Assembly: GCF_003574965.1 (NCBI RefSeq)
Contig: NZ_CP032317.1
Coordinates: 3,534,001 to 3,598,000, forward strand
DNA length: 64,000 nt
Reading direction: 5' to 3'
DNA from: Hymenobacter oligotrophus
GTDB taxonomy: Bacteria > Bacteroidota > Bacteroidia > Cytophagales > Hymenobacteraceae
The position numbers and the translations under genes were made by a program. Positions 1 through 64,000 of the stretch are shown here, one piece after another. Within the stretch, counting starts at the first letter, position 1; the number at the start of each line of letters is the position of its first letter. The notes beneath the pieces are model-generated. The model saw only the letters and a program-made list of their open reading frames with translations. It searched no databases and was not told where the DNA came from.

Positions 1-1
1 C

Positions 2-457
2 GGAAACCCGTTGCCACTGCCAGCCTACCGGCAAGCCAACCTGAAGGGTTCGTTGCTCGATGTATCAGCCACTCTCGAATACAACTTCTTCGACTTTCAT
101 AACCGACGCGACAAGGTCCGTTTCACACCTTATGTGTACACGGGCATTGCTGGTTTTCTAGGCTTTACCCGTTTATCAGGCCCGTTGCCCGGTTTTGATG
201 AAAAAAGCAACACCCTAGGGCTGGCTATTCCGGCGGGGGTAGGGCTCAAACTGGCGCTGTCGCGGCGTTGGAACCTAGGGCTCGAAACCGGCGCGCGGCG
301 GGCACTTACCGATTTGCTCGACCACGTTAAAGACCAAAGCCCGGCCGTAGCCAACCGCTTCGATAAGGATTGGTATTATTACTCAGGGGTAAGCGTGTCG
401 TTTACTTTCTACAAAATCAACTGCCCCGATTCGTACGGCAACAAGCCGCGCCTGTAG
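2..457 (+). CDS. outer-membrane beta-barrel protein (DUF6089-like), 5' truncated
   Basis: The reading frame is already open at the left window edge, so only about 150 C-terminal residues are seen. They alternate aromatic and polar residues as beta strands do (TPYVYTGIAGFLGF, RWNLGLETGARRALTD, YYYSGVSVSFTFYKINCP). The Phe-Tyr-Lys-Ile-Asn-Cys-Pro ending and the position just before uppS and bamA match the DUF6089 porin-like family common at this locus in Bacteroidota. A role in the outer membrane is inferred; the exact function is unknown. Two CCTAGG hexamers (214, 274) each encode Leu-Gly. The signal peptide lies outside the window. Confidence 0.6.
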   Translation, partial: GNPLPLPAYRQANLKGSLLDVSATLEYNFFDFHNRRDKVRFTPYVYTGIAGFLGFTRLSGPLPGFDEKSNTLGLAIPAGVGLKLALSRRWNLGLETGARRALTDLLDHVKDQSPAVANRFDKDWYYYSGVSVSFTFYKINCPDSYGNKPRL

Positions 458-529
458 CGCTAAGGCACTCAAATCCGGGCGTATGCAACCATTTGCGTAA
501 CTTGCGGCCTCTTTACGCAAACACTACGC

Positions 530-1276
530 ATGTCGGTCCCATCAGCTATAGACCCTTCACGTATCCCCTCTCACGTAGCCGTAATCATGGACGGCAACGG
601 GCGGTGGGCGAAGAAGCGCGGCGGACTGCGCATCTTCGGGCACCAAAGTGCCATTACCGCTGTTCGCGAGACGGTGGAGGCTGCTGCCGAGCTTGGCGTA
701 TCGGTCCTGACGCTGTACGCTTTTTCAACCGAAAATTGGGGCCGTCCGAAGCACGAGGTGATGGCCCTGATGCAGTTGTTGGTACACACCATCCGGCAAG
801 AAACGCCTACGCTGCTGAAAAACAGCATCCGGCTGCAGGCCATTGGCGATACTTCGCAACTACCACAGGCGTGCCAGCGCGAGTTGGCCGAAGCCATGGA
901 GCTAACTGCCGCCGGAACGCGCACCACTTTGGTGCTGGCCCTTAGCTACAGCGGCCGTTGGGATTTGGCGCAGGCCGCCCGCAAGCTGTCGGTTGATGTG
1001 GCTGCCGGCAAGGTGATGCCCGATGCTGTAACCGAGGATGTGTTAGCTGGTTATTTGGCAACGGCGGGCATGCCCGATCCTGAGCTGCTAATTCGGACCA
1101 GTGGGGAGCAGCGCATCAGCAATTTTTTGCTGTGGCAACTGGCCTACACCGAACTTTATATTACCGAGCTGTTGTGGCCCGATTTCCGCCGCGAACATTT
1201 CTACGAAGCTGTTCTGGCTTACCAAAGCCGCGAACGGCGTTTTGGAAAAACCAGTGAGCAACTGACCGTTTCGTAA
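530..1276 (+). CDS. uppS: isoprenyl transferase (undecaprenyl diphosphate synthase)
   Basis: Cis-prenyltransferase that condenses isopentenyl diphosphate onto farnesyl diphosphate to make the C55 lipid carrier for peptidoglycan and O-antigen. The N-terminal signature HVAVIMDGNGRWAKKRG contains the metal-binding aspartate (about residue 21). The C-terminal signature PELLIRTSGEQRISNFLLWQ is also complete. At 248 residues the length is typical. The ATG start lies directly before the motif-bearing N-terminus, and the gene ends 10 bases before bamA, so co-transcription is likely. Cytosolic and membrane associated. Confidence 0.95.
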   Translation: MSVPSAIDPSRIPSHVAVIMDGNGRWAKKRGGLRIFGHQSAITAVRETVEAAAELGVSVLTLYAFSTENWGRPKHEVMALMQLLVHTIRQETPTLLKNSIRLQAIGDTSQLPQACQRELAEAMELTAAGTRTTLVLALSYSGRWDLAQAARKLSVDVAAGKVMPDAVTEDVLAGYLATAGMPDPELLIRTSGEQRISNFLLWQLAYTELYITELLWPDFRREHFYEAVLAYQSRERRFGKTSEQLTVS

Positions 1277-1286
1277 GTTTCCTTCG

Positions 1287-3824
1287 ATGAGTCCTTTCTT
1301 TTTGCGGCTGAGCAGTGTAATGCTGGCCGGGCTGCTGCTAGGGTTGGCCAAGCCGCTTAGCGCACAAACGCAGCCGGCCGGCAGAGCTACCAGCCAAGAG
1401 CCGCAGCGCTACGAAATTGGCGGTATCACCGTCAGCGGAGCCCGTTTTTTGGATGCCAATACGCTGATAGGCCTGACGGGCCTAAAGGTTGGCGACCCTG
1501 TTTCGATACCGGGCGAAGAGCTGGGCCGTGCAATTCGGAAGCTGTGGGACCAAGGCATCCTGGGCGACGTGCAGGTGGTGGTCGACCGCGTTGAGGGCAA
1601 CCGAGTTTTCCTCGATTTTCAGTTGAAGGAACGTCCTCGCCTCTCCAAAATTTTCTTCACGGGCATCAGTAAAACCCAAGCCGACGACCTGCGCAACAAG
1701 ATTAAAATCGTGCGCGGCAAAGTGGTTACGGATGCCTTGCTCAGCAACACGCGCCAAGCCGTTCGGAAATTCTACACCGATAAAGGCTTCATGAACGTGA
1801 AGGTGAACATCGCGCAAGAGGCCGATTCGACGCTGCCGAACAGCGTGGAATTGGTCATCGATGTTGACAAGGGCGATAAAGTTCGCATCTCGGATATTGC
1901 TTTCATCGGGAATGAAGCCATTGCCGATGGCAAGCTGAAAGGCAAGATGAAAAAGACCAAGGAGAAGAAACCTTACAAGTTTCTGAACTCCGGTAAGTTT
2001 CAGAAAGCCGAGTTCGAGGCCGACAAAGAGAAGGTAATCGAGTTCTATAACTCGCAAGGCTTCCGCGACGCCATCATCACGGCCGATTCGCTGGTTACGG
2101 TAAAAGACAAGAAAGGCGAAGCTGAAAAGCTACAGCTGCGCATATACGTGGAGGAGGGGCCGAAGTACTACTTCCGCAACATTACCTGGAACGGTAACTA
2201 CCTCTACGACGACAAAACGCTGGCCTCGATTCTGGGTATCAAGAAAGGGGATACCTACAGCAAAGAGTCGTTGGACAAGCGCCTGAATTACAATCCCACG
2301 GGCCAAGACGTAACGTCGATCTACATGAACGACGGCTACTTGTTCTTCCAGATCGAGCCCGTAGAAACCCGCGTGGAAGGCGACTCAATCGACATTGAGA
2401 TGCGCCTGACCGAGGGCGTGCAGGCCCGCGTGAAAGACATTAACATTGCCGGCAATACCAAAACGTCGGACCACGTAATCCGGCGCGAACTGCGTACCCT
2501 GCCCGGCGACAAGTTTAACCGCGAGCTGCTTATTCGCTCGCAGCGCGAACTGGCTTCCCTAGGTTACTTCGACCCGGAGAAGGTAGGCATGAACCCTGTG
2601 CCCAACCCGGCCGATGGCACCGTGGACATTAACTACTCCGTGGTTGAAAAGCCTTCTGACCAGATTACCCTTTCGGGTGGCTGGGGTGGCTACGCCGGGT
2701 TTATCGGCACGGTGGGCCTGGTGTTCAACAATTTCTCGCTGCGCAAGGCCTCGGAGCTGCGCAATTGGCGCCCTGTGCCCGGCGGCGACGGGCAACGCCT
2801 GGCCCTGAACGTGCAGGCCAACGGCTTGCAATTTCAGTCGTATTCGTTTTCGTTCACGGAGCCTTGGCTAGGGGGGCGTAAGCCCAATGCGCTTTCGTTT
2901 ACCCTGAACAAGAGCATTCAGCGCTTCTCTACGGGCAGCAACTTTGATGTGCGTGCGGGCAGTTTCATCAAGGTAAACAGCGCTTCGGTGAGCTTAGGCC
3001 GCCGCCTGCGCTGGCCCGACGACTACTTTACGCTCAGCAACAGCTTGTCGTTTAGCCAATACAAACTGAAGGACTATCCGTACTTCAGCGGCTTTAGCAC
3101 CGGCAACGCCAACAACTTCACCTTCAATACCACGCTGGCGCGTAACAGTACCGACAACCCCACCTTCACGCGCCGGGGCTCGGCCTTGTCGCTGTCGCTG
3201 AACCTGACACCGCCGTACTCAGTATTCCCGGGGGCGCACCCCAATGTAAACGAGTGGGTGGAGTTCCACAAATGGATGTTCGACGCCTCGTGGTTTACGC
3301 CCCTAGGTGGCAAGTTTGTGCTGAACACCCGGGCCCACTTCGGGTTTATCGGGCGCTACAACCAAAACCGTCAGATTGGCCCGTTCGAGCGGTTTAAGCT
3401 GGGAGGGGCGGGCCTGGGCTTTGGCGGCGCGGCCAACTTCCTGGTTGGTACCGAGTTTGTGGGCCTGCGCGGCTACGACGACCCCAACGAGCAGTTCGCC
3501 ATTCAGAACCCCAACTCGTCGGGTGGTGTGGCCTACAACAAGTACGTGATGGAGTTGCGCTACCCTGTGTCGCTGAACCCGGCGGCCACGGTGTATGTGC
3601 TGGGCTTTGCCGAAGCCGGTAACGCCTTCGAAAATTACTCGACCTACAACCCCTACAAGCTGTACCGCTCGGCGGGCGTGGGGGCGCGTATTTTCATGTC
3701 GGCATTTGGTTTGCTAGGCTTCGATTACGGATACGGTTTCGATACCGTAACACCGTATGCGCCTACCAACGGCAAGCAAGACCGTGGCAAATTCCACTTC
3801 ATCATCGGCCAGCAAATTCGCTAA
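1287..3824 (+). CDS. bamA: outer membrane protein assembly factor BamA
   Basis: 845-residue Omp85 protein that inserts beta-barrel proteins into the outer membrane. The first ~27 residues form a signal peptide ending near LSAQ. Residues ~45-480 carry successive POTRA-type repeats (for example ISDIAFIGNEAIADGKLKGK and VKDINIAGNTKTSDHVIRRE), and ~490-845 form the 16-strand barrel ending in FHFIIGQQIR. The gene follows uppS by 10 bases and is followed by two Skp/OmpH periplasmic chaperones, the usual Bacteroidota order. The predicted barrel is rich in Asn, Tyr and Phe, as is normal. Confidence 0.95.
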   Translation: MSPFFLRLSSVMLAGLLLGLAKPLSAQTQPAGRATSQEPQRYEIGGITVSGARFLDANTLIGLTGLKVGDPVSIPGEELGRAIRKLWDQGILGDVQVVVDRVEGNRVFLDFQLKERPRLSKIFFTGISKTQADDLRNKIKIVRGKVVTDALLSNTRQAVRKFYTDKGFMNVKVNIAQEADSTLPNSVELVIDVDKGDKVRISDIAFIGNEAIADGKLKGKMKKTKEKKPYKFLNSGKFQKAEFEADKEKVIEFYNSQGFRDAIITADSLVTVKDKKGEAEKLQLRIYVEEGPKYYFRNITWNGNYLYDDKTLASILGIKKGDTYSKESLDKRLNYNPTGQDVTSIYMNDGYLFFQIEPVETRVEGDSIDIEMRLTEGVQARVKDINIAGNTKTSDHVIRRELRTLPGDKFNRELLIRSQRELASLGYFDPEKVGMNPVPNPADGTVDINYSVVEKPSDQITLSGGWGGYAGFIGTVGLVFNNFSLRKASELRNWRPVPGGDGQRLALNVQANGLQFQSYSFSFTEPWLGGRKPNALSFTLNKSIQRFSTGSNFDVRAGSFIKVNSASVSLGRRLRWPDDYFTLSNSLSFSQYKLKDYPYFSGFSTGNANNFTFNTTLARNSTDNPTFTRRGSALSLSLNLTPPYSVFPGAHPNVNEWVEFHKWMFDASWFTPLGGKFVLNTRAHFGFIGRYNQNRQIGPFERFKLGGAGLGFGGAANFLVGTEFVGLRGYDDPNEQFAIQNPNSSGGVAYNKYVMELRYPVSLNPAATVYVLGFAEAGNAFENYSTYNPYKLYRSAGVGARIFMSAFGLLGFDYGYGFDTVTPYAPTNGKQDRGKFHFIIGQQIR

Positions 3825-3860
3825 GGCACCAAACCACCTAGGGCCGGCGTTCTGTAGCAT

Positions 3861-4550
3861 ATGAAACGACTATTGTTTGTGCTGCCGCTATTGTGGCTAG
3901 CGCTGATGCCTGCCCGGGTGCAGGCCCAGAAATTCGGCTACATCGACTCGGAGTTCATCATGGGCAAAATGCCCGCTTATGCGCAAGCGCAGCAAGAGCT
4001 CAACACCCTGTCGCAGAACTGGCAGAAGGACATCGAGGCCCAGAAAAAGGACCTTGACCGGTTGTACCGCACTTACCAAGCCGAGGAAGTGCTGCTGACC
4101 GAACCCATGAAGAAGAAGCGCCAGGACGAAATCCTCAAAAAGGAGCAAGACATCAAGGCGTACCAGAACAAGGTCTTCGGTTACGAAGGACAGTTGTTTA
4201 AAAAGCGTCAGGAGCTAACCAAGCCGGTGCAGGATCAGGTGTTTGAAGCGGTTGAAAAAGTGGCTAAGAAGAAGCAATTGGCCATTATTTTCGACAAATC
4301 CGGCGACCTGACCATGCTTTACACCAACCCTGCGCACGATTACACGGAATTTGTGCTGGAGGAATTGGGTTTAGCATCTGAAGAGCGCAACCAGCCTGCT
4401 GCCAAAGGCCCGGTACGCAGCGTTCAGACCCCGACCACGCCCGGCGGCACCGCCGACGACGCGGAGTTTGAGGACCAACGCCCGGCCGCCAAACCCGCGA
4501 CACCGGCTAAGGGCAAGCAGCCCGCCCGCCCAGGTGCCCGGAATAATTAA
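3861..4550 (+). CDS. OmpH/Skp-family periplasmic chaperone (copy 1)
   Basis: 229 residues. A signal peptide (KRLLFVLPLLWLALMPARVQA) is followed by FGYIDSEFIMGKMPAY, the conserved OmpH opening, then a long charged helix rich in Lys, Gln and Glu (~45-130) that should form the coiled-coil tentacle of Skp. The last ~60 residues are a Pro/Ala-rich tail. It probably holds unfolded outer-membrane proteins for BamA, encoded 36 bases upstream. A CCTAGG sits in that short gap. The tail is longer than in Escherichia coli Skp (about 160 residues), as often seen in Bacteroidota. Confidence 0.85.
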   Translation: MKRLLFVLPLLWLALMPARVQAQKFGYIDSEFIMGKMPAYAQAQQELNTLSQNWQKDIEAQKKDLDRLYRTYQAEEVLLTEPMKKKRQDEILKKEQDIKAYQNKVFGYEGQLFKKRQELTKPVQDQVFEAVEKVAKKKQLAIIFDKSGDLTMLYTNPAHDYTEFVLEELGLASEERNQPAAKGPVRSVQTPTTPGGTADDAEFEDQRPAAKPATPAKGKQPARPGARNN

Positions 4551-4586
4551 CTTTGTGAATCTAACCCTCCTGACTTTTTCCTCTCA

Positions 4587-5255
4587 ATGACCCTGACCCG
4601 CAAGTTTCGCCTCGTGTTGGCCGCCGCAGCCCTTACGCTGGCTGCCGCTCCTGCCGCCCTGGCTCAGACTGCTCCGGCCACTGCGTCGGCTTCGCTGAAA
4701 ATCGGCTACACCAACGTTGATTATGTGTTGAGCCAGATGCCCGAAAGCCGTCAGATCGAATCGCAGCTGAAGGACTACAGCACCCAGCTGGAAAACCAGC
4801 TGAAAACCAAGTACCAGGAGTACCAGACGAAGGCCGAAGCCTACCAAAAGGGTGCCGCCACGATGTCGGACCCGGTGCGTGCCGATAAAGAAAAAGAGCT
4901 GACCAACCTTCAGCAGTCCATTCAGGAGTTTCAGCGCAACGCCGAATCGTCGGTGCAGCAAAAGCAACAGCAGTTGCTGAAGCCCGTGTACGACAAGCTG
5001 CAGAAGACCATTGACGTGGTAGCTGACAAAAACGGCTATACCTACGTGTTCAACTCCGATGCAGGCTTTGGCACCACGCCTATTCTGCTACACGGCCCGA
5101 AAGATGGCGACATCTCGGACCTGGTACTGAAAGAAATGGGCGTAACGCCCGGCCAGAATAACCAGGCCGCTGCCTCGGCCAAGCCCGCCAGCACCACGCC
5201 TGCTACGCCGGCCGCTCAGCCCGCCAGCAGCAAAACCAAGGTTAAGAAGAAGTAA
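4587..5255 (+). CDS. OmpH/Skp-family periplasmic chaperone (copy 2)
   Basis: 222 residues, a paralogue of the preceding gene 36 bases away. Signal peptide ends at ALAQ, then KIGYTNVDYVLSQMPESRQI, then a Gln/Lys-rich helix (~55-130) and an Ala/Pro/Thr-rich tail ending in a Lys cluster. Paired Skp-like genes after bamA are usual in this phylum and may differ in client range, which is inference. The strong hairpin at 5276-5307 ends the uppS-bamA-ompH-ompH transcription unit. Confidence 0.85.
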   Translation: MTLTRKFRLVLAAAALTLAAAPAALAQTAPATASASLKIGYTNVDYVLSQMPESRQIESQLKDYSTQLENQLKTKYQEYQTKAEAYQKGAATMSDPVRADKEKELTNLQQSIQEFQRNAESSVQQKQQQLLKPVYDKLQKTIDVVADKNGYTYVFNSDAGFGTTPILLHGPKDGDISDLVLKEMGVTPGQNNQAAASAKPASTTPATPAAQPASSKTKVKKK

Positions 5256-5275
5256 TTCTTCTGCCGCTATTCCCG

Positions 5276-5307
5276 AAAGCCGGGGCCTGCTGCCAGGCCC
5301 CGGCTTT
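5276..5307 (+). terminator. intrinsic terminator after the bamA-ompH operon
   Basis: A 14-bp perfect stem (AAAGCCGGGGCCTG / CAGGCCCCGGCTTT) with a 4-base CTGC loop and trailing T residues lies 20 bases after the second ompH stop codon. Confidence 0.85.
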
Positions 5308-5339
5308 TATGTTTGCATTCCACTGCGCTTACCGCCGCT

Positions 5340-6404
5340 ATGCACGAGCTAAACCCCGATTTGCTGCCCGATGACCTCGCCCTAGGTGCCGCGGCCGAAG
5401 AAGACGAGCTTTACGAGCACCACCGGATTCAGGCCGATGGGCGGCAGGAGCCCATGCGGCTCGATAAGTTTTTGCTTAACCGCTTGCCCAACGTATCGCG
5501 CACCAAAGTGCAGGCCGGCATTGAGGCCGAAGCGGTGCAAGTGAACGGCAAGCCCGCCAAGCCGAGCTACAAAGTGAAGCCCGGCGACGTGATTACCGTG
5601 ACGCTGCCCGAGCCACCTAGGGAAGACAAAGTCGTGCCGGAGGCCATGGAGCTGGACATCCGCTACGAAGACGACCAACTGCTGCTCGTAAACAAGCCTG
5701 CCGGCATGGTGGTGCACCCGGCCTACGGCAACTGGAACGGCACGCTGGTAAACGGCTTGGCCTGGCACTTGCAAAACCTGCCTACGGGCCGCAACGGCGC
5801 CATCCGGCCTGGCCTCATACACCGCATCGACAAGGACACCTCGGGGCTGTTGGTCATCGGTAAAACCGAGCTGGCCATGACGCATCTTTCAAACCAGTTC
5901 TTCTACCACACCATCGAGCGGACATACTTAGCTTTGGTGTGGGGCGTACCCAAGGAGGCGCAAGGCACCATTAGGGGAAACATTGGGCGGCACCCCAAAG
6001 ATCGTAAGCTGATGACCGTGTTTCCGGAAGGCAGCGACGTGGGCAAACATGCCGTAACGCACTACCGCGTGTTGCAAAGCTTCGGAAGCGTAAGCCTGCT
6101 GCAGTGCAACCTCGAAACCGGCCGCACGCACCAAATCCGGGCGCACATGAAGCACCTAGGGCACCCGCTCTTTGCCGATGCAGCCTACGGCGGCGACCGT
6201 ATTTTGTACGGGCAACGCACGGGCTCTTACAAAACCTTCGTAGAGAATACCTTTGAGGTGCTACCGCGCCAAGCCTTGCACGCTAAATCCCTAGGTTTCG
6301 TGCACCCCACCACGGGCCAGCACCTGCAGTTTGAGGTGGAGTTGCCGGCCGATTTTCGGACGGCGCTGGAGCGTTGGGAAAAATACGCTGCCCAACTGGC
6401 TTAG
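5340..6404 (+). CDS. RluA/RluD-family 23S rRNA pseudouridine synthase
   Basis: 354 residues from the ATG at 5340; a TTG at 5313 in the same frame would add nine residues but overlaps the region just after the terminator. An S4 RNA-binding domain (~39-90, RLDKFLLNRL...VQVNG) precedes the catalytic domain with GLIHRIDKDTSGLLV, the HRxDxxTSG motif whose aspartate (about residue 164) attacks uridine. The ending TGRTHQIRAHMKHLGHPLFAD is also typical. It modifies large-subunit rRNA; RluD is the closest familiar name but the exact site cannot be decided from sequence. Pro-Arg at 5616 is encoded by CCT AGG, an unusual Arg codon here. Confidence 0.85.
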   Translation: MHELNPDLLPDDLALGAAAEEDELYEHHRIQADGRQEPMRLDKFLLNRLPNVSRTKVQAGIEAEAVQVNGKPAKPSYKVKPGDVITVTLPEPPREDKVVPEAMELDIRYEDDQLLLVNKPAGMVVHPAYGNWNGTLVNGLAWHLQNLPTGRNGAIRPGLIHRIDKDTSGLLVIGKTELAMTHLSNQFFYHTIERTYLALVWGVPKEAQGTIRGNIGRHPKDRKLMTVFPEGSDVGKHAVTHYRVLQSFGSVSLLQCNLETGRTHQIRAHMKHLGHPLFADAAYGGDRILYGQRTGSYKTFVENTFEVLPRQALHAKSLGFVHPTTGQHLQFEVELPADFRTALERWEKYAAQLA

Positions 6405-6426
6405 TAACGCTTCCAAATGGCCACAA

Positions 6427-6458
6427 AAAAGCCCGCTACGAGCACGTAGCGGGCTTTT
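6427..6458. terminator. bidirectional terminator between convergent genes
   Basis: A 14-bp stem AAAAGCCCGCTACG / CGTAGCGGGCTTTT with an AGCA loop. It has A residues on one side and T residues on the other, so it serves both the + gene ending at 6404 and the - operon ending at 6480. Confidence 0.85.
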
Positions 6459-6479
6459 GCTTGTAGGGTAAGCCCTAGG

Positions 6480-8093
6480 TTACTTTTTCTTCACCGGAGC
6501 TTTGGTAGCGGTTTTGCCTTTGCCGCTAATGTCGTTGATAGCAGCCGTGGCTTGCGCATCGCCGGGGTTGAGGGCCAGGGCCTGCTGCCAGAACGGGAGC
6601 GAAGCCTGCTTGTCGCCTTTCTGGTAGTGGTAGTAGCCCAGGTAGCGGTAAGCTTCGGCCAGGCCGGTTTTATTTTTCTCCGGGTCGGCTTTGGCTAGCT
6701 CGATGTACTTCTCGTAGTGCGGTTTGGCCAACCCTTGCTTGGTATCGGGGTCGAGGTTGGCGTTGGCTTGCGCACGCAGCAGGTAGCCGGGGGCGTAGGT
6801 GGGGCGAGCCGTTATTACAATGTTCAGCAGGCTATCGGATTGCTGGTACTGCTTGTTGAGCGAGTACACGTTGGCCAAGCGCACCTGGTCGGTTAGCTGC
6901 GCGCCGCCAGCCATTTTGGCTTTGTACACGGCAATGGCCTTCGGGTAATCTTTCTTCAGCAGGTAAGCCGAAGCCAAATCGTTTTGCAGTTCGGAAGCTT
7001 TGCTGGGGTCAGCCTTAATAGCACGCTCGATGATGGCAATGCCCTCGTCGGAACGGCCGGCTTTCGTCAGAATTTTGCCTTGGTACACGTAGTCCTCCGT
7101 CAGGATTTTGTCCTGCGGAACCATCTTCATGTACTTGTCCATAGCAGCCACAGCCTGGTCGTTCTGGCCCGATTCGAACAGCGAGTAAGCCAACAGGCGG
7201 TTCATGGTCACGTTGGTCGGATCCTTGGCCAACACTTCCTGAATCTGCGTCAGAGCTTCCGGGTACTTCTTGTTCAAGTACAGGAAGGCGGCATAAGTCG
7301 CTTGGGTATTGGGCGACTTCTCCGACATGTCGGTGTACTTTTTCATCGTCTGCGACGCCTGATCATACTGGCCGGCGTAGTAGTACATGTCGGCCATTTC
7401 GCGGTACACCGGCGCAAAGTTCGGGTCGATGCTGGTTACCTTCTGGAAGTTGGCCAAGGCATCTTTGCCGTTGCGGGCGCGCACGTTCAACCGGCCTTTG
7501 CGGTAGTAAGCAGGCAGGTAGTTGGGGTCGGCGCTCAGGGCACGGTCGTAAGCCGTCATGGCTTCGCCGCCGCCGTTTTCGCGCTTTTCGTAAATGTCAC
7601 CTAGGGCAACCAGCATAGCCGGGTCGTCCTTCTTGTTCAGCTTAAGGGCTTGGTTCAGGTAATCAATGCCCTTCTGGCTGTCCTTAACATCGGACTCGGC
7701 GTAGGCCTGGCCAATGGCTGCCAGAACTTTGGCATCCTTGTTCTTGCTCATTTTGGCAGCGGCCTCAAACTGCGCTTCCGCGTCGGCCTTTTTGCCCTGC
7801 GCAAGGTAAGCCCGGCCGGCAGACACCCTGGCCATCGGCGACTTAGGGTCGTTGGAGGCCAAGTTGAAGTAGTAAGCAGCCGAATCGGTTTTTTCCTGTT
7901 TCTGGTACAGGCGGCCAAGCTCAAATGCAGCTTCAAAGTTCGTGTTGGCTTGCGGCAACAGCGTACGCTTAGCTTCGCTGTAGCGCTCAAGCTGAATGGC
8001 CTTCTGGGCGCTTTGCACGTTCTGGGCAAATGCCGCAGTGCCGGCCAGCGAGAAAGCAGCGAGGAGCGTGAGCTTCCAGGGCTTATTGTTCAT
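6480..8093 (-). CDS. periplasmic tetratricopeptide repeat protein
   Basis: 537 residues starting at the ATG at 8093, chosen because it gives a clean signal peptide (NNKPWKLTLLAAFSLAGTAAFA); upstream in-frame codons would put 27 extra residues before it. The rest is a chain of TPR helices (for example PAMLVALGDIYEKRENGGGE, LPAYYRKGRLNVRARNGKDA) to a Lys-rich end. TPR arrays bind protein partners. It is the last gene of the Ton operon, directly after the PstS-like lipoprotein, an arrangement repeatedly found in Bacteroidota. The partner is unknown. Confidence 0.8.
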   Translation of the reverse strand: MNNKPWKLTLLAAFSLAGTAAFAQNVQSAQKAIQLERYSEAKRTLLPQANTNFEAAFELGRLYQKQEKTDSAAYYFNLASNDPKSPMARVSAGRAYLAQGKKADAEAQFEAAAKMSKNKDAKVLAAIGQAYAESDVKDSQKGIDYLNQALKLNKKDDPAMLVALGDIYEKRENGGGEAMTAYDRALSADPNYLPAYYRKGRLNVRARNGKDALANFQKVTSIDPNFAPVYREMADMYYYAGQYDQASQTMKKYTDMSEKSPNTQATYAAFLYLNKKYPEALTQIQEVLAKDPTNVTMNRLLAYSLFESGQNDQAVAAMDKYMKMVPQDKILTEDYVYQGKILTKAGRSDEGIAIIERAIKADPSKASELQNDLASAYLLKKDYPKAIAVYKAKMAGGAQLTDQVRLANVYSLNKQYQQSDSLLNIVITARPTYAPGYLLRAQANANLDPDTKQGLAKPHYEKYIELAKADPEKNKTGLAEAYRYLGYYHYQKGDKQASLPFWQQALALNPGDAQATAAINDISGKGKTATKAPVKKK

Positions 8094-8151
8094 GAGGTGA
8101 GGGTGAGTGAAAAGAGAGTGAGACGGTTTCAACAGGTGTGTGGCAACCACA

Positions 8152-9129
8152 CTACTGGCGGTTGGCTTGCACAAGCCGCACCTGACCGGTAGCAGGCATT
8201 AAACCCGATTTAAGAAAAATGAGTTGCCCTTTGTTACCGGCAACAAAGGATGCAAACCCAGTGCCAAGACCGGCGCGGGCCTCGCGGCTGATGATAAAGA
8301 GCTTGCGGCGCAGCGGGTATTCGCCCGTGGCCAAGTACGCTTGGTAAGGTTTTACGTAGTCGCTGGTGCGGGTGGGCTGCGAAGCCTTGCTAATGGCAGC
8401 TACGCGCACCTTATGCAAAAAGCCTTGGGCTTGTGAGTCATCTTGGTCGCTGATCCAGTTAACGCCGATTACGCCAATGGCATTCGGATGCGTTGCAACG
8501 TAATCGATGAGCTTGGGGTTCGATTCGCTGGCAAACACTTGCTTCGACAAAGCCGCTCCGCGCGTTATCGAGTCTTGCACGTAGCGGGCCGTACTGGAGC
8601 GGTTCTGGTCGAATACCACGTTAATGACGCCGAGTTTGCTAGCCTTACTGCCTACCTGGCTCCACTTAGTGGCCGTACCCATGAAAATATCGCGCAGCTG
8701 CACCAGGGTCAGCAACGAGTCGGGGTTGGAAGGATGCACGATAATGGCCACGCCGTCGGTAGCAATAGGCGTCGTGCGCGGCACAATCTTCAACCTGTCG
8801 AACACGGCTTGCTCGTCGGTGTTCAGGGGGCGTGCCACCACCACCGCGCGTACTTTGTCGTCGAGCAAATCGCGCATGGCTTCTTGCTCGGGCTTGTAGC
8901 TCGCGTCGATGCGCGCGTACTGATAAAGCTTCTGGAAAGTATCGACGTGCGACTTCAGGATGGGCTCGAAGGTGTTGTCGATGCTAACGCGAACGTTGCC
9001 CGTGGTGGGCGTATCTTCGACGGCCACCGAGCCATCGGGGTTGGTGCGGTTGCAGCTGCTGAGCAGGGTGGCACCTAGGGCCAGTGCAGCCCAAGCCACC
9101 GTGCGGCCTTTAGCGCTGAAAAGAGTCAT
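8152..9129 (-). CDS. PstS-family substrate-binding lipoprotein
   Basis: 325 residues with a lipoprotein signal ending LLSSC (Cys26). The mature part has the periplasmic binding-protein fold of the phosphate-binding type: VRVSIDNTFEPILKSHVDTF, then RPLNTDEQAVFDRL, a Ser/Thr-rich ligand loop (FDQNRSSTARYV) and NAIGVIGVNWISD. No pstCAB permease genes accompany it; it sits between tonB genes and a TPR gene. A role other than feeding an ABC transporter is likely (inference). Its 5' end overlaps the small membrane-protein gene by 20 bases, indicating coupling. Confidence 0.75.
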   Translation of the reverse strand: MTLFSAKGRTVAWAALALGATLLSSCNRTNPDGSVAVEDTPTTGNVRVSIDNTFEPILKSHVDTFQKLYQYARIDASYKPEQEAMRDLLDDKVRAVVVARPLNTDEQAVFDRLKIVPRTTPIATDGVAIIVHPSNPDSLLTLVQLRDIFMGTATKWSQVGSKASKLGVINVVFDQNRSSTARYVQDSITRGAALSKQVFASESNPKLIDYVATHPNAIGVIGVNWISDQDDSQAQGFLHKVRVAAISKASQPTRTSDYVKPYQAYLATGEYPLRRKLFIISREARAGLGTGFASFVAGNKGQLIFLKSGLMPATGQVRLVQANRQ

Positions 9130-9367
9130 GGCGGTTGCGGAAGTGCTGACGAAAAGTGCGGAAGAAGCGAATCAGGCCGTAAAGAACAAACAAGCCGCCC
9201 ACAACGCGGCGGGCAGTAGGGGCCAAGGCGAACATATGCGCCGGCGCCGCCAGCAAGAAAGCGCCCAAGCCTACGTAAACAGCGGCCATTAGAAGCACGA
9301 AGTAGCGCATGGCCACGCGTTGGCTTCGGCCACGATTTATGCGCTCGTCCGCATCGGTATTTAGCAT
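9110..9367 (-). CDS. small two-helix membrane protein, function unknown
   Basis: 85 residues; a polar N-terminus then two hydrophobic helices (YFVLLMAAVYVGLGAFLLAA and VVGGLFVLYGLIRFFRTF) and a basic tail. The 20-base overlap with the PstS-like gene argues that it is a real gene translated in the same operon. No family is recognised. The upstream 190 bases contain the terminator of the preceding tonB gene and AT-rich sequence that may hold an internal promoter, but I see no perfect promoter match. Confidence 0.6.
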   Translation of the reverse strand: MLNTDADERINRGRSQRVAMRYFVLLMAAVYVGLGAFLLAAPAHMFALAPTARRVVGGLFVLYGLIRFFRTFRQHFRNRHDSFQR

Positions 9368-9474
9368 ATGCTGAATGGTGTTGGGAGAAGGATTTGCCTA
9401 TCCTAACGCGTAAAAGTAGAACGTTTGTTCTCGCAAAGAAGATATAGCATTTCGAATGTTGCCAACTTAAAGCC

Positions 9475-9511
9475 AAAAGCCTGCCCGAAAATATTGCTCG
9501 GGCAGGCTTTT
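9475..9511 (-). terminator. terminator after tonB (minus strand)
   Basis: Stem AAAAGCCTGCCCGA / TCGGGCAGGCTTTT (14 bp) around a 9-base loop, 46 bases beyond the tonB stop codon. On the minus strand a T-rich stretch follows. It would separate the exbB-tonB part from the small membrane protein/PstS/TPR part, at least partially. Confidence 0.75.
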
Positions 9512-9556
9512 GCGACCTAAAAATACAACCTCAGGCGCAGGCAGAGTTGCGCCCGC

Positions 9557-10387
9557 TTATTGCGCTATTTTGAAGGTGATAGGGAGCGTGTAGCGTACCG
9601 AAACCGAGCGGCCGTTTTGCTTACCGGCTTGCCAGCGCGGCATAGCCCTGATTACGCGGGCGGCCTCCTCGTCGGTGCCGTGGCCCAAGCCTTTGATAAC
9701 CTCCACGTCCGTGATTTCGCCGAGCGTATTTACCGTGAAAGCCACGAACACCTTACCTTCCTTTTTCGAACCTAGGGCTTGCGCCGGATAACGCAGGTTG
9801 CGCTGCAAGTATTTGACCAACGCCGCTTGTCCGCCTTCAAACTCGGGCATTACTTCGGCATGGATAAACACCTCTTCCTTGGGTGCCGCAGCTGTGCCTG
9901 TGGCCGGTGCGCTGATCCCTTCAGCGGCTCCGTCAGGCGATACGCTTGCCGCAGCGCCGGTGTCGGCTTTAGGAGCAGCAACCGTTGTCAACAAAGCATC
10001 CTCCGAAACATTGGTTTGTTCGGGGCGCGGAGGCACTACTGCATCCGGCACCACGCGGGTAGCTAATTCCTTGTATTGAGGAGCTTTGGCTGCGGCAGGC
10101 GGTGGCGTAACTACTGGCTCCACCGCTTTGGGTGGCAAAACCACATCTGTAAGCGTCACGGTGGGTTCGTCGTTGAGCACAGGCGCTGGCAAAGCGGCGT
10201 TGTTCCGCAGGCGGCTTGCCACCAGCGGAACCACAACCAGCAACGCAAACAAAGCTATGGCAATGGCCAAAGCGCGGCGCAAGTGTTGTGGGTAGGACTG
10301 GCGCAGTTCGAAGGCTCCATAAGCCTTGTTGCGGCCTTCGAACACAATTTCGTCGAGGGTTGGCGGGCGTAGCTGAAGCGGAGTCAT
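9557..10387 (-). CDS. energy transducer TonB (second copy)
   Basis: 276 residues. A cytoplasmic N-terminus with IVFEGRNKAYGAFELRQSYP, characteristic of Bacteroidota TonB, precedes one transmembrane helix (~35-57). A Pro/Ala/Val-rich periplasmic spacer follows, then the C-terminal TonB domain (~180-276: MPEFEGGQAALVKYLQRNLRYP, VFVAFTVNTLGEITDVEVIKG). It couples the proton-driven ExbBD complex to outer-membrane receptors. It parallels the TonB encoded just upstream but has a less proline-pure spacer, so it may serve a different receptor set (inference). Confidence 0.85.
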   Translation of the reverse strand: MTPLQLRPPTLDEIVFEGRNKAYGAFELRQSYPQHLRRALAIAIALFALLVVVPLVASRLRNNAALPAPVLNDEPTVTLTDVVLPPKAVEPVVTPPPAAAKAPQYKELATRVVPDAVVPPRPEQTNVSEDALLTTVAAPKADTGAAASVSPDGAAEGISAPATGTAAAPKEEVFIHAEVMPEFEGGQAALVKYLQRNLRYPAQALGSKKEGKVFVAFTVNTLGEITDVEVIKGLGHGTDEEAARVIRAMPRWQAGKQNGRSVSVRYTLPITFKIAQ

Positions 10388-10554
10388 AACAGGTTATTGG
10401 GTTAGGTGAACGGTGGTACAGCTTTGCTTCTGGCCTGCCTAACTCTTACCCTGCCGCACAATCCCTAGGTAGCGCCTTCATTACCCAAAACGCACGGCAG
10501 TTCCGCTGCAGTATGCAACTGGCCTCAAAAAATACAGTTACCCCCAAAGCAAAA

Positions 10555-10584
10555 GCCCGGCACAAGCAAGTGCTTGTACCGGGC
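10555..10584 (-). terminator. terminator between the two tonB genes
   Basis: Stem GCCCGGCACAAGCA / TGCTTGTACCGGGC with one internal mismatch and a 2-base loop, 30 bases after the first tonB stop on the minus strand, followed by TTTTGCTTTG. The remaining part of the 227-base gap up to 10614 is AT-richer and could carry a promoter for the second tonB; one TATTTTTTG-like match is imperfect. CCTAGG occurs at 10464 and 10598. Confidence 0.65.
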
Positions 10585-10614
10585 CATATTTGCTACCCCT
10601 AGGGGCCAGCGAAA

Positions 10615-11442
10615 TTACTTGATGGTGAAGGTAACCGGAACGGTGTACGACACGCTAACGGCGCGGCCGTTCTGTTTACCAGGCGTCCAAGAAGGCATGC
10701 CTTTGATAACTCGTACTGCTTCTTCGTCGCAGCCAGCGCCGATGCCTTTCGTCACCGTTACGTTGGAAATGTCGCCGTTGGGGCCTACTACGAAGTTCAC
10801 GAATACTTTACCTTCAACCTGGTTGCGAAGTGCCAGCGGCGGGTACTTGATGTTTTTACCGAGGTATTGCATCAGGCCTTCCATACCACCAGGAGGGGTG
10901 GGCATCTGTTCTACGTAGGTATAGACCTTCTGCTCCACTACATCTTCCACAACCTTGTTGCCTTCGTCGCCGAGGCCGCTTAGGTCGAGGGGGTTGTCGG
11001 TGTTACCTTTTACGGTTGCCGTAGCCACCACTTTGTCTTCCAGTTCCTCCTGATCCGGAATCTCTTCTACTTTTTTCACCTCTTCGTCGCGCTTAACAAC
11101 GGGCGGGGTGAATTTGATAGTCGAGAGCTTGGGCGGAGGGGGCGGCGGCGCCGTGGGGGGCGGGGGCGGAGGGGGCGGCGGCTGGTTCTCCAAGGGCGGA
11201 GCTTCCAGCACAATTTCCGTTTCCTTTTTGGCCTTCTCAACCACTTCTTCTTTCGGCGTGAGCAAGCGCGCAATCAGCGGTGCACACACAAATAAGGCGA
11301 AGAGGATGGTGGCCACCAGGAAAGCCCGCGTTACGTGCTTGTTGTACAGCTTGCGCAGTACGTACGCTCCGTAGGCTTTATTACGGCCTTCGAAAACAAT
11401 GTCTTCGAAGGAAGCCCGGGCAATTTGGGCGTTATCCATCAT
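10615..11442 (-). CDS. energy transducer TonB (first copy)
   Basis: 275 residues: N-terminal EDIVFEGRNKAYGAYVLRKL, a transmembrane helix (~38-60), a strikingly proline-pure spacer (~93-118, two long Pro runs), then VEEIPDQEELEDKV and the TonB C-terminal domain (GGMEGLMQYLGKNIKYP, KVFVNFVVGPNGDISNVTV, AVSVSYTVPVTFTIK). It transmits proton-motive energy to TonB-dependent receptors such as the one at 23598-26465. The start ATG overlaps the exbD stop by four bases (translational coupling). Confidence 0.9.
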   Translation of the reverse strand: MMDNAQIARASFEDIVFEGRNKAYGAYVLRKLYNKHVTRAFLVATILFALFVCAPLIARLLTPKEEVVEKAKKETEIVLEAPPLENQPPPPPPPPPTAPPPPPPKLSTIKFTPPVVKRDEEVKKVEEIPDQEELEDKVVATATVKGNTDNPLDLSGLGDEGNKVVEDVVEQKVYTYVEQMPTPPGGMEGLMQYLGKNIKYPPLALRNQVEGKVFVNFVVGPNGDISNVTVTKGIGAGCDEEAVRVIKGMPSWTPGKQNGRAVSVSYTVPVTFTIK

Positions 11443-11966
11443 AGGCCAGAAGATTGAATCAGGTCTGAGTCGTCTTTCGAAATGTCAACCAGCGCGTACT
11501 TCTTTTGCTGCGTGATGTTCATTTCGTCGAGGATGTCGACCATGTTTTTGTAGTTCGAGTTGTCGGCCGGCTTGATGAGCACCGTAGTGTTCGGTACGCG
11601 GCTCCGACGCTCTAGCAAGGTTTTGCGAATGCCGTTGCTCGAGAAATCGGTAACCTTCAGCTCGGGCTTGCTGGTTGCATCAACAAGGCCTTCGTAGTAG
11701 TAAACCTTGTTTTTCTCGCCCAACAGTACCGTAAAGGCCTCCGACGCTTTCAGAGCCAGCGGCTCGGGGTCATTTGGCTCCGGCGGTACCGGCATTGTAA
11801 TCTGCATCACGTTTGGTTTTGCAAACGTGGTGGTCAGCATGAAGAAGGTCAGCAGCAGGAAGGCCAAGTCCACCATCGGGGTCATGTCGATTTTGGTCGA
11901 CATTTTCTTGGCCCGCTTCTTCCCGCCTTTTCCGCCGGAGTCGGCTTGTTGTTGTATTTCTGCCAT
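11439..11966 (-). CDS. exbD: biopolymer transport protein ExbD (second)
   Basis: 175 residues; a basic N-terminus (GGKGGKKRAKKMSTKIDMTP) leads into a single transmembrane helix with the conserved aspartate of the proton path (PMVDLAFLLLTFFMLTTTF). The periplasmic domain follows. With ExbB it forms the proton-driven motor for TonB. Two adjacent exbD genes are standard in Bacteroidota; heteromeric stators are an inference. Confidence 0.9.
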   Translation of the reverse strand: MAEIQQQADSGGKGGKKRAKKMSTKIDMTPMVDLAFLLLTFFMLTTTFAKPNVMQITMPVPPEPNDPEPLALKASEAFTVLLGEKNKVYYYEGLVDATSKPELKVTDFSSNGIRKTLLERRSRVPNTTVLIKPADNSNYKNMVDILDEMNITQQKKYALVDISKDDSDLIQSSGL

Positions 11967-11971
11967 TGAGC

Positions 11972-12595
11972 TTATTTGCTAGCCACCGGCTGCATTTCCA
12001 GGTCGGTGATGAGGTAGAAACGGTTCAACTTCTTTTCCTGCAGCGATTCGATAACATCCTTCACCGTCGGCACATCCGCCTGTCCGTCGCCTTTAATAGC
12101 GATGTAAGGCGCTTGCTGGAACTGGCCCACGCTTACCGAGCGAGCTGCCATCACCCATTCAATCATCTGATTGTTGAGCGAGTCGTACGGGATGCCGGGC
12201 TGCTTGTAGGCTTTGCGGTCTTCCGTGCTCAGGCTGAGGTAGGCGGGAAGTTGTTGTACAGGTACCCCAAAATCGGGCAAAGCGGCAAAGCGCTGCTTTT
12301 GTGCCGGCGTGAAGGTAAGGTTGTACTTACCAGCAATCTGATCCAGCGTTTTGATTTTGATGGGCTGACCCGACATGGAAAAGAACACGCGCTTATCCTT
12401 GTCGATGGTAAGCTGGACAACGTTCTTCTCGGGCAACTGTTTTTCCGATGTGGACGAAGGGGTGTCTACCACCACAGCTACGTCTTCCGACGGCGTAGCG
12501 GTAAGCATGAAGAAGGTTACCAGCAAGAAGGCCAAGTCCACCATCGGGGTCATGTCCAGCGACGGCGACGTTCTGTGTGGTTTTACTTTAGGCAT
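11972..12595 (-). CDS. exbD: biopolymer transport protein ExbD (first)
   Basis: 207 residues with SLDMTPMVDLAFLLVTFFML, again carrying the transmembrane aspartate. Its periplasmic part is longer than in its neighbour, from which it is separated by five bases. The residues around the membrane aspartate are nearly identical in the two copies, while the periplasmic parts differ strongly, consistent with old duplication and specialisation. Confidence 0.9.
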   Translation of the reverse strand: MPKVKPHRTSPSLDMTPMVDLAFLLVTFFMLTATPSEDVAVVVDTPSSTSEKQLPEKNVVQLTIDKDKRVFFSMSGQPIKIKTLDQIAGKYNLTFTPAQKQRFAALPDFGVPVQQLPAYLSLSTEDRKAYKQPGIPYDSLNNQMIEWVMAARSVSVGQFQQAPYIAIKGDGQADVPTVKDVIESLQEKKLNRFYLITDLEMQPVASK

Positions 12596-12651
12596 TTCTA
12601 GCTAGTTAAGAGGGTTTCAGAAACCGTAACGTACAAGGTTGTGCGTTTAGT

Positions 12652-13539
12652 TTACGCAGCGCCGTGTACGCGCTCCTCACCGTGCTGCGAAGCGAAGGTT
12701 TGGATGATGCTGAAACCAGCTTCGTCGATGCTATAGGTCAGTTCGTCAATCTTGCTCGTGAAGAAGTTGTACATCACGATAGCAATGGCCGACGTCAAGA
12801 TACCCAGAGCGGTGTTGATAAGAGCTTCCGAAATACCGTTAGCCAGACCTACTGCATCCGGAGCACCGGCGTTAGCCAGAGCGGCGAATGCGTTGATCAT
12901 GCCGAATACGGTACCTAGCAGACCAACCAGCGTGGCAACCGAAGCAAGCGTCGAAATGATAACCAGGTTTTTCTCGAGCATGGGCAGCTCCAGAGCAGTG
13001 GTTTCTTCGATTTCTTTCTGGATAGCCAAGATCTTCTGGTCTTTGTCCATGCCACGCTCGCGCGACATCTCCTGGTACTTCAGCAGGCCAGCCTTAACCA
13101 CGTTGGCTACCGAGCCTTTCTGCTGGTCGCAAACGGCGATAGCGCCGGTGATGTCGTTCACGTTCAGCTTCTGACGTACCGTGCGTACGAAGCCTTCAAC
13201 ACCTTTCGTGCCTTTTGCTTTGCTGATGGTGAGGAAACGCTCGATCGAGAAGGTAACCACAATGATCAACATCGACATCAGTACCGGTACGACGAAGCCG
13301 CCTTTGTACACGATGCCCAGGTAGTTGCCGGGTAGGGGGTGGTTGGCCGGGTTGCCGCCCTGGAAGTTGGCAGGGTTACCCAGAACGAACTTATAAATTG
13401 CAATTGCCACTGCCAGTGCCAGCGGAATTACGATGGCAGCGAATACAGAGCCGCCTTTCGCTTCGCCGCCTGTCTTCGGCGCAGGTGCAGCAGGACGAGC
13501 CGGAGCCGCAGGCTTGTTCATGGCATTCTTTTGTTCCAT
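12652..13539 (-). CDS. exbB: MotA/TolQ/ExbB proton channel family protein ExbB
   Basis: 295 residues. A Pro/Ala-rich N-terminus precedes four hydrophobic helices: VFAAIVIPLALAVAIAIY, GFVVPVLMSMLIIVVTFSI, IISTLASVATLVGLLGTVFG and LINTALGILTSAIAIVMYNF. The third and fourth are the ExbB/TolQ channel core. It is the first gene of the Ton operon, 57 bases before exbD, and is preceded by a well-matched promoter at 13727-13758 and a long structured leader. Confidence 0.92.
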   Translation of the reverse strand: MEQKNAMNKPAAPARPAAPAPKTGGEAKGGSVFAAIVIPLALAVAIAIYKFVLGNPANFQGGNPANHPLPGNYLGIVYKGGFVVPVLMSMLIIVVTFSIERFLTISKAKGTKGVEGFVRTVRQKLNVNDITGAIAVCDQQKGSVANVVKAGLLKYQEMSRERGMDKDQKILAIQKEIEETTALELPMLEKNLVIISTLASVATLVGLLGTVFGMINAFAALANAGAPDAVGLANGISEALINTALGILTSAIAIVMYNFFTSKIDELTYSIDEAGFSIIQTFASQHGEERVHGAA

Positions 13540-13629
13540 TGTTCCGGAGAATTAGGGAAAGTTGGTTGGTGAAAAAGGTTGAACTGTGCTTGGAAAGTAG
13601 AAAACTACTGAATGACCTAAGACAGCGGA

Positions 13630-13699
13630 GCCCCGCTCACCCGCACGATTTGCTTCTGGGAAAAGAAGTCAAAAACGTGGGTCTGCTCGTGCGCGGGGC
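13630..13699 (-). promoter_or_regulatory. long hairpin in the exbB 5' leader
   Basis: GCCCCGC...GCACGA (13630-13648) can pair with TCGTGCGCGGGGC (13687-13699), with a second small hairpin CTTCTGGGAAAAGAAG inside. It lies between the mapped promoter and the exbB start, in a leader of about 180 bases. Function is unknown; it might affect mRNA stability or respond to a signal. Confidence 0.45.
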
Positions 13700-13726
13700 C
13701 TTCGTCCGTACTAGGTCTATCCTTGG

Positions 13727-13758
13727 CAAACCTAAACAAAAGGCTTTGCGTCGCCAAA
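13727..13758 (-). promoter_or_regulatory. Bacteroidota-type promoter of the exbB operon
   Basis: Read on the minus strand: TTTG (13758-13755), 20 bases, TAGGTTTG (13734-13727). This matches the known Bacteroidota -33 TTTG / -7 TAnnTTTG consensus. Transcription would start near 13720, about 180 bases before exbB. Confidence 0.7.
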
Positions 13759-13807
13759 TTAAAAATGGGTCTAACGCGTTTAAACCGGTGTTTAACTCAA
13801 AAAAAGG

Positions 13808-14641
13808 CTATTTCTCGGATGTTGACGAGGCGCCATCCGATGGCAACTGCTTGGCTTCCTCCCAGTAACGATCCATCTCGGCCAGCGTCAGCTCCGAGAG
13901 CGGGCGGCCGGTGCGGGCTACTGCGGTTTCAAGGTACTGGAAGCGGCGGATAAACTTGCGGTTTGTTTGCTCCAGGGCCTCTTCGGGGTTGATACCAGCG
14001 AACCGAGCGAAGTTTACGAGAGAAAATAATAAATCGCCGAACTCTGCGGTGGCCCGGGCCCGATCTTCTATCTCGCCATCGCGAAACTCAGCACCAAATT
14101 CAGCCAGCTCCTCCTGCACTTTGGCCCAAACTTGCTCTTTGTGCTCCCAATCAAAGCCGGCGCCGCGGGCTTTCTCCTGAATGCGCATGGCTTTAACCAG
14201 CGCCGGTAGTGATACAGGTACGCCGCCAAGTACAGAATTGTTTCCTTTCTCCTTGAGTTTCAGCTGTTCCCAGTTTCGCTTGACTTCTTCTTCGGTGTCG
14301 GCCTGCACTTCGCCGTAGATGTGCGGGTGGCGGTGAATAAGCTTTTCGCACTGGGCGTTAAGCACATCGGCAACATCGAAGCGGCCTTGTTCGCTGGCGA
14401 TTTTGGCGTAGAAAACGAGGTGCAGCATTACGTCGCCGAGCTCTTTTTGCACATCGGGCAAATCGTCGCGCAAAATGGCATCGGCCAGCTCGTACGTCTC
14501 CTCGATGGTCAGGTGGCGGAGCGTTTGCATGGTTTGCTTCCGGTCCCAGGGGCACTCGGCGCGCAAGCGGTCCAGCACATCCAGCAAACGTCCAAATGCG
14601 GCCAGTTGCTCGGGCCGGCGGGCAGCAGTGTTGTACTCCAT
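13808..14641 (-). CDS. mazG: nucleoside triphosphate pyrophosphohydrolase MazG
   Basis: 277 residues from the ATG at 14641 (a TTG three codons upstream is also in frame). Two MazG domains are visible: LRAECPWDRKQTMQTLRHLT with EETYELADAI and ELGDVMLHLVFYAKIASE in the first, and AEFGAEFRDGE...AEFGDLLFSLVNFARFAGI in the second. The EExxE/ExxD pattern binds magnesium. It hydrolyses non-canonical or excess NTPs. It is divergent from glmM across a 108-base intergenic region. Confidence 0.92.
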   Translation of the reverse strand: MEYNTAARRPEQLAAFGRLLDVLDRLRAECPWDRKQTMQTLRHLTIEETYELADAILRDDLPDVQKELGDVMLHLVFYAKIASEQGRFDVADVLNAQCEKLIHRHPHIYGEVQADTEEEVKRNWEQLKLKEKGNNSVLGGVPVSLPALVKAMRIQEKARGAGFDWEHKEQVWAKVQEELAEFGAEFRDGEIEDRARATAEFGDLLFSLVNFARFAGINPEEALEQTNRKFIRRFQYLETAVARTGRPLSELTLAEMDRYWEEAKQLPSDGASSTSEK

Positions 14642-14717
14642 GATTGTCAAATATACTGTACCCCTGCCGAACGCGCCACCGCCACGGGCGGTTGTAGGCG
14701 AGCCGGGCAGGATTCGT

Positions 14718-14725
14718 TACTTTTG
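14718..14725 (+). promoter_or_regulatory. -7 promoter element of glmM
   Basis: TACTTTTG matches TAnnTTTG and lies 24 bases before the GTG start. A TTG at 14692 is a weak -33 candidate with long spacing. Confidence 0.5.
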
Positions 14726-14749
14726 CCCGCTGAAAAAATTACATTGCTT

Positions 14750-16144
14750 GTGGCACTAATCAAATCCATTTCGGGCATTCGGGGCACCATTGGCGGCGCG
14801 GCGGGAGAGGCTCTCACCCCCATCGACGTGGTAAAATTCACGGCCGCTTTCGGCACGTGGGTGCTCAACCAAACCCAGAACCGCACCATCGTGGTGGGGC
14901 GCGACGCGCGCATCTCCGGCGACATGGTCAATAAATTGGTCATCGGAACCCTTCAAGGGCTTGGCATCAACGTCATCGACCTAGGGCTTTCGACCACCCC
15001 TACCGTTGAAATGGCCGTGCCCGCACGCCAAGCCGGCGGTGGTATTATCCTGACGGCCTCGCACAACCCCAAGCAGTGGAACGCGCTTAAGCTACTGAAC
15101 AACAAAGGGGAGTTTATCTCGGACGCCGATGGTAAGCTGGTGTTGGAACTGGCTGAGCAAGAGGCTTTCGATTTTGCGCAGGTAAACAACCTAGGGCAGG
15201 TAACCACCGATGAGGAGGCATTGCAGAAGCACATCGAAGCCATTTTGGCGCTGCCGTTGGTGGATGTAGATGCCATCCGGGCTAAAAACTTTCGAGTAGC
15301 GGTTGATGCCGTAAACTCGTCGGGCGGGTTTGCCGTGCCGATGCTGCTCGAGGCCCTAGGTGTCCAAAAGATTGAAAAGCTGTTTTGCGAGCCAACCGGC
15401 GACTTTGCCCACAACCCCGAGCCGCTGCCCGAGAACCTGCGCGACATTTCGCGGGTGATGGAGAAAGGCCACTTCGACCTCGGCATTGTGGTTGACCCCG
15501 ACGTTGACCGCCTCGCGCTGGTAAGCGAAAACGGCTCGATGTTCGGCGAAGAGTACACACTGGTAGCTGTGGCCGACTATGTGCTTCAGCAGCAAGGCGG
15601 CGGCAACACCGTGAGCAACCTGAGCAGCACCCGCGCCCTGCGCGACGTAACCGAGAAGCACGGCGGTTCCTACGCCGCCGCCGCGGTAGGCGAGGTGAAC
15701 GTGGTAACCATGATGAAGCAGACCAACGCCGTAATTGGCGGCGAAGGCAACGGCGGCATCATTTACCCCGAGCTGCACTACGGCCGCGACGCGTTGGTAG
15801 GCATTGCGTTGTTCCTGACGCACTTGGCCAAAACGGGCAAAACCATGACGGCCCTGCGCGCTTCGTACCCGAACTACTTCATCTCGAAAAACAAGATTGA
15901 GCTAACGCCCGAAATCAACACCGACCAAGTGCTGGTGCAGATGCAGGAGCGGTACGCCAAGCAGCCCATCAACACCATCGATGGCGTGAAGATCGAGTTC
16001 GACAAAGAGTGGGTGCACCTGCGCAAATCGAACACCGAACCGATTATCCGCATTTACGCCGAGTCGGAATCGAACGCTACGGCCGACCACCTCGCCAACA
16101 AGATCATCGGCGACATCAAGGAGATTATCTCGGCGAAAGGCTAA
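14750..16144 (+). CDS. glmM: phosphoglucosamine mutase (alpha-D-phosphohexomutase family)
   Basis: 464 residues from a GTG start at 14750, chosen because it begins directly at VALIKSISGIRGTIGG; the frame is open further upstream but that sequence is antisense to mazG. Converts glucosamine-6-phosphate to glucosamine-1-phosphate for UDP-GlcNAc. The phosphoserine loop TASHNPKQWNALK (Ser about 104), the metal loop DPDVDRLAL, the sugar-binding loop GEGNGGIIYPELHYGRDA and the phosphate-binding RKSNTEPIIRIYAES are all present. Family members called phosphomannomutase cannot be excluded by sequence alone. CCTAGG at 14980, 15190 and 15355 each encode Leu-Gly. Confidence 0.9.
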   Translation: MALIKSISGIRGTIGGAAGEALTPIDVVKFTAAFGTWVLNQTQNRTIVVGRDARISGDMVNKLVIGTLQGLGINVIDLGLSTTPTVEMAVPARQAGGGIILTASHNPKQWNALKLLNNKGEFISDADGKLVLELAEQEAFDFAQVNNLGQVTTDEEALQKHIEAILALPLVDVDAIRAKNFRVAVDAVNSSGGFAVPMLLEALGVQKIEKLFCEPTGDFAHNPEPLPENLRDISRVMEKGHFDLGIVVDPDVDRLALVSENGSMFGEEYTLVAVADYVLQQQGGGNTVSNLSSTRALRDVTEKHGGSYAAAAVGEVNVVTMMKQTNAVIGGEGNGGIIYPELHYGRDALVGIALFLTHLAKTGKTMTALRASYPNYFISKNKIELTPEINTDQVLVQMQERYAKQPINTIDGVKIEFDKEWVHLRKSNTEPIIRIYAESESNATADHLANKIIGDIKEIISAKG

Positions 16145-16162
16145 CGGCCCGCCCGGCCACAT

Positions 16163-16229
16163 GCGGCTCCCGTTTTGCGTATTCGGACCTTGGCTGACCT
16201 AGGGACGAACGGCGCGAAACGGGAGCCGC
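16163..16229 (+). terminator. long-loop hairpin terminator after glmM
   Basis: GCGGCTCCCGTTTTGCG (16163-16179) pairs with CGCGAAACGGGAGCCGC (16213-16229) with a single G-U. The 33-base loop contains ACCTAGGG (from 16197). Confidence 0.65.
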
Positions 16230-16253
16230 TGCGTTCGGCCATTCGCAAACCGT

Positions 16254-16261
16254 TATTTTTG
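16254..16261 (+). promoter_or_regulatory. -7 promoter element of the cysteine desulfurase gene
   Basis: TATTTTTG matches TAnnTTTG, 27 bases before the ATG at 16289. A TTCG at 16234 is a weak -33 element. Confidence 0.5.
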
Positions 16262-16288
16262 CAGTCCACCCCTCCAACGCGCTAGCGC

Positions 16289-17452
16289 ATGACGCCGATC
16301 CACACCCAGCCTTCGGTTTATTTCGACAACGCCGCTACCACCCCGCTCGATCCAGAGGTGCTCGATGCCATGCTGCCCTTTATGCGCGAGCATTTCGGCA
16401 ACCCGAGCTCCATTCATGGGCACGGCCGCAAGGTGCGCGCCGCCTTGGAGAATGCCCGCAAAACCATTGCGCACCTGATCAACGCGGCGCCGGCCGAAAT
16501 CAGCTTTACCTCGGGCGGTACCGAAGCCGATAACTGCGCGGCATTCGGCTCTATTCGTACGTTTGGGCTGAAGCACGCCATTACCTCCAAACTGGAGCAC
16601 CACGCCGTGCTGCACACGCTGCAAGCGCTGGAGAAATCGGGCGAAATTGAGCTGAGTTACGTGCGCTTCGATGACCGCGGCCGCCTCGACCTAGGGCACC
16701 TCGAGGAGCTGCTTGGTACGCATACCCGCTCGTTTGTGAGCCTGATGCACGGCAACAACGAAATCGGCAACCTCAACGACATTCAGGCCATTGGCGAACT
16801 GTGCAAGCAGCACGGCGCCATCTTCCATACCGATACGGTGCAGACGATGGGCCACTACCGCCACGACGTGCGCCAGTTGGGGGTGCACTTTTTGGTGGGC
16901 TCGGCGCACAAGTTTCATGGCCCGAAGGGTGCGGGTTTTCTGTACACCAACTCCGAGGTGCAGGTGCAGCCGCTCATTCATGGCGGCTCGCAGGAGCGCA
17001 ACCAGCGCGCCGGCACCGAAAACGTGTACGGCGTAGTTGGCTTGGCCAAGGCGCTGGAAATTGCCTACCGCGACATGGAAGCGCACCACCGCCACGTACA
17101 GGGGCTGAAGGACCGCTTCATTGCCAAGCTGCGCGCCGAAATTGAGGACGTGCAGTTCAACGGCATGTCGGCTGAGGCTGACCAAAGCCTGTACACGGTG
17201 CTGAGCGTGAGCCTGCCGCCTTCCGACCTGAACGAAATGCTGCTCTTCAACCTCGATATCAACCACGTATCGGCGTCGGGCGGCTCGGCTTGTACCAGCG
17301 GCTCCAACATCGGTTCGCACGTGCTCACGGCCCTGGGCTGCGACCCGGCCCGCGGCGCCGTGCGCTTCTCGATGAGCAAGTACAACACCGCCGACGAGGT
17401 AGATTACGCCGTGGAGCAGTTGGCCAAAATGTACCGCCGCGTGCCGGCTTAG
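16289..17452 (+). CDS. cysteine desulfurase (NifS/IscS family, class V aminotransferase)
   Basis: 387 residues. PLP enzyme that removes sulfur from cysteine for Fe-S clusters and other thio-cofactors. FDNAATTPLDPEVLDAM opens the fold. HTDTVQTMGH holds the PLP-contacting Asp and Gln, SAHKFHGPKG carries the Schiff-base lysine (about 208), and SGGSACTSGS carries the active cysteine (about 335) on the mobile loop. The loop composition fits the IscS/NifS group rather than SufS. No scaffold gene (iscU) is next to it. It stands alone behind its own promoter and a terminator at 17472-17538. Confidence 0.92.
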   Translation: MTPIHTQPSVYFDNAATTPLDPEVLDAMLPFMREHFGNPSSIHGHGRKVRAALENARKTIAHLINAAPAEISFTSGGTEADNCAAFGSIRTFGLKHAITSKLEHHAVLHTLQALEKSGEIELSYVRFDDRGRLDLGHLEELLGTHTRSFVSLMHGNNEIGNLNDIQAIGELCKQHGAIFHTDTVQTMGHYRHDVRQLGVHFLVGSAHKFHGPKGAGFLYTNSEVQVQPLIHGGSQERNQRAGTENVYGVVGLAKALEIAYRDMEAHHRHVQGLKDRFIAKLRAEIEDVQFNGMSAEADQSLYTVLSVSLPPSDLNEMLLFNLDINHVSASGGSACTSGSNIGSHVLTALGCDPARGAVRFSMSKYNTADEVDYAVEQLAKMYRRVPA

Positions 17453-17471
17453 TGCCCTAAGCACATCTGCA

Positions 17472-17538
17472 AACAAGAGCGGCGCCCTAGGTCCGGACAG
17501 TGCAATGAACTGCCAAGACCTAGGGCGCCGCTCTTGTT
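17472..17538. terminator. 22-bp perfect inverted repeat, terminator-like
   Basis: AACAAGAGCGGCGCCCTAGG plus TC (17472-17493) is perfectly complementary to 17517-17538. The 23-base loop can itself form CAGT/ACTG pairs. Each arm contains the octamer CCCTAGGT/ACCTAGGG. It lies between the desulfurase (+) and a small minus-strand gene, so it can act in both directions. No T tract follows. Confidence 0.65.
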
Positions 17539-17611
17539 GGCGGCCAGCAAAGCCGCCTGCTTAATCGCGCGTGCGGCTAACGTAGCTGCGCGCGGCGCGG
17601 TAAATTTTCGG

Positions 17612-17758
17612 TTAAGAGTGCTGAAGGAAGTAGAGCGTTTCGCCGACTGCCGCTCCGAAACGGTAGATGAAATAACCGGCCAGCACCGCCCACAAAAGCC
17701 GGTATCGTTTGTGGCGCAGAGCAGTGGCGGCAAGCGTGCGAAGAATTTCGGTGCGCAT
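17612..17758 (-). CDS. small single-helix membrane protein, hypothetical
   Basis: 48 residues from the ATG at 17758. A basic N-terminal segment (RTEILRTLAATALRHKRYR) is followed by a hydrophobic helix LLWAVLAGYFIYRFGAAVG and a short tail. Composition and the start codon fit a real microprotein with an N-in single-pass topology, but there is no overlap or motif to prove it. Could be a chance frame. Confidence 0.4.
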   Translation of the reverse strand: MRTEILRTLAATALRHKRYRLLWAVLAGYFIYRFGAAVGETLYFLQHS

Positions 17759-17985
17759 CGTGGTAATGCGATTTAGGTTCAGGTGGTTGGCGCTGGGCAA
17801 AATAGCAAACGCGCATGTTGTTTGGTGCAGCGGCAAGGCTACCGGCCACCACTGCTGCGGCTTGCGGGCTCGTAGAGCAGCTTAGGCTGGCAGCCCGGCA
17901 GTACTGCACAACCATAGCGCAGTACCTATTTTCGGGTGCCGAACGTATGGCTAGCCCAGAGACACCTTTTACTTCGACAGCAGCT

Positions 17986-18681
17986 ATGGCTGAAATCAAT
18001 ATCCAACGCAAAAAGAAGGCGGCCAGCCCGTGGCTGTTAATCCTGCTGGCCCTGTTGCTGGTGGGCCTAGGTATCTGGTACCTCGTGAGCCGCGACCCCG
18101 GCCCCGAGCAAAGCCCGCCGCCCACCGCCCCGGCACCCGAAAGCACCGTAACGCCCGGCGCGCCCACCCACGACTCAGCCGCAGCAAGTGCCGCAGTGCC
18201 CACCGGCGACCCTTCGGTGGGCGCCTTGGCTAGCGAAACCGAAACCGAGGTAGCGGAAGACGATGCCGAAGCCGCCGCGGAACCAGCCGACTTCTATGCC
18301 TTAGTGGCCGACGACCCTGCCTCGGGCAACTACGCCCGGCGGGGCCTCACGCTGCTTAGCGGTGTGCTGGTGGGCATGGCCGACCGCCCCGACCTGCGCG
18401 ACCAAGCCATTGCCGAAAAGCGCAACGACCTGACCAGCGCCACCAGCCGCCTGAGCAGCGGCGGCTCGTTGCGGCCGGGCTTGGTGGCCGCCGCCGAGCT
18501 GATGCAGGAAATGCAGCGCCGCGGCTACAGCAGCGTGGAGCGCGAGACCAACGCCTTGGTAGAGCGCGCCAACCAACTAAGCGGGCGCACCGCCACGCCG
18601 GCCGAGCAGCGCGCCACGCAGGAGTTTTTTCAGCAAGCAGCCAATGTGCTGCGGGTGCTCGAGAAACCTGCGCAAACCTAG
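17986..18681 (+). CDS. membrane-anchored protein with acidic linker, function unknown
   Basis: 231 residues from the ATG at 17986 (an in-frame ATG at 17947 would add 13 residues). A basic stretch NIQRKKKAASP precedes one transmembrane helix (WLLILLALLLVGLGIWYLV), then a Pro/Ala/Glu-rich linker (~35-90). A helical domain at ~95-231 (LTLLSGVLVGMADRPDLRD, GLVAAAELMQEMQRRGYSSV) follows. No family recognised. The stop codon TAG lies inside ACCTAGGG. It is followed after 34 bases by the PRC-barrel gene, suggesting an operon. Confidence 0.6.
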   Translation: MAEINIQRKKKAASPWLLILLALLLVGLGIWYLVSRDPGPEQSPPPTAPAPESTVTPGAPTHDSAAASAAVPTGDPSVGALASETETEVAEDDAEAAAEPADFYALVADDPASGNYARRGLTLLSGVLVGMADRPDLRDQAIAEKRNDLTSATSRLSSGGSLRPGLVAAAELMQEMQRRGYSSVERETNALVERANQLSGRTATPAEQRATQEFFQQAANVLRVLEKPAQT

Positions 18682-18715
18682 GGCCACCACCTACACTTCC
18701 TTTCCGACACCTACT

Positions 18716-19255
18716 ATGGAAACCTCGCCCATACCCAGCGCCGACGGCATGCACCTGGTGCGCTTGCGCGACCTGCGCGATTTTGAAGTGGCCGACGGCA
18801 GCCCCGATGTACGGGGCTGGTCGGTGCGCGGCGCCGATGGCAAAAAGTTCGGCGACGTGTACGAGCTGATTGTAGAGCCCGAAGCCATGAAAGTGCGCTA
18901 CCTCGACATCGAACTGGATGCCTCACTCAAAATCAACGTGCACGAGCGCCACATACTGTTGCCCATTGGCGCCGCCGCTCTCGACGACGACGGCGACAAC
19001 GTGTTTGTGCCGGCCCTCACGAGCGAATCGGTGCTGAACTACCCGCCTTACCAGGAAATCAGCATCAGCCGCGACTACGAAGAGGCCATGCTGCGGGCCT
19101 TGCAGCTGCCCGTGCCCACCCGCGATAAAGCCTCGCCGTTTTATGATCAGCCCAGCTACAGCGAAGATTATTTCTACCGGCAGCGGCGGCCCGCGGAGCT
19201 GTCAAGCTCGTTTCGGCGCCGCGAGGCCGACCCCGGCCCCGGGCCCATTGCCTAG
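18716..19255 (+). CDS. PRC-barrel domain-containing protein
   Basis: 179 residues from the ATG at 18716. VRLRDLRDFEVADGSPDVRG then WSVRGADGKKFGDVYELIV and VRYLDIELDASL form the PRC-barrel pattern (~10-100), a small beta-barrel found in RNA-processing and photosynthetic-centre proteins and in many stress proteins. The C-terminal third is charged and probably disordered. It shares an apparent operon with the preceding membrane-anchored protein. The stop codon TAG is embedded in GCCTAGGC and another CCTAGG follows at once (19258). Confidence 0.7.
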   Translation: METSPIPSADGMHLVRLRDLRDFEVADGSPDVRGWSVRGADGKKFGDVYELIVEPEAMKVRYLDIELDASLKINVHERHILLPIGAAALDDDGDNVFVPALTSESVLNYPPYQEISISRDYEEAMLRALQLPVPTRDKASPFYDQPSYSEDYFYRQRRPAELSSSFRRREADPGPGPIA

Positions 19256-19275
19256 GCCCTAGGTCAGAAACAAAA

Positions 19276-19324
19276 CCCGTAGCCCCGGCACCCGCAGCAC
19301 TAACGCGGGTGCCGGGGCTACGGG
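19276..19324. terminator. bidirectional terminator, 20-bp perfect stem
   Basis: CCCGTAGCCCCGGCACCCGC (19276-19295) is perfectly complementary to 19305-19324 across a 9-base loop. It lies between the convergent PRC-barrel gene and the sulfur-assimilation region. Confidence 0.8.
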
Positions 19325-19325
19325 C

Positions 19326-20888
19326 TTATAATGCCGCCAGGGCAAAGCCAAGCAGCTCGGGCAGCACTTTGCGCAGCGCCCACAAGCTCCAGACGATAAC
19401 CATCAGCCCGACACCTAGGAACATAAAGCGGACGGATATGCGGCCGGCCAAGCGCGCGGCAAACGGCGAGGCCGCCACGCCGCCCACTATCAGGCCCAGC
19501 ACCACTTGCCAGTGCGATACCCCAATGGTGGCAAAAAAAGTAAGCGCGCTGGCGAACGTAACGAAGAACTCGGTGATGCTAACCGAGCCGATAACGTACT
19601 GCGGCGTGCGGCCCTGCGCAATGAGGGTGCTCGTAACTAATGGGCCCCAACCGCCGCCGCCAAACGAATCGAGAAAGCCGCCGGCGCCGGCCAGCCAGCC
19701 CACGTGCCGCACGCGCTTCTTTTTGCCATCGGGCTTGCGAAAGGCCCGGCTGATAATGCGAATGCCCAGCAGCAGCAGGTAGCACGCCAGCACAGGCTTC
19801 ACGTAACGGCCGTACTCCTCGCCGAACTTAGACAGCAAAAAGGCGCCGCTTACCGCGCCGATAACCCCAGGGATGAGCAGGGCCTTAAACAGCCGCCGGT
19901 TGACGTTGCCAAACCGATAATGGTGGTAGCCCGAGGCCCCGCTGGCGAACATTTCGGCGGTGTGAATGCTGGCGCTAACCGCCGCCGGGTTCATGCCAAT
20001 CGACATCAGGCTAATGGCGGTAACCACCCCGTAGCCCATGCCCAGTAGGCCATCCACGAGCTGCGCGGCAAAGCCAATGGCCACGAAGGTGTAAAACGTT
20101 TCGGCGTTGCTGACCACCTGCCACACCTGGGGCCAGGTGTAATACATCGATAAAATGTTGGCGGCCAGCAGCAAACCAAACGCTACCAACGATGCTGTGG
20201 CAATGTGCCGCCAGCGCCGGGCAGCGGGCGTTTCGTAGGCTGGGTCGCCTGTAAGCTCGGCCGTAACGGCATTCAGCGACTTCACCTTTTCGGCAAAATC
20301 GCCCTGCAAGCGGCTGCGGATGATGCCCATGCGCTGCAGCACGTCGTGCAGCTCGTCGGGAAGTACCTCCGAGAGTACCTCGCGCAGGCGCTTGGCTACC
20401 GTGGGCGACTTGCCGTTGGTGCTAATGGCAATTTTCAGGTCGCCTTTCTGCACGATAGAGCCTAGGTAGAAGTCGCACTCGTCGGGCGTGTCGGCTACGT
20501 TGGCGAGCAGGCCGTGGCCGGTAGCTTCCTGTTTGATCTGGCTGTTGAGGGCGCGGTCGTTGGTGGCGATGAGCACTAAGTCGTGGCCGATGAGGTCGGT
20601 GAGCTGGTAGGCGCGCTCGTGCACCTGCACTTTGGGGTGTTGGGCCGCCAGGGTGCGGATTTCGGGCAGAATGGTTTCGCCGACCACCGTAACGGCCGTG
20701 GCTGGGCTGTTGCGCAGCACGGCCATTAGTTTCTCAAGCCCCACGGCGCCACCGCCCACCAGCAGCACACGCAACTGCTCGAGCTTCAGGAATACCGGAA
20801 ACAGGTTGTTGGTTTTCGGAGCCGGCGCCTCGGGTGGCGGACCGGAGTCGGCCAGGTGCAGGGCGGCAGAAAGTGCGGATGAGTTCAT
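19326..20888 (-). CDS. fusion of precorrin-2 dehydrogenase (siroheme synthesis) with a TauE/SafE-type membrane transporter
   Basis: 520 residues. Residues ~28-230 are a CysG/SirC-type Rossmann domain (LRVLLVGGGAVGLEKL; LIATNDRALNSQIKQ; VADTPDECDFYLGSIVQKGDLKIAISTNGKSP) that oxidises precorrin-2 to sirohydrochlorin. It includes the helical dimerisation part (LPDELHDVLQRMGIIRSRLQ). Residues ~245-520 are a TSUP (TauE/SafE) transporter with about eight helices and the paired motifs FAAQLVDGLLGMGYG and AGAGGFLDSFGGGGWGP. Siroheme is the cofactor of the sulfite reductase encoded six bases upstream. The TSUP half may import sulfate or export sulfite; no other sulfate permease is present in the window. 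Confidence 0.88.
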   Translation of the reverse strand: MNSSALSAALHLADSGPPPEAPAPKTNNLFPVFLKLEQLRVLLVGGGAVGLEKLMAVLRNSPATAVTVVGETILPEIRTLAAQHPKVQVHERAYQLTDLIGHDLVLIATNDRALNSQIKQEATGHGLLANVADTPDECDFYLGSIVQKGDLKIAISTNGKSPTVAKRLREVLSEVLPDELHDVLQRMGIIRSRLQGDFAEKVKSLNAVTAELTGDPAYETPAARRWRHIATASLVAFGLLLAANILSMYYTWPQVWQVVSNAETFYTFVAIGFAAQLVDGLLGMGYGVVTAISLMSIGMNPAAVSASIHTAEMFASGASGYHHYRFGNVNRRLFKALLIPGVIGAVSGAFLLSKFGEEYGRYVKPVLACYLLLLGIRIISRAFRKPDGKKKRVRHVGWLAGAGGFLDSFGGGGWGPLVTSTLIAQGRTPQYVIGSVSITEFFVTFASALTFFATIGVSHWQVVLGLIVGGVAASPFAARLAGRISVRFMFLGVGLMVIVWSLWALRKVLPELLGFALAAL

Positions 20889-20894
20889 ACGAGC

Positions 20895-22598
20895 TCAGGC
20901 GTGGAAGTTTTGGCCGTGGGTAGTGGCGGCTACGTAGCCCTGACGGATTACGAAATCGCCGAAGCGTTCGGAGGGTTGACGGTGTTGGGCGTAGGCCTCG
21001 AGCAAGGGCCTGAGCTCCTGCACGATGCCGTCTTCATCCAACATCTCGCGGTAGAGCTTGTTCAGGCGCTGGCCGCCGTGGTCGGCGCCAAGGTACAGGT
21101 TGTAGCGCCCCACGGCCCGGCCTACCAAGCCAATCTCGCCTAGGTAGGGGCGGGCGCAGCCGTTGGGGCAGCCCGTCATGCGGATTAGGATACCTTCGTT
21201 GGCCAGGCCATTGGCCCGGATAACAGCATCCAAGCGGTCAAGGAGTTGCGGAAGATAGCGTTCAGCTTCGGCAAATGCCAGCGAGCAGGTGTTCAGGGCT
21301 ACGCAAGCCAGGCTACCTAGGCGCAGGGCGGTGCGTTGCTGCGCAGGGCCGAGCGCGCCGTACTGCACCAGCACGGCCTCAATGCGGGCGCGATGCTCGG
21401 GTGCAATGTTGGCAATAACCACGTTCTGGTTGCCCGTCAGCCGAAACTCGCCGGTGTGGAAAGCGGCTACTTCGCGCATGGCTGTTTTCAGCTGCACTTG
21501 CTCGGTGTTCTGCACACGGCCGCCTTCCACGTACAGAGTGAGGTGGTACCGGCCATCGGGGCTTTCGACCCAGCCGAAGGCGTCGCTCGAAGTTTCAAAG
21601 CGGTAGGGGCGGGCCTCGGCCAGCTCGTAACCCAGGCGCTGGTGCAGCTCGGCGCGGAAGGTCTCTAGCCCTACCTTGTCGATGGTGTACTTCAGGCGCG
21701 AGAACTTGCGGTTTTGGCGGTTGCCCCAGTCGCGCTGAATCGTGACTATCTTCTCGCACACGTCCACCACCATATCGGTCGGCACAAAGCCAATGAGGTC
21801 GGCGAGGCGTGGGTAGGTGTCGGGCATGCCGAACGTCATGCCCATGCCGCCGCCCACGGCCACGTTGAAGCCCACCAGCTCGCCGTTCTCTTCAATGCCA
21901 ATCAGGCCAATGTCGTTGGCGAAGATGTCGGTGTCGTTGTAGGGTGGCAGCGCCAGGGCAATCTTGAACTTGCGCGGCAGGTAGGTTTTGCCGTAGATGG
22001 GCTCTTCGTCCTGCGCCGGCTCCGTGCTCAGGTGCTGCTCGCCGTTCAGCCACAGCTCCCAGTAGGCGGTGGTGCGCGGCGTAAGGTGGGCGCTGATTTG
22101 CCGGCTTACCTCGTACACCTGCGCGTGCAGCCGCGATTCGCTGGGGTTCACGCCGCACATTACGTTGCGGTTCACGTCGCCGCAGCCGGCGATGCTGTCC
22201 ATTAGTACCGCGTTGAAGCCTTGGATGGTTTCGGGCAGGTTGCGCTTCAGCACGCCGTGCAGCTGAAAGGTTTGGCGCGTGGTCAGCTTCAGGGTACCGT
22301 TGGCGTAGGTGTCGGCCAGCTCATCCATGCGCAGCCACTGCTCGGGGGTAGCTACACCGCCCGGCACCCGTACCCGAATCATAAACGAGTACAGCGGCTC
22401 CAGCTTTTGGCGCTTCCGCTCGCTGTCTAGGTCGCGGTCGGTTTGCTGGTACGAGCCGTGGAACTTGATCAGGTGGGTATCGTCGGGGTAGAGCGCGCCC
22501 GTAATGGGGTTCCGCACGCTCTGGCGCAAGGTGCCGCGCAGGTAGTTGCTGGCATCCTTTATGTGCTCTACTTCGGAAAGCTGCTGGGTATCGGCCAT
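20895..22598 (-). CDS. cysI: assimilatory sulfite reductase hemoprotein subunit
   Basis: 567 residues from the ATG at 22598, right for the family; the frame stays open to 22817, but that part is antisense to the real frame of the DUF2490-like gene. Reduces sulfite to sulfide using siroheme and a 4Fe-4S cluster. Both cluster halves are visible near the C-terminus: C-x5-C in LACVALNTCSLA and C-x3-C in TGCPNGCARPYLG. TLKLTTRQTFQLHG and CGDVNRNVMC are also family motifs. The flavoprotein partner cysJ is in the same region, separated by the receptor and DUF2490 genes. Confidence 0.93.
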   Translation of the reverse strand: MADTQQLSEVEHIKDASNYLRGTLRQSVRNPITGALYPDDTHLIKFHGSYQQTDRDLDSERKRQKLEPLYSFMIRVRVPGGVATPEQWLRMDELADTYANGTLKLTTRQTFQLHGVLKRNLPETIQGFNAVLMDSIAGCGDVNRNVMCGVNPSESRLHAQVYEVSRQISAHLTPRTTAYWELWLNGEQHLSTEPAQDEEPIYGKTYLPRKFKIALALPPYNDTDIFANDIGLIGIEENGELVGFNVAVGGGMGMTFGMPDTYPRLADLIGFVPTDMVVDVCEKIVTIQRDWGNRQNRKFSRLKYTIDKVGLETFRAELHQRLGYELAEARPYRFETSSDAFGWVESPDGRYHLTLYVEGGRVQNTEQVQLKTAMREVAAFHTGEFRLTGNQNVVIANIAPEHRARIEAVLVQYGALGPAQQRTALRLGSLACVALNTCSLAFAEAERYLPQLLDRLDAVIRANGLANEGILIRMTGCPNGCARPYLGEIGLVGRAVGRYNLYLGADHGGQRLNKLYREMLDEDGIVQELRPLLEAYAQHRQPSERFGDFVIRQGYVAATTHGQNFHA

Positions 22599-22602
22599 GG
22601 GG

Positions 22603-23409
22603 TTATTGTGGTGGTTGAGCCGGGCTAGGTAGCGCCTGAGGTGCCGGGGCTGCGGGAGCTGGTGCCGCGTGAGGGCGCAAGTCGAAGTTGTGGAAGTAGA
22701 AAACCCTGATGGTGTGCTGGTCGCGGTAGGTGGTGCCCGCGGGCAGCTGCTGAAACAGGTGCATGTAGCCGGCCTGCAGCTGGGCGTGCTTGTTGAGTTG
22801 GTACACCACGCCGGCAAAGGCTCGGTTCTGGTCGAAGTAGTTGTAGCGCACCTGCTTGCCGAAGTTCACCATCAGCTCGTTGTTCAGCAGCAGTTGCAGG
22901 CCGCCGGGCTCGAAGCCGCGCCGGGTAAGCGGCAGAAACAGCGCCGCGTTGTAGCGCGTCCGGAAGTTGAAATCGTAATCAGGCCCGAGTTCGGAGCTGC
23001 TTTGCAACTGGCGGCGGTAACGCTCCTCCAACCGCACCCACTGCATCAGGCGTGCCTTCGGAAACTTGGTAAACCACTGCACCTGCTGCCAGGGCCGGTG
23101 CTCGGGCTGGCCCACGGTGCGCGCCCCGTCGGGGAAGTGGTGCACGTAAGCGTAGCCAGCCGCCAGGCGCACATCGTCGGTGAGGCAGTAGGTCAGCCCC
23201 AGGCGCGCCACCGTCTGAAACTTGGCTTGCACAAAGTGGTCGTGCAGGCGCAGCTGCAAATCGGTCCAGGAGCCCCAGCGTTGCGAAAAGCGTGTTTGGT
23301 TGAACACGCCCAACCAGGTTTGCTGCTCGCGCACAAACTGCTTCTGGGCCTGCACCCTAGGTGCCGCGAGCAACGGCAGGCTAAGGGAGGTGAGTAGTAG
23401 TCGTTTCAT
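22603..23409 (-). CDS. DUF2490-like outer-membrane protein
   Basis: 268 residues. A signal peptide (KRLLLTSLSLPLLAAPRVQA) is followed by QQTWLGVFNQTRFSQRWGSW and a series of amphipathic strands with many Arg, Tyr and Gln residues (RLEERYRRQLQSS, FRTRYNAALFLPL, NELMVNFGKQVRYNYFDQNR). This is the pattern of DUF2490 beta-barrel proteins. The Pro/Ala-rich end stops four bases before cysI, indicating co-translation. Function unknown; placement suggests an outer-membrane step in sulfur uptake, which is inference. Confidence 0.7.
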   Translation of the reverse strand: MKRLLLTSLSLPLLAAPRVQAQKQFVREQQTWLGVFNQTRFSQRWGSWTDLQLRLHDHFVQAKFQTVARLGLTYCLTDDVRLAAGYAYVHHFPDGARTVGQPEHRPWQQVQWFTKFPKARLMQWVRLEERYRRQLQSSSELGPDYDFNFRTRYNAALFLPLTRRGFEPGGLQLLLNNELMVNFGKQVRYNYFDQNRAFAGVVYQLNKHAQLQAGYMHLFQQLPAGTTYRDQHTIRVFYFHNFDLRPHAAPAPAAPAPQALPSPAQPPQ

Positions 23410-23430
23410 CTAGACAATAGTTAGGCTCGA

Positions 23431-23591
23431 CTAGAGCTACAGACTAGCACTAGTTCCCCTCCTCAGATGAGGAGGGGCTAGGGGTGGTTGACTTGTTGTT
23501 GAACAGTTACTAGATCTAGCCTCTAGTTCTTCAACCACCCCTAGCCCCTCCTCATCTGAGGAGGGGAACTAGTGCTAATCTGTAGCTCTAG
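23431..23591. repeat. large intergenic inverted repeat (family A, copy 1)
   Basis: Two 61-base arms (23431-23491 and 23531-23591) are complementary with a single mismatch, around a 39-base loop. Each arm contains a smaller near-palindrome CCCCTCCTCA-NN-TGAGGAGGGG followed by GCTAGGGGTGGTTGA or its complement. A diverged second copy lies at 47350-47480. It fills the gap between the receptor and DUF2490 genes. Confidence 0.9.
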
Positions 23592-23597
23592 CTGTAA

Positions 23598-26465
23598 TCA
23601 GCGAATTACGGTGGCGTCGAACGTCAGCGACAGGTAGTACAGCGCGCCAATGGTGGGGCCCGCGGCGTACTGGATGTAACGGTTGTTCAAAATGTTGGTG
23701 CCGCCGAGCTTCACGGTGGCCTTCAGGTTTGGAATGCGGGCATTTACCTGCGCATCCACGGTGTGGTAGGCCGGGATCTGGCCGTTGGCCAGCTGGCTTT
23801 CCCAGTAGAAGGAATCCTGCCAGCGCCACACCACGTTGAAGCCCACGTTGCGCACCACCTCGCGGTTGCCGAACGTGACGTTGGTTACCCACTTGGGGGT
23901 GTTGAAGCCCGTAATGAAGATGTCTTTCTCGGTGTTGGCCCGAATGGCGTTGTAGTTGGCGTTGGCCGAAAGCGTGTACTTGCCCACGAAGTTGTACGTG
24001 AGGCCCAGCGCCGAGCCGTAGCTGCGGTAGCGGTTGCGGGCGTTGGTGTACACGCGGTAGCGGTCTTGGTTGGCGCGGGTAAGCATGTCCAGCACCGCCG
24101 CATCCGTCGTTACCGGGCCCGATTTCGGCACGGCCACCTCTACCTGACCTAGGAAACCCTTGTACACGTTGTAATAAGTATCGAGGTCGAGGGCCAGCTT
24201 GTTGTCGAGCAGCACGCTTTTGTAGCCCACCTCCACGGCATCGATGTGCTCTGGCTGCATGGTGGGCAGGTTAGCTACCTGCAGCACGTCGCGGTTTTTC
24301 AGGGCGGCGGCGTTGCGGCTCATGCCCGCGGCTACGTCGCTGTTCACGGCGGCCGTAAAGTTGTCGAGCGAGGTAAGGGTGTAGGAGTTTTCGAGGTAGC
24401 CGAGGCCCTGGTTTACGCGGGGCAGGCCGCCCACGCGCCGCACGTTGCCGTTGTTCACAAACGAAAATGCCTCGAACAAAGCCGGGAAGCGCCAGCCGTT
24501 CTGGTACGAGGCGCGCACGTTGTGGTGCTCACCTAGGGTGTACACGGCCGCCACGCGCGGGTTTAGCTTAGGGCTAAACTCCGGGTTGTAGTCGAGGCGC
24601 AAGGAGCCCACTAGCTTCAGCCGATCGTGCAGCAGCAGTTTGGTGGCCTGCCCGAAGGCGCCGTACTTGCGGTAGAACTGGTTGTTGCCGCCCGGCGTGG
24701 TGCGCTCCTGCAAGGGCTTCGAGAAGTCCACGAAGTTGTTGCCATCGGGGATTACCTCATACACGCGGGCGTCGCCACCGATAACCAAATCAACCCATTG
24801 CACCCGCTGGCCCACGTTCCACTGCGCATCGGCGTGGTAGGTGCGGCTGCGCTGCCACAGGGCCGCACCGCCGGTGGCCGGTGCGCCCGGCACGTTCACG
24901 GCAATGTCCCAGTTGTTGATGCCTGTGATGGTGCGCTTCAGCTGCTCGAAGGCAGCGGTGCCCGGCTCGGCGCGGCCGGCATCGGCCACGGTGCGGGCGC
25001 GCTGCATAGCGGCGGCTAGGTCGGTGCCGTTGTTTATCTGGGTTTGCAGTTCGTTGCGAAAGCGCGTGCCCCACACAGCGTTCGAGCCGTTGTTCAGGTC
25101 GAGGTTGGTGGCCAGCGGATTCAGGTTGTACGAGTCGCCGGTGTTCTCGATGAGCGTATAGGCCCGGGCGTAGAAGGAAGGGCCGCGCAGCTCCAGTTTG
25201 TGGTTCTGCACGGTCACGTTCTTCAGCTGAATCTTGTTGCCGCGCTGAAAAATGCCGTCCATCAGCCCGAAGCGGTAGCCGTAGCTGGCCTCCAGCTTGT
25301 CGGTGAGCTTGTAGTGCAGGCTGCCGTCTACCTTCAGGTTGCGCACCGTGGGGTTAATCAGGTCACGCTCGTAGTAGCCGGTGCGGCGCACGTTAAAGGT
25401 TTCGGTGCGGCCGTTCAGCGTAATCGGCACCGACACATTGGCGCTGCGGTCGTCGCCGTAGCGGTTCCACAGGTCGGCGGCGGGGTTGTTGGTCCCGGCC
25501 AGCTGCGGAAAGCGCGGGTTGGCCGAGTTCAGGTTCTGCGGGTTCTGGTCGATTTGGGTGTCCGAAAGCCAATCCGTGCCCTGCATGTAGGAGCCGTTCA
25601 CCTTGTAAGCCCAGCGCTGCCGGGCGCCCAGCACCTGCGCCCAGCGCACCGCCGATTCGGTGAGCAGGCTAGGAGAGTAGTCGCGGCCGTCCACGTGGTT
25701 CACGCCCAACTTCTGGTACACGCTCAGGCCCTGGTAGGTGAAGGGGCTCTTGGTGGTGAGGTTGGCCATGCCGTTAATAGCATTCATGCCGTACAGCGCC
25801 GAGGCTGCGCCGGGCGTAATTTCCACCGAGGCCACGTCCAGTTCCGTCGGGCCAATGGCGTTACCTAGGGGCACGCCCAGGGTGGCGGCCTGCATGTCTA
25901 CCCCGTCCACCAGCTGCATAAAGCGGAAGTTGTTTGGGATGTTGAAGCCGCGGGTGTTCGGCACTTTGAACGTGAGGCTGGATGTCGTCATCTGCACGCC
26001 CTTCACGTTCTCCAAGGCATCGTAGAAGCTAGGTGCCGGCGTTTCCTTGATGGCCCGGATGTCGAGCTTTTCAATAGCCACCGGCGACTTCAGCCGGCTT
26101 TCCTCCACCCGCGAGGCCGATACCACCACTTCGTTCGTGAGCAGGGCCTTCGACTCAAGCCCGATTGAAATCGGCGTGGCCGCATTCACTATTTCAACCT
26201 CCTTGGCCTCGTAGCCCAGCATGTTGAACACAAGGGTAAACGGAAACTTCAGTTTGGCCTTAAGCGCAAACTGCCCGTTGGCATCGGTGAGCGTGCCCGT
26301 GGTGCCGCCTTTGATGCTGACACTCACGCCCGGCAGCGCCTGCTGCGTGCCGGTTTCGCGCACCGAGCCTTTTATAGCAATGATTTCGTCCTGTGCCGTG
26401 GCCGCGCTGGAGGTAGCTAATAGTATAGCCGCGGGTAGCCAGACTGAGGCGTAAGTTTTCTTCAT
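23598..26465 (-). CDS. TonB-dependent outer-membrane receptor with carboxypeptidase-regulatory-like domain
   Basis: 955 residues. Signal peptide (YASVWLPAAILLATSSAATA), then a CarboxypepD_reg-like domain (~25-110: SVRETGTQQALPGVSVSIKG), a plug domain (~120-240: FYDALENVKGVQMTTSSLTF, MQLVDGVDMQAATLGVPLG) and a 22-strand barrel. It takes up a scarce substrate using TonB energy. Position between cysJ and DUF2490-cysI suggests an organosulfur or sulfate-related ligand, or a siroheme/iron ligand; this is inference. Not a SusC-type receptor, since no SusD gene follows. Confidence 0.88.
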   Translation of the reverse strand: MKKTYASVWLPAAILLATSSAATAQDEIIAIKGSVRETGTQQALPGVSVSIKGGTTGTLTDANGQFALKAKLKFPFTLVFNMLGYEAKEVEIVNAATPISIGLESKALLTNEVVVSASRVEESRLKSPVAIEKLDIRAIKETPAPSFYDALENVKGVQMTTSSLTFKVPNTRGFNIPNNFRFMQLVDGVDMQAATLGVPLGNAIGPTELDVASVEITPGAASALYGMNAINGMANLTTKSPFTYQGLSVYQKLGVNHVDGRDYSPSLLTESAVRWAQVLGARQRWAYKVNGSYMQGTDWLSDTQIDQNPQNLNSANPRFPQLAGTNNPAADLWNRYGDDRSANVSVPITLNGRTETFNVRRTGYYERDLINPTVRNLKVDGSLHYKLTDKLEASYGYRFGLMDGIFQRGNKIQLKNVTVQNHKLELRGPSFYARAYTLIENTGDSYNLNPLATNLDLNNGSNAVWGTRFRNELQTQINNGTDLAAAMQRARTVADAGRAEPGTAAFEQLKRTITGINNWDIAVNVPGAPATGGAALWQRSRTYHADAQWNVGQRVQWVDLVIGGDARVYEVIPDGNNFVDFSKPLQERTTPGGNNQFYRKYGAFGQATKLLLHDRLKLVGSLRLDYNPEFSPKLNPRVAAVYTLGEHHNVRASYQNGWRFPALFEAFSFVNNGNVRRVGGLPRVNQGLGYLENSYTLTSLDNFTAAVNSDVAAGMSRNAAALKNRDVLQVANLPTMQPEHIDAVEVGYKSVLLDNKLALDLDTYYNVYKGFLGQVEVAVPKSGPVTTDAAVLDMLTRANQDRYRVYTNARNRYRSYGSALGLTYNFVGKYTLSANANYNAIRANTEKDIFITGFNTPKWVTNVTFGNREVVRNVGFNVVWRWQDSFYWESQLANGQIPAYHTVDAQVNARIPNLKATVKLGGTNILNNRYIQYAAGPTIGALYYLSLTFDATVIR

Positions 26466-26496
26466 AGGGTGTGGGTTGGGCTGCGGAGAGAGGTAG

Positions 26497-26539
26497 GCCC
26501 TAGGTGCCGGCTACGCGGGCGGCTGCCAGCACCTAGGGC
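26497..26539 (-). terminator. hairpin with paired CCTAGG arms between cysJ and the receptor gene
   Basis: GCCCTAGGTGC (26497-26507) is perfectly complementary to GCACCTAGGGC (26529-26539); the 21-base loop has further GC-rich pairing. Each arm is one copy of the dispersed octamer. It sits 18 bases past the cysJ stop codon, so attenuation or partial termination before the receptor gene is plausible. Confidence 0.55.
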
Positions 26540-26556
26540 AAAAGCGTGAGGCCGGG

Positions 26557-28365
26557 TTAGTACACGTCCTCGAGGTAGCGGCGCTGCTTTTTGAGGTTGC
26601 GCACGTAGGCCTCGGCTTCTTCGAGGGTAGCACCGCCCTCCATCTGCACCACGCTCACCAGCGCTTTGTGCACGGTAGCGGCCAAGCGCTGCTTATCGCC
26701 GCACACGTAGAAGTGGGCGCCGTTTTCAAGCCAGTCGTAGACGTCGCGGGCGTATTCCAGGAGTCGGTTGTGCACGTAGATCTTTTCTTTTTGGTCGCGC
26801 GAAAACGCGACGTTGAGCTTGGACAGGGTACCGCGTTTGAGGTGCTGTTGCCACTCGGTTTGGTACAGAAAATCGGTAGTGAAATGCGGGTTGCCGAACA
26901 CCAGCCAGTTGCGGCCATCGGCCTCCAACTCGGCGCGCTCCTCCACGAATGCCCGGAAGGGCGCAACGCCCGTGCCCGCACCCACCATGATGATATCGGT
27001 GCTGGGGTTTTGGGGCAGCTTGAAGTACTCGTTGCGCTCCACAAACACCCGCACGTCGTCGCCAATGCCGATGCGGTCGGCCAGGTAGCAGGAGCAGGCG
27101 CCCTGCTTTTGGCGGCCGTGGGCCTCGTAGCGCACGGCGCCTACCGTAAGGTGCACCTCGTCGGGATGGGCCAGCAGGCTGGAGGAAATAGAGTAAGCGC
27201 GGGCCGGCAGCGGGCGCAGCGTATCCACCAGCTGCTGGGCCGATAGCTCCACCGGGTAGTCGACCAGCAAATCGGCGGCGTCGCGGCCGTAGAGGTAAGT
27301 TTGCAGGCGGTCGGTGGCGGTAGTCAGCTCGTGCAGCGCCGGTTGGGGCTGATGCAGGGCGTAGCGCTCCAGCACGTCGCGCGAGAGGGTAGCTAGCTCC
27401 AGCCGCTCGGTAAGCGCCGTGGCCAGCGGCAGCGTTTCGCCCTTTAGCTGTACGGGGGCATCGGCCTCCAGCTGGGTAGCGCGCAGCACTTCTTCCACCA
27501 AGGCCGCCGAGTTGGTGGGCACCACCGATAGCGCATCGCCGGGCTCGTACTGCAGGCCCGAGTCGGCCAACGACAGCTCCAGGTGGTACGTCTCCTTCTC
27601 GGAGCCACGGCCGTTCAGCTGAATTTTCTCCAGCACCGAAGCCGCTAACGGGTTCTGCCGCGAATATTCTACTGCAGTACTAGCCGGCGCTTCGTTATTC
27701 ACGCTGGCAGCGGCCGGAGCCGTGGCGCCACCTAGGGCCGACAGCACGCTGGCAATCCACTGCGCGGCCTCGGCTTGGTACTCCACGTCGCAGTCTACCC
27801 GCGGTACGATGCGCTGGGCACCTAGGGCCGCCAGCCGCTCGTCGAACTCCTTGCCAGTCTGGCAAAACTGCAGGTAGCTCCGGTCGCCTAGGGCCAACAC
27901 GGCGTAGCGCAGCTCGGGCAGCTTAGGGGCCCGGGCGCTGACCAGAAACTGGTGCAACTCCTCGGCGGCTACCGGCGGTTCGCCTTCGCCCTGGGTACTC
28001 ACCACGACCAGCAGCACCTGCTCGCCTTTTATCTCGCGCGGCTGGTAGTCGTTCATGTCGCGGGCGGTGGCGCTGAGGCCGCGCTGCTTGGCGGCTTCCA
28101 CCGTTTGCAGGGCTACCTTTTTGCTGTTGCCGGTTTGCGAGCCGTAGAGCACCGTGATGCGCGAACCGGCCGCGGGCGCAGCCTCTGAGGTAGCGGCCGC
28201 CGGTGCCGGAGCCAGCTGCGAACCGCCGTTGGTCGCGGCGTAGCGGCCGTAGAAGTAGCCGCTCAACCACAGCAGCTGCTGCTCCGAGAGGTTGCCAGCT
28301 AGTTGCTGAAGCGTGGTATCATCGAAGCCAATGGGCAAACGCTGATCGGTGCTGGGCGTGGGCAT
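26557..28365 (-). CDS. cysJ: sulfite reductase flavoprotein (FAD/FMN diflavin reductase)
   Basis: 602 residues. An N-terminal helical region (~1-65), a flavodoxin FMN domain (~70-210: ITVLYGSQTGNSKKVALQTV, STQGEGEPP), an FAD-binding domain (~240-455: RAYSISSSLLAHPDEVHLTV, GACSCYLADRI) and an NADPH domain (~460-602: IIMVGAGTGVAPFRAFVEER, FYVCGDKQRLA) ending in RYLEDVY. This is the complete CysJ layout. It passes electrons from NADPH to the siroheme subunit CysI encoded downstream. The gene follows cobA by 36 bases. Confidence 0.93.
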   Translation of the reverse strand: MPTPSTDQRLPIGFDDTTLQQLAGNLSEQQLLWLSGYFYGRYAATNGGSQLAPAPAAATSEAAPAAGSRITVLYGSQTGNSKKVALQTVEAAKQRGLSATARDMNDYQPREIKGEQVLLVVVSTQGEGEPPVAAEELHQFLVSARAPKLPELRYAVLALGDRSYLQFCQTGKEFDERLAALGAQRIVPRVDCDVEYQAEAAQWIASVLSALGGATAPAAASVNNEAPASTAVEYSRQNPLAASVLEKIQLNGRGSEKETYHLELSLADSGLQYEPGDALSVVPTNSAALVEEVLRATQLEADAPVQLKGETLPLATALTERLELATLSRDVLERYALHQPQPALHELTTATDRLQTYLYGRDAADLLVDYPVELSAQQLVDTLRPLPARAYSISSSLLAHPDEVHLTVGAVRYEAHGRQKQGACSCYLADRIGIGDDVRVFVERNEYFKLPQNPSTDIIMVGAGTGVAPFRAFVEERAELEADGRNWLVFGNPHFTTDFLYQTEWQQHLKRGTLSKLNVAFSRDQKEKIYVHNRLLEYARDVYDWLENGAHFYVCGDKQRLAATVHKALVSVVQMEGGATLEEAEAYVRNLKKQRRYLEDVY

Positions 28366-28401
28366 GGCGGTGGGTGTTGGGGTAGTGGAAAAGAGAAAGA
28401 C

Positions 28402-29190
28402 CTAGGCCACCGCCGCGTACAGCGGGGCTAGTTCGGGTACTATGTCGGCGGCTTGCGGCGCCGAAGCCAGGTTCACCACGTCGCCAATGACGATGACAGC
28501 CGGAGCGCCAATACCTGCCGCCGCCACGCGGGTTGGCAGCTCCGCCACCGTGGTGCTAATCATGCGAGCCGTGGGCAGCGTGCCATCCTGAATGACCGCG
28601 GCCGGGCGGTGCGCCCCGCCGAAGCGGCAGAACACATCGGCAATGGCCTGCACCTGACCCAGACCCATCAGGATGACGGCCGTGGTGCGCGGCGCCCGCG
28701 CCGCTTCGTAGATTTCATCCGACAGCTCGCCCCGAGTCGTGGTAGCCGTAATCACCCGAAACGATTCGCTAAGGCCGCGGTGCGTTACTGGAATGCCCAC
28801 GCTGCCTGCCGCTGCCACCGCGCTGCTGATGCCCGGTACGTAGTCGGTTTGCAGCCCGTGACGTTGGGCATACAGCATTTCCTCCCGGCCGCGACCAAAC
28901 ACAAATGGGTCGCCGCCCTTCAGCCGCGCCACGTGGCCGTGCACCCGGGCGTAAAGCACAATCAGGTCGTTTATCTCCTGCTGCAGGTAGCCGCGCAGGC
29001 CTTTGCGCTTGCCCACGTACACTTTCTTGGCATCGGGGCGGGCGTGGGAGAGCAGCTCGGCATTGCTGAGGGCGTCGTAGAGCACGACATCGGCCTCAGC
29101 CAAAATCCGGGCACCTTTGAGCGTAATCAGCTCTGGGTCGCCAGGGCCGGCACCTACAACGGTTAGGCGTGGAACAACAAAAGCAGGCAT
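28402..29190 (-). CDS. cobA: uroporphyrinogen-III C-methyltransferase
   Basis: 262 residues from the ATG at 29190; an ATG at 29214 is also in frame but lies within the arm of an intergenic repeat, so the shorter start is preferred. Methylates uroporphyrinogen III twice to precorrin-2, the substrate of the dehydrogenase half of the fusion protein at 19326-20888. LTVVGAGPGDPELITLKGAR and LKGGDPFVFGRG are the SAM- and substrate-binding loops. Together they supply siroheme for CysI. The stop codon TAG lies inside a CCTAGG (28401). Confidence 0.92.
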   Translation of the reverse strand: MPAFVVPRLTVVGAGPGDPELITLKGARILAEADVVLYDALSNAELLSHARPDAKKVYVGKRKGLRGYLQQEINDLIVLYARVHGHVARLKGGDPFVFGRGREEMLYAQRHGLQTDYVPGISSAVAAAGSVGIPVTHRGLSESFRVITATTTRGELSDEIYEAARAPRTTAVILMGLGQVQAIADVFCRFGGAHRPAAVIQDGTLPTARMISTTVAELPTRVAAAGIGAPAVIVIGDVVNLASAPQAADIVPELAPLYAAVA

Positions 29191-29208
29191 GGCGAGAGAG
29201 GTTTGGGT

Positions 29209-29299
29209 CGTCATGCTGAGCTTGTCGAAGCATCTTTACCGCTTCTCTAGATAGTAGAATACTATCAGTAGAGATGCTTCGACTTCGCTCAGCATGACG
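29209..29299. repeat. intergenic inverted repeat (family B, copy 1)
   Basis: CGTCATGCTGAGC...GAAGCATCT (29209-29235) pairs with AGATGCTTCGAC...AGCATGACG (29272-29299). Between them GATAGTA-GAA-TACTATC forms a central hairpin. The layout is shared with 36216-36321. It lies between cysN and cobA inside one co-directional gene run. Confidence 0.85.
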
Positions 29300-29322
29300 T
29301 GCTAATTGGTCAGGCTTGGGTG

Positions 29323-30582
29323 TTAAGCGTAAGCCAGTTCGGTGGTTTCGATGAGGCCCGCGGCTAGGGTAGCGCCGGTTTGCTCATCGAGCAGAATGAA
29401 GGCGCCGGTGGTGCGGTTTTGGCCGTAAGCGTCGGCGACGAGCGGCGTGGCCGTTTTCAGCCGCACGCGCACGATGTCATTCAACTTGGCTTCGTCGGCA
29501 TCTTCTTGGGCGAAGCTTTGGATGTTGGTTTTGCCCAGGATTGACTGCACCACGGCTTTGGTTTTGGCGGCGTGGTGCTGCACCAGCAGCTTGCGGCCGG
29601 CGCGCAGCGGGCGTTCTTCCATCCAGCACAGCGTGGCTTCCAGCTCGCGGGTCGGCTCGGGAGCTTGGTCGGCGGGCACTATGGTGTCGCCGCGGCTTAC
29701 GTCCACATCGTCGGCGAGGCGCAGCACCACGCCCTGCGGAGCCACGGCTACTTCTACCGCTTGCTGGTTGATTTCAATGGCCTCGAGCGTAGTCTCGATG
29801 CCGGCGGGCAATACCACCACTTGCTGGCCGCGGCGATACACCCCGCTTTGAATGCGACCTGCATAGCCGCGGTAGTCAGGCAGTTCCGCGCTCTGCGGCC
29901 GAATGACGTACTGCACCTGAAAGCGAGCGGCCTCATGCGTGGTGTCGGGCGCTACCGATACCGTTTCGAGATACTCCAGCAGGTTTGGGCCTTTGTACCA
30001 GGGCAGGTTGGCCGAGGCACGCACCACGTTGTCGCCGTGCAGGGCGCTGATGGGGATGTTGGCTAGCTGCTTGATGCCCAACTGCGCCGCCACGGCCGCG
30101 TAGTCGGCCACGATGTCGCGGAACACGGCCTCGGAGTAGCCTACCAGGTCAATCTTGTTCACGGCCAGCACAAACCGCCGGATGCCGAGCAGGGCTGATA
30201 CGATGGTGTGGCGGCGCGTTTGCTCCACCACGCCCTGGCGGGCATCTACCAGCACAATGGCCAAATCGGCGTTCGAAGCGCCCGTCACCATGTTGCGGGT
30301 GTACTGCACGTGGCCGGGCGTATCGGTGATGATGAACTTACGGCGCGGCGTAGTAAAGTACTTGTGTGCCACGTCGATGGTAATGCCTTGTTCGCGCTCG
30401 GCGCGCAAGCCATCGGTAAGCAGCGCCAGGTCGACGGTACCGGCGGCGGAAGTGCGGTTTTGCTCTTCCAGCGCAGCCAGCACGTCGAGCGACACGGCGT
30501 CGCTGTCGTAAAGTAAGCGACCAATCAGGGTGCTTTTGCCGTCGTCGACGCTGCCGCAAGTGATAAAACGGAGAAGGTCCAT
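29323..30582 (-). CDS. cysN: sulfate adenylyltransferase subunit 1 (GTPase)
   Basis: 419 residues from the ATG at 30582 (LLRFITCGSVDDGKSTLIG). EF-Tu-like GTPase that drives APS formation from ATP and sulfate with CysD. P-loop GSVDDGKST, DTPGHVQYTRNM and NKIDLVGYSE are the G1, G3 and G4 motifs; two beta-barrel domains follow. There is no fused APS kinase domain. This fits the APS-reductase type of CysH encoded upstream. Confidence 0.93.
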   Translation of the reverse strand: MDLLRFITCGSVDDGKSTLIGRLLYDSDAVSLDVLAALEEQNRTSAAGTVDLALLTDGLRAEREQGITIDVAHKYFTTPRRKFIITDTPGHVQYTRNMVTGASNADLAIVLVDARQGVVEQTRRHTIVSALLGIRRFVLAVNKIDLVGYSEAVFRDIVADYAAVAAQLGIKQLANIPISALHGDNVVRASANLPWYKGPNLLEYLETVSVAPDTTHEAARFQVQYVIRPQSAELPDYRGYAGRIQSGVYRRGQQVVVLPAGIETTLEAIEINQQAVEVAVAPQGVVLRLADDVDVSRGDTIVPADQAPEPTRELEATLCWMEERPLRAGRKLLVQHHAAKTKAVVQSILGKTNIQSFAQEDADEAKLNDIVRVRLKTATPLVADAYGQNRTTGAFILLDEQTGATLAAGLIETTELAYA

Positions 30583-30589
30583 ATGATAT

Positions 30590-30687
30590 AGGTGACAAGT
30601 GACAGGCAACAGGTGACAAGTGAGGTGACGAAACGGATTGGCGCCCTTGGGCCGCGCAGCCTACGTGTCACCTGTCACCTCATCACC
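30590..30687. repeat. GGTGACA-type intergenic dyad
   Basis: Several direct and inverted copies of GGTGACA(A/G)GTGA flank the short cysD-cysN gap: AGGTGACAAGTGACAGG at the left and GTGTCACCTGTCACCTC at the right. No coding potential. Confidence 0.7.
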
Positions 30688-30691
30688 TGAT

Positions 30692-31606
30692 TTAGAAATA
30701 GCCGTTGCGCTTGCGGTCTTCCATGCCAGTTTCCGAAATCCGGTCGTCGAGGCGGGTCGCTCCTCGTTCGCTCACTTTTGCCTGCAGAATGTCTTCGATG
30801 ATGGCCTCGAGGGTGCTGGCGTCGCTTTCCACGGCGGCGGTGCAGGTGGCGTCGCCCACGGTGCGGAAGCGTACTTGGCGGGTAGTCAGCTCATCGGAAG
30901 CATCGAGCGAGAGGTGCTCGGTAACGGCCAGCAGTTGGCCCGAGGGCAGCACCACGCAGCGGCGCTCGTGGGCGAAGTAGATGCTGGGCAGCTGGATGTT
31001 CTCGCGCTGGATGTAGTTCCACACGTCCAGCTCCGTCCAGTTCGAAATGGGGAACACGCGCACGTTTTCGCCGGGCTGAATCTGGCCGTTGTAGATGTTC
31101 CAGAGCTCAGGGCGCTGGCGGCGCGGGTCCCACTGCCCAAATTCGTCGCGCACCGAGAAGATGCGCTCCTTGGCGCGGGCCTTTTCCTCGTCGCGGCGGG
31201 CGCCGCCGATGCAGGCATCAAAGCCAAACTCCTCGATAGTATCCAGCAGCGTGTACGTCTGCAGGGCATTGCGACTCGGAAACTTGCCGCCCGGCTCGCG
31301 CAGGCCGCGCTGCTGAATGGTGTCCTCCACGCGGCGCACAATCAGCTGCTCACCTAGGCGCTCGGCCAGCGCGTCGCGAAATGCAAGTACTTCTGGGAAG
31401 TTGTGGCCGGTATCAATGTGCACCAGCGGGAACGGAAACTTGCCAGGCCGGAAAGCCTTCTCAGCGAGGCGCACCAGCGCGATGGAGTCTTTGCCGCCCG
31501 AGAACAGCAGCGCGGGGCGCTGAAACTGCCCGGCCACTTCGCGCAGGATATGGATGGCTTCGGCTTCGAGCCGATCGAGGTAGTCTAAACGAGGGAGCGT
31601 TGGCAT
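30692..31606 (-). CDS. cysD: sulfate adenylyltransferase subunit 2
   Basis: 304 residues. PP-loop enzyme that adenylates sulfate to APS with CysN. SGGKDS (residues 36-41) is the PP-loop, with IDTGHNFPEVLAFRD and IGGARRDEEKARAKERIFS further on; the end DRISETGMEDRKRNGYF is the CysD signature. It is separated from cysN by the GGTGACA dyad and from cysH by another repeat. Transcription most likely continues through. Confidence 0.95.
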   Translation of the reverse strand: MPTLPRLDYLDRLEAEAIHILREVAGQFQRPALLFSGGKDSIALVRLAEKAFRPGKFPFPLVHIDTGHNFPEVLAFRDALAERLGEQLIVRRVEDTIQQRGLREPGGKFPSRNALQTYTLLDTIEEFGFDACIGGARRDEEKARAKERIFSVRDEFGQWDPRRQRPELWNIYNGQIQPGENVRVFPISNWTELDVWNYIQRENIQLPSIYFAHERRCVVLPSGQLLAVTEHLSLDASDELTTRQVRFRTVGDATCTAAVESDASTLEAIIEDILQAKVSERGATRLDDRISETGMEDRKRNGYF

Positions 31607-31684
31607 AAGGCAAGGCGGTGCCTGTTCGGCCTGTGCAGCCGAATTTTGGAGGATTAGGAAGTGCGGGGAATGCGGTGGGCCGGC

Positions 31685-31763
31685 AGCTTTTAGCTGTTCG
31701 TTTTCAGCTATTAGCTACCTAGGTCGTAAGCTGATTGCTAATGGCTGACAGTTGACAGCTCAG
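31685..31763. repeat. AGCTATTAGC-type intergenic dyad reaching into the cysH 3' end
   Basis: AGCTTTTAGCTG/CAGCTATTAGCT on one side and AAGCTGATTGCTAATGGCTG plus ACAGTTGACAGCT on the other make an imperfect inverted repeat with ACCTAGGT in its middle (31717). The right side covers the last codons and the stop of cysH. Confidence 0.6.
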
Positions 31764-32481
31764 GAGGCGTAGTGGCGTGCAGGCCGCACTCCTTCGCCGA
31801 CTGATCTTCCCACCACCAGCGGCCGGCCCGGAAGTCTTCGCCGGGCTTCACGGCCCGGGTGCACGGCGCGCAGCCAATGCTCACAAAGCCTTGCAAGTGC
31901 AGGGGGTTGTGCGGAATGCTGTACTCGCGGATGAAGGCCCAGGTCTGCTCCCAAGTCCAGTCGAGCAGCGGGTTCACCTTCAGCAGCTGGTAGCTGGCGT
32001 CGTATTCGGCCACCTGCATGCCGGTGCGGTTGGCCGATTGCTCAGCCCGAATGCCGGTAACCCAAGCCTCTTTACCAACCAGCGCGCGGCTCAGCGGCTC
32101 CACTTTGCGCACGTGGCAGCAGGCCTTGCGGGCGTCTACGCTTTCGTAGAACCCGTTCGGGCCTTGGCGCTCTACCAAGGCAGCTACCTGCCCGTGCTCG
32201 GGGTAATATGCCCGGATGCGCTTGCCGTATTTGAGCACGGTTTTGCTCCAGGTAGCATAGGTTTCCTGAAAATTCCGGCCCGTGTCGAGCGTAAATACTT
32301 CGATGGGTAAATCGTGGGCAAAAATTAGGTGCGTAATTACCTGATCTTCCAATCCGAAAGAGGTAGAAAAAGCGGCTTTGCCAGCAAATTCAGTTGCAAT
32401 TAGGCGCAGCGTATCCAACGCATCAGCACCAATTAATTGCTGACGAATTTGCGCCACCTGAGCATCGATTAACGTCGACAT
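31738..32481 (-). CDS. cysH: phosphoadenylyl-/adenylyl-sulfate reductase, iron-sulfur (APS reductase) type
   Basis: 247 residues from the ATG at 32481 (STLIDAQVAQIRQ); 18 upstream codons are open but lack a better start. Reduces activated sulfate to sulfite. FSTSFGLEDQVITHL is the PP-loop-like site, LDTGRNFQETY the family motif and ECGLH (Cys232) the catalytic cysteine. Cys pairs at 121-122 (KACCHVRK) and 204/207 (GCAPCTR) ligate a 4Fe-4S cluster, typical of enzymes that accept APS directly; no APS kinase gene is present. The final STVSH residues are encoded by an intergenic repeat. A riboswitch and a leader ORF precede it. Confidence 0.93.
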   Translation of the reverse strand: MSTLIDAQVAQIRQQLIGADALDTLRLIATEFAGKAAFSTSFGLEDQVITHLIFAHDLPIEVFTLDTGRNFQETYATWSKTVLKYGKRIRAYYPEHGQVAALVERQGPNGFYESVDARKACCHVRKVEPLSRALVGKEAWVTGIRAEQSANRTGMQVAEYDASYQLLKVNPLLDWTWEQTWAFIREYSIPHNPLHLQGFVSIGCAPCTRAVKPGEDFRAGRWWWEDQSAKECGLHATTPPELSTVSH

Positions 32482-32595
32482 GCGCAGCAGGGCTACGACC
32501 TGTTTGCCCAAGGCAAAGCAGATCTGATAAGACAAGAAGAGAGGGGTGCTGGAGGAATAGGCGGCGAACGAAGCTCAAGCGGCCAAGCCAAACGG

Positions 32596-32629
32596 ACCTA
32601 GGGCATGCTCCGGCGGTAGGAGCCTAGGT
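32596..32629 (-). promoter_or_regulatory. hairpin with paired CCTAGG sites between leader ORF and cysH
   Basis: ACCTAG(G) and GCTCC on one side pair with GGAGC and CTAGGT on the other, with a small GCAT bulge. It lies in the 188-base stretch between the leader ORF stop and the cysH ATG. No U tract follows, so if it terminates transcription it is not a classic intrinsic terminator. Confidence 0.45.
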
Positions 32630-32669
32630 GTTGGCGTTCCAGCAAGCGGGCAGGGAGGGTGCGAAAACC

Positions 32670-32780
32670 TCAACAACACGCGCGGCGCATCGGCATGCAA
32701 CAACAGCACAGGCTGTTGGAGCCGAAAAGGCCCTGCTGCGGGGCAGCGGCGGTAGCGCGGGGTGTGATGATGAGGTTCAC
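32670..32780 (-). CDS. candidate poly-cysteine leader peptide upstream of cysH
   Basis: 36 codons from a GTG at 32780 to TGA at 32672-32670. The C-terminus is LCCCCMPMRRACC: four consecutive Cys codons, then Met-Pro-Met-Arg-Arg-Ala, two more Cys codons and the stop. Six of the last twelve codons are Cys and two are Met. The Cys4 codons overlap a 7-bp hairpin (CAACAGC / GCTGTTG, 32701-32718). The ORF begins 8 bases after the closing helix of the SAM riboswitch. Poly-Cys leader ORFs that sense cysteine supply before sulfur genes are known in mycobacteria. Translation here is inferred; the GTG start is the weakest point. Confidence 0.6.
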   Translation of the reverse strand: MNLIITPRATAAAPQQGLFGSNSLCCCCMPMRRACC

Positions 32781-32787
32781 GGCGTGC

Positions 32788-32908
32788 GTTGTTTTTATAT
32801 GGTCAGGAATTAGCTACGCTGACCTTTCGGTTGGCACCGTTCGGGACTTTCCCGTGGTTGCCGGCGCTTCACGGAGCCTTTCTCTCCACGCCTCTGTATA
32901 AAAACAAT
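32788..32908 (-). promoter_or_regulatory. SAM riboswitch (S-box/SAM-I clan) of the sulfate assimilation genes
   Basis: Read on the minus strand the segment shows the S-box signature blocks in order: AGAGGCGTGGAGAG, GGCTCCGTGAAG, CGCCGGCAACC, an internal GGGAAAGTCCC hairpin and ACGGTGCCAACC. The closing helix is TTGTTTTTATA (32907-32897) with TATAAAAACAA (32799-32789), 11 bp. GGTCAG and CTGACC near the 3' side can also pair. It lies about 310 bases before cysH and 15 bases after a promoter. The variant (SAM-I versus SAM-I/IV) needs a covariance search. Confidence 0.85.
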
Positions 32909-32928
32909 CCTGGGAAGAATTGATGAAG

Positions 32929-32961
32929 CAAAGGTAGGTAAGCAATTTTTGTATTTCCAAA
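32929..32961 (-). promoter_or_regulatory. Bacteroidota-type promoter for the riboswitch-cysH transcript
   Basis: On the minus strand: TTTG (32961-32958), 21 bases, TACCTTTG (32936-32929). Transcription would begin near 32922, just ahead of the riboswitch. Confidence 0.75.
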
Positions 32962-33152
32962 TTATTCTTTTCAACTAATATCATCTAGCTACTGCAGCAA
33001 TCGTTTGCAGCGTTAATTGTTATTCAAAAACGAAATGTCGATAGCAAATACTGGGCTGTTTGTGACAGGTATTTTGCTGCTTGGTAAAAGATTGGCGCCG
33101 TTTTATTTCAGGTAGCCTGCAACCATTGCACTGGCGCGTAGCTCCTGGGCGC

Positions 33153-33881
33153 ATGTGGGTGCGTGTAAGTTGTTTTGCGGTTGCTACGGCAGCGCTGGTA
33201 AGCGGCTTGGGCGGGTGCGCCCCGGCCCTGATGCCGCATTCGGCCAATGTGCCAGTGCTGGGCGCGAAGGGAGCCGCGGAACTGCGCGGCAGCACCGGCC
33301 TCAACGGCACCGAAGTGCAAGGGGCTTGGGCAGCTACCAACCACCTGGCGCTAACCGCGGGCGGGCTGCGTTATGCCTCGGGCCGCGACACCCGGTTTAG
33401 GAGTGCCGAGGTTGGCCTTGGGTACTACGCGTGGCCCGGCAACGAGGTAATGCTGGCGGTGTACGCAGGAGCCGGCTACGGCAGTGGCCGCGCAGCCACC
33501 TCGGGGTTCGAAGGCGGGCGTGAAACCGACATCCGGAGCCGATACCTGCGTCCTTACATACAGCCTACATTGGTGTGGCAGCCCACCGAGCGCTGGCACC
33601 TAGGGCTGGCCTGGCAAGTAAACCAAGTGCACTACCTGCGCCTGCTCGAAACCACCCGCACCAGCGCGCCCACGCCCTTTACGGTGGAGCGCAACGGCGC
33701 CGGGCTGTGGCAAACGCAGCACCAGGTTATGCTCACCTCGAGCTACTGGCTATCGGCGCGGTGGCGGCTGGTGGTGCGTGTGGGCGGGGCGCAGGCCGGT
33801 GGCCAGTCGGGGGTAGCTGCCGAGCCGTGGCCCCTGGTAGCCAACCTGGGGCTAACGGTGCGGCTGGGCAACGCCCGCTGA
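33153..33881 (+). CDS. lipoprotein with predicted beta-barrel, function unknown
   Basis: 242 residues from the ATG at 33153. The lipoprotein signal ends in SGLGGC. The rest is a set of amphipathic strands (VQGAWAATNHLALTAGGLRY, SAEVGLGYYAWPGNEVMLAV, YLRPYIQPTLVWQPTERWHL, WRLVVRVGGAQAG), as in small outer-membrane barrel proteins. It runs divergently from the sulfur genes. The 240 bases before it are AT-rich; TATTTTG at 33069 resembles a -7 element. Confidence 0.65.
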   Translation: MWVRVSCFAVATAALVSGLGGCAPALMPHSANVPVLGAKGAAELRGSTGLNGTEVQGAWAATNHLALTAGGLRYASGRDTRFRSAEVGLGYYAWPGNEVMLAVYAGAGYGSGRAATSGFEGGRETDIRSRYLRPYIQPTLVWQPTERWHLGLAWQVNQVHYLRLLETTRTSAPTPFTVERNGAGLWQTQHQVMLTSSYWLSARWRLVVRVGGAQAGGQSGVAAEPWPLVANLGLTVRLGNAR

Positions 33882-33897
33882 ACCCCGCCAAAAAGCA

Positions 33898-33942
33898 GCC
33901 GGGTTGGCAAAGGCGGCCTCAGCCAACCCATGCCAACCCGGC
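33898..33942. terminator. terminator between convergent lipoprotein and hemH genes
   Basis: GCCGGGTTGGC (33898-33908) and GCCAACCCGGC (33932-33942) are perfectly complementary; the loop has a further GGTTGGC/GCCAACC option. Confidence 0.65.
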
Positions 33943-33964
33943 AGCAACTTGCGGCACCTAGGGC

Positions 33965-35044
33965 TTAGTTGCGCTTTACCATGTCCACCACCGCATCTAC
34001 CCAAATCGGGTGGGTATTGCAGCTCGGTACCAGTTGCCAGTGGCCACCGCCCGCTTCCTCAAACATTTCCTTGAACTCTTCGCCTACCTCAATGGTGGTT
34101 TCCAAGCAGTCGGCCACGAAAGCGGGGCTGAAGGCTAACACATTCTTGTAGCCCTTGGCCGGCATTTCCTTCAGCACCTCGTCGGCATAGGGTTGCAGCC
34201 ACGGGTCGCGCAGGCGGCTTTGCAAGCGGCTCTGGAAGCACACGGTATACTGGTCGTCGCGCAGACCTAGGGCCTCGGCCAGCAGGCGCGAGGTAGCAAA
34301 GCACTGGGCGCGGTAGCAGTAGCGGTTGTTTTTGTTGTAGTGGTTGCAGCACGAGCCCAGCTTGCAGTAGCCTTTGTGGCTGCCCTTAAGCACGTGGCGC
34401 TCCGGAATGCCGTGGTAACTGAACACCACGTGGTCGTAGTCGTGCTTGTCCATCTCGGCCTTGCCCAGCGCGGCAAACGTGGCAATAAAGCCGGGGTCAT
34501 CGGCGAAGGTGCTGATGAAGCTGATGCTGGGCACCACCCACCACCTGCTCACGATGTCCATCACCTTTTCCTGCACCGAGCCCGTGCTGGCTGCCGCGTA
34601 CTGCGGAAACAGCGGCAGCACAATAATGCGCTCCACGGCCGCCTCGCGCAGCTCCTCCAGCGCCGACTCGATGCTGGGGTTTTGGTAGCGCATGCCAAAA
34701 GCCACCAGGTAATCCTTGCCAAGTTTTTCCTGCACCAGCTTTTTCAGGTCGAGGCCGTGGTAAAGCAGCGGCGAGCCGCGCTCATCCCAAAGTTGCCGAT
34801 ATATTTTGGCCGATTTGGGCGCGCGCAGCGGCACCACCAAGCCCTTAAACAGCGGGTAACGCATCGCGGCGGGCATGTCAATCACGCGCGCATCGGTCAG
34901 AAATTCGTTGAGGTACCGGCGTACGTCGGAGGTGTTGGGCGAGTCGGGCGTGCCCAGGTTCACGAGCAGAACACCAATGCGGCCTTGGGTTGAGGCCGGG
35001 TTTTTGGTGGGGGCGGTAGCAGAAGCGGGAGCGGTTGGGTTCAT
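33965..35044 (-). CDS. hemH: ferrochelatase
   Basis: 359 residues from the ATG at 35044, which follows a -7 promoter element by 28 bases; an upstream in-frame ATG at 35110 would place the start above the promoter. Inserts ferrous iron into protoporphyrin IX. GVLLVNLGTPDSPNTSDVRR opens the fold, FSYHGIPERHV carries the catalytic histidine, and the Cys-rich insert CKLGSCCNHYNKNNRYCYRAQC is split over about 22 residues and may bind an iron-sulfur cluster. It could also chelate sirohydrochlorin, but the primary role is heme. Confidence 0.93.
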   Translation of the reverse strand: MNPTAPASATAPTKNPASTQGRIGVLLVNLGTPDSPNTSDVRRYLNEFLTDARVIDMPAAMRYPLFKGLVVPLRAPKSAKIYRQLWDERGSPLLYHGLDLKKLVQEKLGKDYLVAFGMRYQNPSIESALEELREAAVERIIVLPLFPQYAAASTGSVQEKVMDIVSRWWVVPSISFISTFADDPGFIATFAALGKAEMDKHDYDHVVFSYHGIPERHVLKGSHKGYCKLGSCCNHYNKNNRYCYRAQCFATSRLLAEALGLRDDQYTVCFQSRLQSRLRDPWLQPYADEVLKEMPAKGYKNVLAFSPAFVADCLETTIEVGEEFKEMFEEAGGGHWQLVPSCNTHPIWVDAVVDMVKRN

Positions 35045-35071
35045 GCCGAATAAAAGCGTACCAATGGCATA

Positions 35072-35099
35072 CAAAGGTACGCGGCCCAAAGTTTGCAAA
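35072..35099 (-). promoter_or_regulatory. promoter of hemH
   Basis: Minus strand: TTTG (35099-35096), 16 bases, TACCTTTG (35079-35072). The -7 element is perfect; the spacer is a little short. Confidence 0.55.
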
Positions 35100-35269
35100 C
35101 CGCGCCACATAGGCAGTTGCCGCCGGGCATCGGCCCGGCTTTCGCCTAGGACCCCGCGGTTTGGCCGGCGGCCCCGGCAGCACTAGTAACGGGGGCGTTG
35201 GCCGTGCGGGCAGCAACCTTCGTAAGGTGCTATTGTTCAGCCCATGCAGGCCGGCCCGTCATAAAGCCG

Positions 35270-35277
35270 TACCTTTG
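35270..35277 (+). promoter_or_regulatory. -7 promoter element of era
   Basis: TACCTTTG, 22 bases before the GTG start of era. I see no TTTG at the expected -33 distance. Confidence 0.5.
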
Positions 35278-35299
35278 TGCCCCTTAACGCATTACCAAC

Positions 35300-36199
35300 G
35301 TGACTACTGAACCCAAACCGCACCGAGCCGGCTTCGTGAGCATCATCGGCAAGCCCAACGTGGGCAAATCGACGTTGATGAACGTGCTGGTGGGCGAGCG
35401 GCTCAGCATCATCACCAGCAAGGCCCAAACCACGCGCCACCGCATTCTGGGCATCCTCAACGGCCCCGACTTTCAGCTGGTATACTCCGATACGCCCGGC
35501 ATCATTCAGCCCAAATACGAGTTGCAATCGGCCATGATGTCGTTTGTGTACTCGTCGCTTGAGGACGCCGACGTAATCTTGTTCGTAACGGACATTTACG
35601 AGAAACACGACGAGGAACCCGTGGTGGAGCGCCTGCGCCGCTCGGAAGTGCCGGTGCTGCTGCTGATCAACAAAATCGACCAGGCCACGCAGGAAGAGGT
35701 GGAGGCCAAAATGGCGTACTGGCGCGAGCAAATGCCCAACGCCGCCGAAATCGTCCCGATTTCGGCCCTCAACGCCTTCAACACCGAGCAGGTGTTCAAC
35801 CACATCCTCGACCGCCTGCCCGAGCACGAAGCCTTTTACCCCAAAGACGAGCTAACCGACAAGCCCGAGCGCTTTTTTGCTTCGGAAATGATCCGGGAGA
35901 AAATCTTCAAGCTCTACAAAAAAGAAGTGCCTTACAGCACGGAAGTGGTGATTGAAGAGTTTAAGGAAGACGACGTGATCATCCGCGTGCGGGGCATCAT
36001 CTACACCGAGCGCGCTTCCCAAAAAGGCATCATCATCGGCCAGGGCGGCGCAGCCCTAAAAAAGGTGGGCACCTGGGCCCGCGAGGAAATGGAGAAGTTT
36101 TTCCAGAAAAAGGTGTTCCTGGAGCTGCACGTCAAAGTCAACGAAAACTGGCGCACCGACCCTAAGATGCTCAACCGCTTCGGGTACAAGCCGGAATAG
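35300..36199 (+). CDS. era: GTPase Era
   Basis: 299 residues from a GTG start. 30S-subunit assembly GTPase. G1 is GKPNVGKST (~18-26), then TTRHRILGI, DTPGIIQPKYELQ and NKIDQATQEE. The C-terminal KH RNA-binding domain (~215-295) carries IIYTERASQKGIIIGQGG with its GxxG loop. The ending YKPE is typical. It is followed by an intergenic repeat and then der, another ribosome GTPase. Confidence 0.95.
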   Translation: MTTEPKPHRAGFVSIIGKPNVGKSTLMNVLVGERLSIITSKAQTTRHRILGILNGPDFQLVYSDTPGIIQPKYELQSAMMSFVYSSLEDADVILFVTDIYEKHDEEPVVERLRRSEVPVLLLINKIDQATQEEVEAKMAYWREQMPNAAEIVPISALNAFNTEQVFNHILDRLPEHEAFYPKDELTDKPERFFASEMIREKIFKLYKKEVPYSTEVVIEEFKEDDVIIRVRGIIYTERASQKGIIIGQGGAALKKVGTWAREEMEKFFQKKVFLELHVKVNENWRTDPKMLNRFGYKPE

Positions 36200-36215
36200 A
36201 GAACAAAAGATTCGT

Positions 36216-36321
36216 TTGTCATCCTGAGGCGTAGCCAAAGGACCTTATCACGTCAGATAGCAACTATCTAACGTTTGTCGTTCACGCGGCACAAGGTCCT
36301 TCACTGCGCTCAGGATGACAG
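36216..36321. repeat. intergenic inverted repeat (family B, copy 2)
   Basis: TTGTCATCCTGAGGCGTAGC...AAGGACCTT on the left pairs with AAGGTCCTTCACTGCGCTCA plus GGATGACA on the right. AGATAG-CAA-CTATCT forms a central hairpin as in the copy at 29209. It lies in the 209-base era-der gap. I see no clear promoter in the remaining ~85 bases before der. Confidence 0.85.
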
Positions 36322-36408
36322 ATAAATAGAGTCCGACCCATATAAAAATCAACTTAACTACCCCGGGCACTGGCGGAATTGGTCGGACCGACGGCTGGGG
36401 TTAGCACA

Positions 36409-37731
36409 ATGAGAAATACCATTGCAATTGTGGGCCGCCCCAACGTGGGCAAGTCCACGCTGTTCAACCGCTTGGTCGGTGAACGCAAGGCCATCATGGA
36501 CAACCAGTCGGGCGTAACGCGCGACCGGCACTACGGCTACGGAGAGTGGACAGGCAAGTACTTTACCGTAATTGACACGGGCGGCTACGTAGTCGGCTCC
36601 GACGACGTGTTCGAGGAAGGCATCCGCAAGCAAGTGAAGCTGGCCATCGACGAGGCCGACGTGGTGCTGTTTATGGTGGACGTGGACACCGGCCTGCACC
36701 CCCTCGACGAGGAGTTTGCCAACGTGCTGCGCCGCTACGAAGGCAAAAAACCCATTTACTTAGTAGCCAACAAAGCCGATTCGACGCAGCGTTATCAAGC
36801 CGCCGGCGAGTTCTACGCCCTAGGTATCGGCACCGGCGACATCTTTCCCATTAGCTCGCAGTCGGGCGGCGGCACCGGCGAGCTGCTCGATGCCGTGGTT
36901 AGCCACTTCGAGGACGAAGGCGTGGAGAACCCCGACGAGGGCATTCCGCGCATTTCAGTAATGGGCCGCCCCAACGTGGGCAAGTCGTCGTTCGTGAATG
37001 TGCTCCTGGGCGAGGAGCGCAGCATCGTGACGGACATTGCCGGCACCACCCGCGACGCCATTCACACGCGCTACAACGCCTTCGGCAACGAGTTCATCCT
37101 GATCGACACGGCTGGTTTGCGCCGCAAGGCCCGCGTCGACGAGGACATCGAGTTCTACTCCAACCTCCGGTCGCTGCGCGCCATGGAGGAATCGGACGTG
37201 GTAATTGTGATGCTCGACGCGACCCGTGGCATCGAGGCCCAGGACGTGAACATCATCGGCCTGGCCGACCGCAACCGCAAGGGCATCGTGATTTTGGTGA
37301 ACAAGTGGGACCTGATCGAGAACAAGGAAACCAACACGGCCAAGGAGTTTCAGGATCAGATCTACGAGCGCATCAAGCCCATCAGCTACCCGCCCATCGT
37401 GTTCACCAGCGCTGTTACCAAGCAGCGCGTGCACAAGGCCATCGAAACCGCGATGGAGGTGTATGCCAACAAGCGGAAGAAGGTGCCTACCTCGGAACTG
37501 AACGAGGTAATGCTGCGCGAAATTGAGGCCTACCCGCCGCCCACCACCAAGGGCAAAATGGTACGCATCAAGTACGTAACGCAGCTGCCCACGCACAACC
37601 CGGTGTTTGCGTTCTTCTGCAACTTGCCGCAGTACGTGAAGGAGTCGTACACGCGCTACCTCGAAAACCGCTTGCGCGAGCATTTCGACTTTACGGGCGT
37701 GCCCATCGGCATCGTGTACCGCAAAAAGTAA
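36409..37731 (+). CDS. der: ribosome biogenesis GTPase Der (EngA)
   Basis: 440 residues from the ATG at 36409 (RNTIAIVGRPNVGKSTLFNR); a start ten codons upstream is possible. Two tandem GTPase domains, each with its own P-loop (GRPNVGKSTLFN at ~10 and GRPNVGKSSFVN at ~190), DTGG/DTAG, and NKAD/NKWD motifs. A KH-like C-terminal domain follows (~360-440). Acts in 50S assembly. Confidence 0.95.
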   Translation: MRNTIAIVGRPNVGKSTLFNRLVGERKAIMDNQSGVTRDRHYGYGEWTGKYFTVIDTGGYVVGSDDVFEEGIRKQVKLAIDEADVVLFMVDVDTGLHPLDEEFANVLRRYEGKKPIYLVANKADSTQRYQAAGEFYALGIGTGDIFPISSQSGGGTGELLDAVVSHFEDEGVENPDEGIPRISVMGRPNVGKSSFVNVLLGEERSIVTDIAGTTRDAIHTRYNAFGNEFILIDTAGLRRKARVDEDIEFYSNLRSLRAMEESDVVIVMLDATRGIEAQDVNIIGLADRNRKGIVILVNKWDLIENKETNTAKEFQDQIYERIKPISYPPIVFTSAVTKQRVHKAIETAMEVYANKRKKVPTSELNEVMLREIEAYPPPTTKGKMVRIKYVTQLPTHNPVFAFFCNLPQYVKESYTRYLENRLREHFDFTGVPIGIVYRKK

Positions 37732-37747
37732 TCTGCCTTGGCAGCAC

Positions 37748-37785
37748 CGGGCGGGCTTTTTTTGGGGCCCGCCCGAAGTTTTTTT
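37748..37785 (+). terminator. terminator after der
   Basis: CGGGCGGGC / GCCCGCCCG stem followed by AAG and a run of seven T, 17 bases after the stop codon. Confidence 0.85.
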
Positions 37786-37902
37786 CAGCGGTGCGGGTTA
37801 CCTGTAAAAGGGTGAGGTATAAAGCACCAGAAGTTGCCGACGTTGCTTGGCAGCTCCACTGGTTAAGATTTTCAACTCCACCACTTTTCACCTACCATTA
37901 CC

Positions 37903-38157
37903 ATGAAAAAGGTTCTGTTCCTCGCTCTGGCTGCCGCTTCGTTCACCTTCGCTTCGTGCGAAAGCAAAACCGAGCAAGCTGCTGAGCAAACCGCTGAAAA
38001 CGTAGAAGCTGGTGCCGAAGCTTCGGCTGACAAAATGGAAGAAGCTGCTGACTCGACCCGCGAAGCTGGCGAAGCTCAGGCTGAAGCCATCGAAGAGGCT
38101 CCGGCTGCTGAAGGCGCTACCACGGCTCCGGCCGCTGGCACCACCACCCAGCAGTAA
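37903..38157 (+). CDS. small Ala/Glu-rich lipoprotein
   Basis: 84 residues. Lipoprotein signal KKVLFLALAAASFTFASC, then a highly charged, Ala/Glu-rich helix (KTEQAAEQTAENVEAGAEAS, DSTREAGEAQAEAIEE) and an Ala/Thr/Pro tail. Such short abundant-looking lipoproteins are frequent in this phylum and of unknown role. It has its own terminator. Confidence 0.7.
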   Translation: MKKVLFLALAAASFTFASCESKTEQAAEQTAENVEAGAEASADKMEEAADSTREAGEAQAEAIEEAPAAEGATTAPAAGTTTQQ

Positions 38158-38186
38158 TTTTGCGCTGCCTTCGGGCAGGCACATAC

Positions 38187-38220
38187 AACAAGAGCGCTCC
38201 GGCAACGGGGCGCTCTTGTT
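38187..38220. terminator. terminator between small lipoprotein gene and the next minus-strand gene
   Basis: AACAAGAGCGCTCC / GGGGCGCTCTTGTT (one G-U) around GGCAAC, followed by TGTTTTGG. A smaller GCCTTCGGGCAGGC hairpin precedes it. Confidence 0.8.
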
Positions 38221-38247
38221 TGTTTTGGGGCCGCAGGGCACCTAGGG

Positions 38248-38817
38248 CTAGGCGCCCAGGCGGCGCTGCAACAGGTTTTCGACCACGCTCATCAGCTTGT
38301 TGGGCGGGTAGGTGCGCCAGGGCAGCTCATCGAGCTGGCCGCCGAAGTTGATGTAGGAATCGATGTTGTACTGGCGCATTTCGCGCGCCACGTGCTCCTG
38401 AAAATTGAGGGCGGCAATCCACCCGTCCTCCACGTCCTCAAACCATTCTTCGTAGTACGAATCGTCGGAGCCGTGGAAGTTGAACACGTTTTCGCCGATA
38501 AGGATGTAGCGGTGAATGCCTTGGTGGACCATCGGGTCGATGATTTGCCGCTTCAGCTGCATGATGTCGTTTTCGATGGCGTCGTTCCACTCCCCGATGA
38601 ACTCGATGATGGCCACGCCCTGCTCGTAGTCGACGAATAAGATCTTCAGGAACAGCGTGTCCGACTCCATGTCATCCCACTGCGGATGAATGAAGTAGCC
38701 GTAGATGGTATTGACGTAGTTGTCGAGGCTGTTTTCGGCCCCGAACAGCGGCGACCTAGGGTCTTCCGAGGCCGAGTATTGCTCCATCCAGGCGTAATGG
38801 GGTTCGATGGTATGCAT
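38248..38817 (-). CDS. conserved-looking acidic cytosolic protein, function unknown
   Basis: 189 residues, rich in Asp, Glu, Tyr and Trp (YGYFIHPQWDDMESDTLFLK, FHGSDDSYYEEWFEDVEDGW), with no signal peptide or membrane helix. It has a plausible alpha/beta pattern (FLKILFVDYEQGVAIIEFIG, IHRYILIGENVF). No family is recognised. It is transcribed from its own upstream region of 105 bases after the murQ terminator. A stop codon TAG and CCCTAGG adjoin at its end. Confidence 0.65.
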   Translation of the reverse strand: MHTIEPHYAWMEQYSASEDPRSPLFGAENSLDNYVNTIYGYFIHPQWDDMESDTLFLKILFVDYEQGVAIIEFIGEWNDAIENDIMQLKRQIIDPMVHQGIHRYILIGENVFNFHGSDDSYYEEWFEDVEDGWIAALNFQEHVAREMRQYNIDSYINFGGQLDELPWRTYPPNKLMSVVENLLQRRLGA

Positions 38818-38922
38818 AAGGCAGAAGTGGCGGTATTGGGGGCAGCGGCAAACCCGTTGTTAGGGTAGAAACGTCCGGGCCGGCTGAGTGTTCCGCTTGG
38901 TTGCGAAAACGCCTTAAAACAA

Positions 38923-38950
38923 CCGAGCACGCCCCTGGGAGCGTGCTCGG
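38923..38950 (-). terminator. terminator after murQ
   Basis: CCGAGCACGC / GCGTGCTCGG, 10-bp stem, 8-base loop, followed on the minus strand by TTGTTTTAAG. Confidence 0.8.
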
Positions 38951-38972
38951 CAATAAGTAAGCGCAGGGTAGC

Positions 38973-39779
38973 CTAGTGCCCGCTGTGTGCGGCCAAGGCG
39001 GCCCGCACCGAGCCGTGCAGCTGCAGCAGCTCGGCGGCGTGGCTTTGGTCGATGCCCAACTCGTCCATCAGCATCCGCTCGCCGCGGTCGACGAGCTTGG
39101 CGTTGGTCAGCTGCATGTCCACCATCTTGTTGCCCTTCACCCGACCTAGGCGAATCATGGTGGCAGTGGTGAGCATGTTGAGCACCAGCTTCTGGGCGGT
39201 GCCGGCCTTCATGCGGGTGCTGCCCGTTACAAACTCGGGGCCGGTAACCACCTCCACCGGAAACTCCGCCGCCGCCGCCACTGCCGAGCCGGCGTTGCAC
39301 ACCACGCAGCCCGTGGCAAGGCCCTGTTGCCGGGCGCGCTCCAGGCCGCCAATCACGTAGGGCGTGCGGCCCGAAGCAGCAATGCCCACCACAATGTCGT
39401 TGCTGGTGATGTTGTGCTCCTGCAAGTCGCGCCAGGCTTGCTCCGAATCGTCCTCGGCGTTTTCCACGGCTTTGCGAATGGCGGTGTCGCCGCCGGCAAT
39501 AAGGCCAACTACCAAGCCGTGCGGCACGCCAAACGTGGGCGGGCATTCCGAGGCATCCAAAATACCTAGGCGGCCGCTGGTGCCTGCCCCGATGTAGAAC
39601 AACCGGCCGCCTGCTTGCAGGCTGCGTACGGTGGCTTCCACCAGTTGCTCAATCTGCGGTAGGGCCTTTTCAACCGCTTGGGGCACTGTCTGGTCAAGCT
39701 GGTTAATGTTGGCCAGCAGCTGGGCGGTAGGCAGCGTTTCGAGGTGGTCGAACTGCGAGGCGCTTTCGGTAGTACTCAC
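38973..39779 (-). CDS. murQ: N-acetylmuramic acid 6-phosphate etherase
   Basis: 268 residues from the GTG at 39779, which starts at STTESASQFDHLETL as family members do; an ATG at 39827 would add 16 residues. Cleaves the D-lactyl ether of MurNAc-6-phosphate during cell-wall recycling. SIS-domain motif FYIGAGTSGRLGILDASECP includes the catalytic Glu, and GIAASGRTPYV and VTGSTRMKAGTAQKLVLNML complete the sugar-phosphate site. Other recycling genes are not adjacent. Confidence 0.93.
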   Translation of the reverse strand: MSTTESASQFDHLETLPTAQLLANINQLDQTVPQAVEKALPQIEQLVEATVRSLQAGGRLFYIGAGTSGRLGILDASECPPTFGVPHGLVVGLIAGGDTAIRKAVENAEDDSEQAWRDLQEHNITSNDIVVGIAASGRTPYVIGGLERARQQGLATGCVVCNAGSAVAAAAEFPVEVVTGPEFVTGSTRMKAGTAQKLVLNMLTTATMIRLGRVKGNKMVDMQLTNAKLVDRGERMLMDELGIDQSHAAELLQLHGSVRAALAAHSGH

Positions 39780-39868
39780 GGGTGGGAGGGGTAAAGTGGG
39801 ATAGAGAACGGATGCAAAGGAACGCATGGGCCAGCTTCGGCTGCCACTTGGCCGCGCGCCCTGCCCAC

Positions 39869-40165
39869 CTAGGGTTTGGGCGGGGCGGCCTTCAGTCGTC
39901 CTACTACGTAAAACTTGTCGAGCACATTTACGGTGTGCGGCGCATCTTGGTCAAGCTCGGCGGTTAAGTCTTGCCCGGCCCAGTGCTCGTAGTGGTGCCC
40001 GCGGCTCCAGAGGCGCGAACGGGTTACGTCGTAAATCAGCCCGTGGTAGGCAAACCAAATTTCGTCGCGGTCTTGCCCGTTGCGCAGGGCCAGCTGGTGC
40101 ACCGAGTACTCGGGCAGTTCGGAAATAGGCGTGCCGTCGGCGGTAGCAGGAATGTGCGTGTTCAA
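39869..40165 (-). CDS. cytochrome b5-like heme/steroid-binding domain protein
   Basis: 98 residues, a single domain without signal peptide. EIWFAYHGLIYDVTRSRLWS, then HHYEHWAGQDLTAEL and DAPHT, fit the cytochrome b5-like fold of soluble bacterial heme/steroid-binding proteins. The His residues in HYEH and APHT are candidate ligands. Partner unknown; it follows the arginase-like gene by 21 bases and may be co-transcribed. The remaining 88 bases before murQ show no feature. Confidence 0.75.
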   Translation of the reverse strand: MNTHIPATADGTPISELPEYSVHQLALRNGQDRDEIWFAYHGLIYDVTRSRLWSRGHHYEHWAGQDLTAELDQDAPHTVNVLDKFYVVGRLKAAPPKP

Positions 40166-40186
40166 CTAATGCTTAATGATTGGTAA

Positions 40187-41329
40187 TTACCCAAGCAGCG
40201 CCTGCGTCAGAATCCAGCGGTTGGGCAGGTCGCCTTGGGCAGCGCGCAGGTAATCTTGGTAGCTGCAAGGCACAATGCGGCGCACCGAGCTATCGGCTAG
40301 GCTTTCGACCTCCATCCACCACTTTTCGGTGCGCTTGGCTTTGTAAAACACCAGCTTGGCCGGGTTGCCAGGCAGCCCCACGGCGTAGCGAATAAAGCGG
40401 CGGCTCGTAAAATCGGTTTCGTTGCGGCGGTGGTAGTAGCCCTCCACAAAGTACCACAGCATGGTAGCGGCAGTGGCGGCACCTAGGCCCAGCAAGTCGT
40501 GGTCGGGGCGGTAGCCGTACAGGCCGATGCTGGTGAGCTGGTCGTTGTGGCCGGCGTACCAGCACAGCTGCGCTGCTTCTTCGGCCGTGAGGCCAAACGG
40601 CGACGCCGGCAAGTACCCCGGAAACTCCGGCCAGCGCAGCGCCGTCAAATCGAAGCTCACCAAATCGGCTTGGCGCAGCAGCGGCTCGGCCTGCCGCACA
40701 TCGGCCCTGATTTCACCTAGGCGCAGGGTTTCGAAGTGCAGCTTCTCGAGCGCCGCCAGCACCGAGGTAGGCACCAAATATTGCTGATGCCCCAACTGCC
40801 CGAAGTTGAACAGAAAGTTGGGCTCGTGCATCAGCAAGCGGCGCAGGTGCGTGTCTTCGGCGTGGGCGCCAGCTTCCTCGGCCATGTCCACGCGGGCGTC
40901 CACGCAGGAGAGGCTTACGGGGCGGTCGAGGGTTTCGTAGGCCAAAAACTGGCCGATGTCTAGGTCGTGCGAGCCGCCGAGCAATACGGGTACCGTGTTG
41001 TGCTCGAGCAGGGCCGCCACAATTTCGCGCAAGCGTAGGTACGTGTCCTCGAGCGTGAGGCCGTTGCGCAAGTTGCCTAGGTCGACGAGGCGGCAGGGGC
41101 CCGTGCCGCGTTGCAGCTGGTAAAAGCGCTGGCGTACGGCATCGGGCGCCGAGGCGGCGGGTTGGCCGGCCGCGCTGCCGCGCCACTCGTTCAGGCCAAT
41201 TAGGGCAAGGTCGGCGGAGCGCCAATCCGGGAAGGTATCAACGAAACGGGCCGCGTGTGCGCCCAGCGTGGTGCTGCCCCAGGCGGGGGCTTCGTCGGCG
41301 AGCGGGTCGAAAAACAGGGCCAGATTCAT
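40187..41329 (-). CDS. arginase/ureohydrolase-fold protein with degenerate metal site
   Basis: 380 residues. The overall fold markers are in order: VPVLLGGSHDLDIGQFLAYE (~115), SLSCVDARVDMAEE (~140) and ADLVSFDLTALRWPEFPG (~225). Active ureohydrolases have GGDHS/GGGHE, DAHxD and SxDxDxxDP. Here the middle His is Arg and the second and third Asp of the last motif are replaced, so the two-manganese centre is probably absent. Annotated relatives are often called formimidoylglutamase. A structural or altered role is more likely (inference). Confidence 0.75.
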   Translation of the reverse strand: MNLALFFDPLADEAPAWGSTTLGAHAARFVDTFPDWRSADLALIGLNEWRGSAAGQPAASAPDAVRQRFYQLQRGTGPCRLVDLGNLRNGLTLEDTYLRLREIVAALLEHNTVPVLLGGSHDLDIGQFLAYETLDRPVSLSCVDARVDMAEEAGAHAEDTHLRRLLMHEPNFLFNFGQLGHQQYLVPTSVLAALEKLHFETLRLGEIRADVRQAEPLLRQADLVSFDLTALRWPEFPGYLPASPFGLTAEEAAQLCWYAGHNDQLTSIGLYGYRPDHDLLGLGAATAATMLWYFVEGYYHRRNETDFTSRRFIRYAVGLPGNPAKLVFYKAKRTEKWWMEVESLADSSVRRIVPCSYQDYLRAAQGDLPNRWILTQALLG

Positions 41330-41484
41330 AACAACAGTGCAGCCGCGCCAGCGCGCCCAAGGCCGCCGGTGTCAAAGCTACTGAAAAACCCTGCCGCAAA
41401 CACCCAAATTAAGGCCTGTTAATAGCGTTTGAGCCAAAAAATGTATTTATTTCAGGAAGAATTCCCTCCCGACCTTTTCTCCTT

Positions 41485-43266
41485 ATGGACGTTCGCCGCA
41501 CCTTCGATATTCTGCCTTATCAGCTACAAAACTTTCCGAAAGCTGATTGCCTTGCGGCCAAGCGCGCTGGCAACTGGCAGCCGTTCAGCACCCAACAGAT
41601 TCTCGACAACGCCGAACGGGTAAGCTTTGGCCTGCGCAAACTAGGCGTGGGGAAAGACGACAAAGTGGCCATCATCTCGATGAACCGCCCCGAGTGGCTG
41701 ATGACGGACTTCGGTATTTCGCAGCTCGGTGCCGTAACAGTGCCCATGTACCCCACCATCACGGTGGAGGATTACGCATATATTTTTGCCGATGCCGGTG
41801 TGAAAGCTGTTGTGGTATCCGACAAAGAGCTCTACGATAAAGTAAAGCAAGCCACGGCCGGCCTCGATATTTCCGACGATTGCATTTTTACCTTCGATCG
41901 GGTGCCCGGCGCACGCCACTTCGACGACCTGCTGGCCATGGGCCAGGGCGGCGACAAAGCCGAGCTGGAGCGCATGAAAGCCGCCGTACAACCCGACGAC
42001 CTGCTGACGCTCATTTACACCTCGGGCACCACCGGCAAGCCCAAGGGCGTAATGCTCTCGCACGACAACATCCTGAGCAACTGCCGCAACGCGCAAGCCT
42101 CGGTGCCGGTAACCAAGGACGACAAAGCCCTGAGCTTCTTGCCGCTCTGCCATATTTTCGAGCGGATGGTTACCTACCTCTACATGATCAACGGCGTGAG
42201 CATTTACTACGCCGAGAGCATGGAAACCATTGCCGACAACCTGCGCGAGGTAAAGCCCAACATTTTTACCACGGTGCCGCGCCTGCTCGAAAAAGTGTAC
42301 GACAAGATTGTGGCCAAAGGCTACGAGCTGGACGGCGTGAAGAAGAACCTGTTCTTCTGGGCGCTTAACCTAGGCTTGGACTTCGACACGCAGGAGGACA
42401 AAGGATTCTTCTACAACACCCAGCTGAAACTGGCGCGTAAGCTCATCTTCTCGAAGTGGCAGGAGGCCCTAGGTGGCAATATCCGCTGTATCGTTTCGGG
42501 GGGTGGGGCGTTGCAGCCGCGCCTGGCGCGGGTGTTCTGGGCGGCAGGCATCCGGGTGATGGAGGGCTACGGCCTAACGGAAACCTCGCCGGTAATTGCC
42601 GTGAACGGTTTCGAGCCCGAAAACAACAAGATTGGCTGCGTAGGGCCGCTCGTTGATAACACCGAAGTGAAGATTGCGCCCGACGGGGAGATCTTGACCA
42701 AGTCGGCCTCGGTGATGAAGGGCTACTACAACCGGCCGGATTTGACGGCGGAGGTGATTGACGCGGAGGGCTGGTTCCACACGGGCGACATCGGCGAGTT
42801 CGTCAACGGGCGCTTCCTCAAAATCACCGACCGCAAGAAGGAGATGTTCAAGACCTCGGGCGGCAAGTACGTGGCCCCGCAGGTCATCGAAAACAAGCTC
42901 AAGGAGTCCCCCCTCATCGAGCAGGCCATGGTCGTCGGCGACGGGCAGAAGTTCCCGGCCGTGCTGCTGGTACCGTCGTTCGACGAACTGAAGAAATGGT
43001 GCCAGCGCCACAACGTGGACTGCAACGGCTCAAACGAAGACATCATCCGCAACGAAAAGGTGTGCGCCATGTATCACGAGCTGGTGGGCAAGTACAACCA
43101 AGGCTTTGCGCAGTGGGAGCAAGTGAAGAAGGAAGTGCTGCTGCCCGCGCAATGGACGGTGGAAAGCGGCGAGCTGACGCCCACCATGAAGGTGAAGCGC
43201 AAGATCATTAGCAACAACTACAAGGACATTATCGACAGCCTCTATCAAGTAGAAGCTGTGCGGTAA
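41485..43266 (+). CDS. fadD: long-chain fatty acid-CoA ligase (AMP-forming)
   Basis: 593 residues. Activates fatty acids to acyl-CoA. The P-loop LIYTSGTTGKPKGVMLSH (~174-191), GYGLTETSPVIA (~350) and HTGDIGEF...KITDRKKEMFKTSGGKYV (~430-465) with the C-terminal catalytic Lys region are all present. It resembles the eukaryote-like FAA group (593 residues). It precedes the MarR-fad cluster by 1 kb. The 155-base divergent gap with the arginase-like gene has no perfect promoter match. Confidence 0.88.
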   Translation: MDVRRTFDILPYQLQNFPKADCLAAKRAGNWQPFSTQQILDNAERVSFGLRKLGVGKDDKVAIISMNRPEWLMTDFGISQLGAVTVPMYPTITVEDYAYIFADAGVKAVVVSDKELYDKVKQATAGLDISDDCIFTFDRVPGARHFDDLLAMGQGGDKAELERMKAAVQPDDLLTLIYTSGTTGKPKGVMLSHDNILSNCRNAQASVPVTKDDKALSFLPLCHIFERMVTYLYMINGVSIYYAESMETIADNLREVKPNIFTTVPRLLEKVYDKIVAKGYELDGVKKNLFFWALNLGLDFDTQEDKGFFYNTQLKLARKLIFSKWQEALGGNIRCIVSGGGALQPRLARVFWAAGIRVMEGYGLTETSPVIAVNGFEPENNKIGCVGPLVDNTEVKIAPDGEILTKSASVMKGYYNRPDLTAEVIDAEGWFHTGDIGEFVNGRFLKITDRKKEMFKTSGGKYVAPQVIENKLKESPLIEQAMVVGDGQKFPAVLLVPSFDELKKWCQRHNVDCNGSNEDIIRNEKVCAMYHELVGKYNQGFAQWEQVKKEVLLPAQWTVESGELTPTMKVKRKIISNNYKDIIDSLYQVEAVR

Positions 43267-43291
43267 GTGCCCACGCTGCCCGTTTGTATCA

Positions 43292-43329
43292 CAACGGCCC
43301 GGTTGCCCTAGGTGGCAGCCGGGCCGTTG
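43292..43329 (+). terminator. terminator after fadD with CCTAGG in the loop
   Basis: CAACGGCCCGGTTGCC / GGCAGCCGGGCCGTTG (one G-U), loop CTAGGT; the octamer CCCTAGGT (from 43306) spans the stem-loop junction. Confidence 0.8.
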
Positions 43330-43394
43330 TTGCTCATGGCCGCAAGCGGGCTACCTTTAACCCTCCAAATCCACTTTCATTATCGCTTACTTAC

Positions 43395-44234
43395 ATGATT
43401 AACTCTTATTTGTCGCCGGTGACTTTGCTGCTAGGCGGCGCACTGCTGGCGGCGGGCTGTGGCAATAGCAAGCGCCAAGACCCTACGCCGCCAACCGTGG
43501 CCACAACTACCACGATTTCGGGCATGGTGCAAGCCGAAGACGAGCAGCTACAGCCGCTGGGCAAAGAAGGCGTGGCGGTAAGGCTCGAGGGCACCACAGT
43601 ATCGACCGTTACCGATGCCAATGGCGCCTACCAACTTACTAATGTGCCATTGGGCCAGCACGTGCTTAGCCTGAGCCGTGCCGGCTTGGGCACCATGCGC
43701 TACGAGGCAAACATCAACGACCTGACTCCGCGTACCATGGCCCCGGTACTGCTGAGCGAGCAAAGCTCTACGCGCATCACCGACCTGAAGAGCGTGGCCA
43801 AAAGCCCCAACTCGCTGCCCGGCGAGGTAGTCGCCTACGAGTGCAGCGTGAGCTACAACGCGCAGCTCTACCCCGCGCCCACGCAGTACGCCATTATTGT
43901 GTACGTGGGCAAAACCGCCGACGTCAGCCATGCCAATTATCTGCAGGCGACGCAACTCAGCCAGAGCCAAAATGTTACCTCGCCGCCCACACCCGGCACT
44001 GGGCGCTTTCGGTTAGCTTTTTACGCCAATGAGTTGCAACAGCTTGGCTTCGCCTCGGGCGACAGGGTGTACGTGGCCGCATACGGCATGAACAAAGGTG
44101 CTGCCAGCGGCGGCATTGGCCGCGAGGCCACCTACTTTGTGCCGTACTCACGCAACTCCTCCACAGGGCAAATTCAGCGCGTGGTGGCCAACGTTAACCC
44201 CAATGCCGTGCGGGCAAATTTTGTGTTGCCCTAG
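43395..44234 (+). CDS. lipoprotein with carboxypeptidase-regulatory-like domain
   Basis: 279 residues from the ATG at 43395. Lipoprotein signal ends in LLAAGC. Residues ~35-115 form a transthyretin-like CarboxypepD_reg domain (ISGMVQAEDEQLQPLGKEGV, VTDANGAYQLTNVPLGQHVL). The C-terminal half is of unknown type (YPAPTQYAIIVYVGKTADVS, FYANELQQLGFASGDRVYVA). Surface location is likely; function unknown. The stop codon TAG lies inside CCCTAGGT. Confidence 0.7.
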   Translation: MINSYLSPVTLLLGGALLAAGCGNSKRQDPTPPTVATTTTISGMVQAEDEQLQPLGKEGVAVRLEGTTVSTVTDANGAYQLTNVPLGQHVLSLSRAGLGTMRYEANINDLTPRTMAPVLLSEQSSTRITDLKSVAKSPNSLPGEVVAYECSVSYNAQLYPAPTQYAIIVYVGKTADVSHANYLQATQLSQSQNVTSPPTPGTGRFRLAFYANELQQLGFASGDRVYVAAYGMNKGAASGGIGREATYFVPYSRNSSTGQIQRVVANVNPNAVRANFVLP

Positions 44235-44256
44235 GTGCCCTGCGGCGCCTACCTTA

Positions 44257-44302
44257 GGGCAGGCCGGCTTCGGGCAACGAGGCCGGCCTGCCCAACTTTT
44301 TT
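44257..44302 (+). terminator. strong intrinsic terminator after the lipoprotein gene
   Basis: GGGCAGGCCGGC / GCCGGCCTGCCC, 12 bp, 13-base loop, then AAC and a run of seven T. Confidence 0.9.
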
Positions 44303-44314
44303 ATGGCAAACTAG

Positions 44315-44347
44315 TATGCTTGCATAACAAAATTATTTGTACGTTTA
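44315..44347 (+). promoter_or_regulatory. promoter and candidate MarR operator of the fad cluster
   Basis: The dyad TATGC-TT-GCATA (44315-44326) overlaps a TTG -33 element (44320-44322). Seventeen bases later TACGTTTA (44340-44347) is one mismatch from TAnnTTTG. The ATG of marR follows at 44381. Overlap of dyad and promoter suggests autoregulation, which is inferred. Confidence 0.45.
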
Positions 44348-44380
44348 CCCAGGCTCAGGTGCATGCCGGCCGCCGCTTAC

Positions 44381-44857
44381 ATGAAACCCGAGGAAACCGT
44401 AGACTATAATATAAAAGTGGCGTGGCACGCCATTTCGCGCATGTACAATGTGCAGGCGGCCAAACACGACATCACCACAAGCATCGGCTTCGTGCTCCTG
44501 AACATCGATCAGGAACAAGGCACGCCGGCCACCAAAATTGCGCCGCTGCTGGGCCTCGAAACCCGCTCGCTTACGCGCATTCTGCGCTCGATGGAGGAGA
44601 AGGGCCTCATCTACAAACAGGCCGATCAGCAGGACAAACGCTCGGTGCGCATTTTCCTTACGGAGGAAGGCTTGCGCAAGAAAGAGGTGTCGCGGCAAAC
44701 GGTGCGGCAGTTCAACCAGAAGATTCGGGAGAAAGTACCCACCGATCAGCTGGAGGTGTTTTTCCGCGTGGTGGGTCAGATCAATGGCCTGATCGACAGC
44801 AAAAGCATTTTCGAGGGCTTTAAGGTGAGGCCCCTCAAAACCGATAAAAAAGCTTAA
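44381..44857 (+). CDS. MarR-family transcriptional regulator
   Basis: 158 residues from the ATG at 44381 (KPEETVDYNIKVAWHAISRMY); an ATG six codons upstream is also possible. The winged helix is clear: TPATKIAPLLGLETRSLTRI as recognition region and GLIYKQADQQDKRSVRIFLT as the wing with the Asp-x-Arg contact. Flanking helices form the dimer. It is 65 bases upstream of fadB, so it probably represses the beta-oxidation genes in response to acyl-CoA (inference from position). Confidence 0.88.
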   Translation: MKPEETVDYNIKVAWHAISRMYNVQAAKHDITTSIGFVLLNIDQEQGTPATKIAPLLGLETRSLTRILRSMEEKGLIYKQADQQDKRSVRIFLTEEGLRKKEVSRQTVRQFNQKIREKVPTDQLEVFFRVVGQINGLIDSKSIFEGFKVRPLKTDKKA

Positions 44858-44922
44858 CCGCGGCGCCTAGGTGGCGGCGGTCCGTGCTCAACCATTCACT
44901 CATTCACGCATTCCCTGAAAGA

Positions 44923-47331
44923 ATGAATCGTACCATCAAGAAAGTAGCCGTACTGGGCTCCGGTGTGATGGGCTCGCGCATTGCGGCCCACTTCGCCAAC
45001 ATCGGCGTGCAAGTGCTGCTGCTCGACATCGCCCCGAAGGAGCTGACGCCCGACGAGGAGAAGAAAGGCCTCACGCTCGACTCGCCGCTGGTGCGCAACC
45101 GCATCGTGAACAGCTCGCTGGAAGCCGCCGTGAAGGCCAGCCCCTCGCCGCTGTACCGCAAAGCCGACGTGAGCCGCATCAAAACCGGCAACTTCGACGA
45201 CAACCTCAAGGAAATTGCCACCTGCGACTGGACGATTGAGGTAGTGGTAGAGCGCCTCGACATCAAGAAGAGCCTGTTCGACCGCGTGGAGCAGTTCCGC
45301 AAGCCCGGCACGCTTATTACCTCAAATACCTCGGGCATTCCGATTCACTTGATGACGGAAGGCCGCTCCGACGATTTCAAGCGGCACTTCTGCGGTACGC
45401 ACTTCTTCAACCCGCCCCGCTACCTGAAGCTGCTCGAAATCATCCCGACGCCGAACACGGACCAGTCGGTGGTGGATTTCCTGATGCACTACGGCGACCT
45501 GTACCTGGGCAAAACCACCGTATTGGCCAAAGACACCCCGGCATTTATCGCCAACCGCGTGGGCGTATTCGCCATCATGGACGTGCTGCAGGTAATGCAG
45601 AAGCTCGGCCTGACGGTGGAGGAAGTAGATAAGCTGACCGGTCCGGTTATCGGCCACGCCAAGTCGGCCACCTTCCGCACCTCCGACGTGGTGGGTTTGG
45701 ATACGCTCATTAACGTAGCCAACGGCCTGGCCCAAAACCTGCCCAACGACGAAGCCCGCGACGCGTTCCAGCTGCCCGAGTTTCTGCGGAAAATGGGCGA
45801 GAACAAGTGGCTCGGCGACAAAACCGGCCAGGGCTTCTACAAGAAGGTAAAAGGCGAAGGCGGCAAGTCGGAAATTCAGGCCCTTGACCTAGGCACGCTG
45901 GAGTACAAGCCCAGCGCCAAGGTGAAGTTTGCGACCCTCGAAGCCACCAAACCCATCGAAAAGCTGGCCGACCGCTTTAAGGTGCTGGCCGCGGGCAAGG
46001 ACAAAGCGGGCGAGTTCTACCGCCAGTCGTTTGCCGGGCTGTTCGCCTACGTGTCGAACCGCATTCCGGAAATCACCGACGCGCTGTACAAAATCGACGA
46101 CGCCCTGCGCGCCGGCTTCGGCTGGGAAATGGGTCCGTTCGAAACCTGGGATGCCCTAGGTGTGCAGGCCGGCGTGGAGCTGGTAAAGACCAACGGCAAG
46201 CAGCTCGCCCCGTGGGTAGAGGAAATGCTGGCCGCCGGTAACACTACTTTTTACAAGGTGGACGCCGCGGGCGTGAAGCAGTACTACGATGCCGAAACGA
46301 AAAGTTACAAGGCCATTCCGGGCGTCGAGAACTTCATCATCCTCGACAACCTGCGCGCTTCGGGCAAGGTACTGTGGAAGAACTCCGGTGCTTCTGTAAT
46401 CGACCTCGGCGACGGCATCCTGAACGTGGAGTTCCACTCCAAGATGAACACCCTGGGCACCGACGTGATTCAGGGCTTGCTGAAGGGCGTGGACATGGCC
46501 GAGCAGGGCTACCGCGGCCTTGTGGTGGGCAACGATGCCGCTAACTTCTCGGCGGGTGCCAACCTGGGCCTGGTGTACATGTACGCCCTGGAGCAGGACT
46601 ACGACGAGATTAACATGATGATTGCCCAGTTTCAGCAGGCCATGATGCGGATGCGCTACAGCAGCATCCCCGTAGTGGGCGTGCCGCACGGCCTCACGCT
46701 GGGCGGCGGCTGCGAGCTGAACCTGCACGCCGATAAGGTGGTAGCAGCGGCCGAAACCTACATGGGCCTGGTGGAATTTGGCGTAGGCCTGATTCCGGCC
46801 GGTGGTGGCACCAAGGAAATGGTGTTGCGCACGGCCGCCAAGTACGAAGAAGGCGAGCCGGAGCTGAACCTACTGCGCAACACCTTCGTGACCATCTCCA
46901 TGGCCAAGGTGTCCACGTCGGCCCAGGAGGCTTTCGACCTAGGCTTTATGCGCCGCGGCGACGAGGTGGTGGTAAACAGCAACCGCGCCATCATGGCGGC
47001 CAAGCAGGCAGCTATTGATCTGGCCGATGCGGGCTACACCATGCCCACGCAGAAAACCAACATCAAGGTGCACGGCAAAAACGCCCTGGGCATGTTCCTA
47101 ACAGGCGTGCACGCCATGAAGGAAGGCCGCTACATCTCGGCTCACGACCAGAAGATTGCCGAAAAGTTGGCCTACGTGATGTGCGGCGGCGACCTAAGCG
47201 CCCACACCGAAGTAAGCGAGCAATACCTGCTGGACCTGGAGCGCGAAGCCTTCCTGAGCCTCACCGGCGAGCGGAAAACCTTGGAGCGCATCCAGAGCAT
47301 CCTCACCACCGGCAAACCGCTGCGCAACTAA
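44923..47331 (+). CDS. 3-hydroxyacyl-CoA dehydrogenase / enoyl-CoA hydratase fusion
   Basis: 802 residues from the ATG at 44923. The dehydrogenase comes first: NAD-binding VAVLGSGVMGSRIAAHFANI (~7-26), NTSGIPIHLMTEG and HFFNPPRYLKLLEIIP with the catalytic His. The hydratase/isomerase domain is C-terminal: NDAANFSAGANLGLVYMYA and VGVPHGLTLGGGCELNLHAD, MGLVEFGVGLIPAGGGTKEM with the catalytic Glu. This order is the reverse of Escherichia coli FadB. Two middle steps of beta-oxidation are thus in one chain. It starts the fad operon after marR. Confidence 0.92.
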   Translation: MNRTIKKVAVLGSGVMGSRIAAHFANIGVQVLLLDIAPKELTPDEEKKGLTLDSPLVRNRIVNSSLEAAVKASPSPLYRKADVSRIKTGNFDDNLKEIATCDWTIEVVVERLDIKKSLFDRVEQFRKPGTLITSNTSGIPIHLMTEGRSDDFKRHFCGTHFFNPPRYLKLLEIIPTPNTDQSVVDFLMHYGDLYLGKTTVLAKDTPAFIANRVGVFAIMDVLQVMQKLGLTVEEVDKLTGPVIGHAKSATFRTSDVVGLDTLINVANGLAQNLPNDEARDAFQLPEFLRKMGENKWLGDKTGQGFYKKVKGEGGKSEIQALDLGTLEYKPSAKVKFATLEATKPIEKLADRFKVLAAGKDKAGEFYRQSFAGLFAYVSNRIPEITDALYKIDDALRAGFGWEMGPFETWDALGVQAGVELVKTNGKQLAPWVEEMLAAGNTTFYKVDAAGVKQYYDAETKSYKAIPGVENFIILDNLRASGKVLWKNSGASVIDLGDGILNVEFHSKMNTLGTDVIQGLLKGVDMAEQGYRGLVVGNDAANFSAGANLGLVYMYALEQDYDEINMMIAQFQQAMMRMRYSSIPVVGVPHGLTLGGGCELNLHADKVVAAAETYMGLVEFGVGLIPAGGGTKEMVLRTAAKYEEGEPELNLLRNTFVTISMAKVSTSAQEAFDLGFMRRGDEVVVNSNRAIMAAKQAAIDLADAGYTMPTQKTNIKVHGKNALGMFLTGVHAMKEGRYISAHDQKIAEKLAYVMCGGDLSAHTEVSEQYLLDLEREAFLSLTGERKTLERIQSILTTGKPLRN

Positions 47332-47349
47332 ACTAATAGCTAAGAACTA

Positions 47350-47480
47350 GTTCCCCTCCTCAGATGAGGAGGGGCTAGGGGTGGTTGACTGACCGTTGAA
47401 CCATTACAACGATTACTAGAGCTAGCCCCTAATTTCTAGCTTTTCAACCACCCCTGGCCCCTCCTCATCTGAGGAGGGGG
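47350..47480. repeat. large intergenic inverted repeat (family A, copy 2)
   Basis: GTTCCCCTCCTCAGATGAGG and the following AGGGGCTAGGGGTGGTTGA (47350-47388) match the arm of the copy at 23431, and 47444-47480 is its imperfect complement. It fills most of the 200-base gap between the fadB-like and thiolase genes. The loop differs from copy 1. Confidence 0.9.
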
Positions 47481-47531
47481 ACTGGAACTAGCATTAGCCT
47501 AACCTCTACCTTCTTTCAAGACTCAATCAAC

Positions 47532-48710
47532 ATGGAAGCATATATCGTAGCTGGTTACCGCACGGCCGTGGGCAAAGCGCCCCGCGGTGGTTTCCGCTTC
47601 ACCCGCCCCGACGACCTGGCCGCCGAGGTAATCAAGCACCTGATGGCCTCGGTGCCGGCCCTCGACCCAACCCGCGTCGATGACGTGCTGGTGGGCAACG
47701 CCGTACCCGAAGCCGAGCAGGGCTTGCAAATGGGCCGCCTGATTTCGCTGCTGGCCCTGCCCATCAACGTGCCGGGCCTCATCGTGAACCGCTACTGCGG
47801 CTCGGGCGTGGAAACCATTGCCATGGCCGTGGGCAAAATCAAGGCCGGCATGGCCGACTGCATTATTGCGGGCGGTACCGAAAGCATGAGCCTGGTGCCC
47901 ACCGTGGGCTGGAAGACTGTGCCGAACTACGGCCTCGCCCAGAAGCACCCCGACTACTACCTCGGCATGGGCCTCACGGCCGAAGCCGTAGCGCAGGATT
48001 ACAAAATCACGCGCGAGGAGCAGGACGAGTTCAGCTACAACTCGCACCAGAAAGCCATCCGCGCCATCAAGGAAGGCCGCTTCAAGGATCAAATTGTGCC
48101 GATTACGGTTGAGGAAACCTACCTCGACCAAGCTTCGGGCAAAAAGAAGAAGCGCACCTACGTGGTGGATACCGACGAAGGCCCCCGCGCCGACACCTCG
48201 GTAGAAGCCCTAGGTCGTTTGCGGCCGGTGTTTGCCCAGAACGGCACCGTTACGGCCGGCAACTCCTCGCAGACTTCCGACGGTGCTGCTTTCGTCATCG
48301 TGATGTCGGAGCGCATGGTGAAGGAGCTGAACCTGGAACCGGTAGCCCGCATGGTGAACTACGCCGCCGAAGGCGTTGACCCGCGCATCATGGGTATGGG
48401 CCCCATCAAGGCCGTGCCAAAAGCCCTGAAGCAAGCCGGCATGAAGCTCGACGACATCGACCTGTTCGAACTGAACGAGGCCTTTGCTTCGCAGTCGATT
48501 GCAGTAGTGCGCGAGCTAGGCATCAACCCCGAGAAGCTGAACGTGAACGGCGGCGCCATTGCCCTAGGTCACCCGCTGGGCTGTTCGGGCGCCAAGCTCA
48601 GCATTCAGCTGTTCGACGAGCTGCGCCGCACCGGCAAGAAGTACGGCATGGTAACCGCCTGCGTAGGCGGCGGCCAGGGCGTAGCCGGCATCTACGAGCT
48701 GCTGAAGTAG
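47532..48710 (+). CDS. fadA: acetyl-CoA C-acyltransferase (thiolase)
   Basis: 392 residues. Performs the thiolytic step of beta-oxidation. The acyl-accepting cysteine is Cys89 in NRYCGSGVETIAM, with GGAIALGHPLGCSGAKLSIQ (catalytic His) and CVGGGQGVAGIYE (second Cys) at the C-terminus. It follows the dehydrogenase/hydratase fusion on the same strand and forms the functional trifunctional set with it. Confidence 0.93.
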   Translation: MEAYIVAGYRTAVGKAPRGGFRFTRPDDLAAEVIKHLMASVPALDPTRVDDVLVGNAVPEAEQGLQMGRLISLLALPINVPGLIVNRYCGSGVETIAMAVGKIKAGMADCIIAGGTESMSLVPTVGWKTVPNYGLAQKHPDYYLGMGLTAEAVAQDYKITREEQDEFSYNSHQKAIRAIKEGRFKDQIVPITVEETYLDQASGKKKKRTYVVDTDEGPRADTSVEALGRLRPVFAQNGTVTAGNSSQTSDGAAFVIVMSERMVKELNLEPVARMVNYAAEGVDPRIMGMGPIKAVPKALKQAGMKLDDIDLFELNEAFASQSIAVVRELGINPEKLNVNGGAIALGHPLGCSGAKLSIQLFDELRRTGKKYGMVTACVGGGQGVAGIYELLK

Positions 48711-48715
48711 CACGA

Positions 48716-48821
48716 CTGTAGCGCGGACTTTGTAGTCCGAGTTTGCTAGAACGAAGTCGTTGGGGCGATACCGCAGGGACCCAGTAGTTCTGGCTAACGC
48801 GGGCTGAAGCCCGCGCTACAG
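48716..48821. repeat. intergenic inverted repeat (family C)
   Basis: CTGTAGCGCGG (48716-48726) pairs with CCGCGCTACAG (48811-48821); CGGACTTTGTAGTCCG and CGGGCTGAAGCCCG form inner hairpins. It starts six bases after the thiolase stop codon. Confidence 0.8.
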
Positions 48822-48894
48822 CTCAAGTTTAAAAAGCCGCTGAGTTTCAGAACCGAAGCACGAATTTGCTGGTTTTGTTTTAGGTAACAGACAG

Positions 48895-48917
48895 AAAGCC
48901 CGGTCCTTCCGGGTTTT
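48895..48917 (+). terminator. terminator in the thiolase-acyl-CoA dehydrogenase gap
   Basis: AAAGCCCGG / CCGGGTTTT with a 5-base loop and TCTTT. The 130 bases after it hold three GTCGGC(A/T) direct repeats and TACCTTTC (48956), one mismatch from a -7 element, so the next gene may have its own promoter. Confidence 0.65.
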
Positions 48918-49047
48918 CTTTACCCAAAGTAGTCGGCACGCATAACATTTTTTACTACCTTTCGGTACAAGCACCAGCCGGCCCTTGTCGGCTCGAAATA
49001 GTCGGCAAGCCTAACAGTTCAGACATCCCCTCAACATTCCCACGGCC

Positions 49048-50835
49048 ATGGAAGTAACCCAGCAAACCACCAAGGGCGGCGAGTTCATCATCAAGGAAAC
49101 CGAAGCCCAATCCGTATTCACGCCTGCCGACTTTTCGGAGGAGCAGCGCATGATGTACCAGACTTGCCTTGACTTCGTAGTAAACGAAGTGCACCCGCTG
49201 CTCGACCGCCTCGACAACCACGAGGAAGGGCTGATGGAGAACCTGATGCGCAAGGCTGGCGAGCTGGGCCTGTTTGGCGTGAGCATTCCGGCGGAGTACG
49301 GCGGCTACGACATGGACTTCAATACCTCGCTGCTTGTAACCGAGGGCGTGGGCGGTGGCCACTCGTTCCCGGTTGCCTTCGCGGCCCACACCGGCATTGG
49401 CATGCTGCCCATCCTGTACTTTGGTACCGAGGAGCAGAAAGCCAAGTACATTCCGGACCTCACCAACGGCACCAAGTTCGCGGCGTACTGCCTGACCGAG
49501 CCCGGCTCCGGCTCCGACGCCCTAGGTGCTAAAACCAAGGCCGTGCTGACGGAGGATGGCAGCGGCTACGTGCTGAACGGCCAGAAGATGTGGATTACCA
49601 ACGCCGGCTTTGCCGACGTGTTCATCGTCTTCGCCCAAGTGGATGGCGACAAGTTCACGGGCTTCATTGTGGAGCGCGGTACGCCCGGCCTCACTTTCGG
49701 CAACGAAGAGCACAAGATGGGCATCAAAGGCTCGTCTACGCGCCAGGTATTCCTGTCCGACTGCGTGGTGCCGAAGGAGAACATCTTGGGTGAGATTGGC
49801 AAAGGCCACCTCATCGCCTTCAACATCCTGAACATCGGCCGCATTAAGCTGGCGGCGGCTTGCCTAGGTGCTTCCAAGCGCGTAGCGGGCCTGAGCGTGA
49901 AGTACGCCAACGAGCGTCAGCAGTTTAAACTGCCGATTGCCAAGTTCGGCGCAATTCGTCAGAAGATTGCCCAGCAGGCCATCCGCATCTACGCTGTGGA
50001 GTCGGCTATTTACCGTGCGGGCATGGACATCTACCGCAAAGAGCAAGAGATGGCAGGCCAGGGCCAATCGGCCAACGAAGCCCTGCTGGGTGCCGCCCGC
50101 GAGTTTGCCGTGGAGTGCGCTATTCTGAAAGTTGAAGGCTCGGAAGTACTCGACTACGTGGTAGATGAAGGCGTGCAGATCTACGGTGGTTACGGCTTCT
50201 CGGCCGACTACCCCATGGACCGCGCTTACCGCGACTCGCGCATCAACCGCCTGTTCGAGGGCACCAACGAAATCAACCGCATGCTGGCCGTCGACATGAT
50301 CCTGAAGAAGGCCATGAAAGGCGAGTTGGACCTGATGGGCCCGGCCATGGCTGTGCAGCAGGAGCTGATGGCTATTCCGGACTTTGGCGGCGAAGAAGAA
50401 ACCGGCCTGTTCAGCAAAGAATACAAGACCATCAAGAACCTGAAAAAGGCCATCCTGATGGTAGCTGGCACGGCCGTTCAGAAGTATATGAACTCGCTCG
50501 CCAAGGAGCAGGAAGTGCTGATGAACATTGCCGACATGGCCATTAAGGTGTACACCGCCGAAAGCACGCTGCTGCGCGTGGAGAAGGAAGTGAGCCTGAA
50601 AGGCGAAGACGCCCTAGGTCCGCAGATCGACATTGCTCGCGTGTACCTGGCCGACACCGTGGACCTGGTAAACAAATCGGGCAAAGACGCCATTGCCGCC
50701 ATGACCGAGGGCGACGAGCAGCGCCTGCTGGCGCTGGGCCTGAAGCGCTTCACCAAGGCTGAGCTGTTCAACACCAAGGAGGCCCGCCGTCGCATTGCCG
50801 CGCCGCTGATCGAGGCCAACGACTACGTGTACTAA
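49048..50835 (+). CDS. acyl-CoA dehydrogenase with C-terminal extension
   Basis: 595 residues. First step of beta-oxidation. FAD and substrate motifs AYCLTEPGSGSDALGAKTKA and WITNAGFADVF, ERQQFKLPIAKFGAIRQKIA, and GGYGFSADYPMDRAYRDSRI followed by FEGTNEINRM, which holds the catalytic Glu of the ACAD family. The last ~190 residues form an additional helical domain, as in very-long-chain dehydrogenases (ACADVL/ACAD9-like). It completes a fatty-acid oxidation set with the upstream genes. The electron-transfer flavoprotein genes are not in the window. Confidence 0.92.
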   Translation: MEVTQQTTKGGEFIIKETEAQSVFTPADFSEEQRMMYQTCLDFVVNEVHPLLDRLDNHEEGLMENLMRKAGELGLFGVSIPAEYGGYDMDFNTSLLVTEGVGGGHSFPVAFAAHTGIGMLPILYFGTEEQKAKYIPDLTNGTKFAAYCLTEPGSGSDALGAKTKAVLTEDGSGYVLNGQKMWITNAGFADVFIVFAQVDGDKFTGFIVERGTPGLTFGNEEHKMGIKGSSTRQVFLSDCVVPKENILGEIGKGHLIAFNILNIGRIKLAAACLGASKRVAGLSVKYANERQQFKLPIAKFGAIRQKIAQQAIRIYAVESAIYRAGMDIYRKEQEMAGQGQSANEALLGAAREFAVECAILKVEGSEVLDYVVDEGVQIYGGYGFSADYPMDRAYRDSRINRLFEGTNEINRMLAVDMILKKAMKGELDLMGPAMAVQQELMAIPDFGGEEETGLFSKEYKTIKNLKKAILMVAGTAVQKYMNSLAKEQEVLMNIADMAIKVYTAESTLLRVEKEVSLKGEDALGPQIDIARVYLADTVDLVNKSGKDAIAAMTEGDEQRLLALGLKRFTKAELFNTKEARRRIAAPLIEANDYVY

Positions 50836-50898
50836 ACAGCACACAAGCATCCCTGCCGCGGGGAAACGGCAGGGGTATTTCCCGATGGGGGAAAACTG

Positions 50899-50933
50899 AA
50901 AAACCGCCGCTCCGGCTTGGAGCGGCGGTTTTT
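50899..50933. terminator. bidirectional terminator
   Basis: AAAAACCGCCGCTCC / GGAGCGGCGGTTTTT, 15 bp, loop GGCTT. A second hairpin CCCTGCCG...CGGCAGGG lies just before it (50851). Confidence 0.9.
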
Positions 50934-50955
50934 TGTTGAAGGCTGCGCAAGCGCC

Positions 50956-51291
50956 CTAGGTGCTGTGGTCGTCGTGGCCAATGGCCAGCAAACCGGTGTT
51001 GGCTGCCGAGGCGTTCAGCAGCAGCAGAAACAAGCGCTGCTCAGGCGTATCGGCCAACGGAGTGGCGGGCGTAAGCTGCGGATACCGGTGCAGCAGTAAT
51101 TGCAGCTTCATATTCACGATGCCATTGCTCCAACGGAAATCCTGCCAATGGTCTAATCGTTTCTCGATAATACGCTGGTTTTGCAGGTCCGTGAAGTCGT
51201 CGGCCGATAACTGGCCGGCTTTGGGCAGTTCGGCCAGCCGAGCCGGACTGGGCCTAAGTGCGTCATCTTCCAGCAAGTAAAAATCGAGCAT
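50956..51291 (-). CDS. hypothetical protein, co-translated with the gene upstream
   Basis: 111 residues; no signal peptide. LDFYLLEDDALRPSPARLAE and a helical middle (IEKRLDHWQDFRWSNGIVNM). Its ATG follows the stop codon of the upstream gene with no gap (TAGATG), so the two are translated together. No known family. Its own stop codon TAG lies in ACCTAGGG. Confidence 0.6.
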   Translation of the reverse strand: MLDFYLLEDDALRPSPARLAELPKAGQLSADDFTDLQNQRIIEKRLDHWQDFRWSNGIVNMKLQLLLHRYPQLTPATPLADTPEQRLFLLLLNASAANTGLLAIGHDDHST

Positions 51292-52743
51292 CTACTTCAG
51301 CACAATTTTGTTGAGCTGCAGGGCGGCCGATTTTTTGTTGGGGCGCGTTACCACTACCATGGTTTTGTCGTCGAGCCAAGCGGTAAAGTCCTTCACGTAG
51401 GCCAGTTGCTGGTCGTTGGCTACGTTTAGCCCCAGGGCCTTCGGGGCTGAAACCACGCCCGTAGCGGCGGTTACTTTGCGCCCGAACAGGTCGGACTTGT
51501 TCTGCAGCTTTTCCATCGTTACAATGCTCACTTCGTTGCCGATGGTGGTGGCGCGGTAGCCAATGCCGGTAAAGCTCTCCGCGGCCGGGGCTACCTGGTG
51601 CTTGGCCACGATCTTCTGCCATGTGGGCGACTGAAACTCGTTGTAGCCGAACAGGTGCAGCTCGCGGGCGTGTACCGGCGCGTTTTCGCCTTCTTCGGCT
51701 TTCTTCTCGGCTACTACCACTACGTTTTGGTCGTCGGTGCGCAGCACATCCGAAATGTACACGTCGTCGAGTCGCTTGGCCGAGCCACCGGTGGCTTTGT
51801 TTACCGCGGCCAGGTACTCAGGCGTAAACTTAAATTCCGGCGCAAACTTCATGTCGGTGTTGGCGAAATCGAACTTCACCAGCTTCAGGCTGTAGTAGTC
51901 GCCCGAATTGTAGTCGGCACAAATAGCAGCACCGTAGAGCGTTTTGCCATCGAGCAGGCGCCACTGCGTATCGCGCACCGTTACTTTTTTGCCGCTAAAC
52001 GTGCCACCTACGGCTACCGACATCACTTTTACCTCGGGCTCGGCATCGGCGTAGCGGCGTACCGTCAGCTTCTGATTGTTATCGCTGATCAGGGCCACGT
52101 ACTGCGTGCCGTCGTTGGCCACATACACGGTAGGGGAGAAAAACGAACCTAGGGCCGCAAAGTCGTAGCTGCGGTCCTTCAGCTTATTCAGCTGGCGGTC
52201 GTAGTGCACGGCGTTCAGGGCCTTAATCTGCTCTTCGCGCGTTACGTAGCGGAAGGCTACCAGCTGCGTGCCATCGGGCGAGATGCTGATGCCAGGGCGC
52301 CGTTCGCGCGGGCCGCCTTCGGCTACCTTTTTAGACGGCAGTTTCTGGCCCGTTTTTAAGTCGATGGGCTGTACCAGCAGGTGTTGGCCGGTTTCATCCT
52401 TGTGGTGCAACACCACCAAAGCCTGCTGATCGTTGCGGGCAAAAGCCTCGAGGCTCTCGCCGGCGGCAACCGGAACCGCTGCCGACCACACTTTCTTCAA
52501 GTCGGCGTCGTAGCGCTCCACGGCGTACTCCGAGGCCGAGCGGTGGCTCAGGATGATAAAATCTTTGCTACCGGCTACGGGCAAGGTTTTCACGTGCACG
52601 CGCTGGTTGTAGGGGTCTTCGGTGTGCTCGGGCACGTAGGCAAACGGCGTGGAGCGCACGCGCTGCGCTTCGGCCGCGGGCGCTTGCAGGCACAAGCCAG
52701 CCGCCAAGAGCGCAACCGATAAGTGGAGAAAAGAAAAACGCAC
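51292..52743 (-). CDS. secreted beta-propeller-like protein of unknown function
   Basis: 483 residues from a GTG at 52743, which begins the signal peptide RFSFLHLSVALLAAGLCLQA ending AEAQ. Repeated segments of the type GTQLVAFRYV, GTQYVALISDNN and DKTMVVVTRPN with flanking beta strands suggest a propeller of WD40/PD40 type. No metal or catalytic motif is evident. It sits directly upstream of the small hypothetical gene. Not a recognised family. Confidence 0.65.
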   Translation of the reverse strand: MRFSFLHLSVALLAAGLCLQAPAAEAQRVRSTPFAYVPEHTEDPYNQRVHVKTLPVAGSKDFIILSHRSASEYAVERYDADLKKVWSAAVPVAAGESLEAFARNDQQALVVLHHKDETGQHLLVQPIDLKTGQKLPSKKVAEGGPRERRPGISISPDGTQLVAFRYVTREEQIKALNAVHYDRQLNKLKDRSYDFAALGSFFSPTVYVANDGTQYVALISDNNQKLTVRRYADAEPEVKVMSVAVGGTFSGKKVTVRDTQWRLLDGKTLYGAAICADYNSGDYYSLKLVKFDFANTDMKFAPEFKFTPEYLAAVNKATGGSAKRLDDVYISDVLRTDDQNVVVVAEKKAEEGENAPVHARELHLFGYNEFQSPTWQKIVAKHQVAPAAESFTGIGYRATTIGNEVSIVTMEKLQNKSDLFGRKVTAATGVVSAPKALGLNVANDQQLAYVKDFTAWLDDKTMVVVTRPNKKSAALQLNKIVLK

Positions 52744-52943
52744 GGAATTAATTGGTTTAAAGAGGCTTGTAAGCAAGGCTAAAAAAACTTTCAACTCAAA
52801 GGTATCATTCTGCGCGCCGCCTCCGTACACGCCCCCGCTACCTAACGGTAGAAATCAGTTGTTCACGTTTTCTTAACCCGTTTTTTGTCACCCGTGGCTC
52901 ATCTAAACGTTTGAGCCACCTAGGATTACCCGCCAACAAAGCG

Positions 52944-53099
52944 TAAATTTGCGACCCAATACCGCACTATCAGTCGGCCAAACTGATTGACGCATTTAAG
53001 CTTATCAGTGGGATCCTGCCAGCCAAGCCAACCGGGCTTGGCCAACGTTTAGGCCCAAATTTTGTAGGGGCCTGCTCCCTCCACCTGTCGATTGCTCAC
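52944..53099 (+). promoter_or_regulatory. promoter and structured leader of a small-protein gene
   Basis: TAAATTTG (52944-52951) matches the -7 consensus; no TTTG at proper distance. The following ~145-base leader contains the hairpin CCAAGCC-AACC-GGGCTTGG (near 53025) and AGGCCC...GGGGCCT. The adjacent stretch 52744-52943 shows no gene. Confidence 0.45.
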
Positions 53100-53312
53100 A
53101 TGAAATCTTTTTTACAATTCGTAGTTCTGCTAGCCCTGGTTATTTTAGGTAAGCTTGTTAAGGAGCAAGCCAGCACATCGGTTGCTGCGGCGCCCCAGCC
53201 CACTTACCAACCCGTAAACTCGTTGCACGCCTTTTTTGCCCGGCAGGTAAGTTACTCCGAGGTGCAGAACGGCAACGCCCCCGTTCGAGCGACTACCGTC
53301 TCGATGAACTAA
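53100..53312 (+). CDS. small secreted or membrane-anchored protein
   Basis: 70 residues. N-terminal hydrophobic segment KSFLQFVVLLALVILGKLV, then a polar Ala/Ser/Gln/Pro part with no motif. It has a promoter-like element, a 150-base leader and its own strong terminator, which argues for a real expressed microprotein. Function unknown. Confidence 0.6.
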   Translation: MKSFLQFVVLLALVILGKLVKEQASTSVAAAPQPTYQPVNSLHAFFARQVSYSEVQNGNAPVRATTVSMN

Positions 53313-53318
53313 CATCGC

Positions 53319-53345
53319 AAAACGGCTCCCGTAGCCGTTTTTTTA
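53319..53345 (+). terminator. terminator after the small-protein gene
   Basis: AAAACGGCT / AGCCGTTTT with CCCGT loop followed by seven T in all. Confidence 0.85.
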
Positions 53346-53368
53346 TGCCCGTACTGCGGCGGCTTACT

Positions 53369-55465
53369 TTAGCTGATGCGGCTCCAGTTTACCGCCGTTG
53401 CCGGCAACGACTCGATGTGTCGGCGAATGTTCTGGTTTTCGGCTTTGGCTAGGTTGGGGTCGTCGTTGAGCAGTTCTTGTGCTGCCGCCCGCGATTCCGT
53501 CAGGATTTTCCCATCCTTAGCCAGGTCGGCCACTAGCAAATCGAGCACGCCGCTTTGTTGCGTGCCCATTAGGTCGCCGGGGCCGCGCAGCTTCAGGTCA
53601 ATGTCGGCAATTTCGAAGCCGTTGTTCGTGCGCACCATGGTTTCGAGGCGCGTGCGCGAATCTTTGCTGAGCTTGTAGCCCGACATCAGAATGCAATAGC
53701 TCTGATCGGCACCCCGGCCCACGCGGCCGCGCAGCTGGTGCAGCTGCGAAAGCCCGAACCGCTCGGCCGATTCAATCACCATTACCGAAGCGTTGGGCAC
53801 GTTTACGCCTACCTCGATAACAGTGGTAGCCACCATAATCTGGGTTTCGTTGCGCAGGAAGCGCTGCATTTCGTAGTCCTTGTCGGCGGCGCTCATGCGG
53901 CCGTGCACAATGCTCACCTTGTACTCCGGAAAAGCGCGGGTAATGCTTTCGTAGCCGTCAGTCAGGTCTTTGTACTCGGCCATGGTTTCGCTTTCCTCAA
54001 TCAGCGGGTACACCACGTAGCACTGCCGACCCAGGCGAATTTGCTGGCGCATAAATTCGAACACCTTCAGGCGGTTCGAGTCGAAGCGGTGCACCGTAAC
54101 GATGGGCTTGCGGCCGGCGGGCAGCTCGTCGATTACCGACACGTCCAGGTCGCCGTAGAGCGTCATGGCGAGCGTGCGAGGTATGGGAGTGGCCGTCATC
54201 ACGAGCACGTGCGGAATTACGTGCGGGTTTTTCTGCCACAGCTTGGAGCGCTGCGCCACGCCAAAGCGGTGCTGCTCGTCCATAATCGTCAGCCCTAGGT
54301 TGCGGAACTGCACCACGTCTTCGAGCAGGGCGTGGGTGCCCACCAGCATGTGCAGCTCGCCCGAGCGCAACTGTTCGTGCAATACGCGCCGCTCCGAGGT
54401 GCGGGTGCTGCCTGTAAGCTTGCCAATCTTGATGCCGAGCATGTCGGCAAACTTCTTCAGGCCCTCGTAGTGCTGGTCGGCCAGGATTTCGGTAGGCGCC
54501 ATCATGCACGACTGCGCACCGTTGTCGGCGGCAATCAGCATCGAGATAAACGCCACGATGGTTTTGCCCGAGCCCACGTCGCCCTGCAGTAGGCGGTTCA
54601 TCTGCTTGCCGGCCGTGAAATCCTTGTAGATATCGTGAATTACCCGCTTCTGCGCCATCGTCAGATCGAAGGGCAGCACGTTCTTGTAGAAGTGCGTAAG
54701 CGTGGGCACCTTATCGAAGATTTGCCCGGCCAGCTCCACCTTTCGCTCGGTTTTCTGGCGCAGCAGCTTCAGCTGAATGTAAAACAGCTCCTCAAACTTC
54801 AGCCGGAAGCGGGCAGCCTGCAGCAAATCGGCACTTTGCGGAAAGTGAATTTGCTGCATGGCCTCGGCCTTGGGCATCAACGCGTAGCGCTGAATAAGCT
54901 CGCCCGAAAGCGTTTCGTGGAAGTGCGGCGCGGCCAGCTTCAGCAGCTGCGCCATCAGCTTGCCTATGCCCTTGGTATCGAGGTTGAAGTTGCGGAGCTT
55001 ATCGGTGCTGGAGTACACCGGTTGCAAAAACGAGGCCCCGGGCTTCACTTCCGACACTTCCTCGAGCTCGGGGTGGGCTATCTGCGGCTTGCCATTGAAC
55101 AACGTCGGCTTGCCGAAGACAATGTATTCCTGGTGGTTTTTCAGCCACTTCTCAAACCACTTCACGCCCTTAAACCACACCAGCTCTACCTCGCCGCTTG
55201 CATCTTGCGCTTTGGCCACGAGGCGCTGCTTGCGGCCTTCGCCCAGTAGCTCCTTGGTGCGCACGGTAGCCTTCACCTGCACCATGGGCAGGTCGTCGTG
55301 CAGGTCGCACACGTTGTAGAACTGCGTGCGGTCGAGGTAGCGGAAAGGGTAATGCTGCACCAAGTCGCCGTACGTGAACAAGTTCAGCTCTTTGGCCAGC
55401 ACGTCGGCCCGCCGCGTATCCATACCGCGGAGCAGGGCAATTTTGGTGTTGAAGAAATTACTCAT
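53369..55465 (-). CDS. recG: ATP-dependent DNA helicase RecG
   Basis: 698 residues from the ATG at 55465 (SNFFNTKIALLRG). Branch-migrating helicase that rescues stalled forks. An N-terminal wedge domain (~60-170), helicase motif I GDVGSGKTIVAF, motif II DEQHRFG, TATPIPRTLAMTLYGD, and the C-terminal QLHQLRGRVGRG motif VI are visible. Upstream extension to 55525 would run into the inverted repeat at 55473. Confidence 0.95.
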   Translation of the reverse strand: MSNFFNTKIALLRGMDTRRADVLAKELNLFTYGDLVQHYPFRYLDRTQFYNVCDLHDDLPMVQVKATVRTKELLGEGRKQRLVAKAQDASGEVELVWFKGVKWFEKWLKNHQEYIVFGKPTLFNGKPQIAHPELEEVSEVKPGASFLQPVYSSTDKLRNFNLDTKGIGKLMAQLLKLAAPHFHETLSGELIQRYALMPKAEAMQQIHFPQSADLLQAARFRLKFEELFYIQLKLLRQKTERKVELAGQIFDKVPTLTHFYKNVLPFDLTMAQKRVIHDIYKDFTAGKQMNRLLQGDVGSGKTIVAFISMLIAADNGAQSCMMAPTEILADQHYEGLKKFADMLGIKIGKLTGSTRTSERRVLHEQLRSGELHMLVGTHALLEDVVQFRNLGLTIMDEQHRFGVAQRSKLWQKNPHVIPHVLVMTATPIPRTLAMTLYGDLDVSVIDELPAGRKPIVTVHRFDSNRLKVFEFMRQQIRLGRQCYVVYPLIEESETMAEYKDLTDGYESITRAFPEYKVSIVHGRMSAADKDYEMQRFLRNETQIMVATTVIEVGVNVPNASVMVIESAERFGLSQLHQLRGRVGRGADQSYCILMSGYKLSKDSRTRLETMVRTNNGFEIADIDLKLRGPGDLMGTQQSGVLDLLVADLAKDGKILTESRAAAQELLNDDPNLAKAENQNIRRHIESLPATAVNWSRIS

Positions 55466-55472
55466 TGAGTCA

Positions 55473-55560
55473 ATTATCAATGATGAGTGAACAATGAGCA
55501 ATGGGTGGTCGTGATCCGAACCCATTGCTCATTGTTCACTCATCATTGTTCATTGATAAT
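55473..55560. repeat. AATGAGTGAAC-type intergenic inverted repeat
   Basis: Left arm 55473-55506 (ATTATCAATGATGAGTGAAC and on) and right arm 55520-55560 are complementary apart from a short insertion. The right arm covers the last three codons and the stop of gldD. Confidence 0.85.
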
Positions 55561-56131
55561 GCAGCGTATTGACGAGGTGTACGATGTCCTCTTTCACGTA
55601 GTCGATAACCGGGGCCAGCGAGTCGTTGGCTACGGCCGTGCGGAAATACAGCGCCCCCCGGAAGAAATGCTTGGTGGAGTCGGTGGTGTAGAACTGAAAT
55701 TGGCTGGGCACTTCGCCACTTAACTCGAACACCGTCACTTGCTTGCCGTCGGGCGTTTTCAGCACGTTTTCCTCAATGGCCGAGGCTTTGATCTGGTGCT
55801 TGCCCGTGAGCTTGCGCGCATCCTCCAGCATCTTGTTAAAGAGCTTGGGGTTGTTCTGGATGTTGGTGTAGGTAATCTGTACGTTGGCGCGCAACGTGGG
55901 GTAGTTCACGTTGATCCAGTGCGGCTGAGCCAGGTACGATGAATCGCGCAAAATGCGGGCATGCTTCGAATACTCAAACCGGTACGGATGGCCAGCCGGC
56001 AGCTGCTGGTAAGCATGCGGCGGCAAATCGATGCGGTTGTAGCCTTTGGGCTTGGGCGTGTAATCGGGGGCAGTGTTGCAGCCCGAAAGCAGCAAACCGA
56101 CAATTAGCAGCGCGCAGGAGGAGCGGAGCAC
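55550..56131 (-). CDS. gldD: gliding motility lipoprotein GldD
   Basis: 193 residues from a GTG at 56131 (a TTG at 56155 is also in frame but lies at the predicted transcription start, TAATTTTG at 56165-56158). Lipobox LLLSGC, then [20 protein letters not shown] and [24 protein letters not shown]-like [18 protein letters not shown], characteristic of GldD. It belongs to the gliding/type IX secretion apparatus. In Flavobacterium it lies beside gldE and ssb; here ssb is next but no gldE is between. Confidence 0.85.
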
Positions 56132-56201
56132 AGGCAGCAGGAGAGAAGGTGACAAACCAAAATTACGCGAAGTAGTGCGGAGTACGCCCTAGGTACCCAG
56201 C

Positions 56202-56237
56202 CGCTAGTCGATACCAAGACGCTAGTCGATACCAAGA
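56202..56237. repeat. 18-bp tandem duplication
   Basis: CGCTAGTCGATACCAAGA occurs twice in direct succession (56202-56219, 56220-56237) in the ssb-gldD gap. Confidence 0.9.
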
Positions 56238-56288
56238 GCTAAACTTACCTAAGGCAACGACCCGGCCAAGCACATGCATCAACGCAAA

Positions 56289-56317
56289 CCGCCCCAGCCA
56301 ACGCATGACTGGGGCGG
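56289..56317 (-). terminator. terminator after ssb
   Basis: CCGCCCCAG / CTGGGGCGG, 9 bp, 11-base loop, 23 bases past the ssb stop on the minus strand. Confidence 0.7.
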
Positions 56318-56339
56318 CTTATGCCAATGAACAGTGAGC

Positions 56340-56780
56340 TTAGAACGGCAGTTCGTTGAGCTCTGGCTCTTGGCGGAAGGTGTTTGGCTCGGCCGCATTG
56401 CTAGCTGAACCAGTGGCTTGATTACTCGGCTGCTCGTTGTGGCCGCGGCCGCCGCTGCCCAGCATCGTGATTTCGTCGGCCACAATTTCCGTTACGTAGC
56501 GGGTTTGCTGGTCTTTGTCTTGGTACTGGCGGGTGCGGATCTTGCCCTCCACGTACACCTGCTGGCCTTTTTTGATGTACTTCTCTACGGTTTCGGCCAG
56601 GCCACGCCAAGCCACCACGTTGTGCCACTCGGTGCGCTCCACGCGGTTGCCTTGTTTGTCCTTGTAGAACTCGTTGGTAGCCAAGCGGAACTGTGCTACC
56701 GTGCTGCCGCCCTCAAGGTGGCGCACTTCGGGGTCGGTACCTAGGTGGCCGATCAGGATAACTTTGTTTACGCTCGACAT
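56340..56780 (-). CDS. ssb: single-stranded DNA-binding protein
   Basis: 146 residues from the ATG at 56780 (SSVNKVILIGHLGTDPEVRH). The OB fold (~1-105) includes AQFRLATNEFYKDKQGNRVE and WHNVVAWRGLAETVEKYIKK. A short disordered Gly/Asn/Ser linker and the acidic tip ELNELPF for partner binding follow. One of the usual Bacteroidota SSBs; mutY lies upstream and gldD downstream on the same strand. Confidence 0.95.
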   Translation of the reverse strand: MSSVNKVILIGHLGTDPEVRHLEGGSTVAQFRLATNEFYKDKQGNRVERTEWHNVVAWRGLAETVEKYIKKGQQVYVEGKIRTRQYQDKDQQTRYVTEIVADEITMLGSGGRGHNEQPSNQATGSASNAAEPNTFRQEPELNELPF

Positions 56781-56869
56781 AATCTTCTGTTTGTCTTGTT
56801 GAAACGAGCAATCAACCGGTGCTAATTGCACTACAATATCTAAAATTATTAGCTAAAGAGCAAATGGCT

Positions 56870-57970
56870 TTAGTTGCGAAGAATGCCCTTTTTGTTCAGG
56901 TAATTGGAGATAATTACCGGCTTTGGCAATTCGTCCATTTGCTCGGCTGCATAGGCCTCTAGGCCAGTCTGCTTAAGCACGTCATCAGCAAGCGGCGCGT
57001 CCAACCAAAGTTCATGGAAACAGGCCTCCACCTTCTGGTGGCTAAGCGCGTGCCGCAATGCCGCTGCCGGCTCGCTCACGCGGTTGGTGGCAACCTGCGC
57101 ACCTAGGGCTTCGAGTTCAGTTACAAGGGCCTGAGGGGGCAAGGCCGCCTCGGGCGTTTCGGTCAGGTAAAAATCGTAAAGGCTGTGCCAAATATCCTTG
57201 CCCGTACGTTTGCGCAGGTACACTTGCCCGCCGTAGCGCAGCACTAAGTAGTGGAAATAGCGCGTGCGGCCAGCTTTGGCTTTGCTCTTGACGGGTAATT
57301 GCTGCACCATGCCGTGCTGAAAAGCAAAGCACTGCTCGCGCACCGGGCAAAACAAGCAGTCGGGGTTGGTAGGCGTGCACTGAATGGCGCCGAACTCCAT
57401 AATGGCCTGGTTGTAGTCGGCGGGCTCCTCCACCGAAATCAGCTGATCGGCCAAGTGCTGAAACTCTTTGCGCGCCGATGGCTGGGCAATGTCGGTGGTG
57501 AGGCCAAACACCCGCGCCAGTACGCGGTACACGTTGCCATCGAGCACCGCCACCCGTTCGCCAAACGCAAACGAAGCAATGGCGGCTGCCGTGTAGGGGC
57601 CTATTCCGCGCAACTTTACCAACCCGGCGTAGCTACCCGGAAACTGGCCGGCGTACTCGTTTACTACTTGCTGGGCCGTAATGCGCATGTTGCGAGCCCG
57701 GGAGTAGTACCCCAGGCCTTGCCATAGCCGCAACACCTCCTGCTCCGGCGCAGCGGCAAGGTCGTGCACGGTGGGGTAGGCCGCCAAAAAACGCTCGTAA
57801 TAAGGCAGGCCCTGCTGCACGCGGGTTTGCTGTAAGATTATCTCCGACAGCCAGATAGCATACGGGTCTTGGGTATGGCGCCAAGGTAAGTCGCGGCGGT
57901 GCCGCGGGTACCAGTCCAATAATGCCTCGGCAAAAAACGGATGAGCTTGATGCGGCGAAGTGTTGATCAA
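56870..57970 (-). CDS. mutY: A/G-specific adenine glycosylase MutY
   Basis: 366 residues; the only suitable start seems to be a TTG at 57970 since no ATG or GTG is nearby upstream. Removes adenine opposite 8-oxoguanine. SEIILQQTRVQQGLPYY, LRGIGPYTAAAIASFAFG (helix-hairpin-helix) with the following catalytic Asp in VAVLDGNVYR, and a canonical 4Fe-4S loop C-x6-C-x2-C-x5-C (CTPTNPDCLFCPVREQC) are complete, plus a C-terminal NUDIX-like domain (~235-350). Divergent from the HU gene. Confidence 0.94.
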   Translation of the reverse strand: MINTSPHQAHPFFAEALLDWYPRHRRDLPWRHTQDPYAIWLSEIILQQTRVQQGLPYYERFLAAYPTVHDLAAAPEQEVLRLWQGLGYYSRARNMRITAQQVVNEYAGQFPGSYAGLVKLRGIGPYTAAAIASFAFGERVAVLDGNVYRVLARVFGLTTDIAQPSARKEFQHLADQLISVEEPADYNQAIMEFGAIQCTPTNPDCLFCPVREQCFAFQHGMVQQLPVKSKAKAGRTRYFHYLVLRYGGQVYLRKRTGKDIWHSLYDFYLTETPEAALPPQALVTELEALGAQVATNRVSEPAAALRHALSHQKVEACFHELWLDAPLADDVLKQTGLEAYAAEQMDELPKPVIISNYLNKKGILRN

Positions 57971-58030
57971 CGTGTTGATTATTAATATATTGCCATCAAT
58001 AGCCTGTATTCACGGTATTTGGCAATTGCA

Positions 58031-58061
58031 TTTGTAAAACCAAAAAACGGGACTACCTTTG
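58031..58061 (+). promoter_or_regulatory. near-perfect Bacteroidota promoter of the HU gene
   Basis: TTTG (58031-58034), 19 bases, TACCTTTG (58054-58061). The best consensus match seen in the window, fitting a highly expressed nucleoid protein. The leader is about 80 bases, AT-rich. Confidence 0.8.
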
Positions 58062-58149
58062 TGGCCCGAAATGCCTACCGGGCAAGGGCTTACGGGTTTT
58101 TAACAGCTTTTTGCCTATTCTTTTTTTCACTTTTCAGGTTCCTAATACA

Positions 58150-58458
58150 GTGACCAAAGCAGAAGTAATTGCCGAGATTGCCGAGAAGACCGGCATTGAG
58201 AAAACCGACGTGTCTGCAACCGTTGAGGCTTTCTTCAAAGTGGTGAAGGATTCGATGGCCAACGGCAACAACATCTACGTGCGTGGCTTCGGTAGCTTCG
58301 TAAACAAGAAGCGGGCCCGGAAAGTAGCCCGTAACATTTCGAAAAATACCTCGATCATCATCGACGAGCACTTCATCCCGAGCTTCAAACCGTCGAAGAC
58401 CTTCATCAGCAAAATCAAAAACAGCAAGAAGGTAAAAGAGCAGCCGGTACAGGCCTAA
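58150..58458 (+). CDS. HU/IHF-family DNA-binding protein
   Basis: 102 residues from a GTG at 58150 (TKAEVIAEIAEKTGIEKTDV). The two N-terminal helices, the beta arm (NIYVRGFGSFVNKKRARKVA, RNISKNTSIIIDEHFIPSFK) and a Lys-rich tail are typical of the family; the arm lacks the exact RNP-proline tip of classic HU (ISKNTSIIID). Bends and compacts DNA. Confidence 0.9.
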   Translation: MTKAEVIAEIAEKTGIEKTDVSATVEAFFKVVKDSMANGNNIYVRGFGSFVNKKRARKVARNISKNTSIIIDEHFIPSFKPSKTFISKIKNSKKVKEQPVQA

Positions 58459-58554
58459 GGCTTAAAACCGCTCGGTTCTTTGTAAACTTGCCGGCGCCGC
58501 CGAGCTGGTCTGCCCCGAAAGCAGCAGCCCGGCGGCCGCCTTTTTCTTCTGCTT

Positions 58555-59466
58555 ATGGCTACTGGCCGCTCTTCTTTTTCGCCCCAACTGCTCATTCTCA
58601 TCCTGGCTGCCGCGGTGGTAGCAGGGTTGTTTTTGCTGCCCAAAGGTGTGGTGAAACCCAAGGAAGGCAAAGGCGAAGCCGCCCGCGATGCTGCGGCCAC
58701 CAGCGCCCCCAATGGCGGTGGCCCCAACACCAACGGCTCCAAAACCGAAGCTTCCTCGGGGCCCGTGCCGGCCAGCCAGGGCGTTACGGCGCAGCAGCAG
58801 CCGCACACCATGGCCTCGGCCGAGCAACGCAAGGGCCTGAACACCCTTGTGGCTCGTTACCGGACGGCGCAGGGCGCTGCCAAGCTCACGGTAGCCACCG
58901 ATCTGGCCAAGCAGTACCAATCGGTACAACGCTTCGACAGTGCTGGTTACTACTACGAGCAGGTAGCCCAAGCCAAGCCCGGTGAGCAAGCCTGGAAGCG
59001 CGCCGCAGATCAGTACTTCGAAGCCTACAGCTTTGCGGCTACCGAGGAGCGCGCCAAAATGCTAGGCGGCAAAGCCCGCGAGCTGTACGAGAAGGTGCTG
59101 AAGCAGAACCCCCAGAACCTTGATGCCAAAACGAACCTAGGGATGGCGCTGATGGCCAGCGAAAACCCCGTGCAGGGCATCATGATGCTGCGCGAGGTGC
59201 TGGCCGCCGACCCCAAGAACGAAAAGGCGCTTTACAACCTAGGAATTCTGGCATTGCAAAGCAACCAGCCTGATAAGGCAGTGGAGCGGTTTGAGGAATT
59301 GGCGAAGGTAAATCCCAAGAACGTGAACGGATTGTTCTACTTGGGCGTATCCTTGGCACAATCCGGCAAAAAGGAACAAGCCCGGCAGACTTTCCAAAAG
59401 GTCAAAAGCCTCAGCAACGACCCCGGGCTGCTGACCTCGGTAAACGAAGAACTCCAGAAACTATAG
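58555..59466 (+). CDS. membrane-anchored tetratricopeptide repeat protein
   Basis: 303 residues. Basic start, one hydrophobic helix (QLLILILAAAVVAGLFLLP), a Gly/Asn/Ser-rich linker (~40-85), then TPR units (LDAKTNLGMALMASENPVQG, EKALYNLGILALQSNQPDKA, VNGLFYLGVSLAQSGKKEQA). It lies between HU and rng as in many Bacteroidota; a link with RNA or ribosome metabolism is guessed from position only. Confidence 0.8.
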   Translation: MATGRSSFSPQLLILILAAAVVAGLFLLPKGVVKPKEGKGEAARDAAATSAPNGGGPNTNGSKTEASSGPVPASQGVTAQQQPHTMASAEQRKGLNTLVARYRTAQGAAKLTVATDLAKQYQSVQRFDSAGYYYEQVAQAKPGEQAWKRAADQYFEAYSFAATEERAKMLGGKARELYEKVLKQNPQNLDAKTNLGMALMASENPVQGIMMLREVLAADPKNEKALYNLGILALQSNQPDKAVERFEELAKVNPKNVNGLFYLGVSLAQSGKKEQARQTFQKVKSLSNDPGLLTSVNEELQKL

Positions 59467-59514
59467 CGCAAGCTATTTTCGAAATCAACCACTTAACCTT
59501 AAACCATAAATCTC

Positions 59515-59604
59515 ATGCCCTGCGGTAAAAAGAGAAAGCGTCACAAAATCGCCACCCACAAGCGGAAGAAGCGCCTGCGCAAAAACCGTCATAAGAAGAA
59601 GTAA
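59515..59604 (+). CDS. 29-residue basic AURKAIP1/COX24-like ribosomal microprotein
   Basis: PCGKKRKRHKIATHKRKKRL then RKNRHKKK: 19 of 29 residues are Lys, Arg or His. It matches the AURKAIP1/COX24 domain (mitochondrial mS38, mycobacterial bS22 type) known as very short proteins in Bacteroidota. It probably binds rRNA in the small ribosomal subunit. The ATG follows an AT-rich stretch 48 bases after the TPR gene. Easily missed because of its size. Confidence 0.8.
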   Translation: MPCGKKRKRHKIATHKRKKRLRKNRHKKK

Positions 59605-59621
59605 GCCCGCGGGGGTTTGCT

Positions 59622-59774
59622 GGGCGCCCGCACGGCCGTAGGCCGGCACCGCGCCCTATGTTTCACCCCGCCGACTCCCGGGCGTGGCTTTGTGGTTACG
59701 TTCTCCCCGTGGAACTAGATAAGGGGGAAGCTGGTGCTCGTGCGCTGGCTTCCCTTCTTGGCTTATGCACGGGG
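59622..59774 (+). promoter_or_regulatory. structured 5' leader of rng
   Basis: In the 218-base gap before rng, GGGCGC (59622) pairs with GCGCCC (59651) around CGGCC-GTA-GGCCG. CCCCGTG (59705-59711) pairs with CACGGGG (59768-59774) around GGGGGAAGC/GCTTCCC. RNase E of Escherichia coli is autoregulated through its 5' leader; a parallel role here is inference. Confidence 0.45.
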
Positions 59775-59822
59775 CAGCGCTACCGCAAGCCCTCCCGGAC
59801 AGCCGGCTAACCCCGAACTCCA

Positions 59823-61430
59823 TTGAGTAACGAGTTAATCATTAATTCGACTCAGGAAGGCGAGCGGATTGCCCTGCTTCAGGACAAGCGGCTGATCGAG
59901 TATCACTTCGACCGCAACGACACCAACTACGCGGTAGGCGACATCTTTCTGGGCACCGTCAAGAAAGTAATGCCCGGCCTGAACGCCGCGTTTATTGATA
60001 TCGGGTACCAGAAGGACGCCTTTCTGCATTACGGCGACCTAGGCGAGCAGTTCCAGACGCTGGCCAAGTGGACGCGCCTGGTGCACTCCGGCAAAGCGCC
60101 GGTAGCGCACCTCAAGGGCTTCCCGCGCGATGCCGCCCTCGAAAAGGTCGGCAAGATGGCCGACGTGGTAAAGAAGGGCCAGCAAATGCTGGTACAAATC
60201 GTAAAGGAGCCGATTTCCACGAAGGGTCCGCGCCTTTCCTCCGACTTATCCATGGCCGGGCGCTACCTCGTGCTCATGCCTTTCTCCGACACCATTTCGG
60301 TGTCGAAGAAGATTGTAAGCCGGGCCGAGCGCGAGCGGCTTAAGCGCCTGATTGCCTCCATTAAGCCCGATGGCTTCGGCGTGATTATTCGCACCGTAGC
60401 CGAAGGCCGCGACGTGGCCGAGCTCGACCGCGACATGACCAACATGGTGGCCATGTGGGAGCAGCTCTACCAAAACCTGCGCAACGCCAAGCCCAACGAT
60501 AAGGTGCTGGGCGAGTTGGGCCGTACGTCGTCGATGCTGCGCGATATGCTCAGCGACTCGTTCGACGCCATCCACGTTGACTCGCAGGAGCTATTCGACG
60601 AGTTGCGCACTTACCTGCAGCAGATTGCTCCCGATAAAGTAGACTTGCTGAAGCTGTACTCGGGCAAGACGAAGATTTTTGAGCAATTCGAGATTGAAAA
60701 ACAGCTCAAAACCCTCTTCGGCAAAACCGTTACGGTGCCCGGCGGTGGTTACCTCGTTATCGAGCACACCGAGGCGCTGCACGTTATCGACGTAAACTCG
60801 GGCAACAAAAGCAACCAGCAGAGCGACCAGGAAGCCACCGCGTTGATGGTGAACCTGGCGGCTGCCAAGGAAGTGGCCCGCCAGCTGCGTTTGCGCGATA
60901 TGGGCGGCATCGTCGTGGTCGACTTCATCGACATGCGCTCTGGCGACAGCCGCAAGAAGGTAGAAGACACGGTGCAGCAAATCATGGCGCGCGACCGGGC
61001 CAAATTCACCATTCTGCCCATCACCAAGTTTGGCCTGCTGCAGATTACGCGGCAACGCGTGCGCCCCGAGCAGAACATTATTACTACCGAGGTGTGCCCC
61101 ACCTGCGGCGGCACCGGCAAGATTACCGCCTCCATTTTGGTTACCGACGAAATCGACCTAAGCATCGATGAGTTGTTGGTGAACCAGAACCACGCCGGCC
61201 TCACTTTGTACGTGCACCCCTTCTTGCACGCTTACTATACCAAAGGGTTGGTAAGCAAGCAAATGAAGTGGTACCTGAAGTACTACAAATGGGTGAAGGT
61301 GGTGAAGGATACCAGCCTTGGCCTCACCGACTACCGCATTCAGGACGAACGCGGCGAGGACATTGAGCTGCACAGCCGCGCGGCCGAGCTGAACAGCCTG
61401 CAAGACCGCGACGACGAAACGGATGATTAG
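59823..61430 (+). CDS. rng: Rne/Rng-family ribonuclease (RNase G/E)
   Basis: 535 residues from a TTG start at 59823 (SNELIINSTQEGERIALLQD). Single-strand endoribonuclease for rRNA maturation and mRNA decay. S1 domain (~35-130: GDIFLGTVKKVMPGLNAAFI), 5'-sensor and RNase H-like parts, the DNase I-like active site with VIDVNSGNKSN and VVVDFIDMRSGDSRKK (Asp residues binding Mg), and the Zn-link CPTCGGTGK. No long C-terminal scaffold, so RNase G length. Confidence 0.94.
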   Translation: MSNELIINSTQEGERIALLQDKRLIEYHFDRNDTNYAVGDIFLGTVKKVMPGLNAAFIDIGYQKDAFLHYGDLGEQFQTLAKWTRLVHSGKAPVAHLKGFPRDAALEKVGKMADVVKKGQQMLVQIVKEPISTKGPRLSSDLSMAGRYLVLMPFSDTISVSKKIVSRAERERLKRLIASIKPDGFGVIIRTVAEGRDVAELDRDMTNMVAMWEQLYQNLRNAKPNDKVLGELGRTSSMLRDMLSDSFDAIHVDSQELFDELRTYLQQIAPDKVDLLKLYSGKTKIFEQFEIEKQLKTLFGKTVTVPGGGYLVIEHTEALHVIDVNSGNKSNQQSDQEATALMVNLAAAKEVARQLRLRDMGGIVVVDFIDMRSGDSRKKVEDTVQQIMARDRAKFTILPITKFGLLQITRQRVRPEQNIITTEVCPTCGGTGKITASILVTDEIDLSIDELLVNQNHAGLTLYVHPFLHAYYTKGLVSKQMKWYLKYYKWVKVVKDTSLGLTDYRIQDERGEDIELHSRAAELNSLQDRDDETDD

Positions 61431-61488
61431 TAGTTGGTATTGAGTACTTAGTAGTAAGTGCCACAACATCAATTAACTCGGGCAATGC

Positions 61489-61558
61489 CCCGCCCGAAAC
61501 GCCGACGCCCCCACCGTTCTGTACCTGGAACGGTGGGGGCGTCGGCGTTTCGGGCGGG
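61489..61558. terminator. 31-bp perfect inverted repeat between convergent genes
   Basis: 61489-61519 and 61528-61558 are exactly complementary (arm begins CCCGCCCGAAACGCCGACGC), with an 8-base loop TGTACCTG. It serves the + rng gene and the - barrel gene. Unusually long stem, no T tract. Confidence 0.75.
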
Positions 61559-61596
61559 TTAGTAGCGAACTACATTTGTTCAGTGCTAGCTACCAA

Positions 61597-62286
61597 CTAA
61601 AACTTCAGCCCTAGGTCGAGCGCAACTTCGTTGTTCTTGAAGGTGATGTCCTTGAGCTTGCGGGTGTTGTCGAAGTACCGCTCGATGTTGAACAAACCGC
61701 GGTGGTACGATACGCCGGCGAATACCTTGGTGCTTTGGCCCACCTGGTACTCCACACCTAGGCCGCCCAATAAGGCCGCATCGGGCACGATGAAGTGGCT
61801 CGAAGCTTTGGTTTCGTTGCCGGTGGAGGGGTCGGTGTAGAACTTGTTGCCGTTGATGCGCGAAGCCACCCGCGCGTTGGCCGTGCCGCCCACTTGGAAG
61901 TAAAGTTTGGTATCGGTGGTGATTTCGTTCGTAAACAGCTTCAGCGTAACCGGAATCTCGAGGTACTGCAGGCCGATCTTTTGCTTCTGGGTAGAGAGGC
62001 TGTTGTCGGTGGGCGAGTTTTCGGTGAGGTAGCGTACGTTGCCGCCTTTAAAGGTGAGGTTCAGGCCGGTGCTGAAGGCGTAATTCTCGCCGAAAAAGTA
62101 ATCGACAACCACGCCGCCGCCGATGCCGGCGCGGCTGCCGTCGCTCTGAAAGTTGCGCTCGGTGGGCGAGCTAACGCGCAGGCTTGTAATGGAGGGAGAG
62201 ACTTTCAGCCCGATTTCTATCTGGGCCGACGCATTGGTGGCTACGCCGCCCAAGAGCAGGGCCAGCGCCAACATCGTTTTTTTCAT
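61597..62286 (-). CDS. outer-membrane beta-barrel protein (PorT/OMP_b-brl family)
   Basis: 229 residues from the ATG at 62286. Signal peptide KKTMLALALLLGGVATNASA then IEIGLKVSPSITSLRV and eight or so strands (GIGGGVVVDYFFGENYAFST, LQYLEIPVTLKLFTNE, AALLGGLGVEYQVGQSTKVF, GVSYHRGLFNIERYF) ending in Phe (ALDLGLKF), the barrel C-terminal signal. No specific ligand can be assigned. Confidence 0.8.
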   Translation of the reverse strand: MKKTMLALALLLGGVATNASAQIEIGLKVSPSITSLRVSSPTERNFQSDGSRAGIGGGVVVDYFFGENYAFSTGLNLTFKGGNVRYLTENSPTDNSLSTQKQKIGLQYLEIPVTLKLFTNEITTDTKLYFQVGGTANARVASRINGNKFYTDPSTGNETKASSHFIVPDAALLGGLGVEYQVGQSTKVFAGVSYHRGLFNIERYFDNTRKLKDITFKNNEVALDLGLKF

Positions 62287-62396
62287 ATGAAAGGACACGC
62301 TTAACAGCCGCAACGCGTTGCTACAGCCAACCGGGCACGCGGGCCCGGCGTTTTATCTAATTTCGCCTTAAATATAAAGTTCCCCTGCTACCCATC

Positions 62397-63419
62397 ATGC
62401 CCTTTCCGCGTTTGCGCCTTTGGCTGAGCACCCCGGTGCTGGCCGCCACGCTGCTGTTGTCGGTTGCTTGCAACCGAGGTGAAAAGTGTGAGATGTCGCC
62501 GGAGGTTGCCCGCGTGGCAGCGCCGGTGCAGCTTGAGCGGCTGGAAACCCAGTTTTTCAAGATCCGAACCCCGGCCGACGCTCAACAGTTTCTGAACCGA
62601 AACCCGCTTTTTGCGCGCCACTTTTTGCAGCGCCGGCAGTACCCATCGGATGCCATTTTGCAGCAGGCGTTGGTGCGGCTGGCTACCAACCCCGGGTTGC
62701 AAAAGCTCGGGCAGCAAGCCGATACCACCTTCCGCAACACCGAGCAGTGGCAGGGCGATTTGCAGCGCATGTTTCAGCACGTGCGCTACTATTTTCCTGA
62801 CTTTAAGGTACCGCAGGCCAAAACCTTTGTGAGCGGCCTCAGCCAGGATGTGTTTGCCAATGACAGCCTGCTGGTTATCAGCACCGACTTCTTCGTGGGG
62901 CCCAAGGCCGTGTACCGGCCCAACGTGCCCAATTACATCCTGCGCCGCTACCGCACCGAGTACGTGTTGCCCACCGTGGCCCTGGCAGTTTCGAGCAAGT
63001 ACAACAAGAAGGAGCTAACGAGCAACACCATGCTCGGCGAGATGATACAGGGCGGCAAGGCACTCTACTTCGCCGAAAGGGTGCTGCCTTGCACCGACGA
63101 CTCTTTGCTAGTGGGTTTTCCCGGCAAAGATTTGCAGAACGTGCACTTCAACGAGGCCAGAATCTGGGGGCATTTTCTGGAGAAGAACCTGCTCTACAAC
63201 ACCTCGCCTTTCCAGATTCAGAAGTACGTGGGCGAGCGGCCCAACGTACCCGAAATCGACAAAACCTGCCCCGGCCGTATTGGCCTGTGGCTAGGCTGGC
63301 AAATTGTGCGCAAGTACATGGCCGAGCACCCCAACGTAACGCTGGCTCAGCTCATGGCCATGAAAGATCCGCAGCGCATCCTCACCGAGTCGCGCTACCG
63401 GCCTAGGCCCAAGGATTAG
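62397..63419 (+). CDS. gldB: gliding motility lipoprotein GldB
   Basis: 340 residues. Lipoprotein signal ending LLLSVAC. VQLERLETQFFKI, FLNRNPLFARHFLQRRQYPS and the later FNEARIWGHFLEKNLLYNTS and CPGRIGLWLGWQIVRKYMAE match GldB, a component of the gliding/type IX secretion machinery with a zincin-like fold. It stands apart from gldD (6 kb away). Confidence 0.82.
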   Translation: MPFPRLRLWLSTPVLAATLLLSVACNRGEKCEMSPEVARVAAPVQLERLETQFFKIRTPADAQQFLNRNPLFARHFLQRRQYPSDAILQQALVRLATNPGLQKLGQQADTTFRNTEQWQGDLQRMFQHVRYYFPDFKVPQAKTFVSGLSQDVFANDSLLVISTDFFVGPKAVYRPNVPNYILRRYRTEYVLPTVALAVSSKYNKKELTSNTMLGEMIQGGKALYFAERVLPCTDDSLLVGFPGKDLQNVHFNEARIWGHFLEKNLLYNTSPFQIQKYVGERPNVPEIDKTCPGRIGLWLGWQIVRKYMAEHPNVTLAQLMAMKDPQRILTESRYRPRPKD

Positions 63420-63420
63420 T

Positions 63421-63558
63421 GAAGACGGAAGAATGAGAAAAAAGCGGGCGTATCCGGTTGGACAACTACCTTGTGGTTGGTGAAGATGGAAGAATAAGGA
63501 GTGCAGAACGGCCAGCAAGCCCGATTTGCTCCTCATTCTTCCTTTTTCATTCTTCATT
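63421..63558. repeat. GAAGAATGA-type intergenic dyad
   Basis: GAAGACGGAAGAATGAG and GAAGATGGAAGAATAAGGAG on the left face CTCCTCATTCTTCC and TTTCATTCTTCATT on the right. No coding content. Confidence 0.7.
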
Positions 63559-63564
63559 AAACCT

Positions 63565-64000
63565 ATGCACATCGCCGTTTTCAGCCAATACCACACCAAC
63601 CCCGATTGCCCAGCTACCAGTCGGCACTACTCGTTGCTGGCGCACATTGCCCGGCGGCACCGCGTTACGCTCATCACCACCAACACGTGGGAGCCGCAGC
63701 GCCTAACGCACGAGTACCCGTGGTTGCCCGAGGGGGTGGAGATGCTGGCGGCCGACATACCGTACCACAACCGCATGGGCGTGGCGGCGCGCGGCTGGGC
63801 CTTTGTGCGGTACATGGCCCATGCGTGGCGGCAAGGCCGGCGCATACCTAGGCCCGATGTGATTTGGGGAATATCTACACCGCTCTCAGCGGCTTGGGTA
63901 GCTGGCAAAGTAGCGCAGCAGCGCCGCGTGCCGTGGGTGTTTGAGGTGCAGGATTTGTGGCCGACGTTCCCTATTGAAATGGGAGCGGTGCGGAACCGTT
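63565..64000 (+). CDS. family-4 glycosyltransferase (WbuB-like), 3' truncated by the window edge
   Basis: 145 codons are visible from the ATG at 63565 and the frame is open at the end. HIAVFSQYHTNPDCPATSRH (N-terminal Rossmann beginning), RVTLITTNTWEPQRL, PDVIWGISTPLSAAWVAGKV and RVPWVFEVQDLWP are characteristic of GT4 enzymes related to WbuB of lipopolysaccharide or capsule synthesis. The donor-binding C-terminal half lies outside. Confidence 0.8.
   Translation, partial: MHIAVFSQYHTNPDCPATSRHYSLLAHIARRHRVTLITTNTWEPQRLTHEYPWLPEGVEMLAADIPYHNRMGVAARGWAFVRYMAHAWRQGRRIPRPDVIWGISTPLSAAWVAGKVAQQRRVPWVFEVQDLWPTFPIEMGAVRNR

Follow-up and report, generated by a model that had tools for sequence, protein, structure and literature searches.

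Short ORFs in which several successive Cys codons lie near the stop are described upstream of the sulfate-assimilation genes in actinobacterial cys operons, where no terminator hairpin follows and Rho-dependent termination was proposed; the available text of that work also mentions tnaC (Seliverstov et al. 2005, PMC1262725). In Rhodobacterales, uORFC-8-2 upstream of cysS contains two tandem conserved Cys codons and, according to the accessible part of the paper, is proposed to act by ribosome-mediated attenuation with an intrinsic terminator and no riboswitch (PMC8632094). Control of a short uORF by a riboswitch is described for M. tuberculosis ppe2, where a translational OFF riboswitch for B12 acts on a uORF that matters for the downstream gene and whose stop overlaps the gene start (termination-reinitiation); the text available describes no amino-acid-sensing codon run (Kipkorir et al. 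2024, PMC11260477). The SAM-II riboswitch of metA in the alphaproteobacterium Sinorhizobium acts on a start region upstream of the real gene start, with an in-frame AUG2 74 nt downstream and, as far as the available text goes, no Cys leader (PMC9373788). A flavobacterial transcriptome study refers in its accessible part to leader-peptide attenuation before amino-acid operons in general terms only (PMC9723704).

The window analyzed here is a 64,000-nt stretch of Hymenobacter oligotrophus contig NZ_CP032317.1 (positions 3,534,001 to 3,598,000). On its minus strand an S-box aptamer is followed by an 11-nt gap, a leader ORF, a spacer and cysH (Table 1), the first gene of the run cysH-cysD-cysN-cobA-cysJ. 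The earlier note had placed a 36-codon ORF between a SAM riboswitch and cysH, and its coordinates proved exact. We consider it somewhat probable that the locus is a two-input, cis-acting sulfur sensor, in which the S-box would gate a Cys/Met leader with AND logic and Rho-dependent output. The aptamer, 113 nt long, is a full-length covariance-model match above the curated gathering score (44.4 bits) and the sole Rfam match above gathering score within the window; by sequence it is a predicted SAM riboswitch that should bind SAM and control expression. The leader ends in CCCCMPMRRACC-stop. The ATG start of cysH was chosen from MSTLI, conserved within the genus. A stem related to the spacer stem-loop was seen by eye in the genus alignment, and a scan of the minus strand from 32400 to 33150 of the window found no terminator-like site.

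Table 1. Features of the cysH leader region (window coordinates)
Feature	Position	Strand	Basis
SAM-I (S-box) riboswitch aptamer	32792..32904	-	Rfam RF00162, 67.1 bits, model 1-108/108
Extended P1 helix, 3' strand UAUAAAAACAA, A-rich, end 8 nt before leader start	32789..32799	-	MFE fold, pairs 32897-32907
Extended P1 helix, 5' strand UUGUUUUUAUA	32897..32907	-	MFE fold
Leader ORF, GTG start, 36 codons, MNLIITPRATAAAPQQGLFGSNSLCCCCMPMRRACC	32670..32780	-	sequence; in-frame conservation
Cys4 codons TGC TGT TGT TGC	32697..32708	-	sequence; codon columns
Final two Cys codons TGT TGT, adjoining stop	32673..32678	-	sequence
Untranslated spacer, 188 nt, leader stop to cysH start	32482..32669	-	sequence
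Spacer stem-loop ACCTAGGCTCC...GGAGCATGCCCTAGGT	32596..32629	-	sequence; without long U-run behind
cysH (adenylyl-/phosphoadenylyl-sulfate reductase)	31738..32481	-	PF01507; NF002537 and TIGR02055 over cut-off

The Cys-run leader is real and beyond chance. Six Cys are found among its last 12 residues, and among the 1,068 ORFs of 12 aa or more read from either strand of the window, no other has even five there. When the 310 nt between the aptamer end and cysH were shuffled 4,000 times with dinucleotides preserved, no shuffle gave at least six Cys and three gave at least five, so the earlier judgment that such a run is hard to obtain by chance was borne out. The cysH S-box is present in seven of the eight genus genomes, and the terminal Cys run is kept in frame in all seven, one of them having three rather than four Cys in the first block; absence of the run from relatives had been set in advance as grounds for rejecting the leader. 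The final two Cys codons are TGT in all seven. Over the last 16 codons of the cysH class, pN/pS was 0.39 in frame versus 0.97 and 1.04 out of frame, and the five leader classes gave in-frame values of 0.39, 0.66, 0.64, 0.47 and 0.37 versus 0.72-2.28. Entire ORFs showed a weaker contrast (0.64-0.90 in frame), with one wrong frame lower (0.74) in the ATP-grasp class. Alignment columns with at least 70% Cys contained codons other than TGT/TGC in only 5 of 178 cells, variation being almost confined to exchange between these two. This codon-level conservation and the recurrence of the run in further families and ahead of additional sulfur genes support the leader-peptide reading of the earlier note.

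Five S-boxes were detected with Rfam in the H. oligotrophus genome, and four of them had a Cys-run ORF 7-11 nt behind the aptamer: the window copy, and leaders ending in AVCCCCCW before metY, GCACCCCC before an amino-acid permease gene and CCCLGLAVAACCC before a RimK-like ATP-grasp gene. The device thus stands before four gene families in one genome; the fifth S-box, at metH, had no Cys leader at that position. The four peptides have, by eye, little in common beyond the terminal Cys run. The same four classes recur among the 35 S-boxes of the eight genus genomes, not each in every genome, giving 27 leaders (two to four per genome). The 30 best-scoring S-boxes of 150 genomes of the family, a set biased to high scores, added metY, ATP-grasp and cysH cases from two further genera. 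Among named genomes reached through CysH (the best 80 of at least 582 relatives), S-boxes were scanned on 33 of the 80 loci, chosen partly for a cysH Cys leader, and all 68 S-boxes listed were read; the S-box and leader pair occurs before metY in Rufibacter, Pedobacter (two), Mucilaginibacter, Parapedobacter and H. nivis. Before cysH the pair was found in H. nivis (L228) and one Chitinophagales MAG (L176). A further sample, spread evenly over the class, comprised 159 genomes, and 130 of the about 144 listed places outside the own genome were read; at the listed places that were read, Cys leaders accompanied 8 of 11 metY S-boxes (seven directly, one at 92 nt) and none of 76 metH S-boxes.

Altogether, 62 direct leaders were counted at 262 distinct Bacteroidia S-boxes (37 genome handles; L046 and L177, from one genome, counted once); a single genus contributes 27 of the leaders, and the genus and family sets together 41, hence they are not independent. 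The rule required a start 2-15 nt past the aptamer, a length of 12-75 aa and at least three Cys in the last 15 residues, which excluded the indirect-type leaders L201, L204, L212, L288 and L352. Gene classes were assigned by short hand-chosen motifs and translation, not by per-gene family searches. By the nearest motif within 650 nt, leaders were present at 10/10 cysH, 31/43 metY, 8/9 permease (APC) and 7/7 ATP-grasp S-boxes, and at 0/100 metH, 0/24 cystathionine synthase (CGS), 0/6 CGL-like, 0/4 metX-like, 0/3 metE, 0/3 cysteine desulfurase, 0/2 hom and 0/2 HcyBio S-boxes; the figures were 2/7 where a motif lay only farther off and 4/42 where none was found. With motifs taken from anywhere in the stretch, leaders were at 0/104 metH, 0/19 CGS, 0/7 hom and 2/6 metX S-boxes. 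In L221, a leader S-box first classed as metX, another ORF intervenes. A slightly different rule gave direct leaders at 11 of 68 and 42 of 65 S-boxes, versus means of 0.49 and 1.55 and maxima of 2 and 6 in 100 shuffles.

S-boxes with Cys-rich leaders also precede TonB-dependent receptor genes, candidate sulfur-compound importers, in Pedobacter caeni (L204) and a Chitinophagaceae MAG (L212), both recognized by PF07715, and in Hymenobacter nivis (L195, by eye). Another Hymenobacter nivis S-box (L224) is followed by a leader ending in RCCGAMMPGRGC and a gene of the carboxymuconolactone-decarboxylase family (PF02627).

The 62 leaders are 26-54 codons long, begin with ATG (39) or GTG (23) and start 3-14 nt past the aptamer, at 7 or 9 nt in 46 cases; in 61 of them 0-2 residues separate the last Cys from the stop. 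They typically end in sequences such as MRTPMCAMRCCCC, ICMCCCIQ and CCMCICCPCC. Cys and Met make up 35.7% and 10.3% of the last 15 residues and 1.1% and 1.8% of the remainder. Met, which is absent from the selection rule, has 96 codons in frame versus 5 and 3 out of frame, counts to be read with the reservation that a Cys run by its nature makes ATG less likely in the other frames and that many sequences are related. Since Met is enriched besides Cys, including in Met/Cys-rich ends without a Cys run, the leader seems adapted to both sulfur amino acids and chiefly to Cys. Sensing of Cys and Met by the leader, with predicted ribosome stalling, is likely from these sequence features. The Cys4 codons had also been placed in a hairpin. 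In folds made without shuffles, this hairpin forms in the window copy and, with some variation, in six cysH leaders of the same genus; L062 from another genus had none over its Cys codons, and the tail plus 60 nt of 48 leaders folded no better than shuffles (mean z -0.21), therefore the hairpin is not a general feature.

The P1 helix of leader S-boxes mostly ends with the A-rich UAUAAA. In the 62 leader S-boxes P1 could be extended past the Rfam ends by a mean of 2.32 pairs versus 1.04 with swapped flanks, a value unreached in 300 swaps among leaders (maximum 1.48), while the 201 other S-boxes gave 0.75 versus 0.62. In 46 of 62 leaders, 5-7 nt remain between the extended helix and the start codon. 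Leader presence followed the P1-end type: 59/83 for UAUAA, 0/145 for GAURAG and 3/34 for other ends (262 S-boxes; Fisher 1.8e-35, relatedness ignored), and 24 of the 83 UAUAA-type S-boxes have no Cys leader under the fixed rule. Both the Met enrichment and the placement of P1 to reach the leader start go beyond the earlier note. According to the available text of PMC6847099, Bacteroidetes mRNAs have no Shine-Dalgarno sequences, and RNA structure as well as upstream nucleotides, e.g., A at -3, tune initiation, so that an extended P1 helix should hinder initiation and, when closed by SAM, should block leader translation. It is very probable, judging from position and conservation, that the ORF is a leader and the S-box its translational OFF switch. 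In L305 (class sample, f63/g103), a UAUAA-type S-box has no leader, and a gene at 282-1373 (+) encoding a metX-like alpha/beta-hydrolase starts 11 nt behind the aptamer. This layout is as expected for a translational switch and provides a natural control for such use of the UAUAA P1 type.

The proposed sensor would work in three steps. SAM would close the extended P1 over the A-rich stretch before the leader start, switching leader translation off. At low SAM the leader would be translated, its terminal Cys (and Met) codons gauging charged tRNA-Cys and tRNA-Met, and shortage would park a ribosome at the leader end. In tnaC, a parked ribosome blocks Rho; likewise, the ribosome parked here would keep Rho from terminating in the untranslated spacer, whereas Rho would terminate if the leader is untranslated (SAM high) or the ribosome is released at the stop (Cys plentiful). 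As net logic, expression of cysH, metY, the permease and ATP-grasp genes would require a simultaneous shortage of SAM and Cys/Met. We infer this because of the partition of genes, sulfate reduction and direct sulfhydrylation being needed also when Cys is short; it is about as likely as not. Cystathionine synthase takes its sulfur from Cys and can use it, metH would need only low SAM, and both would be under S-box control alone. With slightly less confidence still, we propose a natural RNA AND gate in Bacteroidia, in which the SAM riboswitch decides whether a Cys/Met leader is read, and low SAM together with low Cys/Met opens sulfate reduction, metY, amino-acid uptake and the ATP-grasp gene, leaving metH and cystathionine synthase to SAM only.

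For the output step, Rho-dependent attenuation, which PMC1262725 suggests for actinobacterial Cys leaders, is preferred, tentatively. The Rho RNA-binding domain is encoded in the own genome. The distance from leader stop to gene start is 43-386 nt in 61 loci (114-386 nt in most S-box loci), therefore too long for simple reinitiation in most of them. The C/G ratio of the spacers was 1.2-2.2 in seven of eight groups (1.61 in the cysH class), 1.04 in APC, and 1.23 in ATP-grasp versus 1.25 in the gene. Since the reference values are 1.1-1.3 in genes and other S-box leaders and 1.24 in the first 60 nt past S-boxes outside the leader list, only some spacer groups stand out, and the C/G argument for Rho is weak. 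In g1 metY loci the best 80-nt C-over-G stretch was mostly lower than inside the gene. Spacer pairing was modest (mean z -1.0; spacer MFE z -0.92; 48 leaders). RNAalifold found no convincing common fold in the APC and g3 metY alignments; the folds it returned for cysH, metY and ATP-grasp were those of close relatives only.

The same two sensors could instead have a translational output, a ribosome stalled on the Cys codons remodelling the RNA and freeing the downstream start, as in the model for mycobacterial poly-Cys ORFs. A few loci, e.g., L076 and L099, which have short spacers, show complementarity between the Cys codons and the region of the gene start, and the g1 cysH and APC classes had lower duplex energies than swapped partners. 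Over 61 loci, RNAduplex of leader tail and gene start gave a permutation p of 0.0056 against swapped partners, which is confounded by GC content and relatedness. However, against shuffled gene-start regions the mean z was only -0.45 (48 leaders), and most g3 metY and Sphingobacteriales metY loci had duplexes weaker than swapped partners; the tail against the leader's own start gave a mean z of -0.69. Pairing of Cys codons with the gene start was rejected as a general mechanism, and given also the long spacers, a translational output is unlikely.

Less probable still is a SAM-gated translated relay or decoy whose Cys/Met-rich C-terminus would act by nascent-chain arrest or as a thiol/oxidant sensor and not through tRNA charging. 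This reading would fit the clustering of Cys at the extreme C-terminus and the UAUAA-type S-boxes that keep a mini-ORF without a Cys run. Such mini-ORFs, where present, follow the aptamer in Algoriphagus, Cecembia, Cyclobacterium and Mariniradius. On the other hand, the peptide context around the Cys run varies by class and family while codon identity is kept, and Cys leaders without an S-box occur before cysH, as expected of a free-standing Cys sensor. In the 80 named CysH loci, ORFs with at least four Cys in the last 12 residues end less than 300 nt from cysH in 10 loci, with four matches over all further 300-nt bins to 3.6 kb; a five-Cys rule gave six versus zero. This rule does not capture H. 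nivis, and the case of L165 is weak. Rfam detected an S-box at the leader in two of the ten loci (L110, L146) and one far upstream in L100, and no S-box in the locus of the other seven. In three f5 species, Cys7 leaders precede cysH without an S-box. Since Cys leaders stand at cysH with and without it, the module is separable from the riboswitch. A serial layout was found in L352/L071 and L201/L146, where the S-box is followed by a terminator-like hairpin with a U-run (by eye) and the Cys leader lies 103-112 nt past the aptamer; P1 gating is therefore not universal. L201, from Sediminibacterium, has the pair before cysH in this indirect layout.

Several related arrangements were observed. At metY S-boxes L188, L175, L206, L214 and L293, all of UAUAA type, a short ORF without a Cys run lies 6-9 nt behind the aptamer, and some of the Cys-run-less metY mini-ORFs end Met-rich (ICMSMRMR, SMYRIML). 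In L198 (Prolixibacteraceae MAG) and L199 (Draconibacterium), an S-box precedes a homocysteine biosynthesis gene (PF01837); the mini-ORF found 11 nt past the aptamer ends in NMCMR or NMCMRQRF and is possibly related to the leader. Upstream of cysH in L099, L100, L105, L107, L111 and L146, a TCTACCA/GGTAGACT-like sequence, palindromic by eye in some, lies at or near the promoter of the leaders in Chitinophagaceae-like records and is possibly an operator. CysH of L109, L142 and L152, records titled Beijerinckiaceae, Roseiarcaceae and Bosea, shares 56-60% identity with the Bacteroidota query, which may reflect transfer or mis-binning.

Classical attenuation, in which leader and gene would be separated by an intrinsic terminator and an antiterminator, has a precedent in the terminator-type Cys attenuator proposed before cysS in the accessible text of PMC8632094, and a hairpin with a T-run was matched in 9 of 61 loci. 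Five of these belong to the APC class, five of its eight loci having a match somewhere, at differing places. The matches in the 61 loci are dispersed and do not recur at equivalent positions in relatives, and no conserved intrinsic terminator was found behind the leader; spacer hairpins in the low-GC loci inspected had no U-run behind them. The terminator and antiterminator with U-run of trp/his-type attenuators were thus not recognized, and this mechanism is improbable. Between aptamer and leader end, the scan found no intrinsic terminator in 49 of 50 cases, though it missed the L201 hairpin and U-run visible by eye. It found one in 21 of 83 S-boxes outside the leader list, chiefly CGS and hom and hardly any metH; these 83 include a few leader loci, e.g., L195 and L224. 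Since terminators are few there as well, their lack is not special to leaders.

A functional Cys-rich microprotein, such as a metal or thiol chaperone, next to sulfur genes would account for the in-frame constraint on the ORF end, but it is very improbable, as the leaders of the own genome share only the Cys run, lengths and N-termini differ, and the window peptide has no NCBIfam match. Chance or a composition artefact, although TGYTGYTGYTGY occurs 189 times in the own genome, can practically be dismissed in view of the shuffles, reverse strand, binned upstream controls, conservation in relatives and gene-specific distribution. As a pattern for further S-box-less leaders in the own genome, TGYTGYTGYTGY was uninformative, and ten of the 189 stretches, viewed closely, contained no convincing leader. 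The one short ORF among the ten with a CCCC-rich end, L394, is antisense to a long reading frame and was discarded.

If the two-input reading is true, the locus would represent a recurring arrangement in which a riboswitch gates a leader peptide that senses amino acids, one that is easy to read out genetically, and the cell may combine SAM and Cys readings before sulfur uptake. The S-box regulon would then be split into SAM-only and SAM-plus-Cys branches matching enzyme chemistry. The leader would also help, as a sequence mark, to annotate the ATP-grasp gene and transporters related to sulfur (permease, TonB-type receptors). The question of how Cys leaders without terminators produce their output, raised for Actinobacteria in 2005 in the available text of PMC1262725, becomes testable in a second phylum and in bacteria that are not pathogens.

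The earlier note knew of no Cys leader combined with a SAM riboswitch in Bacteroidota, and the open PMC texts covered here do not contradict this. The pairing is absent from the accessible parts of PMC12713380, PMC6429828, PMC3766115, PMC7366714 and PMC9723704, and in open PMC texts, as far as available, we found neither a combination of S-box and Cys leader nor Bacteroidota Cys leaders described. Poly-Cys attenuators and riboswitch-gated uORFs are each known; their joining appears new in that we found no description of it. Unlike the usual SAM-I riboswitch, the window aptamer, which matches the RF00162 model over its full length, precedes the start of a leader ORF and not a terminator or the gene's own start. 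As in ppe2, the aptamer helix is placed, by position, to occlude a uORF start, whereas the Bacteroidia leaders end in Cys/Met codons and their stops, 43-386 nt before the gene, neither overlap nor adjoin its start. The predicted action of a SAM riboswitch on a start region upstream of the real gene start is shared with Sinorhizobium metA, and tandem conserved Cys codons and proposed ribosome-mediated attenuation with uORFC-8-2. Mycobacterial poly-Cys leader ORFs of cys operons, in which Canestrari et al. are said to have taken up the question of terminator-less Cys leaders in 2020, are reportedly called leaderless; the window ORF, judged from its sequence, lies behind the aptamer and not at the 5' end of the transcript. 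As in the actinobacterial leaders, a short Cys-run ORF kept in relatives precedes sulfur-assimilation genes, and no conserved intrinsic terminator separates leader and gene. Unlike them, the Hymenobacter-type ORF belongs to Bacteroidota, lies behind an S-box with P1 reaching towards its start, is enriched in Met and precedes not only cysH but also metY, a permease gene and an ATP-grasp gene.
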